DNA from: Methylobacter sp. | GTDB lineage: Bacteria > Pseudomonadota > Gammaproteobacteria > Methylococcales > Methylomonadaceae | Direction of reading: 5' to 3' | DNA length: 64,000 bases | Assembly (NCBI GenBank): GCA_030653175.1 | Contig: JAURZV010000090.1 | Location: 1 to 64,000 of the forward strand | Program-made: the position numbers and the translations under genes | The notes under the pieces: generated by a model | Told to the model about the DNA's origin: nothing | Database searches by the model: none | The model's input: the letters and a program-made list of their open reading frames with translations, nothing else | In this document: piece after piece, positions 1 to 64,000 of the stretch | Layout of the letters: each line of letters begins with the position of its first letter | How positions within the stretch are numbered: position 1 is the stretch's first letter

Positions 1-3
1 GTC

Positions 4-21
4 GCGCGAATAAATTCGCGC
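4..21. repeat. REP-like perfect palindrome
   Basis: The sequence GCGCGAATAAATTCGCGC is an 8-bp perfect inverted repeat around AA. It lies outside any gene, next to other repeat material and gene fragments, and looks like a REP-type palindrome. No second copy of this exact sequence was noticed in the window. Confidence 0.55.
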
Positions 22-56
22 CCACAATAGTTTAAATCCTTAACTTAATGGCAGTG

Positions 57-74
57 ACGCAGCGCGTGGGAACG
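57..74. repeat. Single arm of the 20-bp inverted-repeat element
   Basis: ACGCAGCGCGTGGGAACG matches 18 bases of the 20-bp arm that ends the elements at 59324-59423 and in the array at 61935-62455. The partner arm is not seen and may lie left of the window. On its left is an 19-bp stretch (39-57) that recurs with one mismatch at 21936-21954. On its right a GxxExxY gene fragment breaks off, so this arm marks a junction. Confidence 0.7.
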
Positions 75-81
75 GGAAAAC

Positions 82-184
82 AGGCTGATTCCAGGAAGCC
101 GCCACCTAACTCTTTGTAAACCTGATAGAAACTCTTGACAATAAGACGAGTGAGTTCTTTATATTTCAGTTTATCAGCGTGCAT
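82..184 (-). pseudogene. GxxExxY-family protein, N-terminal fragment
   Basis: Reading from ATG at 184, the first 32 or so residues (MHADKLKYKELTRLIVKSF, then a GGGFLES stretch) have the typical start of GxxExxY proteins, which are normally about 125 residues. After FLES the expected VYE continuation is missing and the reading frame runs into the repeat arm at 57-74. It is therefore a 5' fragment cut at a repeat. Function of the family is not well established. Assignment rests on recognising the N-terminal pattern; a search with the 34 residues would settle it. Confidence 0.6.
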
Positions 185-207
185 CTGTGCAATTTGTGGC
201 TGAATAG

Positions 208-445
208 TTACGCAACCACAGGAATCACTACACCGTCTGTTAAATCGCCGATAATAACGGCCAAGATAGCCGCGACTATCAGCACCGGGATAAACTGGGA
301 TAACAGCAAATACCAAGCAAGACGTGGCGGTTTTTCGGCTCAAGCCGGTTGAGTCCGAAGCCTGCGCCCAAAGTGCTTCCTCGACCGACAGGGTATGCCA
401 GTCGGTCTGAAGTTTCCGGTCTGCCGAAGATGCCGTTTCCGGCAT
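208..445 (-). pseudogene. P-type cation ATPase, decayed N-terminal fragment
   Basis: An ATG at 445 follows the stop codon of the AI-2E-type permease gene with no gap. Its first frame gives DWHTLSVEEAL and SDSTGLS, the signature of the cation-ATPase N-terminal domain of Ca2+/H+-type P-type ATPases. The frame then breaks. In another frame, 330 to 208 encodes a hydrophobic stretch with PPRLAWYLLLSQF and AVIIGDLTD, matching the first transmembrane hairpin of the same family, ending at TAA. About 20 residues between the two parts are missing and no phosphorylation domain follows. This is a remnant of an ATPase normally about 900 residues long. Confidence 0.65.
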
Positions 446-1507
446 CTATTCTTCATACTTTTGCAGCTTCAGCCATGCCTGCCACACAGAGAGCAGAACT
501 GCCAGAATCACCGGCCCCAAAAAAAGCCCGACAGCGCCGAAAGCCGAAAGTCCGCCAAGTACACCGAACAATACCACCAGAAACGGTATCCGACCCGCAC
601 CGCTGATAACCAGCGGCCGGATCACATTATCCACCGTACTCACCGCCAGAAAACCCCAGAGCAACAGTCCTATGCCTTGCCAAGGTTGCTCCGTCAGCAT
701 CAGCATGATACTTACGGGCAGCCACACCAGTGTCGCCCCCATCGGAACCAGCGCTAACAGCGCGGTCACCGCACCCAACAGCACCGGCGCTTGAACACCG
801 GCAACAGCATAGCCCAATCCGGCCAGCACGCCCTGCCCCAGCGCGGCCAACACCAGGCCGTAAACCACGGCTCGGGTAGTGTGTCCGGCAGCTTGCAGAT
901 AAACATGCTGATATTTCCCCAGAAACCGCACCAAGCCTTGATGCAGCTGCTTAACCGCCTCGTCGCCGTCGCGGAAACAAAAAAACACCGTAACTAAAAT
1001 AACGCCCAACTTCATAATGTAGCCGCCGATACCGCCGAGGAACTTGGCAAATTCGCCAGACCATTGTCGCGCCCAACCTGCAAGTTGCGCCATCACCGCC
1101 GCTTGGTCATCAGTCAACCGCTCCAGCCATTCCTGCGCCGCGTTGCCCAACCAGGGAATGCGCCTGATAAAACCCGGCAGACGGTAATTATCCTGATTAA
1201 AGCCGTTCATCAGGGGTTGATAAGCGATTTTCAACTCATCTTGCAACATGACAACCATCCAGTAGACTGTCAGAAAAATCACTGCGGCAATAATCGCCGT
1301 CATCACCGCCGCACTGAGCGTGGCATTGCCTTTGAATCGCTGTCTTAAGCAACGGTAAGGCGGCCATACTACATAGGCGATAATCAGCGCCCAGGTCAAG
1401 GTAAGCAAAAACTCGCGCAGCACCATAAAGCCCAACAGCAAAAGACAGGCAAGTAGAATGCCGGGAATAAGCTGTCGTATCGGTGTATTACCTGGATAAT
1501 CATTCAT
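446..1507 (-). CDS. AI-2E family transporter (YdiK/PerM-like permease)
   Basis: A 353-residue polytopic inner-membrane protein, the usual length of the AI-2E transporter family (PF01594). Hydrophobic segments lie near residues 12-32, 34-52, 62-90, then after a soluble loop (about 95-150) several more from 155 to the C-terminus. The late segment with LLLWGFLAVSTVDNVIRPLV and the following GRIPFLVVLFGVLGGL stretch is the conserved family core. Substrate is not predictable: members export autoinducer-2, act as Na+/H+ antiporters, or are uncharacterised. The stop codon abuts the start of a decayed P-type ATPase, so it once led a two-gene unit. The gene itself is intact. Confidence 0.85.
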   Translation of the reverse strand: MNDYPGNTPIRQLIPGILLACLLLLGFMVLREFLLTLTWALIIAYVVWPPYRCLRQRFKGNATLSAAVMTAIIAAVIFLTVYWMVVMLQDELKIAYQPLMNGFNQDNYRLPGFIRRIPWLGNAAQEWLERLTDDQAAVMAQLAGWARQWSGEFAKFLGGIGGYIMKLGVILVTVFFCFRDGDEAVKQLHQGLVRFLGKYQHVYLQAAGHTTRAVVYGLVLAALGQGVLAGLGYAVAGVQAPVLLGAVTALLALVPMGATLVWLPVSIMLMLTEQPWQGIGLLLWGFLAVSTVDNVIRPLVISGAGRIPFLVVLFGVLGGLSAFGAVGLFLGPVILAVLLSVWQAWLKLQKYEE

Positions 1508-1782
1508 GTCTGTAACTCAAAAAAGTAAAAGCAATGTGTCAACCCGATGTTCAATCAACATTGTATGCTATAGCCGTTTAATTATCAGCAATGTGCGAAA
1601 TGCGCTTTATCCGGCAAGTTGTAAGTATTCAGCTCTATCATTATGATCGTCTACTATATAATGAAATTGTCGCATAAACGACAAGCATCCGCCGGCAGGA
1701 TATACCAGCCTGTAACACGGGCCATAATTAGGAATATTGTGCATATTCAACTTAAGATTTTCGCCAACTATCGGATGACGCA

Positions 1783-2967
1783 ATGAATCTCGACTCTCGC
1801 ACGATGATGGTGATGATGTCCGCGTTGATTCTGCTGTTTTCCGGCCTGCTGACATTGGCGGGATTGCATGCCGGTAACACCCGCGGAGTGCAGCACTGGG
1901 CAATAGGCGGCCTATGCATCGGGCTGGGTCTGGGCTTTTCCTATTTCCAACAGGGATTACCCGGCAGCGCTTGGGTTCTGGTATTCGGCGCTACGTTGAC
2001 GGCAGCCGGGATAGGCTTGCAATTCAACGGTATCCAGGCTTTCAAGACAGGGCTCTGCAACAGGTACATTCCATGGTTGCCGGCCGGACTGGTGTTTATT
2101 CAAAGCATCTGGTTCGTCGTCCTCCATCCTGATGTTCATGCCCGCGTCGTCGCCAATTCGTTGGTGTTCGCCTTGTGCAATGCGGCCTGCGCCCGTGCCT
2201 TGTTCATCCGTATAGAGCAACCGTTACGTACCGCGTATTGGTTTACCTGTGCGTCATTCACGGTAGTTGCGACGGTGTTACTGATCAGAGCGATAATAGT
2301 TTTTCTCGCTCCGGCCAATACCTATGGCCTTTATTCGCAAACCCCCATCAATCCGGTGACTTTTTTTATTGGCAGCATGGCGCAAATGTGTCTGGCCTTC
2401 GGGTTCGTGCTGATGCTGAATTACCGACTTTCTGCGGATCTTCAAAAATTGGCGTTAAGTGATGCGCTGACCGGAGCGCTGAACCGACGAAGCCTGGAAC
2501 AGGAGGCTGCCCGCTTGTCTGCGCGATGTACCCGTACCGGAGATGCGCTGGCAATCATGATGATCGATGTCGACCATTTCAAGTCTATCAATGACCGCTA
2601 CGGTCATCCGGTGGGGGACGAGGTATTGAGGCGTCTGGCTGCGGTGGCGCAAAAAACCATTCGTAGCGACGACTACTTCGCCCGCTACGGGGGTGAAGAA
2701 TTCTGTATTCTGCTGCCGTCCACCACCGAAAAAGATGCCTGGATGTTGGCTGATCGCTTGCGTCAAAGCTATGCTGCGCTGGTGATGGAATTCGGCGGCG
2801 AAATCCTGCGCAGTACCATCAGCATCGGGGTGTCCGATTCAATACATGCGGGACTGGAGTTCACTTCGCTGGTAGCGACCGCCGACCAGGCAATGTACCG
2901 CGCCAAGCAGGAAGGCCGCAATCGGGTAGTAATGCATTCATTCTGCTTAAGTCAGGTTAATATCTAG
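1783..2967 (+). CDS. Membrane diguanylate cyclase (GGDEF protein)
   Basis: 394 residues. The N-terminal half has about six to seven hydrophobic segments (residues 5-215), a membrane sensor module of no recognised family. The C-terminal half (about 225-385) is a GGDEF domain with DALTGALNRRS, the metal-binding DVDHFKSIND and the active-site motif GGEEF near residue 303. This form of the motif is catalytically competent, so the protein should make c-di-GMP from two GTP. A classical inhibitory-site RxxD just before GGEEF is not obvious. The ATG lies after a weak ribosome-binding region. It stands alone, divergent from the permease gene on its left. Confidence 0.88.
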   Translation: MNLDSRTMMVMMSALILLFSGLLTLAGLHAGNTRGVQHWAIGGLCIGLGLGFSYFQQGLPGSAWVLVFGATLTAAGIGLQFNGIQAFKTGLCNRYIPWLPAGLVFIQSIWFVVLHPDVHARVVANSLVFALCNAACARALFIRIEQPLRTAYWFTCASFTVVATVLLIRAIIVFLAPANTYGLYSQTPINPVTFFIGSMAQMCLAFGFVLMLNYRLSADLQKLALSDALTGALNRRSLEQEAARLSARCTRTGDALAIMMIDVDHFKSINDRYGHPVGDEVLRRLAAVAQKTIRSDDYFARYGGEEFCILLPSTTEKDAWMLADRLRQSYAALVMEFGGEILRSTISIGVSDSIHAGLEFTSLVATADQAMYRAKQEGRNRVVMHSFCLSQVNI

Positions 2968-3045
2968 CTTTTAAATGGGCAGGCTTTCTACCCCTGGTTT
3001 ACCTTAAAGCCCTGCGCGCTCTCAAGCTTAGCGGGTATTGTGCAG

Positions 3046-3948
3046 CTAATAGTCGCAACTAACGGCATGAGCATTTTTTAACAAAACCGGGTTCCAATGC
3101 TCAACCGCCCAGCTAAGTAACTCAGTTACCGGGGCTTGTCGCAGCTCAATCGGCGGATTCTGCTTTAATAAGACCAGCAACTCGAAGATAACCCGGTCAG
3201 GCGACGTTAAGTCAACCGCCATTGCCTGCGTCTGCTTGCTGAGTTTATAACCTTGCTCGTCAACAATAACAGGAACGTGCATATAGCGTGGAGTAAGAAG
3301 CCCCAGCAGCTGTTGCAGGTAAATCTGTTTAGGCGTTGCATCCAGCAAATCAAAGCCGCGGACAATATGATTAACGTGTTGCAGGTCATCATCAATCACC
3401 ACGGCAAATTGATAGGCAATAATCCGGTCTTTGCGCTTCACGATAAAATCGCCATCTTGTTTGGCGAGATTATGGGAAATCAGGCCTTGCAGTTCATCCT
3501 GAAAGGTAATGATGCGGTTATCGGTTTTAATGCGCAGTGCATGAGGGCCGTCAGGAAGAATTTTCCGGTCTCGGCAAATGCCGGGGTAAATATCGGGATG
3601 CGACAGCCCTCTATCGCCGGCCGTCAGCGTTTTTCTGCTGCATGTGCAAGGATAGATCAGCTTGGTTCTTCGTAGGTCGTTGATAATATCGTTATAAACG
3701 TCGATATGTCGGCTTTGATAATAAACCTCACCGTCCCAATGCAGGCCGAAAGCCTCCAGGGTTTTTAATATTGTATCGGCGGAGCCTTTTACGTTTCTGG
3801 GGGTGTCGAGGTCATCAATGCGTAGCAGCCACAGACCTTGTTGTGAGTGGGCTTGAAGAAAGCCGGCAAGAGCCGTGTAAAGGGAACCGAGGTGTAAAGG
3901 GCCGGTGGGCGAGGGTGCAAACCGGCCAATGGTGGGTTGTTTATCCAG
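3046..3948 (-). CDS. gluQ: Glutamyl-Q tRNA(Asp) synthetase, CTG start
   Basis: GluQRS attaches glutamate to the queuosine of tRNA(Asp). It resembles the catalytic core of glutamyl-tRNA synthetase without the anticodon-binding part. The reading frame is open from the in-frame stop near 3967 to 3046. It begins with GRFAPSPTGPLHLGSL (ATP-binding HIGH-type region), then carries a Cys pair YPCTCSR with further Tyr and Cys (YPGICR), which fits the zinc site, and a KMSKS-like GYKLSKQ. The first ATG, GTG or TTG is a GTG at 3441, deep inside the domain, so the real start must be upstream. CTG at 3946-3948 gives the standard length (300 residues) and lies 2 bases after the dksA stop, suggesting translational coupling. 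dksA-gluQ is a common gammaproteobacterial pair. Confidence 0.88.
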   Translation of the reverse strand: MDKQPTIGRFAPSPTGPLHLGSLYTALAGFLQAHSQQGLWLLRIDDLDTPRNVKGSADTILKTLEAFGLHWDGEVYYQSRHIDVYNDIINDLRRTKLIYPCTCSRKTLTAGDRGLSHPDIYPGICRDRKILPDGPHALRIKTDNRIITFQDELQGLISHNLAKQDGDFIVKRKDRIIAYQFAVVIDDDLQHVNHIVRGFDLLDATPKQIYLQQLLGLLTPRYMHVPVIVDEQGYKLSKQTQAMAVDLTSPDRVIFELLVLLKQNPPIELRQAPVTELLSWAVEHWNPVLLKNAHAVSCDY

Positions 3949-3950
3949 AT

Positions 3951-4385
3951 TTAACCCATTTGTTTTTCACGAATTTCATCAAGTGTTTTGCAGTCGATAC
4001 ACAGGCTGGCAGTGGGTCTGGCTTCCAAACGGCGTATGCCGATTTCAATGCCGCAAGACTCACAATAGCCATAATCCCCTGATTCAATTTCTTTAAGGGA
4101 TTCATCAATTTTCTTGATCAGCCGTCGTTCACGATCACGGGTTCTTAATTCCAGACTGAATTCCGACTCCTGAGACGCACGATCATTAGGATCAGGAAAA
4201 TTAGAGGCGTCATCCTGCATGTGATGCACGGTGCGATCTACTTCGTGCATTAATTCGCCTTTCCAGTTTTTAAGAATAGTCTCAAAATGTTTCAATTGAG
4301 CACTATTCATATATTCTTCGCCTTCTTTTTCTTGATAAGGCTTAAAACTGAAAGGTGATACGCCAGTTTTAGAACTATCGGTCAT
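3951..4385 (-). CDS. dksA: RNA polymerase-binding transcription factor DksA
   Basis: 144 residues, close to the 151 of E. coli DksA. The N-terminal two thirds form a helical coiled coil with the acidic tip region ([18 protein letters not shown]). The C-terminal zinc finger has the paired cysteines YCESCG and LCIDC. DksA binds the RNA polymerase secondary channel and, with ppGpp, reshapes transcription during the stringent response. It is transcribed leftward and its stop codon lies 2 bases before the proposed CTG start of gluQ. The region 4386-4479 to its right is the divergent promoter region shared with the aminotransferase gene. Confidence 0.95.
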
Positions 4386-4497
4386 CCATTAACTCCTAAG
4401 ACAAGATTAAATAAAACCGCGCATTTTTAGCAGAATAGCAACCGGATAGCAAGGTTTATTGGTATGATTCCAGTCTTTTGTGATTAGTGTCAATATT

Positions 4498-5664
4498 ATG
4501 AGCGTACGACTGGCAAAGCGGACTCAGGGAATTTCACCCTTTTATGTGATGGAGCTACTGCGCCGCGCAAAACAATTGGAGGCGCAGGGCAAGGATGTCA
4601 TTCACATGGAAATCGGCGAACCTGATTTTGCTACCCCGCAGACTATTGTTGAAGCAGGCGTTAAACAACTTAAAACCGGCGACGTGAAATATACCCCGGC
4701 TGCGGGATTACCGGAGCTTCGTGAGAAAATTTCCGAGTTTTATCAAAAGCGTTATTCGGTGACGGTGGACAAAAAGCGTATTTTTGTAACGCCGGGAGCC
4801 TCCGGCGCATTTTTATTAGCGCTTGGAGTCAGCCTTAATCCGGCAGAAGAACTGCTTATGGCGGACCCCTGTTACCCCTGTAACAGCAATTTTGTTAAGT
4901 TGTTTGACGGCAAAGCCCGAACCATTCCGGTCGATGCAGCTAGCCGTTATCAGCTGACCGCAGCGCGCATCAAACAGCATTGGACTAAAGCCACTAAAGG
5001 CGTGTTGATTGCATCGCCGTCAAATCCTACCGGCACTGTCATCGCCTCGGATCAATTAAAACAAGCCATTCACACCGCTAATGAGTTAGGCGGCTGCTTT
5101 TATTCCGATGAGATTTATCACGGGCTGGTTTATGGTGAAAACGCTACAACCGCACTGGCTTTTAGCGACAATGTGTTTGTTATCAACAGTTTTTCCAAGT
5201 ATTTCGGTATGACCGGCTGGCGCGTCGGCTGGTTGATAGTACCTGAGGAATTTGTCGATGCCACCGAGAAGCTGGCGCAGAATATATTTATCGCCACGGC
5301 AACCCATTCGCAATATGCCGCATTAGCCGCATTTGATGAAACCACCTTGGTTGAGCTTGAGCAAAGGCGTACCGAATTTGAAGCCAGACGTGACTTCCTT
5401 TATGAGGCATTGCTGCGCCTGGGCTTTGAAATCCCCATCAAACCGGATGGTGCATTCTATATTTATGCCAACTGTTCCAAATTTACCGATGACAGCTATC
5501 AATTCGCTCTGGACTTGTTGGAGGCTGAAGGGGTTGCAACAACACCGGGAAAGGATTTTGGGACAAATGAGGCTAATCACTATATCCGCTTTGCTTATAC
5601 GACATCCATAGCTAGAATGGCCATTGCCATGCAACGTTTGAAAAAATTTATTAACAAAGGATAA
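4498..5664 (+). CDS. PLP-dependent class I/II aminotransferase
   Basis: About 388 residues from ATG at 4498. A GTG at 4480 in the same frame would add six residues, with no better ribosome-binding site. The fold type I aminotransferase signatures are clear: EIGEPDFATP near the N-terminus, the SPSNPTGTV loop, the aspartate-bearing YSDEIYHGL, and the PLP lysine in SFSKYFGMTGWR at Lys234. A C-terminal arginine in HYIRFAYTTS should bind the substrate carboxylate. The substrate could be aspartate, alanine or an aromatic amino acid; the sequence does not decide. A rhodanese gene follows 2 bases after the stop, implying one transcript. Confidence 0.88.
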   Translation: MSVRLAKRTQGISPFYVMELLRRAKQLEAQGKDVIHMEIGEPDFATPQTIVEAGVKQLKTGDVKYTPAAGLPELREKISEFYQKRYSVTVDKKRIFVTPGASGAFLLALGVSLNPAEELLMADPCYPCNSNFVKLFDGKARTIPVDAASRYQLTAARIKQHWTKATKGVLIASPSNPTGTVIASDQLKQAIHTANELGGCFYSDEIYHGLVYGENATTALAFSDNVFVINSFSKYFGMTGWRVGWLIVPEEFVDATEKLAQNIFIATATHSQYAALAAFDETTLVELEQRRTEFEARRDFLYEALLRLGFEIPIKPDGAFYIYANCSKFTDDSYQFALDLLEAEGVATTPGKDFGTNEANHYIRFAYTTSIARMAIAMQRLKKFINKG

Positions 5665-5666
5665 CC

Positions 5667-5990
5667 ATGTCCATAAGACCAGTATCAGCGACAGAATTAA
5701 AAGCCAGAATTCAAAATGAACCGCATCTATTTTTGCTGGATGTCAGGGAACCCAATGAGTTTCAATACGCCAGCATAGAAAACAGCGTTTTAATTCCGCT
5801 TAATCAAATTCCACAAAGACTGGGTGAGCTGAATCCGCAACAAGAAATGGTAGTAATTTGCCATCATGGCGTGCGTAGCCGGCAAGCCTGCATGTATCTT
5901 GTTAATTCAGGATTCAAGAATGTTTCAAATTTAACAGGCGGAATAGATGCCTGGTCTTGCGATTGCGATAGTTCGGTGCAGCGGTATTAA
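5667..5990 (+). CDS. Single-domain rhodanese-like sulfurtransferase
   Basis: 107 residues, one rhodanese domain of the GlpE/PspE size. The active loop is CHHGVRSRQ with catalytic Cys65, which would carry the persulfide. The family's DVREPNEF and the GGIDAW motif near the C-terminus are present. No signal peptide, so cytoplasmic. It starts 2 bases after the aminotransferase stop, so the pair is probably cotranscribed and ends at the hairpin at 5998-6030. The partner or sulfur acceptor is not indicated. Confidence 0.9.
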   Translation: MSIRPVSATELKARIQNEPHLFLLDVREPNEFQYASIENSVLIPLNQIPQRLGELNPQQEMVVICHHGVRSRQACMYLVNSGFKNVSNLTGGIDAWSCDCDSSVQRY

Positions 5991-5997
5991 GAATCGC

Positions 5998-6030
5998 ATC
6001 GCATCAGGCGGCAAAACCGCCTGATGCGAT
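5998..6030. terminator. Strong hairpin, probable terminator
   Basis: ATCGCATCAGGCGG and CCGCCTGATGCGAT form a perfect 14-bp stem with loop CAAAA, 8 bases after the rhodanese stop. There is no long T-run directly after it on the plus strand, so it may act with Rho or as a transcript-stabilising end. It also lies downstream of the small minus-strand gene at 6042-6173 and could serve both directions. Confidence 0.65.
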
Positions 6031-6041
6031 TAGAGGCTTAT

Positions 6042-6173
6042 TTAAAAACCGTCTTGTTTAAACTTATCCAGCTGTTTCTTAAAACCTTTCCTGTCAAACA
6101 GATAGTATAAAAACACCAGTAAAAACGGCCAGAGCATATAGCCCAGCAGTTTAAATACAGTTCCAATCTCCAT
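6042..6173 (-). CDS. Small single-span membrane protein, 43 residues
   Basis: ATG at 6173 is preceded by AAGGGGG with six or so bases spacing, a good ribosome-binding site. The product starts MEIGTVFKLLGYM, has one hydrophobic segment at about residues 6-25 (LWPFLLVFLYYLF core), then a basic tail with RKGFKKQLDKFK. The positive tail predicts a cytoplasmic C-terminus. It ends at TAA 6042, just before the hairpin at 5998-6030. I do not recognise the family. The ribosome-binding site, membrane segment and charged tail together make it more credible than a chance frame. Confidence 0.6.
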   Translation of the reverse strand: MEIGTVFKLLGYMLWPFLLVFLYYLFDRKGFKKQLDKFKQDGF

Positions 6174-6299
6174 GGCTACCCCCTTGTTCTGTTCTATACA
6201 TTTGATTCTTTATAACTTTATCGCATCGATTGATTTATGCTACTGATCAAGATTATCAGAAAAGCCAGCCTTGCCGCTTAAATTTTTCCGTTCCGATAT

Positions 6300-7466
6300 T
6301 TAACTTCCGCCATCCGGCCAAGCCGACAGCATCTCCAATGCCAGCTGCGCCATATTTTTTGAACCGCCGCCCTGCCCTAACTGCTGTTTAGCTAAGCTCA
6401 GGTTTTGGCGCATTTCATCGGCATAGGCTTTATCGGTCAAAATCCGAGTAACTTCTGCCGCCAGGTTTTCGGCTGTCGCATCATGCTGAATCAGTTCTTT
6501 TATGATGCTTTTGCCTGACACAATATTCGGCAAGCCTATAAAAGGCGTATTGACCAGCCATTTGCCCAACCAATAGGTTAACGGTGAAAGCTTGTAGGCG
6601 ATGACCATGGGTACGGTTAACAAGGCGATTTCCAGCGTTGCGGTGCCTGATGTGGTCATCACCGCGTCACAACATTGAATGACATCGTAAGGCTGATTTT
6701 TTATTACCGTTATGGCTAGCGGCGACTGGCGGATGTAGTCTTCAAGCAATGCATCGCTGATTGAATCGGCTTGCGGCAAAATAAACTGACAATCCGGCAA
6801 ACCGGCCTGCACTGTTTCGGCGGCGGCCAGCATGACCGGCAACATGCGCTTGATTTCGTTGGCGCGACTGCCGGGCAATAAGCCGACAATCGGTTTGTCT
6901 TTATCCAGCCCGAAACGGGCTAAATCTTCATCTTTGCTGTACCGGGCATGGACTTTGTCTACCGAAGGATGCCCCACATAGCGCACCGGCACTTTTTCGG
7001 CATCGTAATAAGCGGTCTCAAACGGGAAGATCACCGCCATCATGTCGATGACTTGGCCGTAAGCTTTTACCCGGCCCGGCCGCCATGCCCATACTTGAGG
7101 ACTGACGTAAAACAAAACTTTAATGCCCTGCCGCTTGGCGTAACGCGCCAGCTTAAAGTTGAACTCCTTGTAGTCTACGCAAACCAGCAAGTCGGGGCGC
7201 TCGGTTGCTACCAACTCTTGCATCAGTTTTAGCGCACGGCGGATTTCGGCATAATGTTTGATGACTTCAACCACGCCGATGACGGCGATGTTGGCCGAAT
7301 CATAACGAATGTCGATACCCGCCTGGGCCATTTTTGCGCCGCCCATGCCGATGCCTTTAATGTCCGGCTGCTGTTTTTTCAGCTCAACAAACATATTGGC
7401 GGCATGTTGGTCGCCGGATGATTCCCCGGCGCTGAATAGGATGGTTAATGATTTATGTTGAGGCAT
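6300..7466 (-). CDS. lpxB: Lipid-A-disaccharide synthase
   Basis: 388 residues, the usual length of LpxB. It is the peripheral-membrane glycosyltransferase (GT19) that joins UDP-2,3-diacyl-glucosamine and lipid X to make the beta-1,6 disaccharide of lipid A. Visible signatures are the N-terminal SAGESSGDQHAANM, VCVDYKEFNFKLARYAK, SPQVWAWRPGRV, LPGSRANEI and the SGTATLE segment. Two genes upstream on the same strand encode GnnA- and GnnB-like enzymes, so this LpxB probably works on amino-substituted (GlcN3N-containing) precursors. A palindromic repeat lies between lpxB and gnnB. Confidence 0.95.
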   Translation of the reverse strand: MPQHKSLTILFSAGESSGDQHAANMFVELKKQQPDIKGIGMGGAKMAQAGIDIRYDSANIAVIGVVEVIKHYAEIRRALKLMQELVATERPDLLVCVDYKEFNFKLARYAKRQGIKVLFYVSPQVWAWRPGRVKAYGQVIDMMAVIFPFETAYYDAEKVPVRYVGHPSVDKVHARYSKDEDLARFGLDKDKPIVGLLPGSRANEIKRMLPVMLAAAETVQAGLPDCQFILPQADSISDALLEDYIRQSPLAITVIKNQPYDVIQCCDAVMTTSGTATLEIALLTVPMVIAYKLSPLTYWLGKWLVNTPFIGLPNIVSGKSIIKELIQHDATAENLAAEVTRILTDKAYADEMRQNLSLAKQQLGQGGGSKNMAQLALEMLSAWPDGGS

Positions 7467-7558
7467 GGGGAAAAGAAAGTCTCGTTCTCAAGCTTATTAA
7501 CTTGGGCTATGTCATCTAAATATTGAACATAACTCATGCTGGATTACGCGTATGCAAA

Positions 7559-7624
7559 GGAGTGCAAGCTTCGCCTAAAGCGCCTACTTTTGGTGCTTGT
7601 GCTTGCAGGCGAAGCCTGCACTCC
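7559..7624. repeat. Nested palindromic repeat between gnnB and lpxB
   Basis: The arms GGAGTGCAAGCTTCGCC (7559-7575) and GGCGAAGCCTGCACTCC (7608-7624) pair at 16 of 17 positions. Inside them AAGCGCC and GGTGCTT form a second small stem. The arrangement resembles a REP doublet (BIME) and would sit in the mRNA between the two genes. Confidence 0.7.
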
Positions 7625-7635
7625 AGCAGTCTTAT

Positions 7636-8733
7636 CTACGTCGTCAAAATATCCCGAATAACCGCCACTATCCCCCTGATTGTGTCATCCTCAAGAGACG
7701 GGCAAATCGGCAATGACAAACAGTTGGCCGCAACAAACTCGGTCACCGGCAAACTGACGCCTGCATATTCCTGTTTAAACACATTTTGCCGGTGCAAAGG
7801 CACTGGATAATACACGGCACAGGCGATTTGTTTATCCTGCAAGGCTTTCATGACCTCATCACGACGGTCGCATAACACGGTGTACTGGTGATAAACGTGC
7901 TCACCCAGACCATCTTCAAACGGCGTAGTCAACGGCAAATCGGCCATCAACTCCGAATACAGATGTCCGGCATGACGGCGGCCTTTATTGTATTGATCGA
8001 TACGTTTCAATTTGGCTCTTAAGATTACCGCCTGCATTTCATCAAGGCGACTGTTGTAACCGATCACATCATGATAATAACGGACATCCGAGCCATGGTT
8101 ATGCAGCATTTTTAGTTTTGCCGCAGTCTCGTCGGAATTGGTGACGACGAGGCCGCCATCGCCAAACGCACCCAGATTTTTGCTGGGAAAAAAACTGAAA
8201 CCGGCCGCATGGCCGATAGCGCCGGTTTGTTTGCCGTTGATGCTCGCACCGAAAGACTGGCAGCAATCTTCAATCAGCTTTAAATTATGCCGGTCGCATA
8301 GCTGTTTAATTGCTGCCATATCGGCCGGTTGACCGAACAAATGCACCGGCATGACCGCTTTGGTTTTGGGGGTAATGGCTTGTTCTATGGCTTCCGGCGA
8401 GATATTGAAAGTCTTGGGGTCTATGTCGACAAAAACAGGAATCGCACCGACATATTTGATGGCTTCCGCCGTAGCGATAAAGGTGAACGCGGTGGTAATC
8501 ACTTCATCGCCCGCGCCGATACCTTCGGCAATCAATGCCAGATGCAGCGCATCGGTTCCTGAAGCCACCGCAATGGCATGTTTAACGCCCAAATAATCGG
8601 CCGCTTCTTTTTCAAAAGCCTGAACATTAGGCCCTAATATAAACGAACAATTTTCGATTGTTTCAGCCAGCCCACGTTCAATTTCATCTTTAATTTCAAC
8701 GTATTGAGCTTTCAGGTTTACCATTGGTATCAT
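7636..8733 (-). CDS. gnnB: DegT/DnrJ-family aminotransferase, probable GnnB
   Basis: 365 residues, PLP-dependent sugar aminotransferase of the DegT/DnrJ/EryC1 family. Signatures: NLKAQYVEIKDEIE at the N-terminus, VASGTDALHLAL binding the cofactor phosphate, IEDCCQSFGA, and the Schiff-base lysine in FFPSKNLGAFGDGG. Homologues include WbpE/WlbC-type enzymes acting on 3-keto UDP-sugars. Its position between a Gfo/Idh/MocA oxidoreductase and lpxB points to GnnB, which aminates the 3-keto group of UDP-GlcNAc-3-ulose. That makes UDP-GlcNAc3N, the precursor of lipid A with amide-linked acyl chains at position 3. Alternative: a Wbp/Wlb-type O-antigen enzyme. Confidence 0.75.
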   Translation of the reverse strand: MIPMVNLKAQYVEIKDEIERGLAETIENCSFILGPNVQAFEKEAADYLGVKHAIAVASGTDALHLALIAEGIGAGDEVITTAFTFIATAEAIKYVGAIPVFVDIDPKTFNISPEAIEQAITPKTKAVMPVHLFGQPADMAAIKQLCDRHNLKLIEDCCQSFGASINGKQTGAIGHAAGFSFFPSKNLGAFGDGGLVVTNSDETAAKLKMLHNHGSDVRYYHDVIGYNSRLDEMQAVILRAKLKRIDQYNKGRRHAGHLYSELMADLPLTTPFEDGLGEHVYHQYTVLCDRRDEVMKALQDKQIACAVYYPVPLHRQNVFKQEYAGVSLPVTEFVAANCLSLPICPSLEDDTIRGIVAVIRDILTT

Positions 8734-8774
8734 GTTTTATTGCCTTTATGTTTATCGATTGATTGTGCTCAAGC

Positions 8775-8933
8775 GGGATGGGGTTTGCAACCCCGTCCCT
8801 AACGTTTTCGCCAGACCCGAACCAAACGGCTATTCAAACCAGATCAAAACGTTTCGGACGGGGCAACATGCCCCGTCCGGCTGTTGAAGTACGCCCTTAC
8901 GGGCGTACGAATTCCCACGCCGGAGCGTGGGAA
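8775..8933. repeat. Cluster of four palindromes filling the gnnA-gnnB gap
   Basis: Four palindromes in a row. Two near-palindromes lie at 8775-8799 (GGGATGGGG ... CCCCGTCCC) and 8855-8879 (CGGACGGGGC ... GCCCCGTCCG), with AACGTTTT/AAAACGTT pairing between them. They are followed by GTACGCCC-ttac-GGGCGTAC (8889-8908) and TTCCCACGC-cgga-GCGTGGGAA (8912-8933). The last resembles the TTCCCACGCG arms of the repeats at 59-62 kb. REP-type elements seem to have accumulated here inside an operon. Confidence 0.75.
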
Positions 8934-8946
8934 CTATTAAACCCGG

Positions 8947-9897
8947 TTATTTATCGCCTAATAATCGGGTGATTGCTGTCGCAGTTTCCAGCGCTCTTTT
9001 TCCTGCTTCACCGGAAACCAGCGGGTTGTCCCCGGTATGAATGCAGTTAACGAAATGCTTGATTTCTTCCAGCAAGGCATCGCCGCTTTCAAAAACGGAT
9101 TCTTCCGTTTCTATTTCAGGAATGCCGGGGAACATTTCTTTTTTACCGGTACGATGTTTGGTTAAAACACGATTCTGGAAATCCACAGAAACGTAAGAAG
9201 ACGGCCTGAACATGCGCATTTTGCGCTCCATCTTCATGCTGATCCGGCTGGCCGTAACATTAGCCACGCAACCGTTTTTAAACAGCAACCGGGCATTTGC
9301 AATATCGGTGCCTTGCGTTAAAACCGCCGTGCCGCTGGCATCAATCCGTTCCACCTCGGAATCCACCAAGGCTAAAATAATATCGATGTCATGTATCATT
9401 AAATCCAGCACTACGCTGACATCATTGGCACGCGGATTAAACGGCGCCAACCGGTGGGACTCAATAAACAGCGGTTTTTCTTCCTTGTCCAGCCCCAATA
9501 CCGCCGGGTTAAATCGTTCCAGATGCCCCACCTGCAAAATTAAATCTCTTTCATTGGCAATGGCGATCAACTCATCGGCTTCTGCAACCGTCACGGTAAT
9601 CGGTTTTTCAACCAGCACATGAGCACCGGCATTAAGAAAATCCCTGGAAACCTTGTGATGGAGTGTCGTAGGCACGACAATACTGACTGCATCAACTTCA
9701 CCTAATAGGGATTGATAGTCTGTCAGCGCTGTTGTACCGTGCTTTTCGGCGATTTCTTTAGCTGCGGCCTCATTAATATCGACAACGGCAACCAGTTCAC
9801 AATCAGACAGCGACGCATATTTTTCTGCGTGAAATTTACCCAAGTAACCGGCACCGATAACAGCGCATTTTAATTTTTTCATGTGATAATTATACAT
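8947..9897 (-). CDS. gnnA: Gfo/Idh/MocA oxidoreductase, probable GnnA
   Basis: About 311-316 residues. NAD(P)-binding Rossmann fold at the N-terminus (AVIGAGYLGKFHAEKY), the family's EKPITVT motif with the catalytic lysine, then the C-terminal Gfo/Idh substrate domain (LMIHDIDIILAL). ATG at 9882 (MKKLKCAVIG) is more typical than 9897; neither has a clear ribosome-binding site. Next to an aminotransferase and lpxB it fits GnnA, which oxidises the 3-hydroxyl of UDP-GlcNAc with NAD+. In Acidithiobacillus ferrooxidans gnnA and gnnB are likewise found near lpx genes. Function is inferred from family plus context. Confidence 0.75.
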   Translation of the reverse strand: MYNYHMKKLKCAVIGAGYLGKFHAEKYASLSDCELVAVVDINEAAAKEIAEKHGTTALTDYQSLLGEVDAVSIVVPTTLHHKVSRDFLNAGAHVLVEKPITVTVAEADELIAIANERDLILQVGHLERFNPAVLGLDKEEKPLFIESHRLAPFNPRANDVSVVLDLMIHDIDIILALVDSEVERIDASGTAVLTQGTDIANARLLFKNGCVANVTASRISMKMERKMRMFRPSSYVSVDFQNRVLTKHRTGKKEMFPGIPEIETEESVFESGDALLEEIKHFVNCIHTGDNPLVSGEAGKRALETATAITRLLGDK

Positions 9898-10013
9898 TCC
9901 GTCTTATTTGCAACCCCGCTCTAGGGGCGAACTTATTCGACAGTATTGTAAACTATCAATATGTATTCAGAAAATTTTGTACTTGGCAGCCCGTATGCCT
10001 GACTTTTGATGTT

Positions 10014-12143
10014 ATGCTTAATACCCATTTAAAGATATTGCTGACAATTCCCACAATTTTTTATAAAAATTTATTAGACTTGATTTACAGTACAGAAATA
10101 GAACTGACCCATGGTAAAGATGTAATGACAGATGAAGATAAGGACAACACCGACCTAATAAAAAAAGCGGCTCGAAGAATTCTTAAGGATGAAATCAAAC
10201 ATCTTCATCTTATACCTTCTGTCGCCATCAAATTATTAAAGCTCACCAATGACGACAACGCCAGAATTGAGAACTTATCATTAATCATAGAAACAGAACC
10301 GGTGCTGGCGGCAAAAATTTTAAATCAGGTTAATTCTGCCGCATACGCTTTACCCAACAAGATAACCTCCATTAATCGTGCAGTTAACATGCTGGGTTTT
10401 TCTGCCGTGCGTCAGCTTGCGATAAACCTGCTGTTTTATAACAAACTGATTCAACGAAACTCAAGACAGGCGTTCGACTTATTATTTTTCTGGCAGCATT
10501 GCCTTTATGTAGCGTCGTTTAGCAGGAGAATAGCCGTTGCACTTAAGCATCCTGATCCGGATCTGCTTTATACGGGAGGGCTTTTACACGATATAGGCAA
10601 AGTAGTTATAGAAACTTACGGATGCGTGGATTATAGCGATTTCATTCGTTCCATGGATAAAGGCGAGTATTCGAGCATTGAAGAAGAACGTCGCTTTTTT
10701 GGAATAACTCATGCCGAGATGGGACATGTTTTTTGTCTGGAATGGCAATTACCGACATCAATTATGGCAATCGTAGCTTTCCACCATAACCAGCCGGCTG
10801 AGACATCTCCATACGCTAAATATAAAACGGAAATTGCTATCGTTTCCTTCGCAAGCTACATTGCCTGGATACAGGGCATTGGCTCGGCTTCGGCTACCCA
10901 TGATAGCCATTCAGCATTACAAGATGCTGTACTCAAAACTATTGATATTAGCCAACTGGATCTTGAAACTCTACTGCAACAGGTAGATCAGGATATGAAA
11001 ATTACTCGAGAATTCTATGATATCCAGCTGCCCGGTTTAACTACGTTACGGGCCACACTGGTCAAAGCAACTATTAACCTAAGCCAAATAAGCACAGACA
11101 ACCCTTTTGCAACTGATGATACGCCCAGCAGGAAATTGTCATCCTCTTTAACAGCACCCCATCACAGCCTTAACCCTGATGAATTTATACCCGGGACACT
11201 GGAGGCAATACAGGACGAATTTTCTTTTGATCGCAGCATTATGTTCACCATTGATCCCAAGCGCCGCTGCCTGCTCGCGTCATACTGGTGGCCGAAATCA
11301 ATATTATCAACAGAGCTGAACACCTTTGAGATCGACATTAGCGGCATTTCCGGTTTGCTATTAAAATGTCTGCGTGAAAAAAAAGCCGTCATCATCAATA
11401 TCAAAATGGAGCGTGACAACCCCATAATTCAACGTTTAAATACTACTGAATTTATCGCTGTACCCGTATTGCAGCACAATCGTCTGATCGGTGTGCTTTA
11501 TGCCGATAATTCACTGTCAAAAAAACCAATGCGTGCACAATTACTGCCGGAAATCATGCCCATTGCATACGAATTGGGGATCGCTATGTTTAATGCCAAA
11601 CAATATGACCAGCAGAAAAAACATGCGCAGATCGACCACTTAACGCAGCTTTTCAATAAGCGAATGGTCAACAAGTTCCTGACTGAGGTTTTTCAAGAGG
11701 ATGAATCAAAACTGGCAAATATCGCTGTTGGTTTTGTTGATATAGATAAGTTCAAACTGTTTAACGACACTTGCGGGCATCAGGCCGGTGATGACGCCTT
11801 AAAGATTGTTGCCGATATTTTGCGCAGCTTAACCCGACCTGGAGACTTCATCGGCCGAAATGGAGGAGAAGAATTTTTGTTTGTCCTTAGAGATACCGAT
11901 GAAAAAGGCGCCTACGGCTACGCCGAACGCATAAGGTCAAAAATTGAGCGTCGCGGCAAGATTATGAGCCAACGATTTCATGGCCGTCTACTGACCGTTA
12001 GCATTGGCGTGTCCATGTATAGTACCGACTATACCCATTACACCGACATGGTCAAAGTTGCCGATCAAGCCATGTATCGTGCAAAAAATGAAGGCAGAAA
12101 CAGAATTGTCATGCTGCCCGACGTTGCCGCCGACAAGAAATAA
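10014..12143 (+). CDS. HDOD-GAF-GGDEF signalling protein
   Basis: 709 residues, or 672 if it starts at ATG 10125 (MTDEDKDNTD), which fits the soluble domain better. An HDOD domain covers about 50-260, with LIPSVAIKLLKL, the INRAVNMLG segment and an HD motif in GGLLHDIGKVV. A GAF-like region follows at about 385-535 (VPVLQHNRLIGVLYADNS). The C-terminal GGDEF domain (about 540-700) has DHLTQLFNKR, GFVDIDKFKLFND and NGGEEF near 617, so it should be an active diguanylate cyclase. No membrane segment. HDOD domains usually act as protein-protein scaffolds in signalling. Transcribed alone, divergent from gnnA. Confidence 0.85.
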   Translation: MLNTHLKILLTIPTIFYKNLLDLIYSTEIELTHGKDVMTDEDKDNTDLIKKAARRILKDEIKHLHLIPSVAIKLLKLTNDDNARIENLSLIIETEPVLAAKILNQVNSAAYALPNKITSINRAVNMLGFSAVRQLAINLLFYNKLIQRNSRQAFDLLFFWQHCLYVASFSRRIAVALKHPDPDLLYTGGLLHDIGKVVIETYGCVDYSDFIRSMDKGEYSSIEEERRFFGITHAEMGHVFCLEWQLPTSIMAIVAFHHNQPAETSPYAKYKTEIAIVSFASYIAWIQGIGSASATHDSHSALQDAVLKTIDISQLDLETLLQQVDQDMKITREFYDIQLPGLTTLRATLVKATINLSQISTDNPFATDDTPSRKLSSSLTAPHHSLNPDEFIPGTLEAIQDEFSFDRSIMFTIDPKRRCLLASYWWPKSILSTELNTFEIDISGISGLLLKCLREKKAVIINIKMERDNPIIQRLNTTEFIAVPVLQHNRLIGVLYADNSLSKKPMRAQLLPEIMPIAYELGIAMFNAKQYDQQKKHAQIDHLTQLFNKRMVNKFLTEVFQEDESKLANIAVGFVDIDKFKLFNDTCGHQAGDDALKIVADILRSLTRPGDFIGRNGGEEFLFVLRDTDEKGAYGYAERIRSKIERRGKIMSQRFHGRLLTVSIGVSMYSTDYTHYTDMVKVADQAMYRAKNEGRNRIVMLPDVAADKK

Positions 12144-12178
12144 AACCCTCACAGATCCAGTGCCGTCCATTTTGATGC

Positions 12179-12667
12179 TTACCGTTTCAGGTTGATAACT
12201 ATTCCCGCACCATCTAACGATTTTCGCTTATCCTCTTCCGGTTCTTGGGACATCAACATCTGGCCATCTAAATATAAAGGCCGAGACTTTTTTTTCTTTT
12301 CAGAAGAAAATATATTTAATGATTCTTCTTGGGCGACCCTGTTCCGTTCAATCGTCAGCGAGGGATTTTCAAAATCTTTAAATGGCATAGAAAGATCCAG
12401 CGTTTTTTGAAGTTCGACCTCTTCAACAGCACTGTTTTTGGCACTCGGTACTGAAGCTGCTTTCTGCTTATTTTTTGTTTTTTTCTGTTTTGATTTAACG
12501 GAGCTTTCTTTACTCTTGGACTGCTTTTCTTTTACTTCATTTGATGCTGCCTGTTTTTCCGCAGGAGGAAGAGCATGATTAACCCCGGACTTTCCAAACC
12601 CTGTTAGCAAAACAAATGAAGCCGTCACAAAACCCAATATAAACAAGCGATAATTTTTCATCTTCAT
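12179..12667 (-). CDS. Secreted Lys/Ser-rich protein of unknown function
   Basis: 162 residues. A basic N-terminus with a hydrophobic segment (LFILGFVTASFVLLTGFG, about 8-26) suggests a signal peptide or membrane anchor. No lipobox cysteine. Residues 40-75 are low complexity, rich in Lys, Ser, Gln and Glu (KSKESSVKSKQKKTKNK). The C-terminal half has a short more ordered part ending in GAGIVINLKR. No family recognised. It lies convergent with the HDOD-GGDEF gene and downstream of ppsA on the same strand, 58 bases after it is out of frame; whether it shares the ppsA transcript is unclear. Confidence 0.6.
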   Translation of the reverse strand: MKMKNYRLFILGFVTASFVLLTGFGKSGVNHALPPAEKQAASNEVKEKQSKSKESSVKSKQKKTKNKQKAASVPSAKNSAVEEVELQKTLDLSMPFKDFENPSLTIERNRVAQEESLNIFSSEKKKKSRPLYLDGQMLMSQEPEEDKRKSLDGAGIVINLKR

Positions 12668-12725
12668 TTTGCTCCTCAGCTATAAATAATCAACAAACCG
12701 GAATTGGGACACTACAACAGAGACA

Positions 12726-15152
12726 TTATTTAATCAGCGGGATACCACCCAAATGCCGTTCAGTTTCCAACACCAGTTGCGTAGTCTGCAACACGGTATC
12801 GGGATTCAAGCTCATCGAATCGATGCCGATTTCCACCAGAAATTTCGCCATCTCAGGATAATCCGACGGCGCCTGACCGCAAAGTCCGCAATGTTTGCCG
12901 TTACGCCGCGCACCGTCAACGGCAAGACGAATCATTTCTTTAACGCCGGGATCGCGTTCGTCAAAATCTTCGGCGATAATCGCAGAATCGCGGTCTACAC
13001 CCAGGGTAAGCTGGGTCAAGTCATTGGAGCCGATAGAAAAACCGTCGAAATATTCTGAAAAGGCATCGATTTGAATGACGTTATTGGGGATTTCGCACAT
13101 CACATAAATTTCCAGTCCCTGCTCGCCGCGCTTCAAACCCAGCTGCACCATGTAGTCGAGTACCCGCCGGGCTTCCTCTACACGACGGCAAAAGGGGATC
13201 ATCAAAATAACATTGGTTAAGCCCATTTCCTCGCGCACCCGCTTCATCGCCTTGCATTCCAGCGCAAAACCTTCTGCATAAGCTGGATGAATGTAACGCG
13301 ACGCGCCGCGAAAACCGATCATCGGATTGGCTTCATCAAATTCAAACCAACTCCCGCCGAGCAAGGTGGCGTATTCGTTGGTTTTAAAATCCGACATCCG
13401 CACGACTACCGGTTTGGGATAAAACGCGGCAGCAATGGTGCCCACACCCTCCGATAGTTTTTGGATAAAGTAATTCTCAGCACCGGCATAATTGCGTGTC
13501 AATTGGTCCAGCTGTTCCCGCTCACCGGCATCCTGCACTTGCTCCGGGTGTATCAACGCCATAGGATGCGCCTTGATGTATTCGGTGATGATAAATTCCA
13601 TCCGCGCCAAACCCACACCGTCATTGGGCAGGAAGCTGGTTTTAAAAGCCAGTTCGGGATTGCCGATATTGAGCATGATCTTGGTTTTCGGACGTTGCAA
13701 ACCCGACAAGTCGGTGCTTTTAATGTCGAAGTCGAGCCTGCCGGAATAGACTTTACCGACATCGCCTTCGGCGCACGATACGGTGACCGGACTATTGTGT
13801 TTAATCATCGTCGTGGCATTTTCGCAACCCACTACCGCCGGCACGCCCAATTCACGAGAGATAATCGCCGCATGACAAGTTCGCCCGCCACGGTTAGTGA
13901 CTATCGCCGAAGCCATTTTCATGACCGGTTCCCAATCCGGCGTCGTCATATCGGCCACCAGCACATCGCCGGGGTTAAAACTGTTGAGCTGCTCGACGTT
14001 ATCGATAATCCGCGCATTGCCGGTAGCAATCTTGCTGCCCACCGCATGTCCGGTGACAATCGGTTCGGCTTTATCTTTAAGGCTATATTGCTCCAAAACC
14101 ATGCCGCGCAATTGGGAAACCACGGTTTCCGGGCGCGCTTGAACGATATACAGCGTGCCGTCAAGACCGTCTTTCGCCCACTCAATATCCATCGGTTTGG
14201 CCTGACCCGCTCTGGCGCTGTAATGTTTTTCTATTTTAATGGCGTAGTCGGCGAGAGTTAGAACATCCGCATCGCTAAGGCAAAAGCGGTTACGTTCTTC
14301 TTCAGAGGTCACAATATTGCGGGTAGGTTCACGGGTGCGCCCTTCGCTGTAAACCATTTTTATTTTCTTCGCACCCAGTGTGCGTCTTAATACCGCCCGA
14401 TGACCCTGCTCAAAAGTGGGTTTATGCACATAAAACTCGTCGGGGTCTACTGCGCCTTGCACGACATTTTCACCCAATCCGTAAGCGCCGGTAATAAACA
14501 CCACGTCTTTGAATCCCGATTCGGTATCCAACGAAAACATCACCCCGCTGACATCCAGATCCGAGCGCACCATCTTCATAATACCTATCGATAAGGCCAG
14601 CTTGAAATGGTCGAAGCCTTGATCGACCCGATAATGTATCGCGCGGTCGGTGAACAGGCTGGCAAAACAACGTTTACAGGAGTCCAGCAACACCTGGTCT
14701 CCGCGTATATTCAGATAAGTATCCTGCTGTCCGGCAAAACTGGCGGTCGGCAAATCTTCGGCTGTGGCAGAACTGCGTACTGCAACGCTTAAATCATCGC
14801 CATACTGTTTTTTCAGTTGAGTGAAAGCCTCGATAATTTGCTGCTCAAGGTCTTCAGGAAAAGGTGCGGCGTAGATTATTTCCCTTGCTTTACGAGCACG
14901 TTTGGCAAGATCCGCGACATCGTCCGGATTCAAATCATCCAATGCCTGATGGAGTTCCTCCCAGCCATGCGCTTGATCCAGCACATAGCGGTAAGCTTCG
15001 GCGGTTACCGCAAAGCCGTTAGGAATTTGGATGCCTTGCGGCGTTAATTCCCGGTACATTTCACCTAACGAGGCGTTCTTGCCGCCTACGAGAGAGACAT
15101 CGTCAATCGTTAATTCATTAAACCAACGAATATAGTTTGTTTGCTCGGACAT
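12726..15152 (-). CDS. ppsA: Phosphoenolpyruvate synthase
   Basis: 808 residues, as in E. coli PpsA (792). It makes phosphoenolpyruvate from pyruvate and ATP, giving AMP and phosphate. The N-terminal ATP-grasp domain has DVSLVGGKNASLGEM and VRSSATAEDLPTASFAGQQ. The swivelling phosphohistidine domain has GGRTCHAAIISRELGVPAVV with the catalytic His. The C-terminal TIM barrel has FRGASRY and GSNDLTQLTLGVDRD, plus CGQAPSD. In a methanotroph it would serve gluconeogenesis from C3 products. The upstream region is long (633 bases) and may hold regulatory RNA or operator signals. Confidence 0.96.
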   Translation of the reverse strand: MSEQTNYIRWFNELTIDDVSLVGGKNASLGEMYRELTPQGIQIPNGFAVTAEAYRYVLDQAHGWEELHQALDDLNPDDVADLAKRARKAREIIYAAPFPEDLEQQIIEAFTQLKKQYGDDLSVAVRSSATAEDLPTASFAGQQDTYLNIRGDQVLLDSCKRCFASLFTDRAIHYRVDQGFDHFKLALSIGIMKMVRSDLDVSGVMFSLDTESGFKDVVFITGAYGLGENVVQGAVDPDEFYVHKPTFEQGHRAVLRRTLGAKKIKMVYSEGRTREPTRNIVTSEEERNRFCLSDADVLTLADYAIKIEKHYSARAGQAKPMDIEWAKDGLDGTLYIVQARPETVVSQLRGMVLEQYSLKDKAEPIVTGHAVGSKIATGNARIIDNVEQLNSFNPGDVLVADMTTPDWEPVMKMASAIVTNRGGRTCHAAIISRELGVPAVVGCENATTMIKHNSPVTVSCAEGDVGKVYSGRLDFDIKSTDLSGLQRPKTKIMLNIGNPELAFKTSFLPNDGVGLARMEFIITEYIKAHPMALIHPEQVQDAGEREQLDQLTRNYAGAENYFIQKLSEGVGTIAAAFYPKPVVVRMSDFKTNEYATLLGGSWFEFDEANPMIGFRGASRYIHPAYAEGFALECKAMKRVREEMGLTNVILMIPFCRRVEEARRVLDYMVQLGLKRGEQGLEIYVMCEIPNNVIQIDAFSEYFDGFSIGSNDLTQLTLGVDRDSAIIAEDFDERDPGVKEMIRLAVDGARRNGKHCGLCGQAPSDYPEMAKFLVEIGIDSMSLNPDTVLQTTQLVLETERHLGGIPLIK

Positions 15153-15494
15153 AGTAGTTCCTTAATCGAATTACTCACTTATTCGGGATCCGGGTGATTG
15201 ACAAATGGTCAGCCTTCATCCATGTCATTCAACCGGTTAAAACATAACCATACCAAATCATTTTGCCTTGGTGTGGGTAGCATATCAATATACGCACTTA
15301 CTTATCTTCTTTTGCTCGAATCGAGAATTGAATACCTCACGAGCGTGTCTCTATGCTGACAAACGTTACGAGCAAAACTGCGAGAATCATTGATGACTCG
15401 ACTGCACCAAACCCCGCCCCGCGTAAACCTATTTCGCTAAAAAACCATACTAATTATATGTGACAATATGTCGCATTATCATTTTTTCGGCGCA

Positions 15495-15580
15495 TTGATA
15501 GCATATCGACGTGCGCTCTTACTTACCTTCAACTTTTTGGTAAGAGGGAGCTTAATCGTCTATTAGGCTCCCTTTTTTTA
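15495..15580 (+). ncRNA. Candidate small RNA ending in an intrinsic terminator
   Basis: The segment contains CTTAC ... GTAAG pairing (15520-15545) followed by the terminator stem GGGAGC ... GCTCCC and a T-run. No open reading frame feeds this terminator from the left, so a short untranslated transcript is the simple explanation. The 5' end is not defined; no confident promoter was found. The repeat copy at 15278-15309 may be a relic of a second copy. Confidence 0.3.
15547..15580 (+). terminator. Intrinsic terminator
   Basis: GGGAGC, a loop of about 15 bases, then GCTCCC followed by TTTTTTT. Classic rho-independent form on the plus strand. There is no coding gene upstream of it on that strand within 3 kb. 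Confidence 0.75.
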
Positions 15581-15785
15581 GCCCTGTGTACAGTATGCTG
15601 TATATCACCCTCTTTCACTCCAAGCCTTACCCATGCGCTTTACAAAACAGGATAAGCTGCCGGGGGCAAACAACGACACGCTGAACTCTTCAAGTATTTC
15701 GAAAAGTTTTGCGTTGGTTAGCGTTGTCACTAAGACCAAGTATCGTAAAATGTAAGTTCAGACCTTGGCTTAAATGAATGAAATG

Positions 15786-16031
15786 TTAAGCAAGCAATTT
15801 ATCGCAGTCTGCATGACTGCCAATCCAAAACCGCTGCCCGCCTTGGTCTATCCGATAACCCAAGCTAACGCGAACGCTACGAAACACTCCATTTTTAACG
15901 GATTTGAATTGTAACAAAGAATGATGCTGATTTTGTTTGAGCAGCTCATAGCTGTCACGCGCTTGCTTCTGGATATTAGCTGGCAAAGCATCGAGATATT
16001 GCCGGAACTTTGAAGAGGTAAAATGCTTCAA
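15786..16031 (-). CDS. RelE/ParE-family toxin-like protein
   Basis: 81 residues from a TTG start at 16031. The sequence (FRQYLDALPANIQKQARDSY, HHSLLQFKSV, a VRVSLGYRI strand and FWIGSHADCDKL at the end) matches the compact RelE/ParE-like toxin fold; these toxins usually cleave mRNA at the ribosome or poison gyrase. The TTG overlaps the TGA of the gene before it (16028-16030), the usual arrangement of an antitoxin-toxin pair. The antitoxin frame is broken near its start, so either the toxin is also inactive or the antitoxin starts in an unusual way. Confidence 0.7.
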   Translation of the reverse strand: MKHFTSSKFRQYLDALPANIQKQARDSYELLKQNQHHSLLQFKSVKNGVFRSVRVSLGYRIDQGGQRFWIGSHADCDKLLA

Positions 16032-16205
16032 AGCTCACGCGCCCAGCCATTGTGATATTCAGCTAAAGCTTCAGCAGCCAATGCATCTGCTTCAATCTGC
16101 ATGTCCCAGACAGCTTCATCAAACGGAGCAAACCACCGGCGAAACCCGGTCAAATCGCGTGCCGTTAACTGCTGAACTGCCTGTTCAATGGCTTGGATAA
16201 GTCAT
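16028..16205 (-). pseudogene. Antitoxin partner, frame broken next to the start
   Basis: The frame from about 16196 to the TGA at 16028 encodes IQAIEQAVQQLTARDL, FRRWFAPFDEAVWDMQIE, then an Ala-rich helix ending WAREL. That matches antitoxins of this RelE-like family, which carry a conserved FRxWFxxFD stretch. A good start (GGAG, seven bases, ATG at 16205) lies just upstream but in another frame: it reads six codons and stops. An in-frame TGA precedes the conserved part. One base lost or two gained near the start codon explains this. A sequencing error is the alternative. Confidence 0.6.
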
Positions 16206-16507
16206 AAATTACTCCAAAATGTTGTCGTTAAAACATTATATTACAAGACCGTAGCCTTTGTAGATCGGGCAACCGCTTTTCGTTGTCCAACATTAGGCTT
16301 TCAATGTTCAATGAAGAAACGGAGGTGGACAAACCCAAAGACCGTTGTCGTTTTGACCTTGGAAATGTCAGGCATAAACAGCATGCCTGGCCTGCTTAAC
16401 TTAAGTTGGGGCTTATGAGCATATTGCCCCGTTTCGCATTAATCAAAATAAATTCAACCTGACCTCATTGATTATCGACAGGTAAATCATGATCTTGCAA
16501 AATCATC
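16206..16507. other. Non-coding stretch with degenerate repeat and hairpins
   Basis: Holds a diverged copy of the 37-bp repeat seen at 19035 and 19601 (TCGGGCAACCGCTTTTCGTTG near 16264-16284), a hairpin CAGGCAT-aaacagc-ATGCCTG (about 16369-16389) and a GGGGC/GCCCC stem near 16408-16430. A 76-codon plus-strand frame here has no family signature and no ribosome-binding site, so no gene is called. Confidence 0.5.
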
Positions 16508-16564
16508 ATGTTTGATAATATCATTTTTCAAATGCTACAGATAAAGTTGGAGGTATTTTTTACT

Positions 16565-17239
16565 ATGTCAGCTATTTATCCCGTACTTGGCTTCACTCAC
16601 CCTTTGAGTTCAATAACTCACTTTTTAGGCGCAATATTCTTTACTTATCAGGCCATCCTCATGCTTCGACGGGGAAAAGGGTCGGGCATTCGTATCATCT
16701 CACTGGCTGTATTTTCCGGTTCCTGTATTTTTTTATTACTGGTCAGTGGTATTTATCATTTGTTAACAACAACCGGAACAGCGCATACAATTTTTCAACG
16801 ACTCGACCATGCGGCTATTTTTTTAGTCATAGCCGGCACCTTTACACCAATACACTGTATTCTTTTTACCGGATTTTTAAGATGGGGATTCCTCGCTATC
16901 GTTTGGGTTCTGGCCATCAGCGGTCTTATCGTAAAAACAATTTTTTTTACAATAATACCGGAATGGTTAGGTCTGTCTTTCTATCTGGGTCTTGGATGGA
17001 TGGGGCTGTTCATGGGTTTTCATCTTTGGCGAAGATATGGCTTTGCTTTTATCCAGCCGCTGGTGCTCGGCGGTATTTTCTATACGATAGGGGCAATTAT
17101 TGAATACCACCAAAAATTGACAATACTTCCCGGCATAATCGGCCCCCATGAGATTCTGCATATAGCCGTGCTGTTGGGGATAGGTTTCCAGTGGTGGTTT
17201 ATTGTCAAGGTACTGGATCAGGTCTCAAGTATTAAATAA
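16565..17239 (+). CDS. Hemolysin III / PAQR-family membrane protein
   Basis: About 224 residues from ATG 16565, which has GGAGG 11 bases upstream; a longer frame from 16508 lacks such a site. Seven hydrophobic segments. The family pattern of metal ligands is visible: SSITHFLGA near the N-terminus, SGIYHLL, QRLDHAAIF with its Asp-His, and GPHEILHIAVLLG near the C-terminus. The bacterial branch (YqfA, HlyIII) is related to adiponectin receptors and thought to be zinc-dependent hydrolases of lipids; the hemolysin name is historical. Stands alone in an accessory region. Confidence 0.85.
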   Translation: MSAIYPVLGFTHPLSSITHFLGAIFFTYQAILMLRRGKGSGIRIISLAVFSGSCIFLLLVSGIYHLLTTTGTAHTIFQRLDHAAIFLVIAGTFTPIHCILFTGFLRWGFLAIVWVLAISGLIVKTIFFTIIPEWLGLSFYLGLGWMGLFMGFHLWRRYGFAFIQPLVLGGIFYTIGAIIEYHQKLTILPGIIGPHEILHIAVLLGIGFQWWFIVKVLDQVSSIK

Positions 17240-17251
17240 CGGAATCATCGG

Positions 17252-17506
17252 CTAAACGAAGACAACACCATACCGGCACGGATTGCCTGAATAACGACTA
17301 TTAAAAACAACCTTTCCCAGCAATCCATAATAAACCGCTATTGATTCAGCCATTTCCGGCGCATACTTGACTTCGATACGGAGGTATCGAACAGGGCTTT
17401 CGAGTTTGGCGCGTCCCAAAAGCAATTGGATCGTTTGATGATATAAAAACTTTAGTTCTCCACAGCGCGTGAGCCAGTCCCTTATCCTCAACAAATCATT
17501 TGGCAT
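17252..17506 (-). CDS. Uncertain 84-residue protein
   Basis: A frame from ATG 17506 with sequence starting MPNDLLRIRDWLTRCG and containing VRYLRIEVKYAPEMAESIA. It has a plausible amino-acid composition but no clear ribosome-binding site, no recognised domain, and ends 12 bases past the convergent hemolysin III gene. Could be a real orphan gene or a fragment. Confidence 0.3.
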   Translation of the reverse strand: MPNDLLRIRDWLTRCGELKFLYHQTIQLLLGRAKLESPVRYLRIEVKYAPEMAESIAVYYGLLGKVVFNSRYSGNPCRYGVVFV

Positions 17507-17677
17507 TAAAAAATACTTGGAGCTTTGGTAATGAACGGCATTCAGCTCAATAGCGGATTCACCTGGTATAGGTAATAGCGCTTATTGATCGAAGAAGTTG
17601 AACCTCCTATCTTATAGATACCCGTACAACACCAACCGATTTTTCAGGATTATTTAAATTAAAATAGGAAAGTGAAC

Positions 17678-18064
17678 ATGAAAAGAATAAATCTAGCGGC
17701 AATATTATTGGTTTTATCCGTATTTACCAGCGCTGTTTATGCCGATATTACCCTGCAATCCAAAGAAGAAGTAGAGGGTACCTGGAAGCTGCAATCCACC
17801 AAAAACTCTTTAACCGATAAAGAATCGATCCCGAGGGAAGATACCTGGATATTTAAAGACGGCAAAGTGACTATCTTACATATTCCGCGCGACGGAAAAT
17901 TCTATGATCAACCGCCGGTAAATTACGAAATAGAAGACGGTAAACTAAAAGTTGCTCTGGTGGGTAATAACAGGTTTGACGTATTTTCTTTAGTGGAAAA
18001 AGACGACAAGAGTATGACCCTAAAAGGAAAATTCGGCGGCTATTATTACTTTACTAAAAAGTAG
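17678..18064 (+). CDS. Secreted lipocalin-like small protein
   Basis: 128 residues from ATG 17678, with AGGA seven bases upstream. Signal peptide: KRINLAAILLVLSVFTSAVYA, cleaved before DITLQ. The mature part begins EEVEGTWKLQSTK and shows alternating beta strands (DTWIFKDGKVTIL, YEIEDGKLKVAL, MTLKGKFGGYYYF), the look of a small lipocalin-like or DUF-type beta barrel in which GxW opens the first strand. Periplasmic. No partner in the neighbourhood. A decayed lipoprotein at 28901-29164 has a similar ISNGKVTSNDKSYYYF strand pattern, perhaps the same general fold. Confidence 0.7.
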   Translation: MKRINLAAILLVLSVFTSAVYADITLQSKEEVEGTWKLQSTKNSLTDKESIPREDTWIFKDGKVTILHIPRDGKFYDQPPVNYEIEDGKLKVALVGNNRFDVFSLVEKDDKSMTLKGKFGGYYYFTKK

Positions 18065-18197
18065 TCTTAACGAAATTTAAGGTGGCGATAGCTTATTCCT
18101 TCGCCACATTTCATAGTCAAGTAGGGCGATGCACCCCCTACCGGGCTTACACTCTCCCTGAACCCTTTCGCATATTCTAAAGCGCCCTGCGATAAAA

Positions 18198-18770
18198 TTA
18201 AAACATATCCTCCGTGACATAAATTTCGTGTCCCGAAATAGTGACCCCAATGCCTTGTTGGTTGTATTTCGGCGACAGGATGTTTTTTCGATGCGGCGGA
18301 CTGTCCATCCACCCCTGCACGGTCGATTGCACAATTTCTTCCTGAGTTTTCCAGACGTATTCTCTTTTTACTTTGACACCGTTTTGTTTCGTCGTAACGA
18401 CCTTATCGTAAAGATGATTCATAAATATATTTTCACCCGGACCGATTGCCCAGGTATTAGGGTCGTGTTGCTTTTTCTTGTTCCATCCCAGATTTTTAGC
18501 TCGCTCGACGGGATCTTCCCCCTGCAGATTCGTGTGGCTAAAAAAATGATAGCTCGCCATGTCGCTGCTATGCTTGCGGGCGATGGCGGCGAGTAGCGCA
18601 TCCCTATCCAATTGGGACAACCCGTGATTTTGTCGCTCCCGGTTTATCTGTTGATGAATTTGGCGTTCAAGTTCAGCAGCAGTTATCTCCGGCTGCGCGC
18701 CAGTATCGGCTGCTACCGGATAATGAGCAAGGCCGAGGCAAAAAATGAGCATGGATAAAATTCGTTGCAT
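18198..18770 (-). CDS. Secreted CAP-domain protein (SCP/PR-1 family)
   Basis: 190 residues. Signal peptide (MQRILSMLIFCLGLAHYPVAA). The CAP domain fills the rest: INRERQNHGLSQLDRDALL, then the conserved ARKHSSDMASYHFFSHTN, GENIF, and WMDSPPHRKNILSPKYNQ with the GIGV strand. These provide the His and Glu residues of the CAP cavity. Periplasmic or secreted; bacterial members are related to YkwD and their role is not settled. It lies convergent with the lipocalin-like gene. Confidence 0.88.
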   Translation of the reverse strand: MQRILSMLIFCLGLAHYPVAADTGAQPEITAAELERQIHQQINRERQNHGLSQLDRDALLAAIARKHSSDMASYHFFSHTNLQGEDPVERAKNLGWNKKKQHDPNTWAIGPGENIFMNHLYDKVVTTKQNGVKVKREYVWKTQEEIVQSTVQGWMDSPPHRKNILSPKYNQQGIGVTISGHEIYVTEDMF

Positions 18771-18851
18771 AATCTTGATACAGGAATAGCGGTGTAAATA
18801 AAGAAAACGTAGCGGGGCATTCGGTATTCGGAAAAAAAAGCAAAAAAGTGT

Positions 18852-18910
18852 CAGGTCTTTCCTTGTGCATAATCAAGTTTATTTTGAAGTAATGCACAAT
18901 GCAAGACCTG
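18852..18910. repeat. Long imperfect inverted repeat
   Basis: CAGGTCTTTCCTTGTGCAT (18852-18870) pairs with ATGCACAATGCAAGACCTG (18892-18910), 17 of 19 positions, around an AT-rich loop of 21 bases. T-runs lie on both outer sides, so it might end transcripts in both directions. Confidence 0.5.
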
Positions 18911-19034
18911 GAACCTTTTTGTTTACGATATTCCTCTACCGATGCATTCAAGAGGAATCGGCGCGTATCGGAAGGCTTGGGACGCATTTTTTGCTTGGTC
19001 TCAACATTCCCGGGCATTCAGCATTGAAGAAATA
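18906..19034 (+). pseudogene. SnoaL-like domain fragment ending at a repeat
   Basis: In one plus-strand frame without a start codon, 18921-19034 reads VYDIPLPMHSRGIGAYRKAW, then DAFFAWSQHS and FSIEEI. This is the middle of SnoaL/DUF4440-type proteins, where a YxGxxAYRKxWxxFF pattern is usual. The frame has no start on the left and passes straight into the 37-bp repeat at 19035. The rest of the domain is absent. Read as a gene fragment cut at the repeat. Confidence 0.4.
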
Positions 19035-19071
19035 GTTGTCGGGCAACTTCTTTTCGTTGCCCGACATTTGA
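19035..19071. repeat. 37-bp palindromic repeat, copy 1
   Basis: GTTGTCGGGCAACTTC, then TTTTCGTTGCCCGACATTTGA. The arms TCGGGCAAC and GTTGCCCGA pair. An identical copy lies at 19601-19637 and a diverged one near 16264. It sits at the end of a SnoaL-like fragment and just after the stop of the secreted protein gene at 19087. Confidence 0.8.
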
Positions 19072-19086
19072 TTGCTCGTGAATGTC

Positions 19087-19491
19087 TTAATTTAATAACT
19101 TAGTTTGTTTCGCACAACGCCAATGAGCGGTATTAAAATCAACTTCCTCAATGGCTTCTTTGTCCATGCAAAGCCAATACGATGCCGGTTTCAGTTCCGT
19201 TTTGCACGAAGCAGACAGAGGCGCTACCGGTGTTTTTCTGCTCCCTTTAGCCCTTTCCTGTTGTTCGAAGCGCTGAGTAGCACGTAAGCAGATATTGAAA
19301 GCATCACTTTGCGTATCGGCAGAGTCAGTACTCCTTCCTTTTGAGGTCTCCCGAGGGTTGGAGCTGGGTGACAAGGCTTCAGGTGACGACTCCGGAACGA
19401 TCTCCGGACGTTGAACGTCGTTGGGCGCTTGGGCCTTACCAACCATAGGTAAAATCATGATTAGAATAAATCCCGCAACTAATTTACGCAT
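19087..19491 (-). CDS. Secreted four-cysteine protein of unknown function
   Basis: 134 residues. Signal peptide MRKLVAGFILIMILPMVGKA, cleaved before QAPNDV. A Pro/Ser/Glu-rich linker (about 25-65) precedes a C-terminal domain of about 70 residues with cysteines in NICLRATQ, SASCKTEL, YWLCMDKE and HWRCAKQ, probably two disulfides. Family not recognised. The gene is framed by identical 37-bp repeats at 19035 and 19601. Confidence 0.6.
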   Translation of the reverse strand: MRKLVAGFILIMILPMVGKAQAPNDVQRPEIVPESSPEALSPSSNPRETSKGRSTDSADTQSDAFNICLRATQRFEQQERAKGSRKTPVAPLSASCKTELKPASYWLCMDKEAIEEVDFNTAHWRCAKQTKLLN

Positions 19492-19600
19492 GTTAGAACT
19501 CCTCTAAGAACAGGTTTCAAGGAAAAGGATTGCATAGTACGATCCGGCACTATCTATATAAGCCCTTCCGCTTCAGGTAGTCTGTACGATTCCGCACACA

Positions 19601-19637
19601 GTTGTCGGGCAACTTCTTTTCGTTGCCCGACATTTGA
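19601..19637. repeat. 37-bp palindromic repeat, copy 2
   Basis: Identical to the copy at 19035-19071 over 37 bases (38 with a shared A in front), in the same orientation, 566 bases away. It lies directly after the stop of the glutathione reductase gene, where it could act as a transcript-end hairpin. Confidence 0.8.
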
Positions 19638-19643
19638 AGCTGC

Positions 19644-20996
19644 TTAAGTCACAACTTCACGCAAAGTAACAAATTCTTCGGCGGCAGTAGGATGCACGCC
19701 GATAGTAGAATCAAAGACCGCCTTGGTCGCACCGGCCCGAATGGCAACTGCCATGCCCTGGATAATTTCAGGGGCGTCAGGCCCTACCATGTGCATGCCG
19801 ACAACCCGGTCCGTGCTCCGTACCACGATCATCTTCATCAGGGTTCTTTCATCCATACCGGAAAGGGTGTTTTTCATTGGTGTGAAACTGGTTTTGTAAA
19901 TGTCGATGTCCGGGTATTTTTCGCGCGCCTGTGCTTCGGTCAGACCTACAGTACCAATATTGGGTTGGCAAAAAACAGCCGTGGGAATATTGTCATAATC
20001 TACCGGCTTCGGTTGATTGGCATACAACTTATTTACCAGAGACATGCCCTCTGCTATGGCTACCGGAGTCAGGTTGACCCGGTTAGTCACATCACCCAGC
20101 GCATAGATTGACGGCACATTGGTTTGATAGTCATCATTAACCTTAATTGCACCTTCGTCGTCCAATTCAATGCCAAGCGCTTCCAGGCCAAATCCGGTTG
20201 AATTCGGTGTTCTGCCGGTGGCATACATAACCAGGTCTGTGCTCACTTTACTGCCATCAATAAGCCGTGCCTCGAAGCAATCGCCTGCGCTTTCAATAGC
20301 CTCAATATCGGTATTGAAAAGAAGTTTAATACCTTTCCAAGTCATTTCATGGCCCAGAAAATCACGTATATCCTCATCAAAACCACGAAGCAGTTTGTGT
20401 CCGCGCTGACAAATTGTCGTATTCACACCAAGGCCATGAAGAATGCCGGCAAATTCCACCGCGATGTAGCCGCCACCGACAATAATGATACGTTTAGGCA
20501 ATTGATCGAGGAAAAACATTTCATTCGATGTGACAGTGTGTTGCTTGCCGGGTATGTCAGGAACAGACGGCCAGCCCCCTGTTGCAATAAGTATGCGTTC
20601 GGCACTGTATTCCGTACCATCGACAACGACAGTATGCGCATCAAGCAAACTTGCCCTGCCAGTGATAATACGGACACCCGCTTTTTGCAGCAGATTGTTG
20701 TAGACAGCGTGTAGCCGCTCAATCTCTTGATTTTTGTTTGCGATCAAGCTTGACCAGTTGAACGTTGATTGGCCCACCGTCCAGCCAAAACCCGCTGCCG
20801 CGTCGAATTGATCTTGGAATTGGGAGGCATAGACAAACAGTTTTTTGGGTACACACCCCACATTGACACAGGTGCCGCCCAAATAACGTTCTTCAGCAAT
20901 GGCTACCCTTACACCATGACCCGATGCCATACGTGCTGCACGCACACCTCCTGAACCAGCACCGATTACAAACAAGTCGTAGTTGTATTGAGTCAT
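19644..20996 (-). CDS. gor: Glutathione-disulfide reductase
   Basis: 450 residues, the length of E. coli Gor. An FAD- and NADPH-dependent enzyme that reduces glutathione disulfide. N-terminal FAD site GAGSGGVRAARMA, redox pair in GGTCVNVGCVPKK (Cys43, Cys48), NADPH-binding IIVGGGYIAVEFAGIL followed by basic residues (CQRGHKLLRGFD), and the C-terminal HPTAAEEFVTL with the catalytic His-Glu pair. The Prx5-type peroxiredoxin gene lies 42 bases upstream on the same strand. The two would form a peroxide-reducing route using glutathione. Confidence 0.95.
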   Translation of the reverse strand: MTQYNYDLFVIGAGSGGVRAARMASGHGVRVAIAEERYLGGTCVNVGCVPKKLFVYASQFQDQFDAAAGFGWTVGQSTFNWSSLIANKNQEIERLHAVYNNLLQKAGVRIITGRASLLDAHTVVVDGTEYSAERILIATGGWPSVPDIPGKQHTVTSNEMFFLDQLPKRIIIVGGGYIAVEFAGILHGLGVNTTICQRGHKLLRGFDEDIRDFLGHEMTWKGIKLLFNTDIEAIESAGDCFEARLIDGSKVSTDLVMYATGRTPNSTGFGLEALGIELDDEGAIKVNDDYQTNVPSIYALGDVTNRVNLTPVAIAEGMSLVNKLYANQPKPVDYDNIPTAVFCQPNIGTVGLTEAQAREKYPDIDIYKTSFTPMKNTLSGMDERTLMKMIVVRSTDRVVGMHMVGPDAPEIIQGMAVAIRAGATKAVFDSTIGVHPTAAEEFVTLREVVT

Positions 20997-21038
20997 TGAA
21001 GTTTCTCGTTTATAAATGAGATTAAGGTCAATACAGGC

Positions 21039-21566
21039 TCATTTGTTCTGTTTTAAATAATCCAGCAGGGTATCGGCATCGCTTACGGTAAATGGATCAT
21101 CCGGGCAATTATCAACTTGGCCGGGTTCGCTGAATAACTTGATAATTTTTTTATCATCGACAATCATTGAATAGCGCCATGAACGACTGCCGAAACCAAG
21201 GTTTTCTTTTTTCACCAGCATGCCCATTGCACGGGTAAACTCGCCATTTCCGTCGGGCAGCATTTTTACATGCTGAATACCCAGATGCTTGGCCCATTGG
21301 TACATGACAAAGGCATCATTAACGCTCACGCAGTAAACCTCATCAATACCCAAATCGATGAGTTGCTGGTACTTGGCATCATATCCGGGCAAATGCTGGC
21401 TTGAGCAGGTAGGGGTAAAGGCGCCGGGAAGCCCCAAAACAACAATTTTTTTTCCTTTAAAAATATCATCGGTGCTGATGTCCTGCCAGCGAAAGGGGTT
21501 GTCGCCCCCGACACTTTCGTCGCGAACACGTGTTTTAAAAACCACATCAGGTACTGTTGAAATCAT
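21039..21566 (-). CDS. Prx5-type peroxiredoxin
   Basis: 175 residues. The peroxidatic cysteine is Cys54 in PGAFTPTCSSQHLPGY, the signature of the Prx5 group; two more cysteines occur (VYCVSVND and DNCPDD). No C-terminal glutaredoxin domain is fused, unlike the Haemophilus hybrid enzyme, so a separate glutaredoxin or glutathione would regenerate it. That fits the gor gene immediately downstream. Cytoplasmic. Confidence 0.9.
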   Translation of the reverse strand: MISTVPDVVFKTRVRDESVGGDNPFRWQDISTDDIFKGKKIVVLGLPGAFTPTCSSQHLPGYDAKYQQLIDLGIDEVYCVSVNDAFVMYQWAKHLGIQHVKMLPDGNGEFTRAMGMLVKKENLGFGSRSWRYSMIVDDKKIIKLFSEPGQVDNCPDDPFTVSDADTLLDYLKQNK

Positions 21567-21977
21567 GTTGGAGCTCCTTGGTTCATTAGTTAAAAACAGA
21601 ATCAGAATGGGAATTCCAACTCCATAAAATAAGCCGATTTTTTATCTTAGTTCGTTTAAATCAAATTTCGTAGCCTCCCATAGCTTCATTTCCGTGTGCT
21701 GGAACAGCGCTATAGGAATGGCCTTTAGACAGCCTTATGTCCATCACTAATGATTCGGCGAAAACGTTCTTTAGTCTGGTTTTTCAGACTGTGAAGCGGG
21801 TTCGGATTGCTCACATTGCCTTTTCCAGTTGATCCATGACAGCTTTTGGCGGTATCCGGAGTACGGGGATGCCAATGTAACTCGCCTTCCATGGCGCCTG
21901 GGTTCCGGTAATCCCTGCCGGAATGACGACGTTTTCTTAACTTAATAGCAGTGATAGTGGTGCTAAGACTGGAAAGC
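21567..21977. other. Intergenic region with dispersed repeat sequence
   Basis: Holds the upstream region of the peroxiredoxin gene and a repeat-like block at about 21890-21954: GGTTCCGGTAATCCCTGCCGGAATGACG, of a type often seen dispersed in related genomes, then CTTAACTTAATAGCAGTGA, which recurs with one change at 39-57. A 109-codon minus-strand frame crosses these repeats and is not taken as a gene. Confidence 0.55.
21936..21954. repeat. 19-bp dispersed sequence shared with position 39
   Basis: CTTAACTTAATAGCAGTGA matches 39-57 at 18 of 19 positions. At both sites it adjoins REP-like material, so it is probably the flank of a dispersed element. Confidence 0.5.
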
Positions 21978-22421
21978 CTAAATAGCTGCCGCATCCAAAA
22001 GCCGATCCAAAGTACGTATATGCGATTGTTGAGCGGGCAGCAGCTTCGTTTCAATCAACGAGCGAACATCTACAGGCAGTTCGGGATCTTGTAGCGCTTC
22101 CTCATAATCATCTGCGCCACTTTTTTCTCCTTCCTGCAAAGCCTTCAGTGCGGCTTTTTGACCCAACAAATTAGCGCCCCCCTGGACTATTTCCGCCCAA
22201 GTGCCCCAGACTCCCGAACCTTCAGAAATAGTTCCTCCCAATTGAGAGACTTGTGCCTGTAAACTGGAAACCGCATCTTTGTGATCCTCATAAATTGGCA
22301 TTAAATAGTTTGCTTCGCCCAGTGCGGCATCTTCCCGAAACTTATCCAAAACCTGTTGATAAGTTTCCGTTGCTGCTAATTCATTTTTCAGCAGTTTGTT
22401 GATTGTTTCGATGTTATGCAT
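21978..22421 (-). CDS. DUF2383 ferritin-like four-helix protein
   Basis: 147 residues, all helical. MHNIETINKLLKNELAATET, then the IYEDHKDAVSSLQAQV segment and repeated Glu and His residues fit the DUF2383/PA2169 four-helix bundle, a relative of ferritins and bacterioferritin-like proteins. Whether it binds metal is unknown. No signal peptide. First of three small stress-type genes on the minus strand (with 22475 and 23014), each with its own short gap. Confidence 0.75.
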   Translation of the reverse strand: MHNIETINKLLKNELAATETYQQVLDKFREDAALGEANYLMPIYEDHKDAVSSLQAQVSQLGGTISEGSGVWGTWAEIVQGGANLLGQKAALKALQEGEKSGADDYEEALQDPELPVDVRSLIETKLLPAQQSHIRTLDRLLDAAAI

Positions 22422-22474
22422 AATAAAACTCCTATGGGATTATTTCTTGATTACGTGAAATAGCATCATCAAAC

Positions 22475-22996
22475 TTAAGTATTTACTGACTCTTCCTCAG
22501 TCGAGGAAATATCTTCTGCATGAGCCCGCTCGAAGATTTCTTTCGCCTTATCACGCTCTTCACTGCTTTCCGTATGAACGGAAATCAAGGCGCTTCCTCC
22601 CTTAATTTTTTCTTCATAGCGCTTGGCCTCATACTCAGGAATACCTACTCCGATTAAAGCTCCAGTCAAACTTCCGGTGGCGGCACCTACTGCCGCACCG
22701 CTTAATGCTCCCATAATGGGACCTGCGGCGATAAACGGACCAACACCCGGAATAGCCAGACTGCCGATTCCGGCTAACCATCCGAGCACAGCGCCGGCGC
22801 CTAACCCCACTGTCCCGCCGATAGCAGCTCCTTCCGGCGCCTTGGTATGCTTTTCATGAGCAAAATCCCTGGTAGTGGATTTATCGGGAAACAGCACCGA
22901 TACATCATTGTTTGAAAAACCGGCTGCCTTAAGCTCATTAACAATGGTCTCTGCCTGATCGATACTTTGGGCGATACCAAAAACTGCTTTAGTCAT
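22475..22996 (-). CDS. YflT-like stress protein with glycine-rich membrane region
   Basis: 173 residues. The N-terminus (AVFGIAQSIDQAETIVNELK, then GFSNNDVSVLFPD) resembles the general-stress YflT-type domain. The middle, about 55-115, is a Gly/Ala-rich hydrophobic stretch with GXXXG repeats (GAAVGAATGSLTGALIG), as in glycine-zipper proteins. The C-terminus returns to a soluble fold (GGSALISVHTESSEERDKA). Such proteins occur in stress and desiccation regulons. The ATG is preceded by AGGAGAA-like sequence. Confidence 0.7.
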   Translation of the reverse strand: MTKAVFGIAQSIDQAETIVNELKAAGFSNNDVSVLFPDKSTTRDFAHEKHTKAPEGAAIGGTVGLGAGAVLGWLAGIGSLAIPGVGPFIAAGPIMGALSGAAVGAATGSLTGALIGVGIPEYEAKRYEEKIKGGSALISVHTESSEERDKAKEIFERAHAEDISSTEEESVNT

Positions 22997-23013
22997 GACA
23001 TTCTCCTAGGCCT

Positions 23014-23421
23014 TTAAGGCGCTTTAATTTCAAGTTGGTTATCTACCCGCACTGCACCAGGCGTTTGCGTGGCGATTTGTTGCAGTTTCATACTTTCGGC
23101 TTGGCTCTCGACAGGTCCGCGCAACGTCACTACCCCCTTACGTGTGATGATTTTTATGTTTTTCGCATTCACCGATAGCGATTCATCTGCGACCACGGCT
23201 TTACGTATGTTAGCCGTGACATTGACATCACTTTCGGTTTCTATTTGATCTTCCGGGGTTAAGGTAGTGTCATACTTATCTCGAACATTACGTTCGGTAT
23301 TTTCCGCCGGCGAGTCGGCCGCCAAAAAGATTGCAGCGCCCTGTTCGGCCTGAGCATTGCTGGTCATCATTATTAAACTACCCGTTAAAGTGAACATAGC
23401 TAACAATAATCGTCTAGACAT
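23014..23421 (-). CDS. Periplasmic BON-domain protein (OsmY-like)
   Basis: 135 residues from ATG 23421, which has AAGGAG seven bases upstream; a longer frame from 23469 has no such site. Signal peptide SRRLLLAMFTLTGSLIMMTS to NAQA. The BON domain follows: DVNVTANIRKAVVADESLS, NIKIITRKGVVTLRGPVES and GAVRVDNQLEI. BON domains bind phospholipid; OsmY protects against envelope stress. It is the upstream member of the stress trio. Confidence 0.85.
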   Translation of the reverse strand: MSRRLLLAMFTLTGSLIMMTSNAQAEQGAAIFLAADSPAENTERNVRDKYDTTLTPEDQIETESDVNVTANIRKAVVADESLSVNAKNIKIITRKGVVTLRGPVESQAESMKLQQIATQTPGAVRVDNQLEIKAP

Positions 23422-23913
23422 AGTAATCTCCTTAATAGTGAGTGGTTCTTCAAGATAATTGAATGGCATCTATGCCCGCTTTATCCTTCTGAATCAACGA
23501 ATGTTCATCCGCTCTATCTAACGATCAATGGTATCGTTAATCAGGAATTAATCCGCTGTTGCTCTATAAAATCTGTTATCGCACGGTAAACAAGCCTGGC
23601 GGTTCAGTAGCCTCAAAAAACGGCTTAAAGGAAACCGCCTCATTGACTTTGGCTCACATTCAAGCATGCTGTTAAAAGGCATAATGATGTAAGTTGACAA
23701 AACTTTATCGGAAAAGCTTCTTAGAGTCGGTGCGGTATCGTACACATAGATGGCGAATTGTTTTATCCACCCGGACTCAGATTGTTTTGAAATTATTTGG
23801 CGCCTGGGTACAACAAAATAGCCTGATTTTAAGCCGATAATAAATTGAATGAAGTACTCACGGCATAATTAGAAGAGGCGCGACACGAATTATGTGCTAA
23901 TGTTAAAAGACCT
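23422..23913. other. Upstream region of the stress genes, no gene seen
   Basis: About 490 bases carrying the promoter region of the BON gene. TAACGAT-caatggt-ATCGTTA at 23519-23539 is a perfect 7-bp inverted repeat about 100 bases upstream of the start codon and may be a regulator site. A 65-codon minus frame at 23548-23745 has no family signature. Confidence 0.45.
23519..23539. promoter_or_regulatory. Possible operator palindrome upstream of the BON gene
   Basis: TAACGAT and ATCGTTA around a 7-base spacer, perfect dyad, AT-rich, in the promoter region of the stress trio. The binding protein is not known from sequence. Confidence 0.3.
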
Positions 23914-24906
23914 TTAACGACTACTTAACAATTGCCGCGCCCGATTATCCGCGCCTGACGGAAGTTTGTCAGGGCTGGCGTTAATCCAGGCAGCTATATC
24001 TCTCCATGTGGTGGGAGCTTGCAAATCGCGTAACAACATGTGGTAGCCGTGTTGATAAATCGCCACGGTTTTTTCCGTCGAATTTGTCGCAAGAAACCGC
24101 TGCAAGAAGGCATAAGTCGGTTCCTTGGGGATAATTTCATCTTTTTCGCCGTAAAGCATCAGAGTATTCCCGCGTAGCAACGTGGCGCTGTTAAATGCCG
24201 CGTCCATCAAATCAGCCAACCCGTACACCGTTTCCACGCGGGTCGCTTTGATAACCAACGGATCACGGCCCATTGCGCGAAGCATGTCGATATTATCCGA
24301 TGCCACGACGTGTACGCCCTTCCCGGTCAAGGTCAGCCAGGGCAGGCTGTGCGCCAGCGTCCAAAGCAAGCCGGTTTGATACCAGGGCATGGTTGATCTG
24401 GCCCATAACGCAGGAGCGGCGAGAATAATGCCCGCAACTTCCGGCATATCGGCCCGGCTCATGGCGGTGATGACTATCGCACCGCCCATGCTTTCGCCGA
24501 GCAAATAAACCGGGCGTTCCGGATAGCGTTGTTTGATCAGTCGCACCAAAGCTTGTAAATCTTTGGTGTAGGTTTCGCCTCCTGCCCATAATCCGCGCTT
24601 TGGAGCCATGCCGAAACCGCGTTGATCGTAAGCGAAACAGGCAATACCCTGTTTGCTGAAATACTCTCCCGGCGTATCAAAAAAACGGCTGTAGTCGTTA
24701 AAGCCATGCAGCGCGATAATGACCGCACGCGGTTCGGTTTTCGGCAGCCAATGGCGTAACGGCAAATTTGTCCCATCTTCAGTGAGGAAAGTGTTCTCGC
24801 CAAGCTGAGCCGCATTGTTTTTTGCGCCAAGCGGATAAGTCATCGGCATACAGCCGCTTTGGGTAATAAGCAGCAAAAGAGCAATCAGTGTGTATCGGAG
24901 TTTCAT
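23914..24906 (-). CDS. Lipoprotein alpha/beta hydrolase (monoacylglycerol lipase-like)
   Basis: 330 residues. Lipoprotein signal peptide MKLRYTLIALLLLITQSGC with Cys19. The serine-aminopeptidase S33/Hydrolase_4 fold follows: AVIIALHGFNDYSRFF (oxyanion HG), FAYDQRGFGMAP, nucleophile elbow GESMGG, an acidic residue in YGEKDEIIP, and the catalytic His in YQHGYHMLL. This matches monoacylglycerol lipase-like enzymes, here anchored in the envelope. Divergent from mtgA. Confidence 0.85.
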   Translation of the reverse strand: MKLRYTLIALLLLITQSGCMPMTYPLGAKNNAAQLGENTFLTEDGTNLPLRHWLPKTEPRAVIIALHGFNDYSRFFDTPGEYFSKQGIACFAYDQRGFGMAPKRGLWAGGETYTKDLQALVRLIKQRYPERPVYLLGESMGGAIVITAMSRADMPEVAGIILAAPALWARSTMPWYQTGLLWTLAHSLPWLTLTGKGVHVVASDNIDMLRAMGRDPLVIKATRVETVYGLADLMDAAFNSATLLRGNTLMLYGEKDEIIPKEPTYAFLQRFLATNSTEKTVAIYQHGYHMLLRDLQAPTTWRDIAAWINASPDKLPSGADNRARQLLSSR

Positions 24907-25227
24907 GCGTTTGGGTCAAATCTGTACGGTGCGTTATTATTATCCTAAAAACGGCGATTAGTCCACGAAAGGCCCGAAATAGATCAGCATGTTATATTGG
25001 TTAAGCCATTCACCCTTTGGGTAACGATCTTCGGTAATTGCTCCATGCAGTCGACAGTTCGGTATATCTCTGAATATTTTCGTGCTTTTGTATCGCCTGG
25101 AGACGCCTACTTTTGATTTTCCCGGATCAATTGATTTTTCCAGGATTATATACTTGCCTCAAAGTTCGGCAGTGTCGTTTGCAGCTGTTAAAACTAGGAT
25201 TAAGGCTTTATCATATACATAAATGCA
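24907..25227. other. Divergent intergenic region, no gene seen
   Basis: 320 bases between the hydrolase and mtgA, holding both promoter regions. AT-rich, with only short dyads (CCCTTTGGG near 25011). Nothing else recognised. Confidence 0.4.
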
Positions 25228-25992
25228 GTGCACAACCCTTATGCTAATCCCCTCCTCATTAACAATCTTTGTATTTTGGCAAGACAATCCCGTTATCCTA
25301 ACAGCAACTTTCGCTCATTATCCATCAAGGAAATACTGCGCAAGGCTATGCTTTATTTGCTGTTCACCTTCCTGGCTTCATCGGTCGGCTTGTGTTTATT
25401 GTTACGTTGGATACCTGCGCCAACGTCGGCGTTTATGGTCTATCGGCATTTTGAAGACTTAAGGGACGATGGCGCGTTTAAGGCTATCAAATACTCATGG
25501 ATCGGGGCAAAAAAAATATCGCCTTATGCCTCTTCGGCAGTTATCGCAGCAGAAGATCAGCGCTTTTTTCAACACTCGGGGTTTGATTTAAATTCCATAC
25601 AATCATCCATTGATGTCTATATGGATGGCGGGCGACTTAGGGGTGCGAGTACTATTTCCCAGCAAGTGGCGAAAAATTTATTTTTAACACCGTCAAAAAG
25701 CATTGTCCGCAAGGGGTTGGAGGTCTGGTTCACGCTGCTGATCGAGTTATTATGGAGTAAGGAGCGGATATTGGTGGTTTACTTGAATATTGCTGAATTT
25801 GGCGATCACCTATTTGGCATAGAAGCCGCAAGTCAGCACTATTTTGGCATCCATGCAAACCAAATCAACCGATCGCAAGCGGCATTATTAGCTGCAACCC
25901 TGCCTAACCCGATACTGCTGCGGGCAGCTCAGCCATCGAACTATTTACTTAAGAGGCAGCGCTGGATACTCCGGCAAATGCAAAATCAGTGA
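25228..25992 (+). CDS. mtgA: Monofunctional peptidoglycan glycosyltransferase
   Basis: GT51 enzyme that polymerises lipid II without a transpeptidase domain. One membrane segment (MLYLLFTFLASSVGLCLLL, about 41-59), then the catalytic domain: AAEDQRFFQHSGFD with the catalytic Glu, RGASTISQQVAKNLFLTPSK, a membrane-associated helix with the second Glu in LLWSKERILVVYLN, and YFGIHANQINRSQAALLAA. The start is uncertain: GTG 25228 gives 254 residues, while ATG 25348 would begin right at the membrane segment. A TTG at 25276 is also possible; E. coli MtgA has about 20 residues before its segment. Confidence 0.9.
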   Translation: MHNPYANPLLINNLCILARQSRYPNSNFRSLSIKEILRKAMLYLLFTFLASSVGLCLLLRWIPAPTSAFMVYRHFEDLRDDGAFKAIKYSWIGAKKISPYASSAVIAAEDQRFFQHSGFDLNSIQSSIDVYMDGGRLRGASTISQQVAKNLFLTPSKSIVRKGLEVWFTLLIELLWSKERILVVYLNIAEFGDHLFGIEAASQHYFGIHANQINRSQAALLAATLPNPILLRAAQPSNYLLKRQRWILRQMQNQ

Positions 25993-26092
25993 GGCTTTTT
26001 AAGACCTGTGTCTGGTATAATTCGCATAAAAAATAATAACTGTCCGAGACAGGCTTCCAATCACATCAATATTAAGTAGATAGAGATAATCC

Positions 26093-26986
26093 ATGAGCAT
26101 GCAAAAATCCATCATCAACACTCGTTTATTAATGAGTAGCCTGGTTATATCAAGCGTGCTTGCGGGTTGTGCGACCACCTCAACGGTTAACGAAAAAGAC
26201 CCCTGGGAAGGCTGGAATCGCGGTACCCAAGAATTTAATGACGATCTGGACAAGGCCGTTTTAAAACCTGTGGCAAAAGGCTATATGTGGATCACCCCGA
26301 AATTCGTTGATGACGGCATAACCAATTTCTTCAGTAACATGAACGACATCGGGGTAACCGTCAATGATTTGTTGCAACTTAAAATGATACAAGGCGGCAT
26401 GGATGCCAGTCGCTTCCTGATTAACACCACGGTTGGCGTTGCCGGCTTTATTGATGTGGCAAAAATGCTTGACCTACCCAAGCATAATGAAGACTTCGGT
26501 CAGACGTTAGGCTTCTGGGGCGTTCCGTCAGGTAACTACTTGGTGGTGCCGTTTATGGGAGCCAGCTCACCTAGAGAAGTCGTAGGGGCTGTCGGCGATG
26601 CTTTATTGAACCCACTCACTTATACCTTTGCATTTGCCGGTAGCGGCGCTGCCGTCAGCGCGATCAATGCGGGAGCCAAAACGGTTGATGTCACCGATAC
26701 CCGCGCCGATTTGATACCGACTGAAAAAATCGTTGATGAAGCCTCTGTCGATCGCTACTCCTTTATCAAAAACGCTTACCAACAGCGCCGTGAATACCTG
26801 CTCCATGACGGCAAGATTCCTGAAGAAGATGAACTCCAGCTGGAAGATGAAGCCACGACAGACGGTACGGATACTGTAAAAGCGAAAAACGCTTCACCGA
26901 CAAATATCAATAATCGCCCCGGCTCAGCCCCGGTTACCGATAATTCCAAGCATTTTCTGGAATTATCAGCCCCTGTTAAGAAATAA
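26093..26986 (+). CDS. mlaA: Outer-membrane lipoprotein MlaA (VacJ)
   Basis: 297 residues. Lipobox SVLAGC with Cys26. The MlaA core has DPWEGWNRGTQEFNDDLDKA, the LKPVAKGYMWITPK segment, FFSNMNDIGVTVNDLLQLK, LDLPKHNEDFGQTLGFWGV and GNYLVVPFMGASS. MlaA removes misplaced phospholipids from the outer leaflet and hands them to MlaC and the MlaFEDB importer; none of those genes is in the window. A C-terminal tail of about 50 residues rich in Thr, Asp and Glu is not part of the core. A REP-type hairpin follows the stop. Confidence 0.94.
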   Translation: MSMQKSIINTRLLMSSLVISSVLAGCATTSTVNEKDPWEGWNRGTQEFNDDLDKAVLKPVAKGYMWITPKFVDDGITNFFSNMNDIGVTVNDLLQLKMIQGGMDASRFLINTTVGVAGFIDVAKMLDLPKHNEDFGQTLGFWGVPSGNYLVVPFMGASSPREVVGAVGDALLNPLTYTFAFAGSGAAVSAINAGAKTVDVTDTRADLIPTEKIVDEASVDRYSFIKNAYQQRREYLLHDGKIPEEDELQLEDEATTDGTDTVKAKNASPTNINNRPGSAPVTDNSKHFLELSAPVKK

Positions 26987-26996
26987 GCTTGGCAAT

Positions 26997-27021
26997 GGGC
27001 GACCGGATCATCCGGTCGCCC
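26997..27021. repeat. REP-like hairpin after mlaA
   Basis: GGGCGACCGG-atcat-CCGGTCGCCC, a perfect 10-bp stem, followed by CTCTGTTTT. The same GGGCGACCGG core occurs at 44413-44432 and 47011-47031. Between mlaA and mepA it may act as a terminator or mRNA stabiliser. Confidence 0.75.
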
Positions 27022-27033
27022 CTCTGTTTTAAA

Positions 27034-27873
27034 ATGAAATTTTCTATATTTATCCTATTGTTGAGTCTTTTCTCCGAATGCTCTTCATCCCCTGTTGATA
27101 ATAACTGGGCAATGATCAAACACGCGGCACAAATCGGCGAGAGCGCCCAAAGTATCGGTTCCTACACAGCCGGTTGTTTAAGCGGTGCAGTTTCGCTGCC
27201 TCAAAACGGCACAGGTTATCAATTGATGCGCCCTACACGAGGCCGATCTTATGGTCATCCGGACTTGATTCGATTTATTGAGAGCATCGCCAAAACCACC
27301 CATTCACAGCACTGGGGCGCCTTGCTCGTCGGCGATCTGGGACAACCGCGCGGCGGCCCGACCCCAAGCGGACATCGCAGCCATCAAACCGGGCTCGACG
27401 TCGATATCTGGTATTTGCTTTCACAACAGGCTGCAACCCGAAGTCTGGAGTTTAATGAGCGTGAAACCTGGAGTGCTCCCTCGGTTCTTGTCGCCCAATC
27501 GGATGCCATCAATGATAACCAGTGGTCGATGGCTCATGAAAAAATCCTTGAGACTGCGGCACGCAGATCCGACGTAGACCGTATCTTCGTCAATCCCAGC
27601 GTCAAACGCCTGTTATGCACACGTAAATCGGCCCATGACTGGCTAAAAAAAATTCGACCGTGGTGGGGGCATGATGATCACTTTCATGTGCGGCTCAAGT
27701 GTCCGCTGAATAACAAAAACTGCACCGGACAGGAACCGCTTCCTGAAAGCGATGGTTGCGATGCTACGCTGGCATGGTGGTTTTCAGAAGAAGCTAAAAC
27801 GCCGGTTCCCGCAGCCAAAAAACCGGAACCGCTCGTACTGCCTGCACTATGCGATGTTGTTTTAAAGAAATAG
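27034..27873 (+). CDS. mepA: Penicillin-insensitive murein endopeptidase
   Basis: 279 residues from ATG 27034 (MKFSIFILLLSLFSECSSS, a signal peptide with a possible lipobox). A longer frame from 26989 would start inside the repeat hairpin and delay the signal peptide, so it is rejected. MepA is a periplasmic zinc LAS enzyme cutting DD- and LD-crosslinks. Conserved parts: GRSYGHPDLIRFI, GDLGQPRGGPTPSGHRSHQTG, GLDVDIWYL with the zinc ligands His and Asp, VDRIFVNPSVKR, and WWGHDDHFHVRLKCP with HxH. mlaA is 47 bases upstream. Confidence 0.93.
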   Translation: MKFSIFILLLSLFSECSSSPVDNNWAMIKHAAQIGESAQSIGSYTAGCLSGAVSLPQNGTGYQLMRPTRGRSYGHPDLIRFIESIAKTTHSQHWGALLVGDLGQPRGGPTPSGHRSHQTGLDVDIWYLLSQQAATRSLEFNERETWSAPSVLVAQSDAINDNQWSMAHEKILETAARRSDVDRIFVNPSVKRLLCTRKSAHDWLKKIRPWWGHDDHFHVRLKCPLNNKNCTGQEPLPESDGCDATLAWWFSEEAKTPVPAAKKPEPLVLPALCDVVLKK

Positions 27874-27889
27874 CGCCTGGATAGCCAAA

Positions 27890-28135
27890 CTAAATCAAAC
27901 CCTTCTCATCCCGGATCGGGATGATAAAGCCAAGTCCGTCATCCGTTGCAATAAATTCGGACAACTCCAACCGCAATTTATCCAGCGCCTCATCAAGCGT
28001 TTCCTGTTTTACCTGATGAAACGAAGGCAGCATGGTTGATGCATTATGGTACTTCAAAATATCCAATAATATTCTGGCTTGCTCAATGGTGTATTGATGT
28101 TTCACAACTTCTCCGCGGATACTAATCTGTTTCAT
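27890..28135 (-). CDS. Conserved-looking 81-residue protein, function unknown
   Basis: MKQISIRGEVVKHQYTIEQA and a predicted helix-rich middle, ending GLGFIIPIRDEKGLI. No cysteine motif, no signal peptide, no recognised domain. The composition is coding-like. It is convergent with mepA and in the same direction as yfbR downstream of it by 166 bases. Confidence 0.5.
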   Translation of the reverse strand: MKQISIRGEVVKHQYTIEQARILLDILKYHNASTMLPSFHQVKQETLDEALDKLRLELSEFIATDDGLGFIIPIRDEKGLI

Positions 28136-28301
28136 TTTTCACACAAGCTTAGGCAGTTTTAGCAACTTCATGAACCTAAAAAAATCAGTTGGATTTGATA
28201 TTCCCGAGCTACCGTAGGACCCCTGTCGCCCCTACAATTTATCGTGTGTTCAAGTTGTTTAGATTTTATTTCTTAGTGTAATTACCTTATTTCAAACCAG
28301 C

Positions 28302-28904
28302 TCAATAGGTTTTCATTAATCCATCCAGCGTCAACCCGCAGCTGGGTGCAAAAGTTTTCATAAAAAAAGTAACTTCCGGTTGCTCTGATGCACCGATAAT
28401 TAAAGCCAATTGCTCGGCGGCGGTTTCAAATTCTAAATTCCCGGCTTTTAACTCAGCCTGGCATTTGAGATAGGCTGATATTTTATCTGCCGCCTTAATG
28501 ATCTGCACATGTTCCGGCGGCATCTTATCGTGATGAATCAGCACCTGAAAGTCGGCCTGCAACTCTATCGGTAAAAGAGCCAGTAATTCTATCTCCGCCT
28601 GTTTTTCAATCTGCTTGTAAGCCGTGCTGATTTCTTTGGAATGGTATTTGATGGGCGTGGGCAAATCGCCGGTAATGACTTCCGTAATATCGTGATACAA
28701 AGCCGCCGTAGCAACGGCGTTGGCATCAACATTCCCACCGTAATAACGATTTTTAATCAAGGCCAGAGTGTGGGCAATAACCGACACCTCCCAGCTATGC
28801 TCCATGACATTTTCAGCATGCGCATTGCGCTTTAGCCCCCAGCGTTTAATCCATCTTAGTCGTGATAAATAAGCGTAGAAACTACTTGTTATTTCTTTAT
28901 TCAT
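28302..28904 (-). CDS. yfbR: 5'-deoxynucleotidase YfbR
   Basis: 200 residues, the length of E. coli YfbR (199). HD-domain phosphohydrolase removing phosphate from deoxyribonucleoside 5'-monophosphates, needed in alternative dUMP/dNMP routes. FYAYLSRLRWIKRWGLKRN and ENVMEHSWEVSVIAHTLA provide the first His and specificity Arg/Trp; AALYHDITEVITGDLPTPIK is the HD motif. The start codon overlaps the stop of a decayed lipoprotein gene. Confidence 0.93.
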   Translation of the reverse strand: MNKEITSSFYAYLSRLRWIKRWGLKRNAHAENVMEHSWEVSVIAHTLALIKNRYYGGNVDANAVATAALYHDITEVITGDLPTPIKYHSKEISTAYKQIEKQAEIELLALLPIELQADFQVLIHHDKMPPEHVQIIKAADKISAYLKCQAELKAGNLEFETAAEQLALIIGASEQPEVTFFMKTFAPSCGLTLDGLMKTY

Positions 28905-29164
28905 ATTTCTTCAATGAACGAATTTTCTCTCGATACCTGAACATAATGCTTCTTATTGTCCCGGAAGTAATAATAGCTCTTGTCGTTGGAGGTAACCTTG
29001 CCATTGCTAATCGTCCAGGCTTTTCATTGTTGAACCATTAGCATAGGTAGCCGGATAAATTTCTTTCCGCAAACTCAACCGTTTTCCTTGACAGCTGATT
29101 TTGTTGATCCTGCGTACAGCCGGCCGGCAAAAACCGGCATTCCTAATATATTAATTATCTTCAT
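28901..29164 (-). pseudogene. Small lipoprotein gene broken by frameshifts
   Basis: ATG at 29164 opens MKIINILGMPVFAG. One frame over, the sequence continues GCTQDQQNQLSRKTVEFAER then NLSGY, as after a lipobox Cys. In a further frame it reads AWTISNGKVTSNDKSYYYF, then RDNKKHYVQVSRENS, ending at a TGA that overlaps the yfbR ATG (ATGA). Joined, the pieces make a lipoprotein of about 80-85 residues. At least two frame changes and an internal stop interrupt it. Origin unknown; the second half has the strand pattern of the lipocalin-like protein at 17678. Confidence 0.55.
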
Positions 29165-29251
29165 TCATTCATTAAGCCTTGTTTGTATTTATAGCTGTTG
29201 ATTATAGGGTTATGATGCTTAAATAGTCCACTTTGGTTACAGCTAAACATT

Positions 29252-30172
29252 ATGCTTATTCAGTGGTACCCCGGCCATATGCACAAGGCCAGCAAAGAGG
29301 TCAAAGAAATCCTGCCCAAAGTTGACCTGATCATCGAAATTCTCGACGCGCGCATTCCGTTCAGCAGCCAAAATCCAATGCTCGCCGCCCTGCGCGGCGA
29401 CAAGCCTTGCATCAAGGTGCTCAGCAAAAGCGACCTTGCCGATCCGGTTGTTACGCAACAATGGCAAACCTATCTGGAGCAGGAGCAAGGCGTAAAAACC
29501 CTGGCGCTGACCACCGAACAGCCCGAAAAAATGCGCCAGCTGACCGAGCTGTGCCACAAGATGCTGCCGAACAAAGCCAGCAGCGACAAACCGATCCACA
29601 CGCTGATCATGGGCATTCCCAATGTCGGCAAATCCACGCTGATCAACATACTGGCCGGAAGGATGATTGCCAAAACCGGTAACGAACCGGCCATCACCAA
29701 GACCCAGCAACGCATTGACATAGGCCACGGTATTATTCTTTTGGACACCCCCGGCATGCTTTGGCCCAACGTCGAAAATAAAAACAGCGGCTACCGCTTG
29801 GCAACCACCGGCGCCATCAAAGACACCGCTATCAGTCATGAGAATGTGGCCTTCTTCGCGGCCGAATACCTGTTGCAACATTATCCGGATTTATTGCAGG
29901 CCCGTTTTCAGCTGGAGCAACTCCCGGAAAGCGAGCAACAGCTTATGGAAGCCATCGGTAAAAAACGCGGCTGTCTTCGTTCAGGCGGGCGCATTGAGAT
30001 GGATAAAGTGTCTAAAATCCTGCTGTCTGAATTGCGCGCCGGAACCATCGGCAGAATCAGCCTGGAAACCCCGACCATGATGGAAAAAGAACTGGCTGAG
30101 TTGGTTATTATTCGCGAGCAGAAAGAGGCCAATAAAAAAGCGCGGAAGCAGAAATGGAAAGGGTCGAACTAA
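29252..30172 (+). CDS. rbgA: Ribosome biogenesis GTPase YlqF/RbgA
   Basis: 306 residues. A circularly permuted GTPase: the base-recognition motif (SKSDLAD, about 57) comes before the P-loop GIPNVGKSTLIN (about 125) and the LLDTPGMLWP G3 motif. The N-terminus WYPGHMHKASKEV and the C-terminal helical domain are typical of YlqF/RbgA, which helps late assembly of the 50S subunit. Less common in gammaproteobacteria than in Firmicutes but found there. Stands alone. Confidence 0.9.
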   Translation: MLIQWYPGHMHKASKEVKEILPKVDLIIEILDARIPFSSQNPMLAALRGDKPCIKVLSKSDLADPVVTQQWQTYLEQEQGVKTLALTTEQPEKMRQLTELCHKMLPNKASSDKPIHTLIMGIPNVGKSTLINILAGRMIAKTGNEPAITKTQQRIDIGHGIILLDTPGMLWPNVENKNSGYRLATTGAIKDTAISHENVAFFAAEYLLQHYPDLLQARFQLEQLPESEQQLMEAIGKKRGCLRSGGRIEMDKVSKILLSELRAGTIGRISLETPTMMEKELAELVIIREQKEANKKARKQKWKGSN

Positions 30173-30271
30173 CCGTGTAGAGATCTATGCTGCTAAATTA
30201 AGAGCCGCAGGATATGCTGAACAAAGTGAAGCGCATCATTCGCGATTGCACAGCTTCAAAACCTAAGCCGC

Positions 30272-30665
30272 TTAACGCATAGCCGCCCGTGCCGCCTCAG
30301 CCAAAAAGACCGGGCGCGTTAAATGTTTGGCATGGGTATAGTCATCAATGCGTTTTAATAATAGTTTTGGCAGGATTATGTCGATTTTTTCAGCTTCGCC
30401 TTCAAAAATTGTGGTGTCCACGTCAACGACCGCCCACACACCACCTGCATAATCCGGATTATTTTGATGCTGGCTAATAGGTGCAATAATAGGCATATCT
30501 TGCCCATCTTCCAACAGTCCTTCCAAGTGTAATTCTATCGCTTCTTTAACTGACCCCCAACGCATCATCTATGCTGTCTCCAGCCGAGAAGCAACCTGCT
30601 AAATCCGGTACAGTCACGCCATAACGTTGACCGTCGTCTGAGTGTAAAACTACGGCAATTTTCAT
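30272..30665 (-). pseudogene. hicB: HicB-family antitoxin split by a +1 frameshift
   Basis: ATG at 30665 reads a typical HicB start (VVLHSDDGQRYGVTVPDLAG, CFSAGDSIDDALG) and stops at TAA after a run of five G. From the run onward the next frame continues without a break: SVKEAIELHLEGLLEDG, then YAGGVWAVVDVD and a ribbon-helix-helix-like end (IDIILPKLLLKRIDDYTHAK). The span of 394 bases leaves one extra base; with four G the gene would encode about 130 residues, the normal HicB size. Either a true frameshift in a G-run or a sequencing error. No hicA gene is seen next to it. Confidence 0.75.
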
Positions 30666-30717
30666 TTCCAACCTATCGTGTAAATATTGCCGTAACCCGG
30701 CAGGCTATACGGCTAAT

Positions 30718-30984
30718 TTATAAAGCTCTTTGCGCTGACTCATTGGTAACAGTAAAAGTATTTCCCAGCACTTGAAAATCATTAGTTTCTTGCCGCTGTA
30801 ATTTACGTCTAATTGCTTCAAAATAGCGCACGGTTTCTTCTGCATATAGTTTTTCGCCACAGTGCAAACAAACTTCCGCTGATACATTTAAAATAGCGGT
30901 ATGTTTTCCGCCGCGTACAATTTTTTCCACTTCTTTGGATTCTAATTCGCCGCCGCAAATTGGGCATTTTGTAAAAGGCATCAT
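30718..30984 (-). CDS. YgiT-type zinc-finger antitoxin
   Basis: About 88 residues from ATG 30984 (a second ATG follows at once). KCPICGGELESKEVEKI and VCLHCGEKLYAEETV give the CxxC...CxxC zinc site of YgiT/MqsA-like proteins; a short C-terminal tail lacks the full helix-turn-helix of MqsA. The ATG overlaps the TGA of the upstream DUF4258 gene (ATGA), so the two are translated together. Read as the antitoxin of that pair. Confidence 0.82.
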   Translation of the reverse strand: MMPFTKCPICGGELESKEVEKIVRGGKHTAILNVSAEVCLHCGEKLYAEETVRYFEAIRRKLQRQETNDFQVLGNTFTVTNESAQRAL

Positions 30985-31295
30985 ATTTTTCTCTCTTTCC
31001 AATTGATCCAACGTTCGGGATTCGGACGATATACAGTAATCAATACGCCCCATTGATTATTTTTGTTATAAGCCCATACGCTATGAATGGGTTCGGCACT
31101 AAAACTTTTCCCATAAATCAGGCAGCTAGGATAAGGCTTATCTGAAAAATAAGTTTCAATAATTTCGCCATGTAAAACCGAATAATATATTTCATCGAAC
31201 GTTAAATTATCCGCTTCGGCTTCTTCATCAGCATGATCAGTAATCCTGACTTGGCTGGTTTGAATTGCGCTGACAATATTAGCTAGTGTGAGCAT
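30981..31295 (-). CDS. DUF4258 protein, probable toxin of a TA pair
   Basis: 104 residues. IQTSQVRITDHADEEAEADN, LTFDEIYYSVLHGEIIETYF, and a C-terminal WGVLITVYRPNPERW strand match DUF4258, whose members resemble RelE/MqsR-fold RNases. Overlap with a YgiT-type zinc-finger gene is the standard layout for this toxin type, with the toxin gene first. mRNA cleavage is inferred from the family. Confidence 0.8.
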   Translation of the reverse strand: MLTLANIVSAIQTSQVRITDHADEEAEADNLTFDEIYYSVLHGEIIETYFSDKPYPSCLIYGKSFSAEPIHSVWAYNKNNQWGVLITVYRPNPERWINWKERKI

Positions 31296-31455
31296 CGAGA
31301 ATTTTTACTTTTTAATTAAAATGCGCGTTTTACTATTCATGATTAATATCTCAACGGCTTACCTGTTTTTAACAGGTCGATCTAATCTTACCAGCGTATT
31401 TGCTTGCTTTACCAGCAAGTTATTTTTCATTTATTCAATCAACACCAAACAAGAA

Positions 31456-33117
31456 TCAAGAACTACACGACAACATTGAACACCCAGCCCTTTGCCTTGC
31501 CCAGTCGGGGCGTTTTAAGGCGAATTCTTCCTTGCCGGGTTGTTCGTCGTAAGGATGACGCAACAGTTCCAATAGCTCATTAACCATAGAAAAATCCCCC
31601 TGCTCTGCTTTGTCTATCGCCAGTTGCGCCAGATAATTCCTCAACACGTATTTGGGATTGGCGGCGTTCATGCTTTTTTGTCGCTCAACATCGGATATAC
31701 CGGAATTTTGAACCCGCTTTATATAACGCCTGAGCCAGTTGCCAAGACGCGCTTTGTATTCATCGGTTAGCTGCTCCGGCACATAATAGGCTTCCATCAG
31801 CGGCGCCATCAAAGCCTCGTCACCAAGCTCAACGTCCATGACCAACATCGCAAGCTTGCGGTAAAAAATGGTCATGTCCGTTTCAACCAATTGCAACAGG
31901 ATCAATAACTCGGTGTTTAGTTCGTTATCAATGGCCGGATCATAGGCATTAAGCCCCAACTTGCCGGCGACCATGGTTTGCCAGCCTTGCTCAAAGGTGT
32001 CTTTATAAGCATTGATCGCCTGTTGCAAGGGTTCAACCTGTTCTATCAGCGGATAAATGGCATTGGCCAGTTGCCCGAGGTTCCAGAAAGCGATTTGCGG
32101 CTGGTTGCCGAAACGATACCGGCGATCGGCCGCATCGGTAGTATTAGGCGTCCAGTTGGGATCGTAATTTTCCAGCCAGCCGTAAGGGCCGTAATCTATG
32201 GTGAGGCCGAGTATCGACATATTATCGGTATTCATCACGCCATGAACAAAGCCGACACGCTGCCAGTGCACTATCATTTCCGCTGTTCTGCGGCAGACTT
32301 CTTCAAACCATTTAAGATAAACACCAAATGATGGTTCGCCTAAATGCGGAAAGTCGGTGCGAATTGTGTAGTCCACCAGCTTTTTCAGCAGCTCAAGCTC
32401 GCCCCTGGCGGTAAAAATCTGGAAATTGCCAAAGCGGGTGAACGATGGCGCGACCCGGCAAACTACGGCGCCCGGTTCGGGCCTGGGATTGCCGTTGTAA
32501 AACATGTCCCTGATAACTTCCTCGCCGGTCAGTATCAGACTCAATGCCCGTGTAGTCGGCACGCCCAGATGATACATGGCTTCGCTGCACAAAAATTCGC
32601 GCACCGAAGAACGCAACACCGCCAAACCGTCAGCACTCCTCGAATAAGGCGTTTCACCTGCGCCTTTCAGCTGCAATGTCCAATGCTCGCCTCGACGATT
32701 GACCGCTTCGCCCAAATTAATAGCGCGACCGTCACCGAGCTGCCCCGCCCAGTTACCGAATTGATAACCGCCGTAACAAGTTGCATAAGGATCCATGCCG
32801 GGTAACAGGCGATTGCCGACAAACACCTGGGTAAAATAATCCGATTCACAATTTTCCGAACTCAAATCCAAAAGTTTTGCAACTTCTCTGGAATAAGCGA
32901 CCATTTGCGGATTGGCAACTTGAGTCGGCAGCACCCGCGAATAACAGGCACCGAATACCTGACGGCGATTATTGACAGTTTGCGGATCGGCGGGTAACTC
33001 ACGAATAAAACGATTATCGAAGATTAAGTCATCGAGTCTGGAAGTCTTTGTTTGGGAATTCATCTGTTCTGCCCTTTTCGGCAATTGCTCCTGCATTGCT
33101 CTATCTCCTGCATCCAT
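31456..33117 (-). CDS. selO: Protein adenylyltransferase SelO (YdiU)
   Basis: About 535-553 residues; the start could be 33117 or an ATG at 33060 (MNSQTKTSRLDD), the latter nearer to family length. Pseudokinase-fold enzyme that transfers AMP to Ser, Thr or Tyr of target proteins in redox stress. Seen: CYGGYQFGNWAGQLGDGRAI, LQLKGAGETPYSR, SSVREFLCSEAM, VGFVHGVMNTDNMSI and TIDYGPYGWLE. The C-terminus ends GCSMLSCSS: the antepenultimate Cys stands where animal SelO has selenocysteine. Divergent from the multicopper oxidase gene. Confidence 0.93.
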   Translation of the reverse strand: MDAGDRAMQEQLPKRAEQMNSQTKTSRLDDLIFDNRFIRELPADPQTVNNRRQVFGACYSRVLPTQVANPQMVAYSREVAKLLDLSSENCESDYFTQVFVGNRLLPGMDPYATCYGGYQFGNWAGQLGDGRAINLGEAVNRRGEHWTLQLKGAGETPYSRSADGLAVLRSSVREFLCSEAMYHLGVPTTRALSLILTGEEVIRDMFYNGNPRPEPGAVVCRVAPSFTRFGNFQIFTARGELELLKKLVDYTIRTDFPHLGEPSFGVYLKWFEEVCRRTAEMIVHWQRVGFVHGVMNTDNMSILGLTIDYGPYGWLENYDPNWTPNTTDAADRRYRFGNQPQIAFWNLGQLANAIYPLIEQVEPLQQAINAYKDTFEQGWQTMVAGKLGLNAYDPAIDNELNTELLILLQLVETDMTIFYRKLAMLVMDVELGDEALMAPLMEAYYVPEQLTDEYKARLGNWLRRYIKRVQNSGISDVERQKSMNAANPKYVLRNYLAQLAIDKAEQGDFSMVNELLELLRHPYDEQPGKEEFALKRPDWARQRAGCSMLSCSS

Positions 33118-33327
33118 GCAGTCGTATCTGGAAATAATTACTGACTGTTTTTGGTTAATGATGGTTCTTTCACATAGTCATAAAATCTATAATTGACAAT
33201 TTGAGCTTATTCTAGCGTTAAAAATGAATTTTCCTTGATATTCAGTTAAAATAATCTAGTTAAAAAACCTCTGCTTTGGGTTATCGGTGTGTGATTTTAT
33301 TTAGTTGTATTTTTTTGAGGTCGTTGT

Positions 33328-35064
33328 ATGCATAAAAATTTTCTTACCTTCATGTGCGGCGCCACTCTGCTCCTTATACATCCTTGGAGTCAAGCGGCCA
33401 GCGATTTACCTCCTACGGCCAAGGTAGAAATGGGGCCGGTAGAAGAAGTATGTTCTGACTTTACTTCTCCGGAATGGCGAAAAGAACAAGTCATTGATGG
33501 TGTAAAAATCCAGGCTTCACGACTCTGCAATCCCGACAATCCGGCCGACATCGCCGCCTTTGTAAAAGGTACCAACGGTATTTCCATGGCAACACTGATG
33601 GAGACTCAGCTTGCTGCCGACGCGATTACCATGTCCGACGATGTCGACGGCGACGGCGATCCTGATAAAATCATTATCAAGCTTGAAATTGCCGAACTCA
33701 ACGGTCATTCACCGGACATGAAAGACCCCACCACCACTTTCGATATAGCGCCGGGCATCCAGCCGACTTTTTGGGTCTTTGCCCCAAAAACCCGCGATAT
33801 GTCCACGCTGAGTATTTACGAACCGGTCGCCAATCCATTGCTGCGCGTACCGTCTCCGGTAATTCGTGTCGAGCAGGATGACGTGGTCTGGCTGGTTCTG
33901 GAAAACACCCATTATTTGCCGCATTCCATACACTTGCACGGTATTGACCATCCGTTCATGGATCATGTCGGCGTTGGTAATGATGGGGTTGCCCAAACCA
34001 GCAATATGGATACTATGCCGGGAAAAAGCAAAACCTATGTGATCAAGCCGCGCCAGCCGGGCACCATGTATTACCATTGCCATGTCCAGCCGCACACCCA
34101 TATTCCAATGGGCTTGCAGGGTATTTTTATCGTTGAGGAAAACCGCCCCAACAACTGGCCGCAAACTCTTAATGTCGGCGCAGGCCAGGTGCGCCATCCA
34201 TCGGTAGCGGTTCTTGAAAAATATGCACGGGAGTATGACCTGCATTACCAATCGGCGGATAAAGAGCTGCATGAGCTTGTTGCCAGATCAGCCAACGATC
34301 CCCGGTTGATTGCCAAGCATATGAACATGGAATATGACACGACCGATGCCACCGATGATTATTTCATGCTCAATGGCCGTTCTTTTCCTTATACCTTGAG
34401 GGAGTCGCTGATTGAAATGAAACAGGATGAAAAAGTTAAACTGCGGGTTCTGAATGGTCATACGGAAGCCATGGCTTTACATATCCACGGCCACAAGCCG
34501 ACCGTAACCCATTATGACGGCGTCGACAATGGCCCCGGCTCCTATATCCAGCGTGACGTACACGGCATGGTGCCCGCACAGCGTCTTGATCTGGAATTAA
34601 GCGGTGTCGATGATGGCTTGCACAGTTTTGGACAAGGTATCTGGATGTTCCACGATCATGTTGAAAAGGCGTTTACCACTAACGGCGTTGGTGAAGGCGG
34701 CGACATCAGTCTGGTCGTCTATGACGGATTCCTTGATGAAAAAGGCATTCCCAAATCGCACGGCATGAGTCTTGCGCCCTATTTCACCAAGGGACTCTGG
34801 AAACGCAATTATCCCATCTGGCAGGATTATGACGAGTGGCGCAGCTTAGGCCTGCCGGACCTGAAAGCAGAATACCAACCTTCCAAAGCTGCGGTACAGA
34901 CCGTGCAACCCCAATGGGCGCCGGCAACTCCGGCAGCAGCTGAGCAGGAAAGTTCTGTTTTTGGAAAATTGTTGTTCGGTTTAATACTGGGATTATTAAG
35001 CTATGTACTGGTCATTAATCGGCAAACGATTTATGACCGTATTCGTAAACTGCTTAATAAATAA
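33328..35064 (+). CDS. Membrane-anchored multicopper oxidase
   Basis: 578 residues. Signal peptide about 1-24. A 100-residue N-terminal extension with Cys pair and DVDGDGDPD precedes the cupredoxin domains. Four HxH copper motifs: HSIHLHG (about 200), YHCHVQPHTHIPMG (about 250), ALHIHGHK (about 382) and MFHDHVEKAF (about 441). The HCHxxxHxxxM pattern of the type 1 site lies in the first domain, and the second lacks the Cys, as in type C two-domain oxidases. A C-terminal membrane helix (LLFGLILGLLSYVLVI, about 550) with a basic tail anchors it facing the periplasm. Substrate unknown. Confidence 0.85.
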   Translation: MHKNFLTFMCGATLLLIHPWSQAASDLPPTAKVEMGPVEEVCSDFTSPEWRKEQVIDGVKIQASRLCNPDNPADIAAFVKGTNGISMATLMETQLAADAITMSDDVDGDGDPDKIIIKLEIAELNGHSPDMKDPTTTFDIAPGIQPTFWVFAPKTRDMSTLSIYEPVANPLLRVPSPVIRVEQDDVVWLVLENTHYLPHSIHLHGIDHPFMDHVGVGNDGVAQTSNMDTMPGKSKTYVIKPRQPGTMYYHCHVQPHTHIPMGLQGIFIVEENRPNNWPQTLNVGAGQVRHPSVAVLEKYAREYDLHYQSADKELHELVARSANDPRLIAKHMNMEYDTTDATDDYFMLNGRSFPYTLRESLIEMKQDEKVKLRVLNGHTEAMALHIHGHKPTVTHYDGVDNGPGSYIQRDVHGMVPAQRLDLELSGVDDGLHSFGQGIWMFHDHVEKAFTTNGVGEGGDISLVVYDGFLDEKGIPKSHGMSLAPYFTKGLWKRNYPIWQDYDEWRSLGLPDLKAEYQPSKAAVQTVQPQWAPATPAAAEQESSVFGKLLFGLILGLLSYVLVINRQTIYDRIRKLLNK

Positions 35065-35371
35065 CTCCAGTCGTCAGTTAGAGACCTTGTAGGTAAGGGG
35101 CGGGAGCGGAAGCTTTGTGTTGCAATGTCTCTAACTTATTTCCAATCTCGACTGCACAAATGCTGACGTGATATGCACCTGAAGCTTCTCGGCAGAGGCG
35201 GTTGAGTTATAGTAGCCGAAGCTGGTAAAGCGACATTTGAAATGCCCTCACCCTAGCCCTCTCCCGAAGGGAGAGGGGACTTTGTTGCTTTACCAACTTC
35301 GGGGACCCTATATGTGTGTATGCCACGCAATGAAGAATGACTATCAAGCATAAAAACCGGATAACCCCAAT
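35065..35371. other. Gap holding a nested palindromic repeat
   Basis: 306 bases between the oxidase and the large receptor. Apart from the nested repeat at 35216-35302 nothing is recognised. The receptor's promoter must lie here or in the repeat. Confidence 0.5.
35216..35302. repeat. Nested inverted repeat (BIME-like)
   Basis: Outer arms CCGAAGCTGGTAAAGC (35216-35231) and GCTTTACCAACTTCGG (35287-35302) pair at 15 of 16. Inside, CCCTCTCCC-gaa-GGGAGAGGG (35257-35277) is a perfect stem within CCCTCACCCTAGCCCTCTCC, a dispersed repeat known from many proteobacterial genomes. Confidence 0.8.
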
Positions 35372-38300
35372 ATGATGCGAACCTATGTCATACTTGCTAT
35401 GGCATTGATATGCCCATGCTTTTCAGCATCGGCTGAACCTATCCATCTACAGTTACGCTGGCATCACCAGTTTCAATTTGCCGGCTATTATGCGGCGTTA
35501 GAAAAAGGCTATTACAAAGATGCGGGACTCGAAGTAATTATCCACGAAGGCATGCCGGATAAAAAACCGGTACAGGAAGTCCTTCAAGGCCATGCCCAAT
35601 ATGGCGAAGCCAATAGCGAGTTATTACTGGAACGGTTACGCGGCGCACCCCTTGTCGCCTTGGCTGCGATATATCAACATTCTCCTTCCGTGTTAATCGC
35701 ACGCAAAGATGCCGGAATTTCTTCACCTGACGATTTAGTCGGCAAAAAAATCATGTTGATGGATCAAACCGTCGACGCTGACTTTGTCGCCATGTTCAAT
35801 AATGAGGGCATAGACATAAGCCGTCTTCATGTCATCCCCAGCAGTTATGAAATTCATGATTTGGTTGATGGCAAGATAGACGCGTTTAATTCATATCTGA
35901 GCAACGAGCCTTATTTTCTAAAGCAACAAGGAATTGAATTTACCGTACTCAATCCGCGCAACTATGGTGTCGACTTCTACAGCGACATTCTGTTTACAAC
36001 GGAAGATGAGCTTAAACAGCATCCCGAGCGCGTCAAGGCATTCCGTCAAGCCAGTCTTGAAGGCTGGTATTACGCAATGGATCACCCGCAAGAAATTATC
36101 GATCTATTGCTCAACAAATATAACGTCAACAAATCCAGGGATCATCTTAACTTTGAAGCCGACGCAATACGTTCATTAATCATACCGGATGTCATCGATC
36201 TGGGACACATGAATCCCTGGCGCTGGCGGCACATGGCGGAAACATTCATCAAAGCGGGCATGGTTGAAAACGATAAGTTTTTACAAAATTTCAGCTATGA
36301 TCCTGACCCCAAAGCCGATCAAGAAAAGCTGCTCAAATATATCAAAATCGCCGTAATCATTACCCTATTAACCGGTGTTATTACCTTAACGCTATTGGCT
36401 TCCTATCGATCGCTAAAACGAAAAAGCAAAATAGCCGGCCGTAACGAAAAACTTTTACGTCTGGCGCATGAGACGGCTGGAATAGGCTACTACGTGACCG
36501 ACCTAGCGACGGGTCGCTGGGAAAGCTCGCCCTTGCTCGATCAGATTTTCGGCATCGACGAACACTTTAAACGGGATATTCCCAATTGGGCAACACTGAT
36601 CCATCCTGAGTACCGTCGGCGTGCGTTTGATCACTACCAGGAAATAATCCGTAACCGCGAACGATTTTCGATGGAGTATGTAATCATCCGCCCAAGTGAT
36701 AACAAAACACGCTGGGTAATCGCTCATGGCGACATCGAATTCGACAAAGCCGGCAATCCCGCGCAACTGGTGGGTACCATCCAGGATATTACCGAGCGCA
36801 AGCAAGCGGAGCAGCAACTAACCCGCCAACTCCGTCATCTGAAGATAATGGAGCGCATATCCCGAATAAGCTCTACGGCTGAAAGTCTCGAAGCCATGCT
36901 CGATGGAGTACTCAAAGAAATCCAGTTAATCTTTGATGCCGACCGTGCCTGGTTTTTGTATCCTTGCGACCCTAAAGCAGACTTTTGCTCTGTGCCGATG
37001 GAGCGGACCCGTCCCGAATGGCCCGGCGCTTTTGTACGTAATATGCAAATACCGGTCACCAAGGAAATCGCGGAACTACTGCAATCGGTGCTTGAAGCTG
37101 ACGAAACCTTGCAATACGGCCCCCAATTAGACCTCGCCGTTCCAACAATATTCGCCGAGGAATTTTCGGTAAAATCCCAGCTGCAAATTGCACTTCATCC
37201 ACAGATCGGCAGTCCCTGGTTGCTTGGCATTCACCATTGCTCTAAAGCCCATATCCACGACTCTGATGATTTATGGATCTTCACCGAGCTTGCACAAAGA
37301 ATTACCGAAGCTTTAAGCAGCCTGATTTCGATCAAAAGCTTACAGAAAAGCGAGGAGCGTTTCCGCCTGCTCATTCAAAAATCACCTGTTGCCATAGGTA
37401 TAATCAATAAACAAAACGGAATCGATTTGCTGAATGACCGGTTTATCCGGACTTTCGGTTACACGCTGAACGACACTCCAAACCTGGATGCGTGGTGGCC
37501 GCTTGCTTATCCCGACAAATATTATCGGGATCAGGTAAAAGAAATTTGGACACGCTCTATGGAAAAAGCCGTCTTTGACGAAAAAGATTTTGAGCCTATG
37601 GAGTTTAGGGTAACTTGCAAGAATGGGACGGTGCACGACATAATTTTTCACAACGCAATCGTCGGTGAGCGGGTGCTGGTATTTTTTGACGACATCACCG
37701 AACGCAAGGCCGCCGAAAATAAATTACGCAACCGCACCGAAGAACTGGCTCTGCAGAATCAAATTCTTCAACAAATTAATCAAGGGGTTGAGCTACCCGC
37801 TGTATTGAATGCGTTAGTGCGTCAAATTGAAACGCTGCATCCCGATATGCTGTGCTCTATCTTACTGATGGACGAAGACAACCAGCATCTACGCCATGGT
37901 GCAGCACCCAGTTTACCGGATTTTTATAATCAAGCCGTTGATGGATTGACGATTGGCGATGGCGTCGGTTCCTGCGGAACGGCGGCGTATCGCGGCGAGA
38001 GTGTCATCGTCGAAGATCTGCAACATCACCCCTACTGGGAACCGTTTCGCGATCTCGCCAGGCTAGCCGATCTGCAAGCCTGCTGGTCGCATCCGATTAA
38101 AAACAATCAGGGTCGTGTACTCGGAACTTTCGCCGTCTATCATCGCCTGCCGGCACAACCAACGGATGCCGAAGTCAGCCTGATTAGCCACTATGCCGGA
38201 CTGGCGCAATTGGCGATTGAGCGAAATCAGTCAACGATACAAATAGCGGAATCCCTATCGGTATTAAAGGCTACCCTGGAATCCACCGGCGAAGCCATTC

Positions 38301-40327
38301 TGGCTGTAGACCTGAACAATAATTGGCTGCTGCATAACCAAAAATTCATTGATTTGTGGCAAATTCCGGATGAAATCATCGCCGCTAAGATAGGAGCTGA
38401 AGACGGTAGGGTAGAGCTGTTGTACGGACCCAATCAAATCAAAGACGCAGAGGCCTTCTCAAATAAAGTAACCGAGCTGTATGCAACCCCGGAAGCCCAT
38501 TCCTTCGATATTATTGAATTCAAGGATGGGAAAATCGTCGAGCGATATTCCATCCCCAAGATAATTAACAACAAAGTAGTAGGCAGGGTGTGGAGTTTTC
38601 GCGATATTACCGAGCAAAAACAGGCCGAGGCAGAGCTTCGCATCGCCGCGACCGCCTTTGAATCGCAAGAAGGCATGTCCATTACCGATGCCAATCAGAT
38701 TATTCTGAAAGTCAACAAGGCGTTTACCCGCATCACCGGCTATAGCCCGGAAGAAGTCATTGGAAAAACCCACGATTTACTTAACTCGGGTCGTCAGGAT
38801 GCTCACTTCTATAGGGCACTGCAACATAGCCTAAAACAGGATGGCTACTGGGAGGGTGAAATATGGAACCGACGCAAAAACGGGGAAATCTACCCTCAAT
38901 GGCTCAGCATTACCACGGTTAGCGATGCGAACAACCGGATCACCAACTACGTTGCCGCTTTCACCGACATCACCAAAGACAAAGAGGCCGAAGAAACTAT
39001 TCACAATCTGGCTTATTACGATCCGCTCACGGCACTGCCTAATCGTCGCCTGCTATGGGAGCGACTAAAGCATGGTATAGAAATGGAGCGACGTGACGGC
39101 AAACAATTGGCATTGCTGATGCTTGATCTGGATCGTTTCAAAGCAGTCAACGACAGCATGGGGCACTTGGCGGGTGATGAACTACTGCAACAAGTCGCTG
39201 CCCGCATCAAAGAAAGGTTACGCGATGTCGATATGGTCGCTCGTTTGGGTGGCGATGAGTTTATCGTACTGCTGGAAGATATTACTCATCCGGAAGATGC
39301 GGCGCGGGTCGCTGAGGGCATCGTCGCCGATTTAAGCAAGCCTTTTCAATTACTTCAAAATAACAGCACCTGCCCTGATCCCGAGCTAAGTCGAAAGGTT
39401 AGAATCGGCGCCAGCATAGGCATTAGCTTGTTTCCACAGCACGGTGACAGTCCTGAAACTTTGATGGATAACGCTGACATTGCACTCTACAGAGCCAAAG
39501 ATGAAGGACGCGGCTGTTTTGCCTATTTTTCCGAAGAGTTCACCGTTATCGCTCGCGAGCGTATCGCACTGGAGACCCGCCTGCGCCGCGCTACTGAACA
39601 GCAAGAATTGTGCGTCTACTATCAGGCTCAAATCGACATCGACAGTGGCCTGATCATCGGCGCAGAAGCGTTGGTACGCTGGCACGACCCCACCGCGGGA
39701 CTGATTTCGCCGGCCAACTTTATCCCCATTGCCGAAGAAACCGGCCTGATTGTGGAAATTGGCGCCTGGGTGCTGCGCGAGACCTGTCGACAAGGCCGAC
39801 GCTGGATAGACGCCGGTTTACCGTCGTTAACTTTAGCGGTCAATGTCTCCCCTCACCAGTTCCGCCGTAGCGACATTAACGCCCTGGTGGCAGAAGTGTT
39901 GAGCGAGACCGGCTTCCCGGCCGAACAGTTAGAGTTGGAATTAACGGAAAGCGGCTTAATGGAAAACGAAGAAAAAGCCGTCGAGGTACTCAATAATTTG
40001 CGCGCTCAGGGCGTTCGTCTTGCCATTGACGACTTCGGCACCGGTTATTCGTCGCTGGCCTATCTCAAACGCTTTCCTCTGGATGTGCTGAAAATCGACA
40101 AGAGCTTTATCGATGACATTCCCTCGGTGCAAGACGATATGGAAATTACCGCGACGATTGTTGCCATGGGCCATATTTTAGGATTCAAGGTGTTGGCCGA
40201 AGGCGTAGAAACGCTTGAGCAACTGGCATTCCTGCGTGAAAAAGGCTGCGACACTTATCAGGGTTATATCAAAAGCAAACCCCTGCCGGCGGAAGATTTT
40301 GCCCGGTTATTGCGTGATCAAATCTAA
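35372..40327 (+). CDS. NMT1-PAS-GAF-GGDEF-EAL transmembrane c-di-GMP regulator
   Basis: 1651 residues. Signal peptide (1-22); an NMT1/THI5-type periplasmic binding domain (about 23-300; LQLRWHHQFQFAGYYAALEK); one membrane helix (about 323-345); PAS (360-480), GAF (490-650), PAS (660-780), GAF (803-950), two PAS (957-1084, 1090-1206); GGDEF (1210-1386, with intact GGDEF near 1293 and DLDRFKAVNDS); EAL (1393-1649, EALVRW near 1430, DDFGTGYSSLAYL near 1551). Both catalytic motifs look intact, so it could make or degrade c-di-GMP. The binding domain is of the kind that holds pyrimidine or small organic ligands; the ligand is unknown. motAB follow 250 bases downstream. Confidence 0.92.
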   Translation: MMRTYVILAMALICPCFSASAEPIHLQLRWHHQFQFAGYYAALEKGYYKDAGLEVIIHEGMPDKKPVQEVLQGHAQYGEANSELLLERLRGAPLVALAAIYQHSPSVLIARKDAGISSPDDLVGKKIMLMDQTVDADFVAMFNNEGIDISRLHVIPSSYEIHDLVDGKIDAFNSYLSNEPYFLKQQGIEFTVLNPRNYGVDFYSDILFTTEDELKQHPERVKAFRQASLEGWYYAMDHPQEIIDLLLNKYNVNKSRDHLNFEADAIRSLIIPDVIDLGHMNPWRWRHMAETFIKAGMVENDKFLQNFSYDPDPKADQEKLLKYIKIAVIITLLTGVITLTLLASYRSLKRKSKIAGRNEKLLRLAHETAGIGYYVTDLATGRWESSPLLDQIFGIDEHFKRDIPNWATLIHPEYRRRAFDHYQEIIRNRERFSMEYVIIRPSDNKTRWVIAHGDIEFDKAGNPAQLVGTIQDITERKQAEQQLTRQLRHLKIMERISRISSTAESLEAMLDGVLKEIQLIFDADRAWFLYPCDPKADFCSVPMERTRPEWPGAFVRNMQIPVTKEIAELLQSVLEADETLQYGPQLDLAVPTIFAEEFSVKSQLQIALHPQIGSPWLLGIHHCSKAHIHDSDDLWIFTELAQRITEALSSLISIKSLQKSEERFRLLIQKSPVAIGIINKQNGIDLLNDRFIRTFGYTLNDTPNLDAWWPLAYPDKYYRDQVKEIWTRSMEKAVFDEKDFEPMEFRVTCKNGTVHDIIFHNAIVGERVLVFFDDITERKAAENKLRNRTEELALQNQILQQINQGVELPAVLNALVRQIETLHPDMLCSILLMDEDNQHLRHGAAPSLPDFYNQAVDGLTIGDGVGSCGTAAYRGESVIVEDLQHHPYWEPFRDLARLADLQACWSHPIKNNQGRVLGTFAVYHRLPAQPTDAEVSLISHYAGLAQLAIERNQSTIQIAESLSVLKATLESTGEAILAVDLNNNWLLHNQKFIDLWQIPDEIIAAKIGAEDGRVELLYGPNQIKDAEAFSNKVTELYATPEAHSFDIIEFKDGKIVERYSIPKIINNKVVGRVWSFRDITEQKQAEAELRIAATAFESQEGMSITDANQIILKVNKAFTRITGYSPEEVIGKTHDLLNSGRQDAHFYRALQHSLKQDGYWEGEIWNRRKNGEIYPQWLSITTVSDANNRITNYVAAFTDITKDKEAEETIHNLAYYDPLTALPNRRLLWERLKHGIEMERRDGKQLALLMLDLDRFKAVNDSMGHLAGDELLQQVAARIKERLRDVDMVARLGGDEFIVLLEDITHPEDAARVAEGIVADLSKPFQLLQNNSTCPDPELSRKVRIGASIGISLFPQHGDSPETLMDNADIALYRAKDEGRGCFAYFSEEFTVIARERIALETRLRRATEQQELCVYYQAQIDIDSGLIIGAEALVRWHDPTAGLISPANFIPIAEETGLIVEIGAWVLRETCRQGRRWIDAGLPSLTLAVNVSPHQFRRSDINALVAEVLSETGFPAEQLELELTESGLMENEEKAVEVLNNLRAQGVRLAIDDFGTGYSSLAYLKRFPLDVLKIDKSFIDDIPSVQDDMEITATIVAMGHILGFKVLAEGVETLEQLAFLREKGCDTYQGYIKSKPLPAEDFARLLRDQI

Positions 40328-40577
40328 ATGGCAGTTGATGATCTAAACAAATACATAATCAAGAAAAAACAAAGCCGTGAAAGATTAGCTCCTGAGTTTC
40401 AAAATCAAGTTAAAATAGCCTCAAGATTATTAAATCGGGGACAAAGAAAATTCAGATTTAAAATCAGTTTTTTATGTTGCCCCATATATAATCATGCAGT
40501 AATCATTGCTTAAATATCAATGTGTACTACATTCCATTTAGTTATTTCAATATAAACCAACCACAAAAAGAGAACAC
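40328..40577. other. Gap upstream of motA; doubtful 61-codon frame
   Basis: An ATG directly after the receptor stop opens 61 codons (40328-40513; MAVDDLNKYIIKKKQSRERL) with a basic, unstructured-looking product and no family. It might be translated by coupling but I do not call it. The rest is AT-rich and should hold the motA promoter; a TAAA plus GCCCCATA arrangement near 40458-40486 only weakly resembles a flagellar sigma-28 site. Confidence 0.35.
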
Positions 40578-41426
40578 ATGCTAGTTATCGCTGGATATTT
40601 GATCCTCTCTATATCAATCATGGGCGGATTTATGGGGGGCGGTGGACACCCCGGCGTTCTTTTTCAACCCTTTGAATTTGTTATCATCATTGGTGCCGCT
40701 GTGGGCGCTTTCGTCTGCGGAAACTCCATGCCGGTTATAAAAGCCGCTATCAGTCAGGCCACTGCCACCTTAAAAGGCACCAAGTACAATAAAGAATATT
40801 ACCTTGAGCTGCTGCTGTGTTTTTATGCAATTACCACTAAAACACGCAAGGAAGGCTTATTATCGCTGGAAAGTATTATCGACGACCCGAAAAGCAGCCC
40901 GGTCTTTACACCCAGAATTCTCGGCGATCACCATTTATTGGAGTTTATTTGTGACAATCTTCGTTTGATCGTTACCGGGGTTGAGGTCTATGCGTTGGAA
41001 GAACTGATGGATCAGGAACTCGAAACCCATCATGAAGAAGCTCATGCGCCCGTCAAAGCCATCCAGAATCTCGCTGACGGTTTACCGGCCTTTGGGATTG
41101 TCGCGGCGGTAATGGGCGTCGTGCATACCATGGAGTCGGTCGGTATTCCGCCCTCAGAGCTGGGCAAATTGATTGCGGCGGCCCTGGTGGGAACATTTTT
41201 GGGTATTTTACTGGCCTATGGCTTTATCGGCCCCGTCGGAGCCGTGATGTCAGAACGCTTTGAAGCATCAGGCAACGTCTATAAATGCGCCCAAAAAGGA
41301 TTGTTGTGTTGCGCCAAAGGCGTATCGCCCGCCATGACTGCGGAATATATGCGCACCATGATCGCTTCGGCCATGCGTCCCGGCTTTTTGGAATTGGAAG
41401 AACAATTAAGAGCTAATAAAGGTTAA
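40578..41426 (+). CDS. motA: Flagellar motor stator protein MotA
   Basis: 282 residues, four membrane segments (about 2-22, 33-52, 170-192, 200-222). MLVIAGYLILSISIMGGFMG at the start and the FVIIIGAAVGAFVCG segment are typical of the E. coli-type proton MotA. The cytoplasmic loop has the conserved charged residues that contact FliG. GLPAFGIVAAVMGVVHTMES and LGKLIAAALVGTFLGILLAY form the last helices. AAAAAGAGAACAC precedes the ATG. Eight bases separate its stop from motB. Confidence 0.94.
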   Translation: MLVIAGYLILSISIMGGFMGGGGHPGVLFQPFEFVIIIGAAVGAFVCGNSMPVIKAAISQATATLKGTKYNKEYYLELLLCFYAITTKTRKEGLLSLESIIDDPKSSPVFTPRILGDHHLLEFICDNLRLIVTGVEVYALEELMDQELETHHEEAHAPVKAIQNLADGLPAFGIVAAVMGVVHTMESVGIPPSELGKLIAAALVGTFLGILLAYGFIGPVGAVMSERFEASGNVYKCAQKGLLCCAKGVSPAMTAEYMRTMIASAMRPGFLELEEQLRANKG

Positions 41427-41434
41427 GAAAAAAA

Positions 41435-42343
41435 GTGGCCGACCAACAACCGATCATCATAAAAAAAATAAAAAAAGGCGGCCATGCTCATCATGGAGGC
41501 GCCTGGAAATTGGCTTACGCCGATTTTGTTACCGCCATGATGGCGTTTTTTTTACTGATGTGGCTATTGGGGACAACCACTGAACCGGAACGCAAAGGGA
41601 TTGCCGAATACTTTCAAGATCCTTTTAAGGCATCCACGGAAGAAAAAGGAGCCGATGTCGGTGATCGAACCAGCATTATTCAAGCCGGCGGCTCAGATAT
41701 TACCTCACAAGACCAGGGCCAGGTCGACAAAGGCATGACAACAGAAATTAAAGACATTTCTCCTGAAGAAATTGAACGGAAAGCCGAAGAAATCGAGAAA
41801 GAAAAACTTGAAAATTTAAAGGAAAAAATCCAGGAAAAAATAGACTCGACTTCTGAATTAGCCGAGTTCAAAGATCAAATCAAACTGGAAATAACATCCG
41901 AAGGCTTGCGAATCCTAATTGTCGATGCCCAGAACAGGCCCATGTATAAACTGGCCAGTGCGGAAACCGAACCGCAAATCAAATTGATTTTGAGAGCATT
42001 GGCGCCGGTTATTAACGAATTGCCCAATAGAGTCAGTCTCAATGGTCATACTGATGCCCATCCTTTTCCGCCCAATCAAAAAAAATATACCAATTGGGAA
42101 CTCTCCAGTGATCGAGCCAATGCAGCCCGATTTGAATTGACTCAAGCGGGACTTGCCGAAGGAAAAGTTTTAAGAGTTATCGGATTATCGTCCAGTGTTC
42201 CCTACAGTCCCACCACCGAACCACTGGATCCGATTAACAGACGAATTTCCATTATCGTTATGAACAAAAAAACCGAGCAAGAAATTTTGGAAAGCGTGGG
42301 CGATAAAACGAGTACGGAGACTGCACCGCCGCCTCAGGAATAA
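41435..42343 (+). CDS. motB: Flagellar motor stator protein MotB
   Basis: 302 residues from a GTG start. One membrane helix (about 25-45) with the proton-carrying Asp30 in KLAYADFVTAMMAFFLLMWL. A charged coiled-coil linker (about 100-140; ERKAEEIEKEKLENLKEK) is followed by the OmpA/MotB peptidoglycan-binding domain with VSLNGHTDAHPF, NWELSSDRANAARFEL and NRRISIIVM. With MotA it forms the proton-driven stator. The rest of the flagellar genes lie elsewhere. Confidence 0.94.
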   Translation: MADQQPIIIKKIKKGGHAHHGGAWKLAYADFVTAMMAFFLLMWLLGTTTEPERKGIAEYFQDPFKASTEEKGADVGDRTSIIQAGGSDITSQDQGQVDKGMTTEIKDISPEEIERKAEEIEKEKLENLKEKIQEKIDSTSELAEFKDQIKLEITSEGLRILIVDAQNRPMYKLASAETEPQIKLILRALAPVINELPNRVSLNGHTDAHPFPPNQKKYTNWELSSDRANAARFELTQAGLAEGKVLRVIGLSSSVPYSPTTEPLDPINRRISIIVMNKKTEQEILESVGDKTSTETAPPPQE

Positions 42344-42666
42344 GATTTTTTGTTTTATGATTGAGATGTCCGTTGACTTCGCCGATTTGTCCATTTAAAA
42401 AGTGGATTTGTACTCGTGATTGATGGGCTTCATACTTCAGCTTATCCTATCGTGCTTTTTGAGATAAATGTTATGGGATATCCATACAAATGCTGCGATG
42501 CTAGGTTGTGTTGATATGTCATCGCAACCAAATGAGCCCTGTAGGCCGGAATAAGTCGGTTCGAGCGACAGCGAGAATTGGCGTTTCCGGCAAACACCTC
42601 CCGAATCCGCCGGAAACGCCACCTCGCGCTACGCGCTTGGATGGCCTTATTCCGGCCTACGCCTAT
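42344..42666. other. Convergent gap with a nested palindrome
   Basis: 322 bases between motB and the convergent MFS gene. The right half is the BIME at 42541-42660; the left half contains nothing recognised. Confidence 0.5.
42541..42660. repeat. BIME-like nested repeat
   Basis: Outer arms GTAGGCCGGAATAAG (42541-42555) and CTTATTCCGGCCTAC (42646-42660) are perfect 15-bp complements. Inner arms TGGCGTTTCCGGC (42579-42591) and GCCGGAAACGCCA (42609-42621) are perfect 13-bp complements. The outer sequence is close to enterobacterial REP ends (CTTATCCGGCCTAC), a family spread by RAYT transposases. No RAYT gene is in the window. Confidence 0.85.
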
Positions 42667-43944
42667 TTACACCCAACGGTTATCACGGGTTTCACGCATC
42701 AGGTATACGGCAAACAAACTAATCGCCGCAGCCAGTGAGACATAGCCGCCAACCCAAGCCAGACCTCCTTCAGTGACCAGCCGTTGCGCGATGTAGGGTG
42801 CAAACGAAGCACCTAGTATGCCACCTAAGTTGTAAGCGGTTCCAGCGCCGGTATAGCGTAACTCGGAGGGAAACAGCTCCGGCAGCAAGGCTCCCATCGG
42901 CGCGAAAGTAGCTCCCATTAGAAACAGCTCCAATGACAAGAAAGCGGTAATCATCAATGGTGAGCCGCTTTCCAGCATCGGCTTTAACAGGAAACCGGAC
43001 AGGAATGCCGCACTACCGGCGATCAGCAAAACGGGGCGTCGTCCGAATCGGTCACCTGCCCACGCCGATAGCGGCGTGGCAGCGGCCATAAACAGTATGG
43101 CCACACACAACATGCCGAGAAATTGCTGACGCGGGATGTGTAGCGAGGTGGTGCCGTAGCTCAGGGAAAACACGGTTGAAATATAGAACAACGCATAGCA
43201 CACCACCATCGCCATCGCTCCCAGAGCCAGCGGTGCGGCATGAGATTTAAGTATTTCTTTGAGCGGCAAGCCGACCTGCTGGTGCTGCTGTAACACTTTG
43301 GCAAATACCGGGGTTTCGGCCAAGGCCAGACGCACATACAAACCGACCATGACCAACACCGAACTGGCTAAAAACGGGATGCGCCAACCCCAGTCTTTAA
43401 ACTCTTGTTCAGTCAGAAAATGCGCCAGCAGCAAAAAACTGCCGGTCGCCAACAGAAAGCCCACCGGCGGCCCCAACTGGGGAAACATGCCGTACCAGCC
43501 GCGCTTTCCGGCAGGAGCGTTCTCGGTCGCCAGCAGCGCCGCCCCACCCCATTCTCCGCCCAAGCCGATACCCTGGCCGAAACGTAACAGACACAACAAC
43601 GCCGGAGCCCATGCGCCGATAGCGTCATAACCCGGCAACAAGCCGATCAATGTGGTGGAGACGCCCATGACCAGCAGCGATGCGACCAAGGTTGTTTTGC
43701 GTCCGATACGGTCGCCGAAATGCCCGAACAGCGTCGCGCCCAAAGGACGGGTCAGAAAAGCTACGGAAAAAGTCAGAAAGGCGCTGAGGGCTTGAGTTGT
43801 CGGATTGCCGCCGGGGAAAAACACCGGGCCGATAACCAAGGCCGCTGCCATGCCGTAAATATAAAAATCGTAGAACTCGATAGCGGTGCCGATGAAACTG
43901 GCTAAGGCGATGCGGGTAACGGAGGGGGCGGCGGTTTTGGTCAT
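42667..43944 (-). CDS. MFS transporter, metabolite:proton symporter type
   Basis: 425 residues, 12 membrane segments. SFIGTAIEFYDFYIYGMAAAL at the start, the loop 2-3 motif GHFGDRIGRKTTL, RFGQGIGLGGEWGGAALLATE, and GDRFGRRPVLL in the second half identify the ProP/ShiA/YhjE branch of the major facilitator superfamily, which carries organic acids or osmolytes with protons. Substrate not predictable. Encoded alone, ending inside the right end of the BIME region. Confidence 0.88.
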   Translation of the reverse strand: MTKTAAPSVTRIALASFIGTAIEFYDFYIYGMAAALVIGPVFFPGGNPTTQALSAFLTFSVAFLTRPLGATLFGHFGDRIGRKTTLVASLLVMGVSTTLIGLLPGYDAIGAWAPALLCLLRFGQGIGLGGEWGGAALLATENAPAGKRGWYGMFPQLGPPVGFLLATGSFLLLAHFLTEQEFKDWGWRIPFLASSVLVMVGLYVRLALAETPVFAKVLQQHQQVGLPLKEILKSHAAPLALGAMAMVVCYALFYISTVFSLSYGTTSLHIPRQQFLGMLCVAILFMAAATPLSAWAGDRFGRRPVLLIAGSAAFLSGFLLKPMLESGSPLMITAFLSLELFLMGATFAPMGALLPELFPSELRYTGAGTAYNLGGILGASFAPYIAQRLVTEGGLAWVGGYVSLAAAISLFAVYLMRETRDNRWV

Positions 43945-44050
43945 GAATGCCTTGAACGTCCGATGCTGGATGAAACCACAACAATTTATTTTAGAAGTCG
44001 ATACAACGAATGCACCTGCTCAAGTTTTGGATCGGCGCTATGAACTTTCA

Positions 44051-44077
44051 TGTAGGGCGCGCACGGCGCGCCCTACA
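44051..44077. repeat. Perfect 12-bp inverted repeat
   Basis: TGTAGGGCGCGC-acg-GCGCGCCCTACA, GC-rich hairpin, located between the MFS gene promoter region and the stop of the 95-residue gene at 44084. REP-like or terminator for that gene. Confidence 0.7.
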
Positions 44078-44083
44078 TTGGCA

Positions 44084-44371
44084 TCAATCCAATTTAATCC
44101 AATCTTCCAGCGCTTCGATAATAGCTTTCGCCTGATCTTTGCTGGAAATATTGAACTTTGATTTTTGCTTGTATTCGCCATTTTGCTTCTGGTAACGGCG
44201 AATAGTGTATTTATCCGGGCCGTATTCCTCTTTAGCGCGATTCCAGTCCTGATAACGGTACATAACCGTAGCCCATGCACCTTTGGTCAGCACTTTTTTG
44301 TCCAGTTCCTTGACTGTCTCAATGCCGCCGTCTTCGTACGTTACAGTCAATTCGTCTACAGTTTCAGCCAT
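44084..44371 (-). CDS. Conserved hypothetical protein, possibly PC4-like
   Basis: 95 residues. VDELTVTYEDGGIETVKELD, then WATVMYRYQDWNRAKEEYG, KYTIRRYQKQNGEYKQKSKF and an acidic C-terminal helix (AKAIIEALEDWIKLD). The strand-rich middle with Y-x-I-R-x-Y and NG resembles PC4/YdbC-type nucleic-acid-binding folds, but that is a weak impression. Flanked by palindromes on both sides and lies downstream of purA on the same strand. AGGAGATAAC-like sequence precedes the ATG. Confidence 0.6.
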   Translation of the reverse strand: MAETVDELTVTYEDGGIETVKELDKKVLTKGAWATVMYRYQDWNRAKEEYGPDKYTIRRYQKQNGEYKQKSKFNISSKDQAKAIIEALEDWIKLD

Positions 44372-44412
44372 GTTATCTCCAGGTTAAGAACGGGAATTAA
44401 ATTTTGCGCAAT

Positions 44413-44432
44413 GGGCGACCGGCCGGTCGCCC
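44413..44432. repeat. Perfect 20-bp palindrome after purA
   Basis: GGGCGACCGGCCGGTCGCCC. Same core as the repeats at 26997 and 47011. It lies just after the purA stop and before the 95-residue gene, so it may end or protect the purA transcript. Confidence 0.75.
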
Positions 44433-44452
44433 CTACCCTTGGCAACAGCCGT

Positions 44453-46962
<2,510 letters not shown>

Positions 46963-46999
46963 TCAAACAAAACGCCCCGCATGCGGAGCGTTGGTTACG

Positions 47000-47041
47000 G
47001 GTTCCTGTAGGGGCGACCGGCTGGTCGCCCCTACAGGAACC
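47000..47041. repeat. Hairpin with 19-bp perfect arms between hflC and hisZ
   Basis: GGTTCCTGTAGGGGCGACC (47000-47018), loop GGCT, then the perfect complement to 47041. It contains the GGGCGACCGG repeat core. It lies 11 bases after the hflC stop, followed on the left by a CGCATGCG palindrome. It could reduce readthrough from hflC into hisZ-purA or protect the upstream mRNA. Confidence 0.85.
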
Positions 47042-47051
47042 TTGTCTTAGC

Positions 47052-47906
47052 CTATTTCTGCTGTTTGAAATATCTAAAGAAGTCGGAATCAGGATCAAGC
47101 ACCATCATGCTTGAACTTGTAAATGTCTTCTTATAGGCATTCAAACTGCGATAGAACGTAAAAAATTCAGTATCGGCGCCATAGGCTTTGGCATAGATTT
47201 CAGCAGACTTGGCATCACCCTCACCACGAAGCATTTCCGCATCCCGAAACGCGTTCGCCATAGTAACAACCCGTTGTCTATCGGCATCGGCGCGAATTCT
47301 TTCTGCCGCTTCAGCACCTTGCGAACGGAACTCACGGGCGACTCGTTCACGCTCCGCTTCCATTCTACGAAACACGGAACTACTGACTTCGTCCGGCAAA
47401 TCGATGCGCATGACCTGAACATCAACAATTTCCATACCCAAATCAGCTGCAAGAGGCTTGGCGTTTTTAATCAGTACTTCGCGAATAACCTGACGATCGG
47501 TTGACAGCAATTGCTTGATATTCCGCTTGCCGAATTCGCCACGAAAAGCGTCTTTAACAATTTGATCCAGACGTAAATTAGCCTGATCTATATCACCGGC
47601 AACAACCGTATAAAAAGTGGTTACGTCACCGATACGCCATTTAACGAAAGAATCAACAATGACGTTCTTCTTTTCAGCAGTTAAAAAACGTTCAGGCTTG
47701 GCATCCATAGTTTGAATACGTTTATCAAATTTTTTCACATTGTTGATAATCGGCCATTTAAAATGCAATCCAGGTTCGTAATCGTTCTTTACAATCTCAC
47801 CTAAACGAAACTTAATGGCTTTTTCTGTTTCATTGACGGTAAACAAACACATCATGCCGATAAACAACAATGCACCCAGACTTACCAAAATTTTATTCTG
47901 TGTCAT
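47052..47906 (-). CDS. hflC: FtsH modulator HflC
   Basis: 284 residues. N-terminal membrane anchor (LVSLGALLFIGMMCLFTVNE) then an SPFH/band-7 domain (FRLGEIVKNDYEPGLHFKWP; FVKWRIGDVTTFYTVV) and a helical C-terminal part (ADADRQRVVTMANAFRDAEM, GEGDAKSAEIYAKAYG). With HflK it forms the periplasmic ring that holds FtsH protease and controls its access to membrane proteins. ATG overlaps the hflK stop by one base (TAATG). Confidence 0.95.
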   Translation of the reverse strand: MTQNKILVSLGALLFIGMMCLFTVNETEKAIKFRLGEIVKNDYEPGLHFKWPIINNVKKFDKRIQTMDAKPERFLTAEKKNVIVDSFVKWRIGDVTTFYTVVAGDIDQANLRLDQIVKDAFRGEFGKRNIKQLLSTDRQVIREVLIKNAKPLAADLGMEIVDVQVMRIDLPDEVSSSVFRRMEAERERVAREFRSQGAEAAERIRADADRQRVVTMANAFRDAEMLRGEGDAKSAEIYAKAYGADTEFFTFYRSLNAYKKTFTSSSMMVLDPDSDFFRYFKQQK

Positions 47907-49105
47907 TAGCGTCCCCTTGCGTCACGACCGCGAGTTGAAGTTCGCACAGCGGGCTGCGCCGCTTCAACCGCTGAATGAGGAGGTTGATCTGCTGTGCTTT
48001 GAGGAACATTGGGTTGTTGAATCGAAGGCTGATGCTGGATCATTTTATCTAATGGCAGATAAAGCATATTATTACTGCCTTTAACATCAATCATCACGGT
48101 ATTGGTTTCGCCCAATACGGATTCCATAGCTTCGATATAAAGACGTTTTCGGGTCACATCCGGCGCTTTAGTATATTCAGCAAGCAATTTGGAAAAACGG
48201 TTGGATTCACCTTCTGCCTGAGCAATAACCTGTTCTTTATAGCCCTCGGCTTCCTGCATTTTTCTGGCTGCGGCACCGCGTGCTTTGGGAACAACGTCAT
48301 TGGAATAGGCTTCCGCCTCATTAATCAAGCGTTGCTCATCTTCACGCGCCTTAATAGCGTCTTCAAATGCGTTTTGTACCTGTTCAGGCGGCTGTGCATC
48401 CTGAAGATTGACACTGGTAATCTGAATACCGGATTTGTAGCTATCCATAACCTCTTGAATTTCCTTTTTAATCTGAGCCACGACTTCACTACGACCTTCG
48501 GTCAAAACAAAGTCCATTTCGCTGCTGCCGATCACTCCACGCTGCGCACTTTCAGTGACTTGTTTCAAGGTAGCCGCGGGATTTACTATATTGAAAACAA
48601 ATTCCTTTGCGTTTTTAACTTGATACTGCACAGCTAAGCGGATATCGACAATATTCTCATCTTTGGTCAGCATTAATGCTTCTTTCGGCACCGAGCCAAG
48701 AGTCTGTTCATTGCCGCCGCTACGGTAACCTACTTCGATATAACGCTGCTGTTTAACATCAACAATATCAACTCGCTCAATAGGCGCCGGCAAATGCCAG
48801 TTCAAACCCGACTGAGTTGTGGCTACATACTTGCCAAACCGGGTCTCAACACCCTGCGTACCTTCATTGATAATATAAAAGCCGCTTAATCCCCATAACG
48901 CTACTGCGCCGGCTGCGAGAAAACCAAGACTTTTCCACGGAGGAGTGCCGGAAGAGCTACCATCGCCTCCTTGTCCGCCGCGAAAAAAACCACTTAACTT
49001 TTCTTGCAATGAACGTATTGCTTCGTCTAGATCAGGTGGACCTTTTTGGTCACCACGACCGCTCCAGGGATCTTTCTTATCGCCGCCAGGCTCATTCCAG
49101 GACAT
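47906..49105 (-). CDS. hflK: FtsH modulator HflK
   Basis: 399 residues. MSWNEPGGDKKDPWSG start, a Gly-rich segment, a membrane helix (about 68-88; LGFLAAGAVALWGLSGFYII), an SPFH domain (NEGTQGVETRFGKYVATTQS, GLNWHLPAPIERVDIVDV), and helical tail ending in a Pro/Gln/Arg-rich stretch. Partner of HflC. The gap to hflX (135 bases) carries a hairpin. Confidence 0.95.
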   Translation of the reverse strand: MSWNEPGGDKKDPWSGRGDQKGPPDLDEAIRSLQEKLSGFFRGGQGGDGSSSGTPPWKSLGFLAAGAVALWGLSGFYIINEGTQGVETRFGKYVATTQSGLNWHLPAPIERVDIVDVKQQRYIEVGYRSGGNEQTLGSVPKEALMLTKDENIVDIRLAVQYQVKNAKEFVFNIVNPAATLKQVTESAQRGVIGSSEMDFVLTEGRSEVVAQIKKEIQEVMDSYKSGIQITSVNLQDAQPPEQVQNAFEDAIKAREDEQRLINEAEAYSNDVVPKARGAAARKMQEAEGYKEQVIAQAEGESNRFSKLLAEYTKAPDVTRKRLYIEAMESVLGETNTVMIDVKGSNNMLYLPLDKMIQHQPSIQQPNVPQSTADQPPHSAVEAAQPAVRTSTRGRDARGR

Positions 49106-49169
49106 AACTTTGCTCCATATAGGTTACTTAAACTTACCGATTCATGTTTGATATTCTATCGTAAATATC

Positions 49170-49225
49170 GGCGAAAGGCGAAAGGTACAAGGCGAAAGGC
49201 TAAAAACCGATCACTTTCGCCTTGT
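49170..49225. repeat. GCGAAAGG short repeats and hairpin between hflX and hflK
   Basis: The motif GGCGAAAGG occurs at 49170-49179, again partly at once after it, and at 49191-49199. ACAAGGCGAAAG (49187-49198) pairs perfectly with CTTTCGCCTTGT (49214-49225). In the hflX-hflK transcript this could form an attenuating or protecting hairpin. Confidence 0.6.
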
Positions 49226-49239
49226 GTCTTTTACCTTTT

Positions 49240-50505
49240 TTAAAGTATTTCTTCAATTTCGACCGATGTCAGCAAGCCCAAATACTTTGTATCAATTTCA
49301 ATAACTAATTCACAGCCGCCAAAATCATCAGTTTTCTCACTTATTATTCTGGCGCATGCAAATAATTTCGCCCTTATATCACCTTGATCAGGCTGCAAAT
49401 AACACGTTCTTTTGACTTTGGTATTTGAAAATATTTCGGCCAACGCCTGATAAAGCAGATCAACACCGACTCCGGTTTCGGCGGACAACCATACCCGAAC
49501 CGGATTACCGACATCATCCCGCTCAATCCGCGGTTGGATGTCAGTCAATAAATCTATTTTGTTGAAAACTTCAAGTTGCCTGACTTCATTGGCGTTAATA
49601 TCTTCAAGCACCTGATTGACCTGATAAATCGTCTCAGCCCTGTCATCACTACTGGCATCAATCACATGCAACAATAAGTCCGCTTCACTGGCTTCCTGCA
49701 ACGTGGATTTAAACGCCGCCACCAGTTCATGCGGCAAATGTCGTATAAAGCCCACCGTATCGGCCAAAACAATCTCGCTACTATTGGGTAGCTTGCAGTT
49801 GCGCAATGTCGGGTCCAAGGTGGCAAACAACTGATCCGCCACGTAAATGTCGGCACCCGTCAGCTTATTAAACAAGGTTGATTTACCGGCATTGGTATAC
49901 CCCACCAGAGAAACCGATGGCACTTCGGCTTTTTTTCTTTTGCTGCGTCCCTGATGTCTTTGTTTGTCGACTTTATCCAAACGCTGTTGAATCTGTTTGA
50001 TGCGTAAACCCAATAATCGCCTGTCGGTTTCCAGCTGAGTTTCACCCGGCCCGCGAAGTCCGATACCGCCTTTTTGACGCTCCAAATGCGTCCAACCGCG
50101 AACCAGCCGGGTCGATAAATGCTGCAATTGCGCCAATTCAACCTGTAGTTTACCTTCAAAGGTTTGCGCACGCTGGGCAAAAATATCAAGAATCAGCCCA
50201 TTTCTATCGACTACCCGAACGCCCAAAAAGCCCTCAAGATTTCTTTCCTGACTGGGGGAAAGCGGGTGATTAAATAAAACAATGTCAGCTTCATAGGTTT
50301 CGATAATATCTTTAAGCTCTTCAAGCTTGCCTTTGCCGACAAAATATTTTGGATCAGGTTTTTTGCGACTGCCTGTTACTACATAGACAGGATCGGTTCC
50401 TGCTGACTTGGCCAACTCTTTTAATTCTAAAAGATCTTCCTGCATGGAGCGAAGTGTCAGATGAACAAGGACTGCTCGTTCGCCTGATTCGGGACGATCA
50501 AACAA
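49240..50505 (-). CDS. hflX: Ribosome-associated GTPase HflX
   Basis: 421 residues, like E. coli HflX (426). The N-terminal HflX domain (LVHLTLRSMQEDLLELKELA; FVGKGKLEELKDII; LSPSQERNLE) leads to the RGPGETQLETDRR segment and the GTPase domain with GYTNAGKSTLFNKL, LADTVGFIRHLPHELV and NKIDLL. It rescues stalled ribosomes by splitting them after heat shock. Part of the hfq operon. Confidence 0.96.
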   Translation of the reverse strand: MFDRPESGERAVLVHLTLRSMQEDLLELKELAKSAGTDPVYVVTGSRKKPDPKYFVGKGKLEELKDIIETYEADIVLFNHPLSPSQERNLEGFLGVRVVDRNGLILDIFAQRAQTFEGKLQVELAQLQHLSTRLVRGWTHLERQKGGIGLRGPGETQLETDRRLLGLRIKQIQQRLDKVDKQRHQGRSKRKKAEVPSVSLVGYTNAGKSTLFNKLTGADIYVADQLFATLDPTLRNCKLPNSSEIVLADTVGFIRHLPHELVAAFKSTLQEASEADLLLHVIDASSDDRAETIYQVNQVLEDINANEVRQLEVFNKIDLLTDIQPRIERDDVGNPVRVWLSAETGVGVDLLYQALAEIFSNTKVKRTCYLQPDQGDIRAKLFACARIISEKTDDFGGCELVIEIDTKYLGLLTSVEIEEIL

Positions 50506-50610
50506 TTAAATACCCCATAGGCGTGATTATAAAAAAACTTTTAGTTTCCGGGCACATGCAACTGTGCTGCAGATTTATCGGCAGTAAAGAACACTCATAC
50601 AAAGGGTTAA

Positions 50611-50850
50611 TCATTCGTCACTGGACTCATTATCATGCGTCAGCTTTACAGCTTTACTCGGCACAATGGTGGATATAGCGTGTTTGTAAACCATCTGACT
50701 TGACGTATTTTTCAGCATAACCACGTACTGATCAAATGAGTCTACCTTACCCTGTAACTTTATCCCGTTAACAAGGAAAATAGAAACAGGTGTATGCTCT
50801 TTTCTAAGAGCATTTAAAAAATTATCCTGTAAATTTTGACCTTTTGACAT
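50611..50850 (-). CDS. hfq: RNA chaperone Hfq
   Basis: 79 residues. Sm1 motif: [40 protein letters not shown]; Sm2 motif: [10 protein letters not shown]. Short acidic C-terminal tail. Forms a hexameric ring that pairs small RNAs with mRNA. The gene starts the hfq-hflX-hflKC series; miaA, which usually comes just before it, is not present, and 280 AT-rich bases with the promoter region precede it. Confidence 0.97.
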
Positions 50851-51131
50851 CCGATTTCTCCTTATTATTTTAAAACTATTGATTAAGATAACTGCAATTA
50901 CAAATCAATACAAATCAATACTCCGGTTTCAGAATATTTTTAGCTAAAACTGCGCAATTTTTGAGTTTTCCTGATTTTACCTTGTAATCACAAAATACAA
51001 TGGGGTACATTTTTATAAATTCAAGCAGGGTTACCCTAGCCATCGACGTAATCCTTGCAACCATTTTTTATCTAACGTTTTGATGGCACTACCGACTTTT
51101 AAAGCCGTTAGACTGCTAACAATAACCCGAC

Positions 51132-52658
51132 TTAACTTTCCTCAATAACGGGAATCTTGCCAATCCTGGCTTGCCAGATCTTTGGCGCGATTTGATGCAC
51201 CGAAACGCCCGCAGTATCAACAGCGACTGTAACCGGCATATCCTCAACAACAAACTCGTGAATGGCTTCCATGCCAAGATCTTCAAAAGCGACAATACGT
51301 GATTTACGGATGGCTTTTGACACTAGGTAAGCCGCGCCGCCGACCGCCATTAAATAAACGGCTTTATGCTTTTTAATAGCGGCTATTCCCTCCGGCCCCC
51401 GCTCGGATTTACCGATCATGCCGAGCAAGCCGGTTTTATCCAGCATCACTTCGGTAAACTTATCCATGCGTGTTGCCGTAGTGGGTCCTGCCGGCCCTAC
51501 CACCTCGTCGCGAACCGGATCGACCGGCCCCACGTAATAAATGAATTTGTTGGCAAAATCGACGCTTTCAGGCAATGCTTCGCCCCGTTCAAAGAGCTCG
51601 GCCATGCGCTTGTGCGCCGCGTCCCTGCCGGTCAGCAGGGTGCCGCTAAGCAATAAGGTTTCTCCCGGCTTCCAGCTCTCCAAATCCTGTTGAGTCACGG
51701 CATCCAAATTGACTCTGCGGGCAGTAGCGCCTGCGTCCCAGGTAATTTCCGGCCAATCTTCCAAACGCGGCGGTTTAAATTCGGCAGCGCTACTTCCATC
51801 CAGAACAAAATGCACATGCCGGGTAGCAGCGCAGTTAGGAATAATCGCAACCGGCTTGTTGGCCGCATGGGTCGGATAATCGTTAATTTTAATATCCAGC
51901 ACCGTAGTAAGACCGCCCAAACCTTGAGCACCGATACCCAGCGCATTGACTTTGTCATACAGCTCCAGACGCAGTTCTTCAAGCGCATTGCGAGGGCCGC
52001 GTGCGATTAACTCATGAATATCTATCGATCCCATGCATGCCTGCTTTGCCAAAAGCATGGCTTTTTCAGCCGTACCGCCTATGCCTATGCCCAGAATGCC
52101 GGGCGGACACCAGCCCGCACCCATGGTAGGAACGACTTTCAGCACCCAGTCAACGATACTGTCAGAAGGATTGAGCATCGCAAACTTTGCTTTGGCCTCG
52201 GAACCTCCGCCTTTGGCGGCTATTTCGATGTCGAGCGTATCGCCGGGCACTACTTCCATGTGAATCACCGCCGGAGTGTTGTCTTTTGTATTGATGCGCT
52301 TACCGGCCGGATCGGCCAGTATCGAAGCGCGCAAAACATTATCAGGGTGCAGATAAGCGCGTCGAACGCCCTCATTAATCATATCGGCGACACTCATGTC
52401 GGCATCCCATTGGACCCCCATGCCGATCTTTAAAAACACCGTAACAATGCCGGTATCCTGACAAATCGGACGATGGCCTTCCGCACACATCCGAGAGTTG
52501 ATCAAGATTTGCGCCATCGCATCCTTGGCCGCCGGATTCGCTTCTTTTTGGTAGGCCTCATGCATAGCCTTGATAAAGTCCAGCGGATGATAATACGAAA
52601 TATACTGTAGAGAATCGGCAATGCTTTGAATAAGATCGTCTTGACGAATGATGCTCAT
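51132..52658 (-). CDS. Class I (iron-sulfur) fumarate hydratase
   Basis: 508 residues, the length of the fused alpha-beta class I fumarases. Interconverts fumarate and malate with a [4Fe-4S] cluster. The alpha part has CAEGHRPICQDTGIVTVFLK, KGGGSEAKAKFAML and GAGWCPPGILGIGIGGT; the beta part has LLSGTLLTGRDAAHKRM, YYVGPVDPVRDEVVGPAGPT and TRMDKFTE. The central TRHVHFVLDGS stretch is typical. A DHH phosphoesterase gene lies 125 bases upstream on the same strand. Confidence 0.94.
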   Translation of the reverse strand: MSIIRQDDLIQSIADSLQYISYYHPLDFIKAMHEAYQKEANPAAKDAMAQILINSRMCAEGHRPICQDTGIVTVFLKIGMGVQWDADMSVADMINEGVRRAYLHPDNVLRASILADPAGKRINTKDNTPAVIHMEVVPGDTLDIEIAAKGGGSEAKAKFAMLNPSDSIVDWVLKVVPTMGAGWCPPGILGIGIGGTAEKAMLLAKQACMGSIDIHELIARGPRNALEELRLELYDKVNALGIGAQGLGGLTTVLDIKINDYPTHAANKPVAIIPNCAATRHVHFVLDGSSAAEFKPPRLEDWPEITWDAGATARRVNLDAVTQQDLESWKPGETLLLSGTLLTGRDAAHKRMAELFERGEALPESVDFANKFIYYVGPVDPVRDEVVGPAGPTTATRMDKFTEVMLDKTGLLGMIGKSERGPEGIAAIKKHKAVYLMAVGGAAYLVSKAIRKSRIVAFEDLGMEAIHEFVVEDMPVTVAVDTAGVSVHQIAPKIWQARIGKIPVIEES

Positions 52659-52783
52659 CGGAGGTTCCCTGCTATATAGTTGCTAATAATTCAGTTGGCG
52701 TATTATATATTATGGATGTAGAGCTACCGGACATTATTCGATGCTGATTGATACAATCAATTCAACGTTTACCCGCACGAGCA

Positions 52784-53620
52784 CTAGAAAAACGGGTTGT
52801 TATCCAAGGCAAAGCCTGCGGCATTCCTGTGCCCTCCTCCGCCAAAACTTAACGCCAGATGGCCTACATCGTAATCACCGATTGAGCGAAGCGAGAAAGT
52901 CCATTGTTGTTTTCTGCCGTCATATTGATACGTCATCCCAAACGTGCCTGATTTTTCGGCCAACACATGTCCAAGATCGCTTGAAAATAATGACGGTGCA
53001 TTAACGGCAAGCCCGGCCTGACCCGCTACCGAGATGCTATGTGCGGATTTGGCGAGCCTTTGCACCATCCCGGCAAATTGCTCAACCTGTATCCGCCCTA
53101 CTGTCAACAGTTCCGTCAGATCAAGCGTGCCTATTTCGGCAAAAGTGATGGGCATTCTTTCATACAGTGCGGTTGTTATCTCTCGGGTACCGTCCAGCTT
53201 GAAGCGCCAAAGATCACGGTCTTCGATATGCAACAGAATCATAGGTGGCTTCAGATCGTGAAAAAAATACTGCCAGGTTAAAACGCAACCACTCCGTGAC
53301 ATATCGAAATTGATCGACAGGTTTTCAGGAGGTGGTTGTACCTTAAAAAAGGCATCACATTGTTCCATAGCGGTCATATGGTGATCAATCAGGATGATCC
53401 GGCCTGCTTTCGCTGAGGCATCGACCAATAGCTGGGGTGAGTATGAATAATCTAATATATAGAGTATTGCTCCCGGTTCAAAATCGGGAATATCGTCGCC
53501 ATAGCGAGCCGGAATGTAACGGACTTGATTACCCAACTTGCAAAATGCGCTCCATGCTGAGCCTAAACCATCCAAGCAATCGGCATGATAAATAACTAAG
53601 ATTTCATTGGTTTCTAACAT
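52784..53620 (-). CDS. DHH-family phosphoesterase
   Basis: 278 residues. DHH domain motifs: VIYHADCLDGLGSAW (first Asp site) and IILIDHHMTAMEQ; C-terminal DHHA1 domain with GGGGHRNAAGFAL. The family includes oligoribonuclease NrnA, pAp phosphatase and c-di-AMP or pGpG phosphodiesterases. This one lacks an exonuclease RecJ-size core, so a small nucleotide substrate is likely, but which is not predictable. Cytoplasmic. Confidence 0.85.
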   Translation of the reverse strand: MLETNEILVIYHADCLDGLGSAWSAFCKLGNQVRYIPARYGDDIPDFEPGAILYILDYSYSPQLLVDASAKAGRIILIDHHMTAMEQCDAFFKVQPPPENLSINFDMSRSGCVLTWQYFFHDLKPPMILLHIEDRDLWRFKLDGTREITTALYERMPITFAEIGTLDLTELLTVGRIQVEQFAGMVQRLAKSAHSISVAGQAGLAVNAPSLFSSDLGHVLAEKSGTFGMTYQYDGRKQQWTFSLRSIGDYDVGHLALSFGGGGHRNAAGFALDNNPFF

Positions 53621-53946
53621 GCTTTTTTAAAAATCCCTGTGTACTACTGTATGGGTCGAGGGCTGTTGCCCAGCAATTTGAGACTACATTTTACACGACC
53701 CGAGCGCTAATCATAAGCGTACACTGTGATTTTCAGGTATCAATGCCGAAAAAACCAGCTTTACAGCCTCGCCATACTCATAATGGAGAAACGAATTTAC
53801 AATGAGTGAGCTGCGCTGATATTACGCATCAAGAAATTTGCAATGTAACCGGTGGCCCGTTGAATCCTGCCATTCCGGTTATGATGCTTAAGCTTGTTCG
53901 ATGCGAAACACAGAAGATATTTAACTTGATTTTTCAGTGTATCAGA
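53621..53946. other. Intergenic region, nothing recognised
   Basis: 326 bases between rlpA-like and DHH genes, both leftward. Contains the DHH promoter region's opposite end and a short GGGCTGTTGCCC dyad near 53660. No gene or repeat family seen. Confidence 0.4.
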
Positions 53947-54435
53947 TTAACCGCGTTTGTTTGTTTTACCGCTGTTACTTAATGGTAATACTGCTTCATT
54001 ACGGCTTAGCGGCGTAATTTCCACAGACCCTAATCCCCGGATACCGAGTTCTTTTGCGGCAGCATAGGATAAATCCATATCCCTTTTTCCGTAAAAAGAA
54101 CCTCGGTCATTGATGCGAACAACAACGCTACGATGATTTTTCAGGTTGGTAACTTTGGCGTAAGACAAAAGAGGTAGCGTTTTGTGTGCGGCAGTCATCG
54201 CGTACATATCATATTTTTGACCGCTGGCAGTTTTTTTGCCGTGAAACTCAGGGCCATACCAGGAAACCGTACTTCGATGATTATCTGACTGATGTTTGGC
54301 TTTATGGGTTGTAACTAAAGAGTGTTTGGAAGTCTTATGAACCGAGCGATGTTCGGACGCTTGGGCTGTTTGTATTGGGTTAACAAAATAACTGCATATT
54401 AAAAAAACAGGAACTGCTAGCATGATTTTATTCAT
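53947..54435 (-). CDS. rlpA: RlpA-like septal ring lytic transglycosylase
   Basis: 162 residues. Signal peptide (KIMLAVPVFLICSYFVNPIQ), then a basic His/Ser-rich linker and a double-psi beta-barrel domain: STVSWYGPEFHGKKTASGQK, MYAMTAAHKTLPLLSYAKVTN, VVVRINDRGSFYGKRDMDLS and AAAKELGIRGLGSVEI. These are the RlpA motifs, including the catalytic Asp/Glu region. No SPOR domain, so it is shorter than the Pseudomonas enzyme. Periplasmic, acts on denuded glycan at septa. Confidence 0.88.
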   Translation of the reverse strand: MNKIMLAVPVFLICSYFVNPIQTAQASEHRSVHKTSKHSLVTTHKAKHQSDNHRSTVSWYGPEFHGKKTASGQKYDMYAMTAAHKTLPLLSYAKVTNLKNHRSVVVRINDRGSFYGKRDMDLSYAAAKELGIRGLGSVEITPLSRNEAVLPLSNSGKTNKRG

Positions 54436-54624
54436 AGGATAGAGCCTTTTTTATTTAAATCTGGCCCGATTCTAACTTAGCAAGTCTTAAGCTTAGCTTA
54501 AACGCGCAAAATCAATGCCTTGTAAAAAAAGCTTTCTGAGCAGCACCACATTGAAAATTCTTTCATTAATTAAATTCACAAGTATTGTATTATTCCAACT
54601 CTTTTAAGATTTCAGGAATCACTT

Positions 54625-54774
54625 ATGAACAACTATGAGCAGGGAAAAAAAGCCAGACGCATCGCTTCGGTGGTTTATATTTTAATAATGGCGGTAGTTA
54701 TGGGCGGAACTTACCTATCGCAACAGCAAAAAGAAGCGGCTGATAAAACATCGCAAAACTCACCAGGTTATTAG
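54625..54774 (+). CDS. Small single-span membrane protein, 49 residues
   Basis: ATG 54625 with CAGGAA eight bases upstream. The product is MNNYEQGKKARRIASVVYIL, then a continuing hydrophobic stretch to about residue 30 (IMAVVMGGTYL) and a polar tail (SQQQKEAADKTSQNSPGY). The KKARR before the helix predicts an N-in, C-out topology. An AT-rich promoter-like region precedes it. Family not recognised. Divergent from rlpA. Confidence 0.6.
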   Translation: MNNYEQGKKARRIASVVYILIMAVVMGGTYLSQQQKEAADKTSQNSPGY

Positions 54775-55109
54775 ACGATACCGATTTTAAAATACACGAC
54801 CACATCAACCAAACCATTGCAGTTTGACCCGCTATCCATTTTTGCCGGGATCGGCTGTGATGAATTACAGGACTACTACTTCAGCAAGCCCCCTGCCGGC
54901 TGAGGAGTTCGTGGAGTTGCTGACTAACAGTGTTTGACTCCACTTCAGGCTTCAGTCAAAGCTGATTGACAGGGTTAACTGTTACAAATCATATCCATCA
55001 GCGTAACAGGATGCGGTTCCCGGTGTGAACTGCATCCTGTACATCACTCGAAAAAATTCTCGTTAGTTGAAAAAACCAGACCATGAATCTTTGTCAAACT
55101 CGACAGTAG
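54775..55109. other. Convergent gap with two stem-loops
   Basis: 335 bases. ACAGGATGCGGTTC-ccggtgt-GAACTGCATCCTGT (55006-55040) pairs at 13 of 14; GTGGAGT (54911-54917) pairs with ACTCCAC (54947-54953). They may be transcript ends for hpnN and the small gene, or part of an untranslated RNA. No gene recognised. Confidence 0.45.
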
Positions 55110-57761
55110 TTACTTATTATTTTGAACCTTTAACACCAATTTACTCAGTGCAGGAAGAATAATAAACGTACAGACCATGATCCAGAATATACCTATGGTA
55201 ATAATCAACCCCATGCTGGCAATACCCTGATGCGGTGAGAATGCCAATCCGGCAAAACTGGAGGCGGTGGTCAGTGCGCCATAGAACATGGCCCTGGCGG
55301 TGCTGGATTGATAGATATTCTGCTCTTCGGAAAGCGAATGGTGCAGCTTTTCTACCATGTGGATGCCGTTGTCAACGCCTAGTCCGAGCAACAGCGGCAA
55401 AGCGATGATGTTGGCAAAATTAATGGGCGTGTTGGTGACAACCGCACTCGCCATGGTAAACAACCCGGCCAGTATCAGCGGTGTCATAACCAGCGCGGTA
55501 TCGACAATATTGCGCCTAATGGCAAACAACAGCAGCGCGATGGTGATCAGCGCGATCATAATGGCTTCCTGAAAGGCTGAGATGACTTCTTTCATCGACT
55601 CCCAGTACATGATCGGCAAGTCGGTGGTTTCAGGCGCGACGGACTGCACTTCGGTAATAAATTCCTCCAGACTGGTTAGGTCGTTCAGGTCTTTTTTAGG
55701 AAATATCTGGATACGGTACGAACCGTTCTTGCTCAGCCATTTGTCCTTGATGTCGGCAGGCAGGTCGACCAGAGTAACTTCTCTGGCATTGAAGCTGGCG
55801 GATAATTCGTTCATGACGCTCGGTAATGTGCCGAGCAACGTCGTCTGGATTTTTTCAATAAACATGCGCCGACTGGGTTGTTGCCGCGTATCAAGCTCGA
55901 TCAAAATATCCTGTAATTCTTTTTTAAAATTTGTTAGCGCGGTACGCTCATGGACATCGGTTTTTTGAGGCAGGATGGTGTCGATAGTTTTTATCAGTCG
56001 GTTAATGCCGGGAACCGGGTCGGTATCGGTTTGTAACGCCGGGAAATTCTGCATCTGCGCGCCAAGCATCAGGCTCATTTCTTCAATCAAGGCCAGTTTT
56101 TCGTCCTGGTCGGTGGGCTGAAAATCAAAAAGACTGACGGTTTTATCAACCGAAGCTAACACCGAAAGCTTTTGCTCCAAGGCTTTGGCGCTGTTTTCAT
56201 CCTTGGCCAGAACAGTCAAGGTCATCGGCGTGGTTTCCTTGTCTTTCATCAAATTTTTAAAAGCAATAACCGATTCGGTATTAGGGTCGCGAAGATTAAT
56301 CGGATTGAAATCAGTCTTCACGTTAAAAGTCAGCACAATGGAGATGACTGCGAGAATAAAGGTTGCTATGGCAATCGGTTTGGCATAATGGAGCGGTAAG
56401 AATGCCAGTTTTTCCGACAGTTTCGTAAGTCCGTTAGAACTTTCCTCTGTCTGGAACTTTGCCGGAGCCGGAATAACTCTTAACAGCGCCGGCAAAACAA
56501 TCAAGGTAATTAACAAGCAGATAAACAGACTGGTGCCTGCCAACAGGCCGAGCTCGGATACGCCTTTGTAATCGGTCGGGATAAATGCATAAAGTCCGAT
56601 GGATGTGGTGCCTGCGCACAATAATAGCGAGGGGGCTGTGCTTGTTAAAGTGTTGCGTAGCGCCAGATCTTTATGAATATGATGGGTCAGATTGTCCCGG
56701 TAACGTAAACAAAAATGGATCGCATATTCCACGCCCAAACCGATATTGGATACCGCAAAAGCCACTGAAATCAGGTTTAATTCTTTTACGGAAAAAGCCG
56801 CGAACGCTCCGCAAAAAAGCATGCCCAAGGCCAGCGTCATCAACGTCGCTACCGTCAGCAAAATGGAGCGGTAGGCAATCAATAAAATAAACAACACCAG
56901 CACAATGGAAAAAATACTGGCGGTAAAAGTGCCGGTGCTCATGCCTGATAGTTCATCATCTTCAAGACCGACTTCGCCGGTGACCAAAACTTTAACCGCA
57001 GGCAGATTGGGATCCTGAACTTCGGCAACGGCTTTGCGGATAGACTCAATCGCATTTTGTGCAGGACGGATTTGCGAGAAATCAAACTTGGGCGAGACGA
57101 TAATAAAACTGCTGCGGTCATGCATTTTCTTATCGCTGATCAACGACTCCCAGGACAGCAAAACGTTTTTGCCATTAAGCGTTTTATGCAAGGCCGACGT
57201 AACCTTGTCAATCAGCGAGGTCAGATCGATAGGCACAACCCGAGTCTTGTCTGCGGACGCCAGGGCATCTTCAAAAATTGAAAAAAAGCCGGTCAGATTG
57301 GGTTGCTGGGCAATTCTGCCGATAAACGGCTGGGCCAGCGACAGGTTATTTGATAAGGTCTGCAACTCGTCGGTATCAAGGTAAAGCAGGCCGTTCTGAC
57401 GGAAAAATTCGTTATCGTTGGGAATATAGGCCGAATTAAAATGATCTTTGTCGGCGATTATCAGGCGCAGCAATCGTTTAGCGGCCGATTTAGTCAGTTC
57501 CGGCGAGTCCGATTCAACCACCAGCAACAGCGTGTGCAAGTCCTGTGAAAAGGCTTTTTCATAATTGCGGCGGGTCTGCTGAAAAGGCGCATCAGGCGCT
57601 ACCAGTTCGGCAGTGTCGGTATTAATGCTTAAGTGCTCGGCTGTATATTGCAAGGCCAAAATGCTGAGCAGAACCACTATTGACAACACCACAAGCGGTT
57701 TGCCTAGAGTGAAGTTTCCCCAACGTAAAAAAAAAGTATGACTACGGGTTTTTAACGACAT
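55110..57761 (-). CDS. hpnN: HpnN-type hopanoid RND transporter (MMPL family)
   Basis: 883 residues. RND/MMPL architecture: one membrane helix (about 20-40), a large periplasmic loop, six helices (about 265-440), a second loop, and six more near the C-terminus. SINTDTAELVAPDAPFQQT and LGVEYAIHFCLRYRD, then LLGLGVDNGIHMVEKLH, are typical of HpnN, which moves hopanoids to the outer membrane in Rhodopseudomonas and methanotrophs. Other MMPL lipid exporters are the alternative. No other hopanoid gene is in the window. apbE lies 17 bases upstream, so they are probably cotranscribed. Confidence 0.82.
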   Translation of the reverse strand: MSLKTRSHTFFLRWGNFTLGKPLVVLSIVVLLSILALQYTAEHLSINTDTAELVAPDAPFQQTRRNYEKAFSQDLHTLLLVVESDSPELTKSAAKRLLRLIIADKDHFNSAYIPNDNEFFRQNGLLYLDTDELQTLSNNLSLAQPFIGRIAQQPNLTGFFSIFEDALASADKTRVVPIDLTSLIDKVTSALHKTLNGKNVLLSWESLISDKKMHDRSSFIIVSPKFDFSQIRPAQNAIESIRKAVAEVQDPNLPAVKVLVTGEVGLEDDELSGMSTGTFTASIFSIVLVLFILLIAYRSILLTVATLMTLALGMLFCGAFAAFSVKELNLISVAFAVSNIGLGVEYAIHFCLRYRDNLTHHIHKDLALRNTLTSTAPSLLLCAGTTSIGLYAFIPTDYKGVSELGLLAGTSLFICLLITLIVLPALLRVIPAPAKFQTEESSNGLTKLSEKLAFLPLHYAKPIAIATFILAVISIVLTFNVKTDFNPINLRDPNTESVIAFKNLMKDKETTPMTLTVLAKDENSAKALEQKLSVLASVDKTVSLFDFQPTDQDEKLALIEEMSLMLGAQMQNFPALQTDTDPVPGINRLIKTIDTILPQKTDVHERTALTNFKKELQDILIELDTRQQPSRRMFIEKIQTTLLGTLPSVMNELSASFNAREVTLVDLPADIKDKWLSKNGSYRIQIFPKKDLNDLTSLEEFITEVQSVAPETTDLPIMYWESMKEVISAFQEAIMIALITIALLLFAIRRNIVDTALVMTPLILAGLFTMASAVVTNTPINFANIIALPLLLGLGVDNGIHMVEKLHHSLSEEQNIYQSSTARAMFYGALTTASSFAGLAFSPHQGIASMGLIITIGIFWIMVCTFIILPALSKLVLKVQNNK

Positions 57762-57778
57762 AACTTAGAACTCAGGCA

Positions 57779-58873
57779 TCAATGTATGGTGAGAGTGGTC
57801 AAAGTGTTCAGCGCATCACTTCGGGATTCGATCAGTTCAGTACCCTGCAGCTCAATGAACAGTGCGGGGATTTTTGCAGTATTCGCAGCTGTCATGCCGT
57901 CTTTTTGGCCCAGACACAGCAGCGCGGTAGACCAGGCATCGGCAACCGACGGATCACCAAGCAGAACGGTGACGGAAACCAGGTTATGAACAACCGGTCT
58001 CCCGTTGCGGGCATCAAGGATGTGGCTATAACGCTGCCCATGGTCATCGAAATAATGCCGGTAAGTGCCGGAAGTCATCACCGCCATCGGCGTATCCTTG
58101 GGCATGGTAACAATTTTATGCATTGTCCGTTCTTCGGGTAGCGGCCTTTCCACGGCAATGCGCCAGGGCTGAAGGCCCGGTTTATAGCCGTTGGTTTTCA
58201 GTTCGCCGCCGATCTCGACCAGATAATTGGTTATGCCTTTTTGCGCCAGAACCTTGCTGATCCGTTCCACACTATAGCCTTGAGCAATGGAGGATAAATC
58301 GACTTTCAGATCGGCCTGTTTTTTACGCAGATGCGTTTCATCCACGACTTCCAGTTTTTCCATGCCGATTTTTTTCAGCGTGTTCAGAATAGTCGAATCA
58401 TTAGGAATCGTCAGTGCATCGCCGCGAAAGCCCCATAAATCGAACAACGGCTTGATGGTTAAATCATAACAACCCTGGCTGGCCTGATTTACGACCTGTG
58501 CGATTTTAACCAAGGCTACGATTTCACCGCCGACTTCCTGACTGTCGGTGTTCTCGGCACTGTTAAAGGTTTCGATGGTCGAGTCGGGCCGATAATTGGA
58601 CAGCAGTTTATCGATGACCGCAAATTCGTTTTCGATATCGGATTTGATATCTTTAGTATCTACCGGTGATTCCGACCAGTAACTGATATGGTAGGTCGTG
58701 CCCTGAACCGGGCCGTCAAGCTTTTGAATGGTCGGTTCCGAACAGCCTGTCAGCATGATTAGGATCATACAGGCGGTGAAACAATGCCGGGGGGTGTTGC
58801 TCGAAAAAACAGATAATGTCGTTTTTATAGTTCTTGGGTTAGTCATCCATGTCTGCCGTTTCTTTGTCATCAC
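57779..58873 (-). CDS. apbE: FAD:protein FMN transferase (ApbE)
   Basis: 364 residues, or 355 from ATG 58846. Lipobox LTGC at residue 44, so the signal peptide is long; a later start may be used. ApbE attaches FMN to Thr in flavoproteins such as Nqr/Rnf subunits. Seen: GPVQGTTYHISYW, LLSNYRPDSTIETFN, VDLSSIAQGYSVERIS, YLVEIGGELKTNG, VMTSGTYRHYF and YSHILDARNGRPV with the metal-binding residues. Periplasmic. Directly upstream of hpnN, an unusual partner. Confidence 0.92.
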   Translation of the reverse strand: MMTKKRQTWMTNPRTIKTTLSVFSSNTPRHCFTACMILIMLTGCSEPTIQKLDGPVQGTTYHISYWSESPVDTKDIKSDIENEFAVIDKLLSNYRPDSTIETFNSAENTDSQEVGGEIVALVKIAQVVNQASQGCYDLTIKPLFDLWGFRGDALTIPNDSTILNTLKKIGMEKLEVVDETHLRKKQADLKVDLSSIAQGYSVERISKVLAQKGITNYLVEIGGELKTNGYKPGLQPWRIAVERPLPEERTMHKIVTMPKDTPMAVMTSGTYRHYFDDHGQRYSHILDARNGRPVVHNLVSVTVLLGDPSVADAWSTALLCLGQKDGMTAANTAKIPALFIELQGTELIESRSDALNTLTTLTIH

Positions 58874-59219
58874 AAGTCATTAATAATAAACTTCATAAAA
58901 CGCGCTGTGCATCCGAACAAACGTTGGTTTGAAACGATGACTCACTGCGCCATAACTGCGCTCGTTAAATATCGTATTTAAAGCGCCGTTTATTATAATC
59001 TGAAAGGCGCTAAAGCTTTTTAAAAAATGAGCCATCCCTATTAACCCGAAACGATCCGTGTAGAGAAAACGCACAGGCTGTTTCAAAATTTATGCAATAT
59101 TCACAGTGCCGGATTGGCCGGGCTTATATCGCCGATGGCAAAGAAATAGCCGATCCGCCTGGCTGCGATATAAAAGGCGCAAAGCATTCTATTGGCGAGC
59201 GCTGAACATTATCAGTAAA

Positions 59220-59282
59220 ATGAAATTGATCACCGCTTACTTGATCGTTATTGTCTGCCTGCTGTTTTGGCTTTTTCTCTGA
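59220..59282 (+). CDS. Possible 20-residue hydrophobic peptide
   Basis: ATG at 59220 encodes MKLITAYLIVIVCLLFWLFL and stops at TGA: one membrane helix with a single Lys in front. Such peptides exist as toxins or small regulators, but there is no clear ribosome-binding site and short hydrophobic frames arise by chance. Reported only as a candidate. Confidence 0.2.
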   Translation: MKLITAYLIVIVCLLFWLFL

Positions 59283-59323
59283 CTTAATTTTTTTAACTCA
59301 ATGTATCGACTATCCATTATTGC

Positions 59324-59423
59324 TCTCGTTCCCACGCGCTGCGTGGGAATGCAGTCAAGGCGCGCTGCGCCGCGAGTCACGACCAACGTCTTGCGTATAC
59401 GGGACGCAGCGCGTGGGAACGAG
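59324..59423. repeat. Element with 20-bp perfect terminal inverted repeats
   Basis: CTCGTTCCCACGCGCTGCGT at 59324-59343 and its exact complement at 59404-59423. Each arm contains the self-pairing core TTCCCACGCGCTGCGTGGGAA (full at 59329-59349). The interior of 60 bases differs from the array copies at 61935. MITE- or REP-doublet-like; no coding capacity. Confidence 0.8.
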
Positions 59424-59560
59424 GGAACCTCCAATTAATTTGCAGATGACAGTAAAACCAACTCAAACAATACCGCCTTAGTATTCCTTTCATCTTTGAA
59501 TAACTTTTTACGCTCCCCGGCTGTGTTCCGGCATAGCCTTTTTTAATTTACAGGATTGAC

Positions 59561-61053
<1,493 letters not shown>

Positions 61054-61054
<1 letters not shown>

Positions 61055-61920
61055 TGACTGCTAATACCAATAGAGTTCTGGCATGTATTGACGGTTCGAT
61101 CCTCAGTGAAGCGGTGTGCGATTACGCCGCGTGGATAGCGCAACGCGTCGATGCGCCGTTAAAGCTGCTGCATATCATCGATCATCATCCCGAGACAGCC
61201 GTAACATTGGATTTGTCCGGCAATATCGGTTTAGGCAGTCAGGAACATTTACTTGAAGAACTCGCCACCATCGAACAGCAGCGCAGCAAATTGCAGCTAC
61301 AGCAAGGCAAGTTACTGCTACAGGCCGCTAAAGAACGGGTTATCCAGGCCGGTGTCGCCGATCCCATCACCAATCAGCGCCACGGCAGCCTGGTCGAATC
61401 GCTGATAGAGCTTGAGGAAAGCATCCGTGTCCTGGTCATTGGTATTCGAGGAAAAGCGCATGAAAACCGGCCGGACAAAATAGGCGCAAAGCTCGAATCG
61501 ATCATCCGCTCATTACATAAGCCTATCCTGGTGGTCAATGAAGCGTTCAAAGCGCCGCAACGCATCATGATCGCCTATGACGGCAGCGAGGCAGCCGAAA
61601 AAGCACTGGATATGGTCGCTACCAGCCCGCTTTATAAAGGCCTGACCTGTCATTTGGTTTGTGTCAGTAAGGACGATAACTCGGCAGCGGCGCTGAACGC
61701 GGCAGCCAATAAGCTGAGTCAGATCGAGAGCATTGAGCTGGTTGTGAAAAAACTGACCGGCAAAGCCGATCAGGCGCTTTGCGAGTATCAGGCAAGCCAT
61801 GATATTGACCTGATCGTCATGGGCGCATTCAGCCACACCCGCATTCATGACCTGTTGTTGGGCAGCTTTACCGCCAAGATGCTGATGAACACCAAAAAGC
61901 CACTGCTTTTGCTACGATGA
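61054..61920 (+). CDS. Two-domain universal stress protein
   Basis: 288 residues, tandem UspA folds. Domain 1 (about 1-150) opens VLACIDGSILSEAVCDYAAW and ends LHKPILVVNEAF; domain 2 (about 165-288) opens MIAYDGSEAAEKALDM and has LIVMGAFSHTRIHDLLLGSF with the GxxxxGS nucleotide-binding pattern. The first domain has a weaker G-x2-G motif. Overlap with the SulP stop (TAATG) means the two are coupled, suggesting the Usp regulates the transporter or shares its stress response. Confidence 0.9.
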
Positions 61921-61930
61921 ATCGGACGAA

Positions 61931-62490
61931 TCGCTCTCGTTCCCACGCGCTGCGTGGGAATGCGATATGGGACGCGCTGCGTCCTACGTTGAGATACCCT
62001 GCATTTCGGCTCGTTGACCGCGACTCGCGGCGCGGCGCGCCTTGACTGCATTCCCACGCAGCGCGTGGGAATGAGACAAGTGATCAAAATCCGGGTCAAA
62101 CAAATTACCTTATATTTCCGTCGCTCTCGTTCCCACGCGCTGCGTGAGAATGCGATATGGGACGCGCTGCGTCCTACGTTGAGATACCCTGCATTTCGGC
62201 TCGTTGACCGCGACTCGCGGCGCGGCGCGCCTTGACTGCATTCCTACGCAGCGCGTGGGAACGAGACAAGTGATCAAAATCCGGGTCAAACAAATTACCT
62301 TATATTTCCGTCGCTCTCGTTCCCACGCGCTGCGTGGGAATGCGATATGGGACGCGCTGCGTCCTACGTTGAGATACCCTGCATTTCGGCGCGTTGGCCG
62401 CGACTCGCGGCGCAACGCGCCTTGACTGCATTCCCACGCAGCGCGTGGGAATGAGACAAATCCGGGTCAAATAAATCACCTCATATTTCC
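61931..62490. repeat. Three tandem 190-bp repeats, each with a palindrome-ended element
   Basis: Units start at 61931, 62121 and 62311, a period of exactly 190. Each has a 141-bp element with 20-bp arms (left arms 61935, 62125, 62315; right arms 62056, 62246, 62436) and a 49-bp spacer ending in CATATTTCCG or TATATTTCCG. The first two are nearly identical; the third has more changes and lacks about eight spacer bases. The end of the third unit contains the last codons and the TGA of the amylosucrase-type gene. Confidence 0.9.
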
Positions 62491-64000
62491 GTTAACCAAT
62501 AAAATTGATAAGCCTGTAAAACGATCCGGCGATCATACTGGGCGGGACTTCTGCCAGTGTATAAATCGACGAACTGGCCGTAAAGATTAATGCCTCGGCC
62601 ACTGATGACATCCAGATCAAGATACTGGGGATTGGCGTCGAAATTAGCGATCACCAGGACTCTTTCCGATGGCCGCAAATAATTGAAGCGGATAAAACAG
62701 AGTAAATGCTCATTATTGACGTCAAGTAATTCGCGATTGTTGAAATCGGCAAACGCAGACGTTTCCTTGCGGATAGCGATCATTTTTTTCAACGCACTGA
62801 ACAAACTGTATTCCACCGTGCCTTGTTTTTTTCGCAATTCGGCTCTTTCCCAATTGATTTTGGGACGGTGAATCCAGCGGTTGTCATTGCTTTTACTGTC
62901 GTCATCGCGATAACTGTAGTCGTTGACGACGCCAAGTGCGTCGCCATTGTAAAGCAGGGGAATGCCGCCGAAAGACAGAATCACACTATGCAGTAACAGG
63001 ATTTTATTGACCGCGGCAGAAATCAGGTCCGGATCGCCGCTTTCCGCAGCGGCTTCCAGTCCCGCCAGGGACGCCAGCGAGCCGCAAATGCGCGCGTCTC
63101 CGGTTGCATCGTTACGCATAAACACCATACCCCTGGCCGGCGAACCTTCGAATTGACCGCTGAAATAATCGACCAGATATTTTCGGTGTGCGAAAGACTC
63201 GTAACCTGCCGCAAGGACATCGTTGTCATCGAAACCGAAGCCAATGTCATCATGACACCGAACATAGTTGAGCCAGGTCGCCCGTTCCAGTTTGTCGGGC
63301 AGATTTTTAAGTCCCTGATAGAGCAGTTTAGCGTTTTGGGTGGCGATGCCGTCCCATAGCAACGCCATTAACGTGGCGTTGTAAGCGATTTCGCATTCTT
63401 TGGCGATAATGGCATCTTCGCCGAAATACTTGATGACTTCAACCGGCGCGACTATCGCTTCTGCAATAAACAACACGCCGGGAGCGCTCACCTGGCAACA
63501 ATCTTTCATCAGCTGGAGAATCAGATGCGCATTGCGCTCGTTCTGGCAGGAGCTGCCGATTTTTTTCCACAGGAAAGCAACAGCGTCAAGGCGCAGCACA
63601 TCAACGCCCTGATTTGCCCAAAACAGGATAATGTCGAGCATTTCAATAAACACCTCGGGATTGCTGTAATTTAAATCCCATTGGTAGTCGTGGAAGACGG
63701 TCATTACCCATTTTTGCATGTCGGCATTCCAGGTGAAATTACCCGGTGCGCTTTCGGGAAAAATATCAGGCATGCTTTGTTCGAACATATCGGGAATTTC
63801 CCGGTTGTCGAACATAAAGTAATAATCCTGATAGCGGCGCTCCCCCATGATCGCCTTTTCGGCCCATTCATGCTCGTCGGAGGTATGATTGAGCACCACG
63901 TCCAAAACCAACAGAATATCGCGTTTCCTGAATTCCTCGGCAACCCGGCGTAAATCATTGATGTCGCCGATCCTGTCGTCGATTTTCCGAAAATCGCTGA
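62481..64000 (-). CDS. Amylosucrase-type GH13 glucosyltransferase, partial
   Basis: The C-terminal 506 codons; the N-terminus lies beyond the right edge. The frame stays open to 64000. GH13 barrel motifs: VLDVVLNHTSDEHEW, nucleophile Asp in VDVLRLDAVAFLW, acid/base Glu in VLFIAEAIVAPVEV and the transition-state HD in NYVRCHDDIGFGFDD. The AEAIV, LWDG and HDDIG forms are those of amylosucrase (GH13_4), which makes alpha-glucan or turanose from sucrose. Sucrose phosphorylase is less likely. It fits the sucrose metabolism known in several methanotrophs. Its stop codon lies inside the 190-bp repeat array. Confidence 0.85.
   Translation of the reverse strand, partial: SDFRKIDDRIGDINDLRRVAEEFRKRDILLVLDVVLNHTSDEHEWAEKAIMGERRYQDYYFMFDNREIPDMFEQSMPDIFPESAPGNFTWNADMQKWVMTVFHDYQWDLNYSNPEVFIEMLDIILFWANQGVDVLRLDAVAFLWKKIGSSCQNERNAHLILQLMKDCCQVSAPGVLFIAEAIVAPVEVIKYFGEDAIIAKECEIAYNATLMALLWDGIATQNAKLLYQGLKNLPDKLERATWLNYVRCHDDIGFGFDDNDVLAAGYESFAHRKYLVDYFSGQFEGSPARGMVFMRNDATGDARICGSLASLAGLEAAAESGDPDLISAAVNKILLLHSVILSFGGIPLLYNGDALGVVNDYSYRDDDSKSNDNRWIHRPKINWERAELRKKQGTVEYSLFSALKKMIAIRKETSAFADFNNRELLDVNNEHLLCFIRFNYLRPSERVLVIANFDANPQYLDLDVISGRGINLYGQFVDLYTGRSPAQYDRRIVLQAYQFYWLTEI

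What the first reader, a model, noticed from the sequence alone, without database searches (positions are those of the whole stretch)
6300..9897. gnnA-gnnB-lpxB operon points to a diamino-sugar lipid A
Three leftward genes encode a Gfo/Idh/MocA oxidoreductase, a DegT-type aminotransferase and LpxB. Established for A. ferrooxidans and L. interrogans: GnnA and GnnB turn UDP-GlcNAc into UDP-GlcNAc3N, so LpxA adds an amide-linked acyl chain. The placement next to lpxB makes this the likely role here, which would give a lipid A with four amide-linked chains. The lpxA gene is not in the window.
Basis: partly seen in the sequence, partly recalled or inferred. Interest (0 to 1): 0.72.

Follow-up and report, generated by a model that had tools for sequence, protein, structure and literature searches.

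The report
Second LpxA completes diamino-sugar lipid A
A methane-eating bacterium carries genes for making an unusual nitrogen-rich sugar for its outer-membrane lipid anchor, and elsewhere in its genome it keeps two different versions of the enzyme that attaches the first fatty chain, which suggests a mixed lipid rather than the all-amide one first proposed.

Summary
The three genes are real and at the stated coordinates: GnnA-like dehydrogenase, GnnB-like aminotransferase and LpxB. Public records call the genus Methylobacter (inferred). The missing lpxA matters: the genome has two. LpxA1 is ordinary, beside fabZ. LpxA2 is divergent (about 34% identical to LpxA1), and in all 8 gnnA genomes sampled from five other families of the order it lies next to gnnA, as lpxA2-gnnA-gnnB-lpxB or a shorter form. 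In 234 genomes of the order, gnnA and LpxA2 are both present in 207, both absent in 19 and split in 8. LpxB, LpxC, LpxD and LpxH have one full match each here, so only the first acylation is doubled. In 30 LpxA1 and 41 LpxA2 compared, a sugar-pocket residue (E. coli Lys76) and the acyl-length residue (Gly173) differ without exception. Best reading: GnnA-GnnB-LpxA2 is a dedicated UDP-GlcNAc3N branch beside the ordinary branch, giving a hybrid GlcN3N/GlcN lipid A, as proven in Capnocytophaga canimorsus with two lpxA plus gnnA/gnnB. Four amide chains are not supported. No chemistry was tested.

The parts
8947..9897 (-). gnnA: UDP-GlcNAc 3-dehydrogenase (Gfo/Idh/MocA family); true start perhaps 9882
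   Evidence: best PDB match 7bvj 228.8 bits, next 83.8; best NCBIfam NF040723 UDP-GlcNAc 3-dehydrogenase 227.9 bits, below its cut-off of 450; E97-K98-P99, D165 and H169 invariant in the 8 aligned rows (their catalytic role is recalled)
7636..8733 (-). gnnB: PLP-dependent sugar aminotransferase (DegT/DnrJ/EryC1/StrS)
   Evidence: in a tree of 46 rows it lies in a 39-row group of aminotransferases from gnnA loci, apart from WbpE
6300..7466 (-). lpxB: lipid A disaccharide synthase, the only LpxB match in the genome
   Evidence: TIGR00215 311.7 bits, over cut-off; one match in own genome

Best explanation
The window holds three quarters of a UDP-GlcNAc3N branch of lipid A synthesis in a Methylobacter-like methanotroph. 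GnnA oxidises C3 of UDP-GlcNAc and GnnB transaminates it, giving UDP-GlcNAc3N. A dedicated second acyltransferase, LpxA2 (contig C91:90275-91045, outside the window), then puts an R-3-hydroxyacyl chain on the 3-amine. The ordinary LpxA1 (C25:67596-68354, beside fabZ) acylates the 3-hydroxyl of UDP-GlcNAc, probably with a shorter chain. The single LpxC, LpxD and LpxH process both products, and the single LpxB, which in this lineage sits with gnnA instead of with lpxA1, joins them. The most likely product is a hybrid backbone with one GlcN3N and one GlcN (three amides and one ester among the primary chains), as in Capnocytophaga canimorsus. Shown here: genes, gene order, co-occurrence, residue split. 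Inferred: enzyme activities, sugar and chain selectivity, and the lipid A structure.
For: Two LpxA over the curated cut-off in the own genome, 334 and 257 bits. LpxA2 lies next to gnnA, upstream on the same strand, in all 8 genomes of families f2-f6 that have gnnA in the 41-genome set: lpxA2-gnnA-gnnB-lpxB in G027, G028, G034, G039; lpxA2-gnnA-lpxB in G025, G032, G026; lpxA2-gnnA in G040; also in named L092 Methylococcus sp. UBA6136. Co-occurrence in 234 genomes at least 90% complete: 207 both, 4 gnnA only, 4 LpxA2 only, 19 neither (counted by eye). 206 of the 211 LpxA2 genomes also have a second LpxA-like match, so both are kept. The four order-mates with lpxB but no gnnA match (G030, G031, G036, G037) have lpxB straight after lpxA with lpxD upstream; in 27 of 31 gnnA genomes lpxB is with gnnA instead. 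Position 76: Lys in 30 of 30 LpxA1, in none of 41 LpxA2 (23 Gly, 16 Ser, 1 Gln, 1 Ala); position 77: Tyr 30/30, Phe 41/41; position 173: Met 30/30, Gly 41/41; His125 and Asp126 kept in all 71. The pocket table of PMC7072397 has Lys here in P. aeruginosa, E. coli, B. fragilis and H. pylori but Gly71 in L. interrogans (passages), the GlcNAc3N user. LpxA2's best PDB match is that LpxA, 3hsq (173.8 bits, next 164.3). C. canimorsus: two lpxA genes, gnnA, gnnB, and a GlcN3N'-GlcN backbone over 95% (passages).
Against: No chemistry of Methylococcales lipid A was found to test it. Two LpxA are not the rule for gnnA: of 16 named gnnA genomes searched, 11 have one LpxA over the cut-off and 5 have two. 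Loss of Lys76 is not a general mark: among other gnnA-bearing rows (recounted), 7 of 9 rows that I labelled single-LpxA (6 of the 9 checked), 4 of 4 Geobacter rows, 4 of 8 Desulfobacterota-type rows and both Rhodocyclales LpxA2-like rows keep Lys. The LpxA tree does not join L. interrogans LpxA with LpxA2 (long branches), so the likeness is not shown to be descent. Four genomes have gnnA without LpxA2 and four the reverse. In the own family lpxA2 is not beside gnnA. Bulk fatty acids of Methylovulum psychrotolerans list only beta-OH-C16:0 as hydroxy acid (passages), not the C10 acid that Met173 in LpxA1 would suggest. The genomes are related, so the co-occurrence is not 234 independent trials.
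Confidence: 0.6

Rival explanations
1. One reading: both sugars become GlcN3N and all four primary chains are amide-linked, as in Leptospira (recalled) and Phyllobacterium.
For: GnnA, GnnB and LpxB present; Phyllobacterium trifolii, with gnnA and gnnB, has a backbone of two GlcN3N (PMC5644692, abstract start, passages). LpxA1 could in principle also accept UDP-GlcNAc3N.
Against: A second LpxA-like match is kept beside LpxA2 in 206 of 211 genomes, and the 30 LpxA1 compared have the canonical Lys76-Tyr77 and differ from 41 LpxA2 at positions 76, 77 and 173 without exception; a redundant copy would not be expected to be kept so strictly.
Confidence: 0.17
2. The two LpxA forms give two whole lipid A types, switched by conditions (for instance temperature or methane supply), rather than one hybrid molecule.
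For: In the own genome lpxA1, lpxA2 and gnnA-gnnB-lpxB are on three contigs, so separate control is possible; the difference at position 173 predicts different chain lengths; the beta-OH-C16:0 to C16:0 ratio rises in the cold in M. psychrotolerans (passages).
Against: In seven of the eight f2-f6 loci lpxA2 and lpxB are together, and the single LpxB must serve both forms; no expression data seen.
Confidence: 0.13
3. gnnA/gnnB serve an O-antigen or capsule sugar, and the second LpxA only broadens acyl-chain choice, as proposed for Segatella copri, which has two LpxA.
For: Two LpxA with different chains are proposed in S. copri (passages of PMC12643348; the word gnnA does not occur in its main text); GnnB's family includes O-antigen enzymes such as WbpE, and two aminotransferases that lie directly beside a gnnA (L132, L162) do group with WbpE.
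Against: gnnA is bound to lpxA2 and lpxB by gene order and co-occurrence; the window's GnnB is apart from WbpE; its GnnA is far from 3q2i.
Confidence: 0.06

Closest known systems
GnnA/GnnB of Acidithiobacillus ferrooxidans (UDP-GlcNAc3N pathway)
   Same: Same two enzyme families; window GnnA is 42% identical to the 7bvj chain, which I recall to be A. ferrooxidans GnnA
   Different: Here the genes form a unit with lpxB and, in relatives, with an lpxA of their own; activity is not tested here
Capnocytophaga canimorsus lpxA / lpxA' with gnnA, gnnB (hybrid GlcN3N'-GlcN lipid A)
   Same: Two lpxA genes together with gnnA and gnnB (PMC3342949, passages)
   Different: There lpxA, lpxA', lpxC and lpxD cluster; in the relatives here lpxA2 clusters with gnnA, gnnB and lpxB. 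Its LpxA sequences were not compared here
Leptospira interrogans LpxA (3hsq; UDP-GlcNAc3N-selective, recalled)
   Same: Gly-Phe at the Lys76-Tyr77 place; Gly76 in 23 and Phe77 in 41 of 41 LpxA2; closest solved structure to LpxA2 by a small margin
   Different: Does not group with LpxA2 in the tree; its number of LpxA was not checked
Segatella copri and other Bacteroidetes with two LpxA
   Same: Two divergent LpxA in one genome
   Different: Explained there by acyl-chain choice; gnnA is not mentioned in the main text

Membership tests
GnnA (UDP-GlcNAc 3-dehydrogenase) | Sequence relation to solved GnnA well above other Gfo/Idh/MocA enzymes | tested here: met
   228.8 bits to 7bvj against 83.8 for the next and 35.4 for 3q2i; that 7bvj is GnnA and 3q2i a WlbA is recalled
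GnnA (UDP-GlcNAc 3-dehydrogenase) | Curated NCBIfam cut-off for NF040723 | tested here: not met
   227.9 bits against a cut-off of 450; that model is for the archaeal enzyme by its name, so this bars only that equivalog
GnnA (UDP-GlcNAc 3-dehydrogenase) | Oxidises UDP-GlcNAc at C3 | not testable with these tools
   needs enzyme assay
GnnB | Groups with aminotransferases of gnnA loci and not with WbpE | tested here: met
   39-row group, SH-aLRT 87; WbpE in a separate 4-row group (100), which also holds L132 and L162, two aminotransferases beside gnnA; quick tree, midpoint root
GnnB | Transaminates the 3-keto sugar | not testable with these tools
   needs enzyme assay
WlbA/WbpE O-antigen enzymes | Closest relation to WlbA and WbpE | tested here: not met
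LpxB | TIGR00215 over cut-off | tested here: met
   311.7 against 190.25 bits
LpxA (for LpxA2) | TIGR01852 over cut-off and catalytic His125 | tested here: met
   257.3 against 231.05 bits; His125 and Asp126 in 41 of 41 rows compared
UDP-GlcNAc3N-selective LpxA | Groups with L. interrogans LpxA in a tree | tested here: inconclusive
   Not grouped, but long branches; pocket residues alike
UDP-GlcNAc3N-selective LpxA | Uses UDP-GlcNAc3N and not UDP-GlcNAc | not testable with these tools
   needs enzyme assay
Hybrid GlcN3N/GlcN lipid A system (C. canimorsus type) | gnnA, gnnB and two lpxA in one genome | tested here: met
Hybrid GlcN3N/GlcN lipid A system (C. canimorsus type) | Equal GlcN and GlcN3N in purified lipid A | not testable with these tools
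   needs chemistry

The most novel reading that the evidence does not exclude
Most of an order of methanotrophs builds an asymmetric lipid A on purpose: two specialised LpxA enzymes, split in both sugar choice (pocket residue 76) and acyl length (ruler residue 173), feed one LpxB that was moved into the gnn operon and has become selective for the GlcN3N donor, so that each half of the molecule has its own first enzyme.
Probability: 0.4. Interest if true: 0.62.

Novelty: new variant of a known kind. Interest (0 to 1): 0.5.

Why it matters
I found no described lipid A structure for gammaproteobacterial methanotrophs in ten paper searches (several of the lists were cut short, most hits were seen only as listings, and subscription journals are mostly not held). 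A genome-scale model of Methylomicrobium buryatense books its LPS as 'lipid IVA and KDO' (passages). Methylococcus capsulatus meal is tested as a feed protein (abstract start), so the endotoxin type is of practical use. For enzymologists, an LpxA pair in one cell with clean differences at two pocket positions makes the basis of the choice between GlcNAc and GlcNAc3N directly testable.

Tried and rejected
Rejected: an O-antigen role for the window's GnnA/GnnB. Rejected: that the whole pathway is doubled; LpxB, LpxD, LpxH and LpxC have one match over the cut-off each in the own genome (LpxH also has a 41.6-bit paralogue). Rejected as proof: Lys76 loss as a general mark of GlcNAc3N use, because many gnnA genomes keep Lys. 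Rejected: descent of LpxA2 from or with L. interrogans LpxA. Not decided: chain lengths. Met173 in LpxA1 hints at a short chain (the switch is recalled from work on E. coli and P. aeruginosa LpxA; PMC7072397 names Met169 the acyl chain ruler, passages), whereas bulk fatty acids of a relative list only beta-OH-C16:0. 7b0d is GnnB's best solved match, but I could not tell what enzyme it is. Rows left out: and the tree used 61 hand-picked rows (59 of the 116 rows plus two PDB chains; the 116 hold 90 distinct sequences); of the LpxA rows from Desulfobacterota-type loci 8 were used and others left out; one Rhodocyclales LpxA-like row (L145) was dropped because my frame extension gave only 11 residues. 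One search used 30 LpxA1 (five of them from genomes without a gnnA match: G016, G030, G031, G036, G037) and 41 LpxA2, namely the best 30 of the 211 plus 11 others, so the split is shown for these and not for all. The 41-genome and 234-genome sets overlap. The table was made by eye; three genomes without gnnA are not named and were inferred by exclusion (G029, G031, G262). The check of where a stop lies near the gnnA start gave no output.
Full report
Observation. The window holds three minus-strand genes as reported: lpxB 6300-7466, a DegT-type aminotransferase 7636-8733 and a Gfo/Idh/MocA dehydrogenase 8947-9897. Family searches agree: TIGR00215 for LpxB at 311.7 bits (cut-off 190.25), PF01041 at 433.7 bits and PF01408 at 111.6 bits. 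The best solved relative of the dehydrogenase is 7bvj at 228.8 bits, with 83.8 for the next and 35.4 for 3q2i. I recall 7bvj as A. ferrooxidans GnnA and 3q2i as a WlbA; the tables call them only 'Oxidoreductase, NAD-binding' and 'dehydrogenase'. The aminotransferase scores 384 bits to 7b0d, 317 to QdtB and 311 to WbpE. In a quick tree of 46 rows it lies in a group of 39, all from gnnA loci, apart from the four-row group with WbpE. Two aminotransferases that lie beside a gnnA (L132, L162) do fall in the WbpE group, so being beside gnnA is no guarantee; the window's own gene is not among them.

Organism. Named contigs of Methylobacter sp. (L083, L084; GnnA 93% and 92% identical) lie in G041 and G042, whose LpxA coordinates are identical to those of G010 and G006. 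So the window is, by inference, from a genus that public records call Methylobacter, order Methylococcales.

Two LpxA. The genome has two over the curated cut-off. LpxA1 (C25:67596-68354, 334 bits) lies between fabZ (197.7 bits, over the TIGR01750 cut-off) and ribonuclease HII (287 bits, over cut-off), with no lpxB between them. LpxA2 (C91, 257 bits) lies beside xerD (392.5 bits, over the TIGR02225 cut-off). The two kinds are on average 34% identical, and 79% and 73% within each kind. LpxA1's best solved match is P. aeruginosa LpxA 5dem and LpxA2's is L. interrogans LpxA 3hsq by a small margin (173.8 against 164.3 bits); the organisms of both entries are named in PMC7072397 (passages).

LpxA2 belongs with gnnA. 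All 8 genomes of families f2-f6 that have gnnA in the 41-genome set have lpxA2 next to it, upstream on the same strand: lpxA2-gnnA-gnnB-lpxB in G027, G028, G034 and G039, lpxA2-gnnA-lpxB in G025, G032 and G026 (contig ends in lpxB), and lpxA2-gnnA in G040. The gap between match ends is 1 to 43 bases in seven and 188 in one. In the own family the unit has split. In 234 genomes of the order that are at least 90% complete, taking an E-value at or below 1e-65 with the LpxA2 query as LpxA2 (genomes with LpxA1 alone give about 1e-42 to 1e-51), 207 have both gnnA and LpxA2, 4 gnnA only (G024, G067, G118, G147), 4 LpxA2 only (G093, G140, G142, G205) and 19 neither (counted by eye). These genomes are related, so this is not 234 independent trials. 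Of the 211 with LpxA2, 206 also keep a second LpxA-like match.

Only the first step is doubled. The own genome has one match over the cut-off each for LpxB, LpxD, LpxH and LpxC. The place of lpxB is telling: in the four order-mates with lpxB but no gnnA match (G030, G031, G036, G037) it directly follows lpxA with lpxD upstream, whereas in 27 of 31 gnnA genomes with an LpxB match it lies just downstream of gnnA. Among 80 named gnnA loci, 50 have LpxB on the same strand within 3.5 kb downstream, 33 have GnnB within 3 kb and 26 have an LpxA on the same strand within 2.5 kb (some contigs end early, so these are lower bounds).

Residues. Numbered as in E. coli LpxA, position 76 is Lys in 30 of 30 LpxA1 and in none of 41 LpxA2 (23 Gly, 16 Ser, 1 Gln, 1 Ala), position 77 is Tyr against Phe, and position 173 is Met against Gly, with no exception in either set; His122, His125, Asp126 and His160 are kept in all 71, and His144 in 30 of 30 and 34 of 41. 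In P. aeruginosa the equivalent Lys72 was modelled to touch the 6-hydroxyl of GlcNAc, and a table of pocket residues gives Lys for P. aeruginosa, E. coli, B. fragilis and H. pylori but Gly71 for L. interrogans (PMC7072397, passages; the row for A. baumannii was cut off). Position 173 is the acyl-chain ruler (Met169 of P. aeruginosa is so named there). Three gnnA-bearing cases outside the order with two LpxA show a split at position 76: an Ectothiorhodospiraceae MAG (Lys, and Ser in the copy touching gnnA), Simiduia aestuariiviva (Lys and Ser) and Legionella bononiensis (Lys and Thr). Three further Legionella LpxA have Thr and two Thioalkalivibrio LpxA have Ser. Against this, 7 of 9 rows that I labelled single-LpxA, 4 of 4 Geobacter rows, 4 of 8 Desulfobacterota-type rows and both Rhodocyclales LpxA2-like rows beside gnnA-gnnB keep Lys. 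Nor is a second LpxA general: 5 of 16 named gnnA genomes have two over the cut-off and 11 have one. The residue is therefore a mark of specialisation in pairs, not a general test for GlcNAc3N use.

Meaning. The best reading is a forked first step: GnnA, GnnB and LpxA2 for UDP-GlcNAc3N, LpxA1 for UDP-GlcNAc, then shared LpxC, LpxD, LpxH and LpxB. The closest precedent is Capnocytophaga canimorsus, with two lpxA genes, gnnA, gnnB and a GlcN3N'-GlcN backbone over 95%, in which three primary chains are N-linked (PMC3342949, abstract start and passages). By the same logic Methylobacter would have a hybrid rather than an all-amide lipid A. Hybrid backbones are also reported in Campylobacter jejuni, Acetobacter pasteurianus and Granulibacter (PMC8036547, passages), while Phyllobacterium trifolii has two GlcN3N (PMC5644692, abstract start). 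An all-amide lipid A or a switch between two forms is not excluded. A result that does not fit neatly is that bulk fatty acids of Methylovulum psychrotolerans list beta-OH-C16:0 as the only hydroxy acid (PMC6460317, passages); I did not see in those passages how far their method frees lipid A chains.

Novelty. lpxA duplication has been noted before (Geobacter sulfurreducens, PMC3087551, passages; Segatella copri, PMC12643348, passages), and gnnA/gnnB with two lpxA in C. canimorsus. An operon in which gnnA and gnnB travel with their own lpxA and with lpxB, across an order, was not found in ten paper searches; several lists were cut short and most subscription journals are outside that library. 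The key paper on L. interrogans LpxA was not held.

Noticed in passing
Genomes G029, G035, G256, G257, G258, G259, G260, G262 (same order, family f6, genus g8): 8 of the 10 genomes of this genus in the 234-genome set have no LpxA match at 1e-35, no gnnA (G262 by exclusion) and no LpxC; of the two tested further, G029 and G035, neither has LpxB or an LpxD over the cut-off. Yet 7 of the 8 keep the LPS transporter LptD. The other two, G040 and G261, have both LpxA, gnnA and LpxC. Loss of lipid A with the transporter kept suggests another outer-leaflet lipid.
   Followed up: partly
L135, L137, L145 (Rhodocyclales): gnnA-gnnB followed by an LpxA that scores somewhat higher to LpxA2 than to LpxA1; two of the three were put in the tree, where they join LpxA2 but on long branches.
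   Followed up: partly
L169 and L179 (Simiduia aestuariiviva): Two LpxA genes in tandem, 13 bases between match ends, one with Lys and one with Ser at position 76, about 3 kb from a gnnA-gnnB-lpxB run on the other strand.
   Followed up: no
G249 and G235: Two gnnA matches each; in G249 one is 91% identical to the window's gene and one 85%, so one copy may be a contaminant or a transfer.
   Followed up: no
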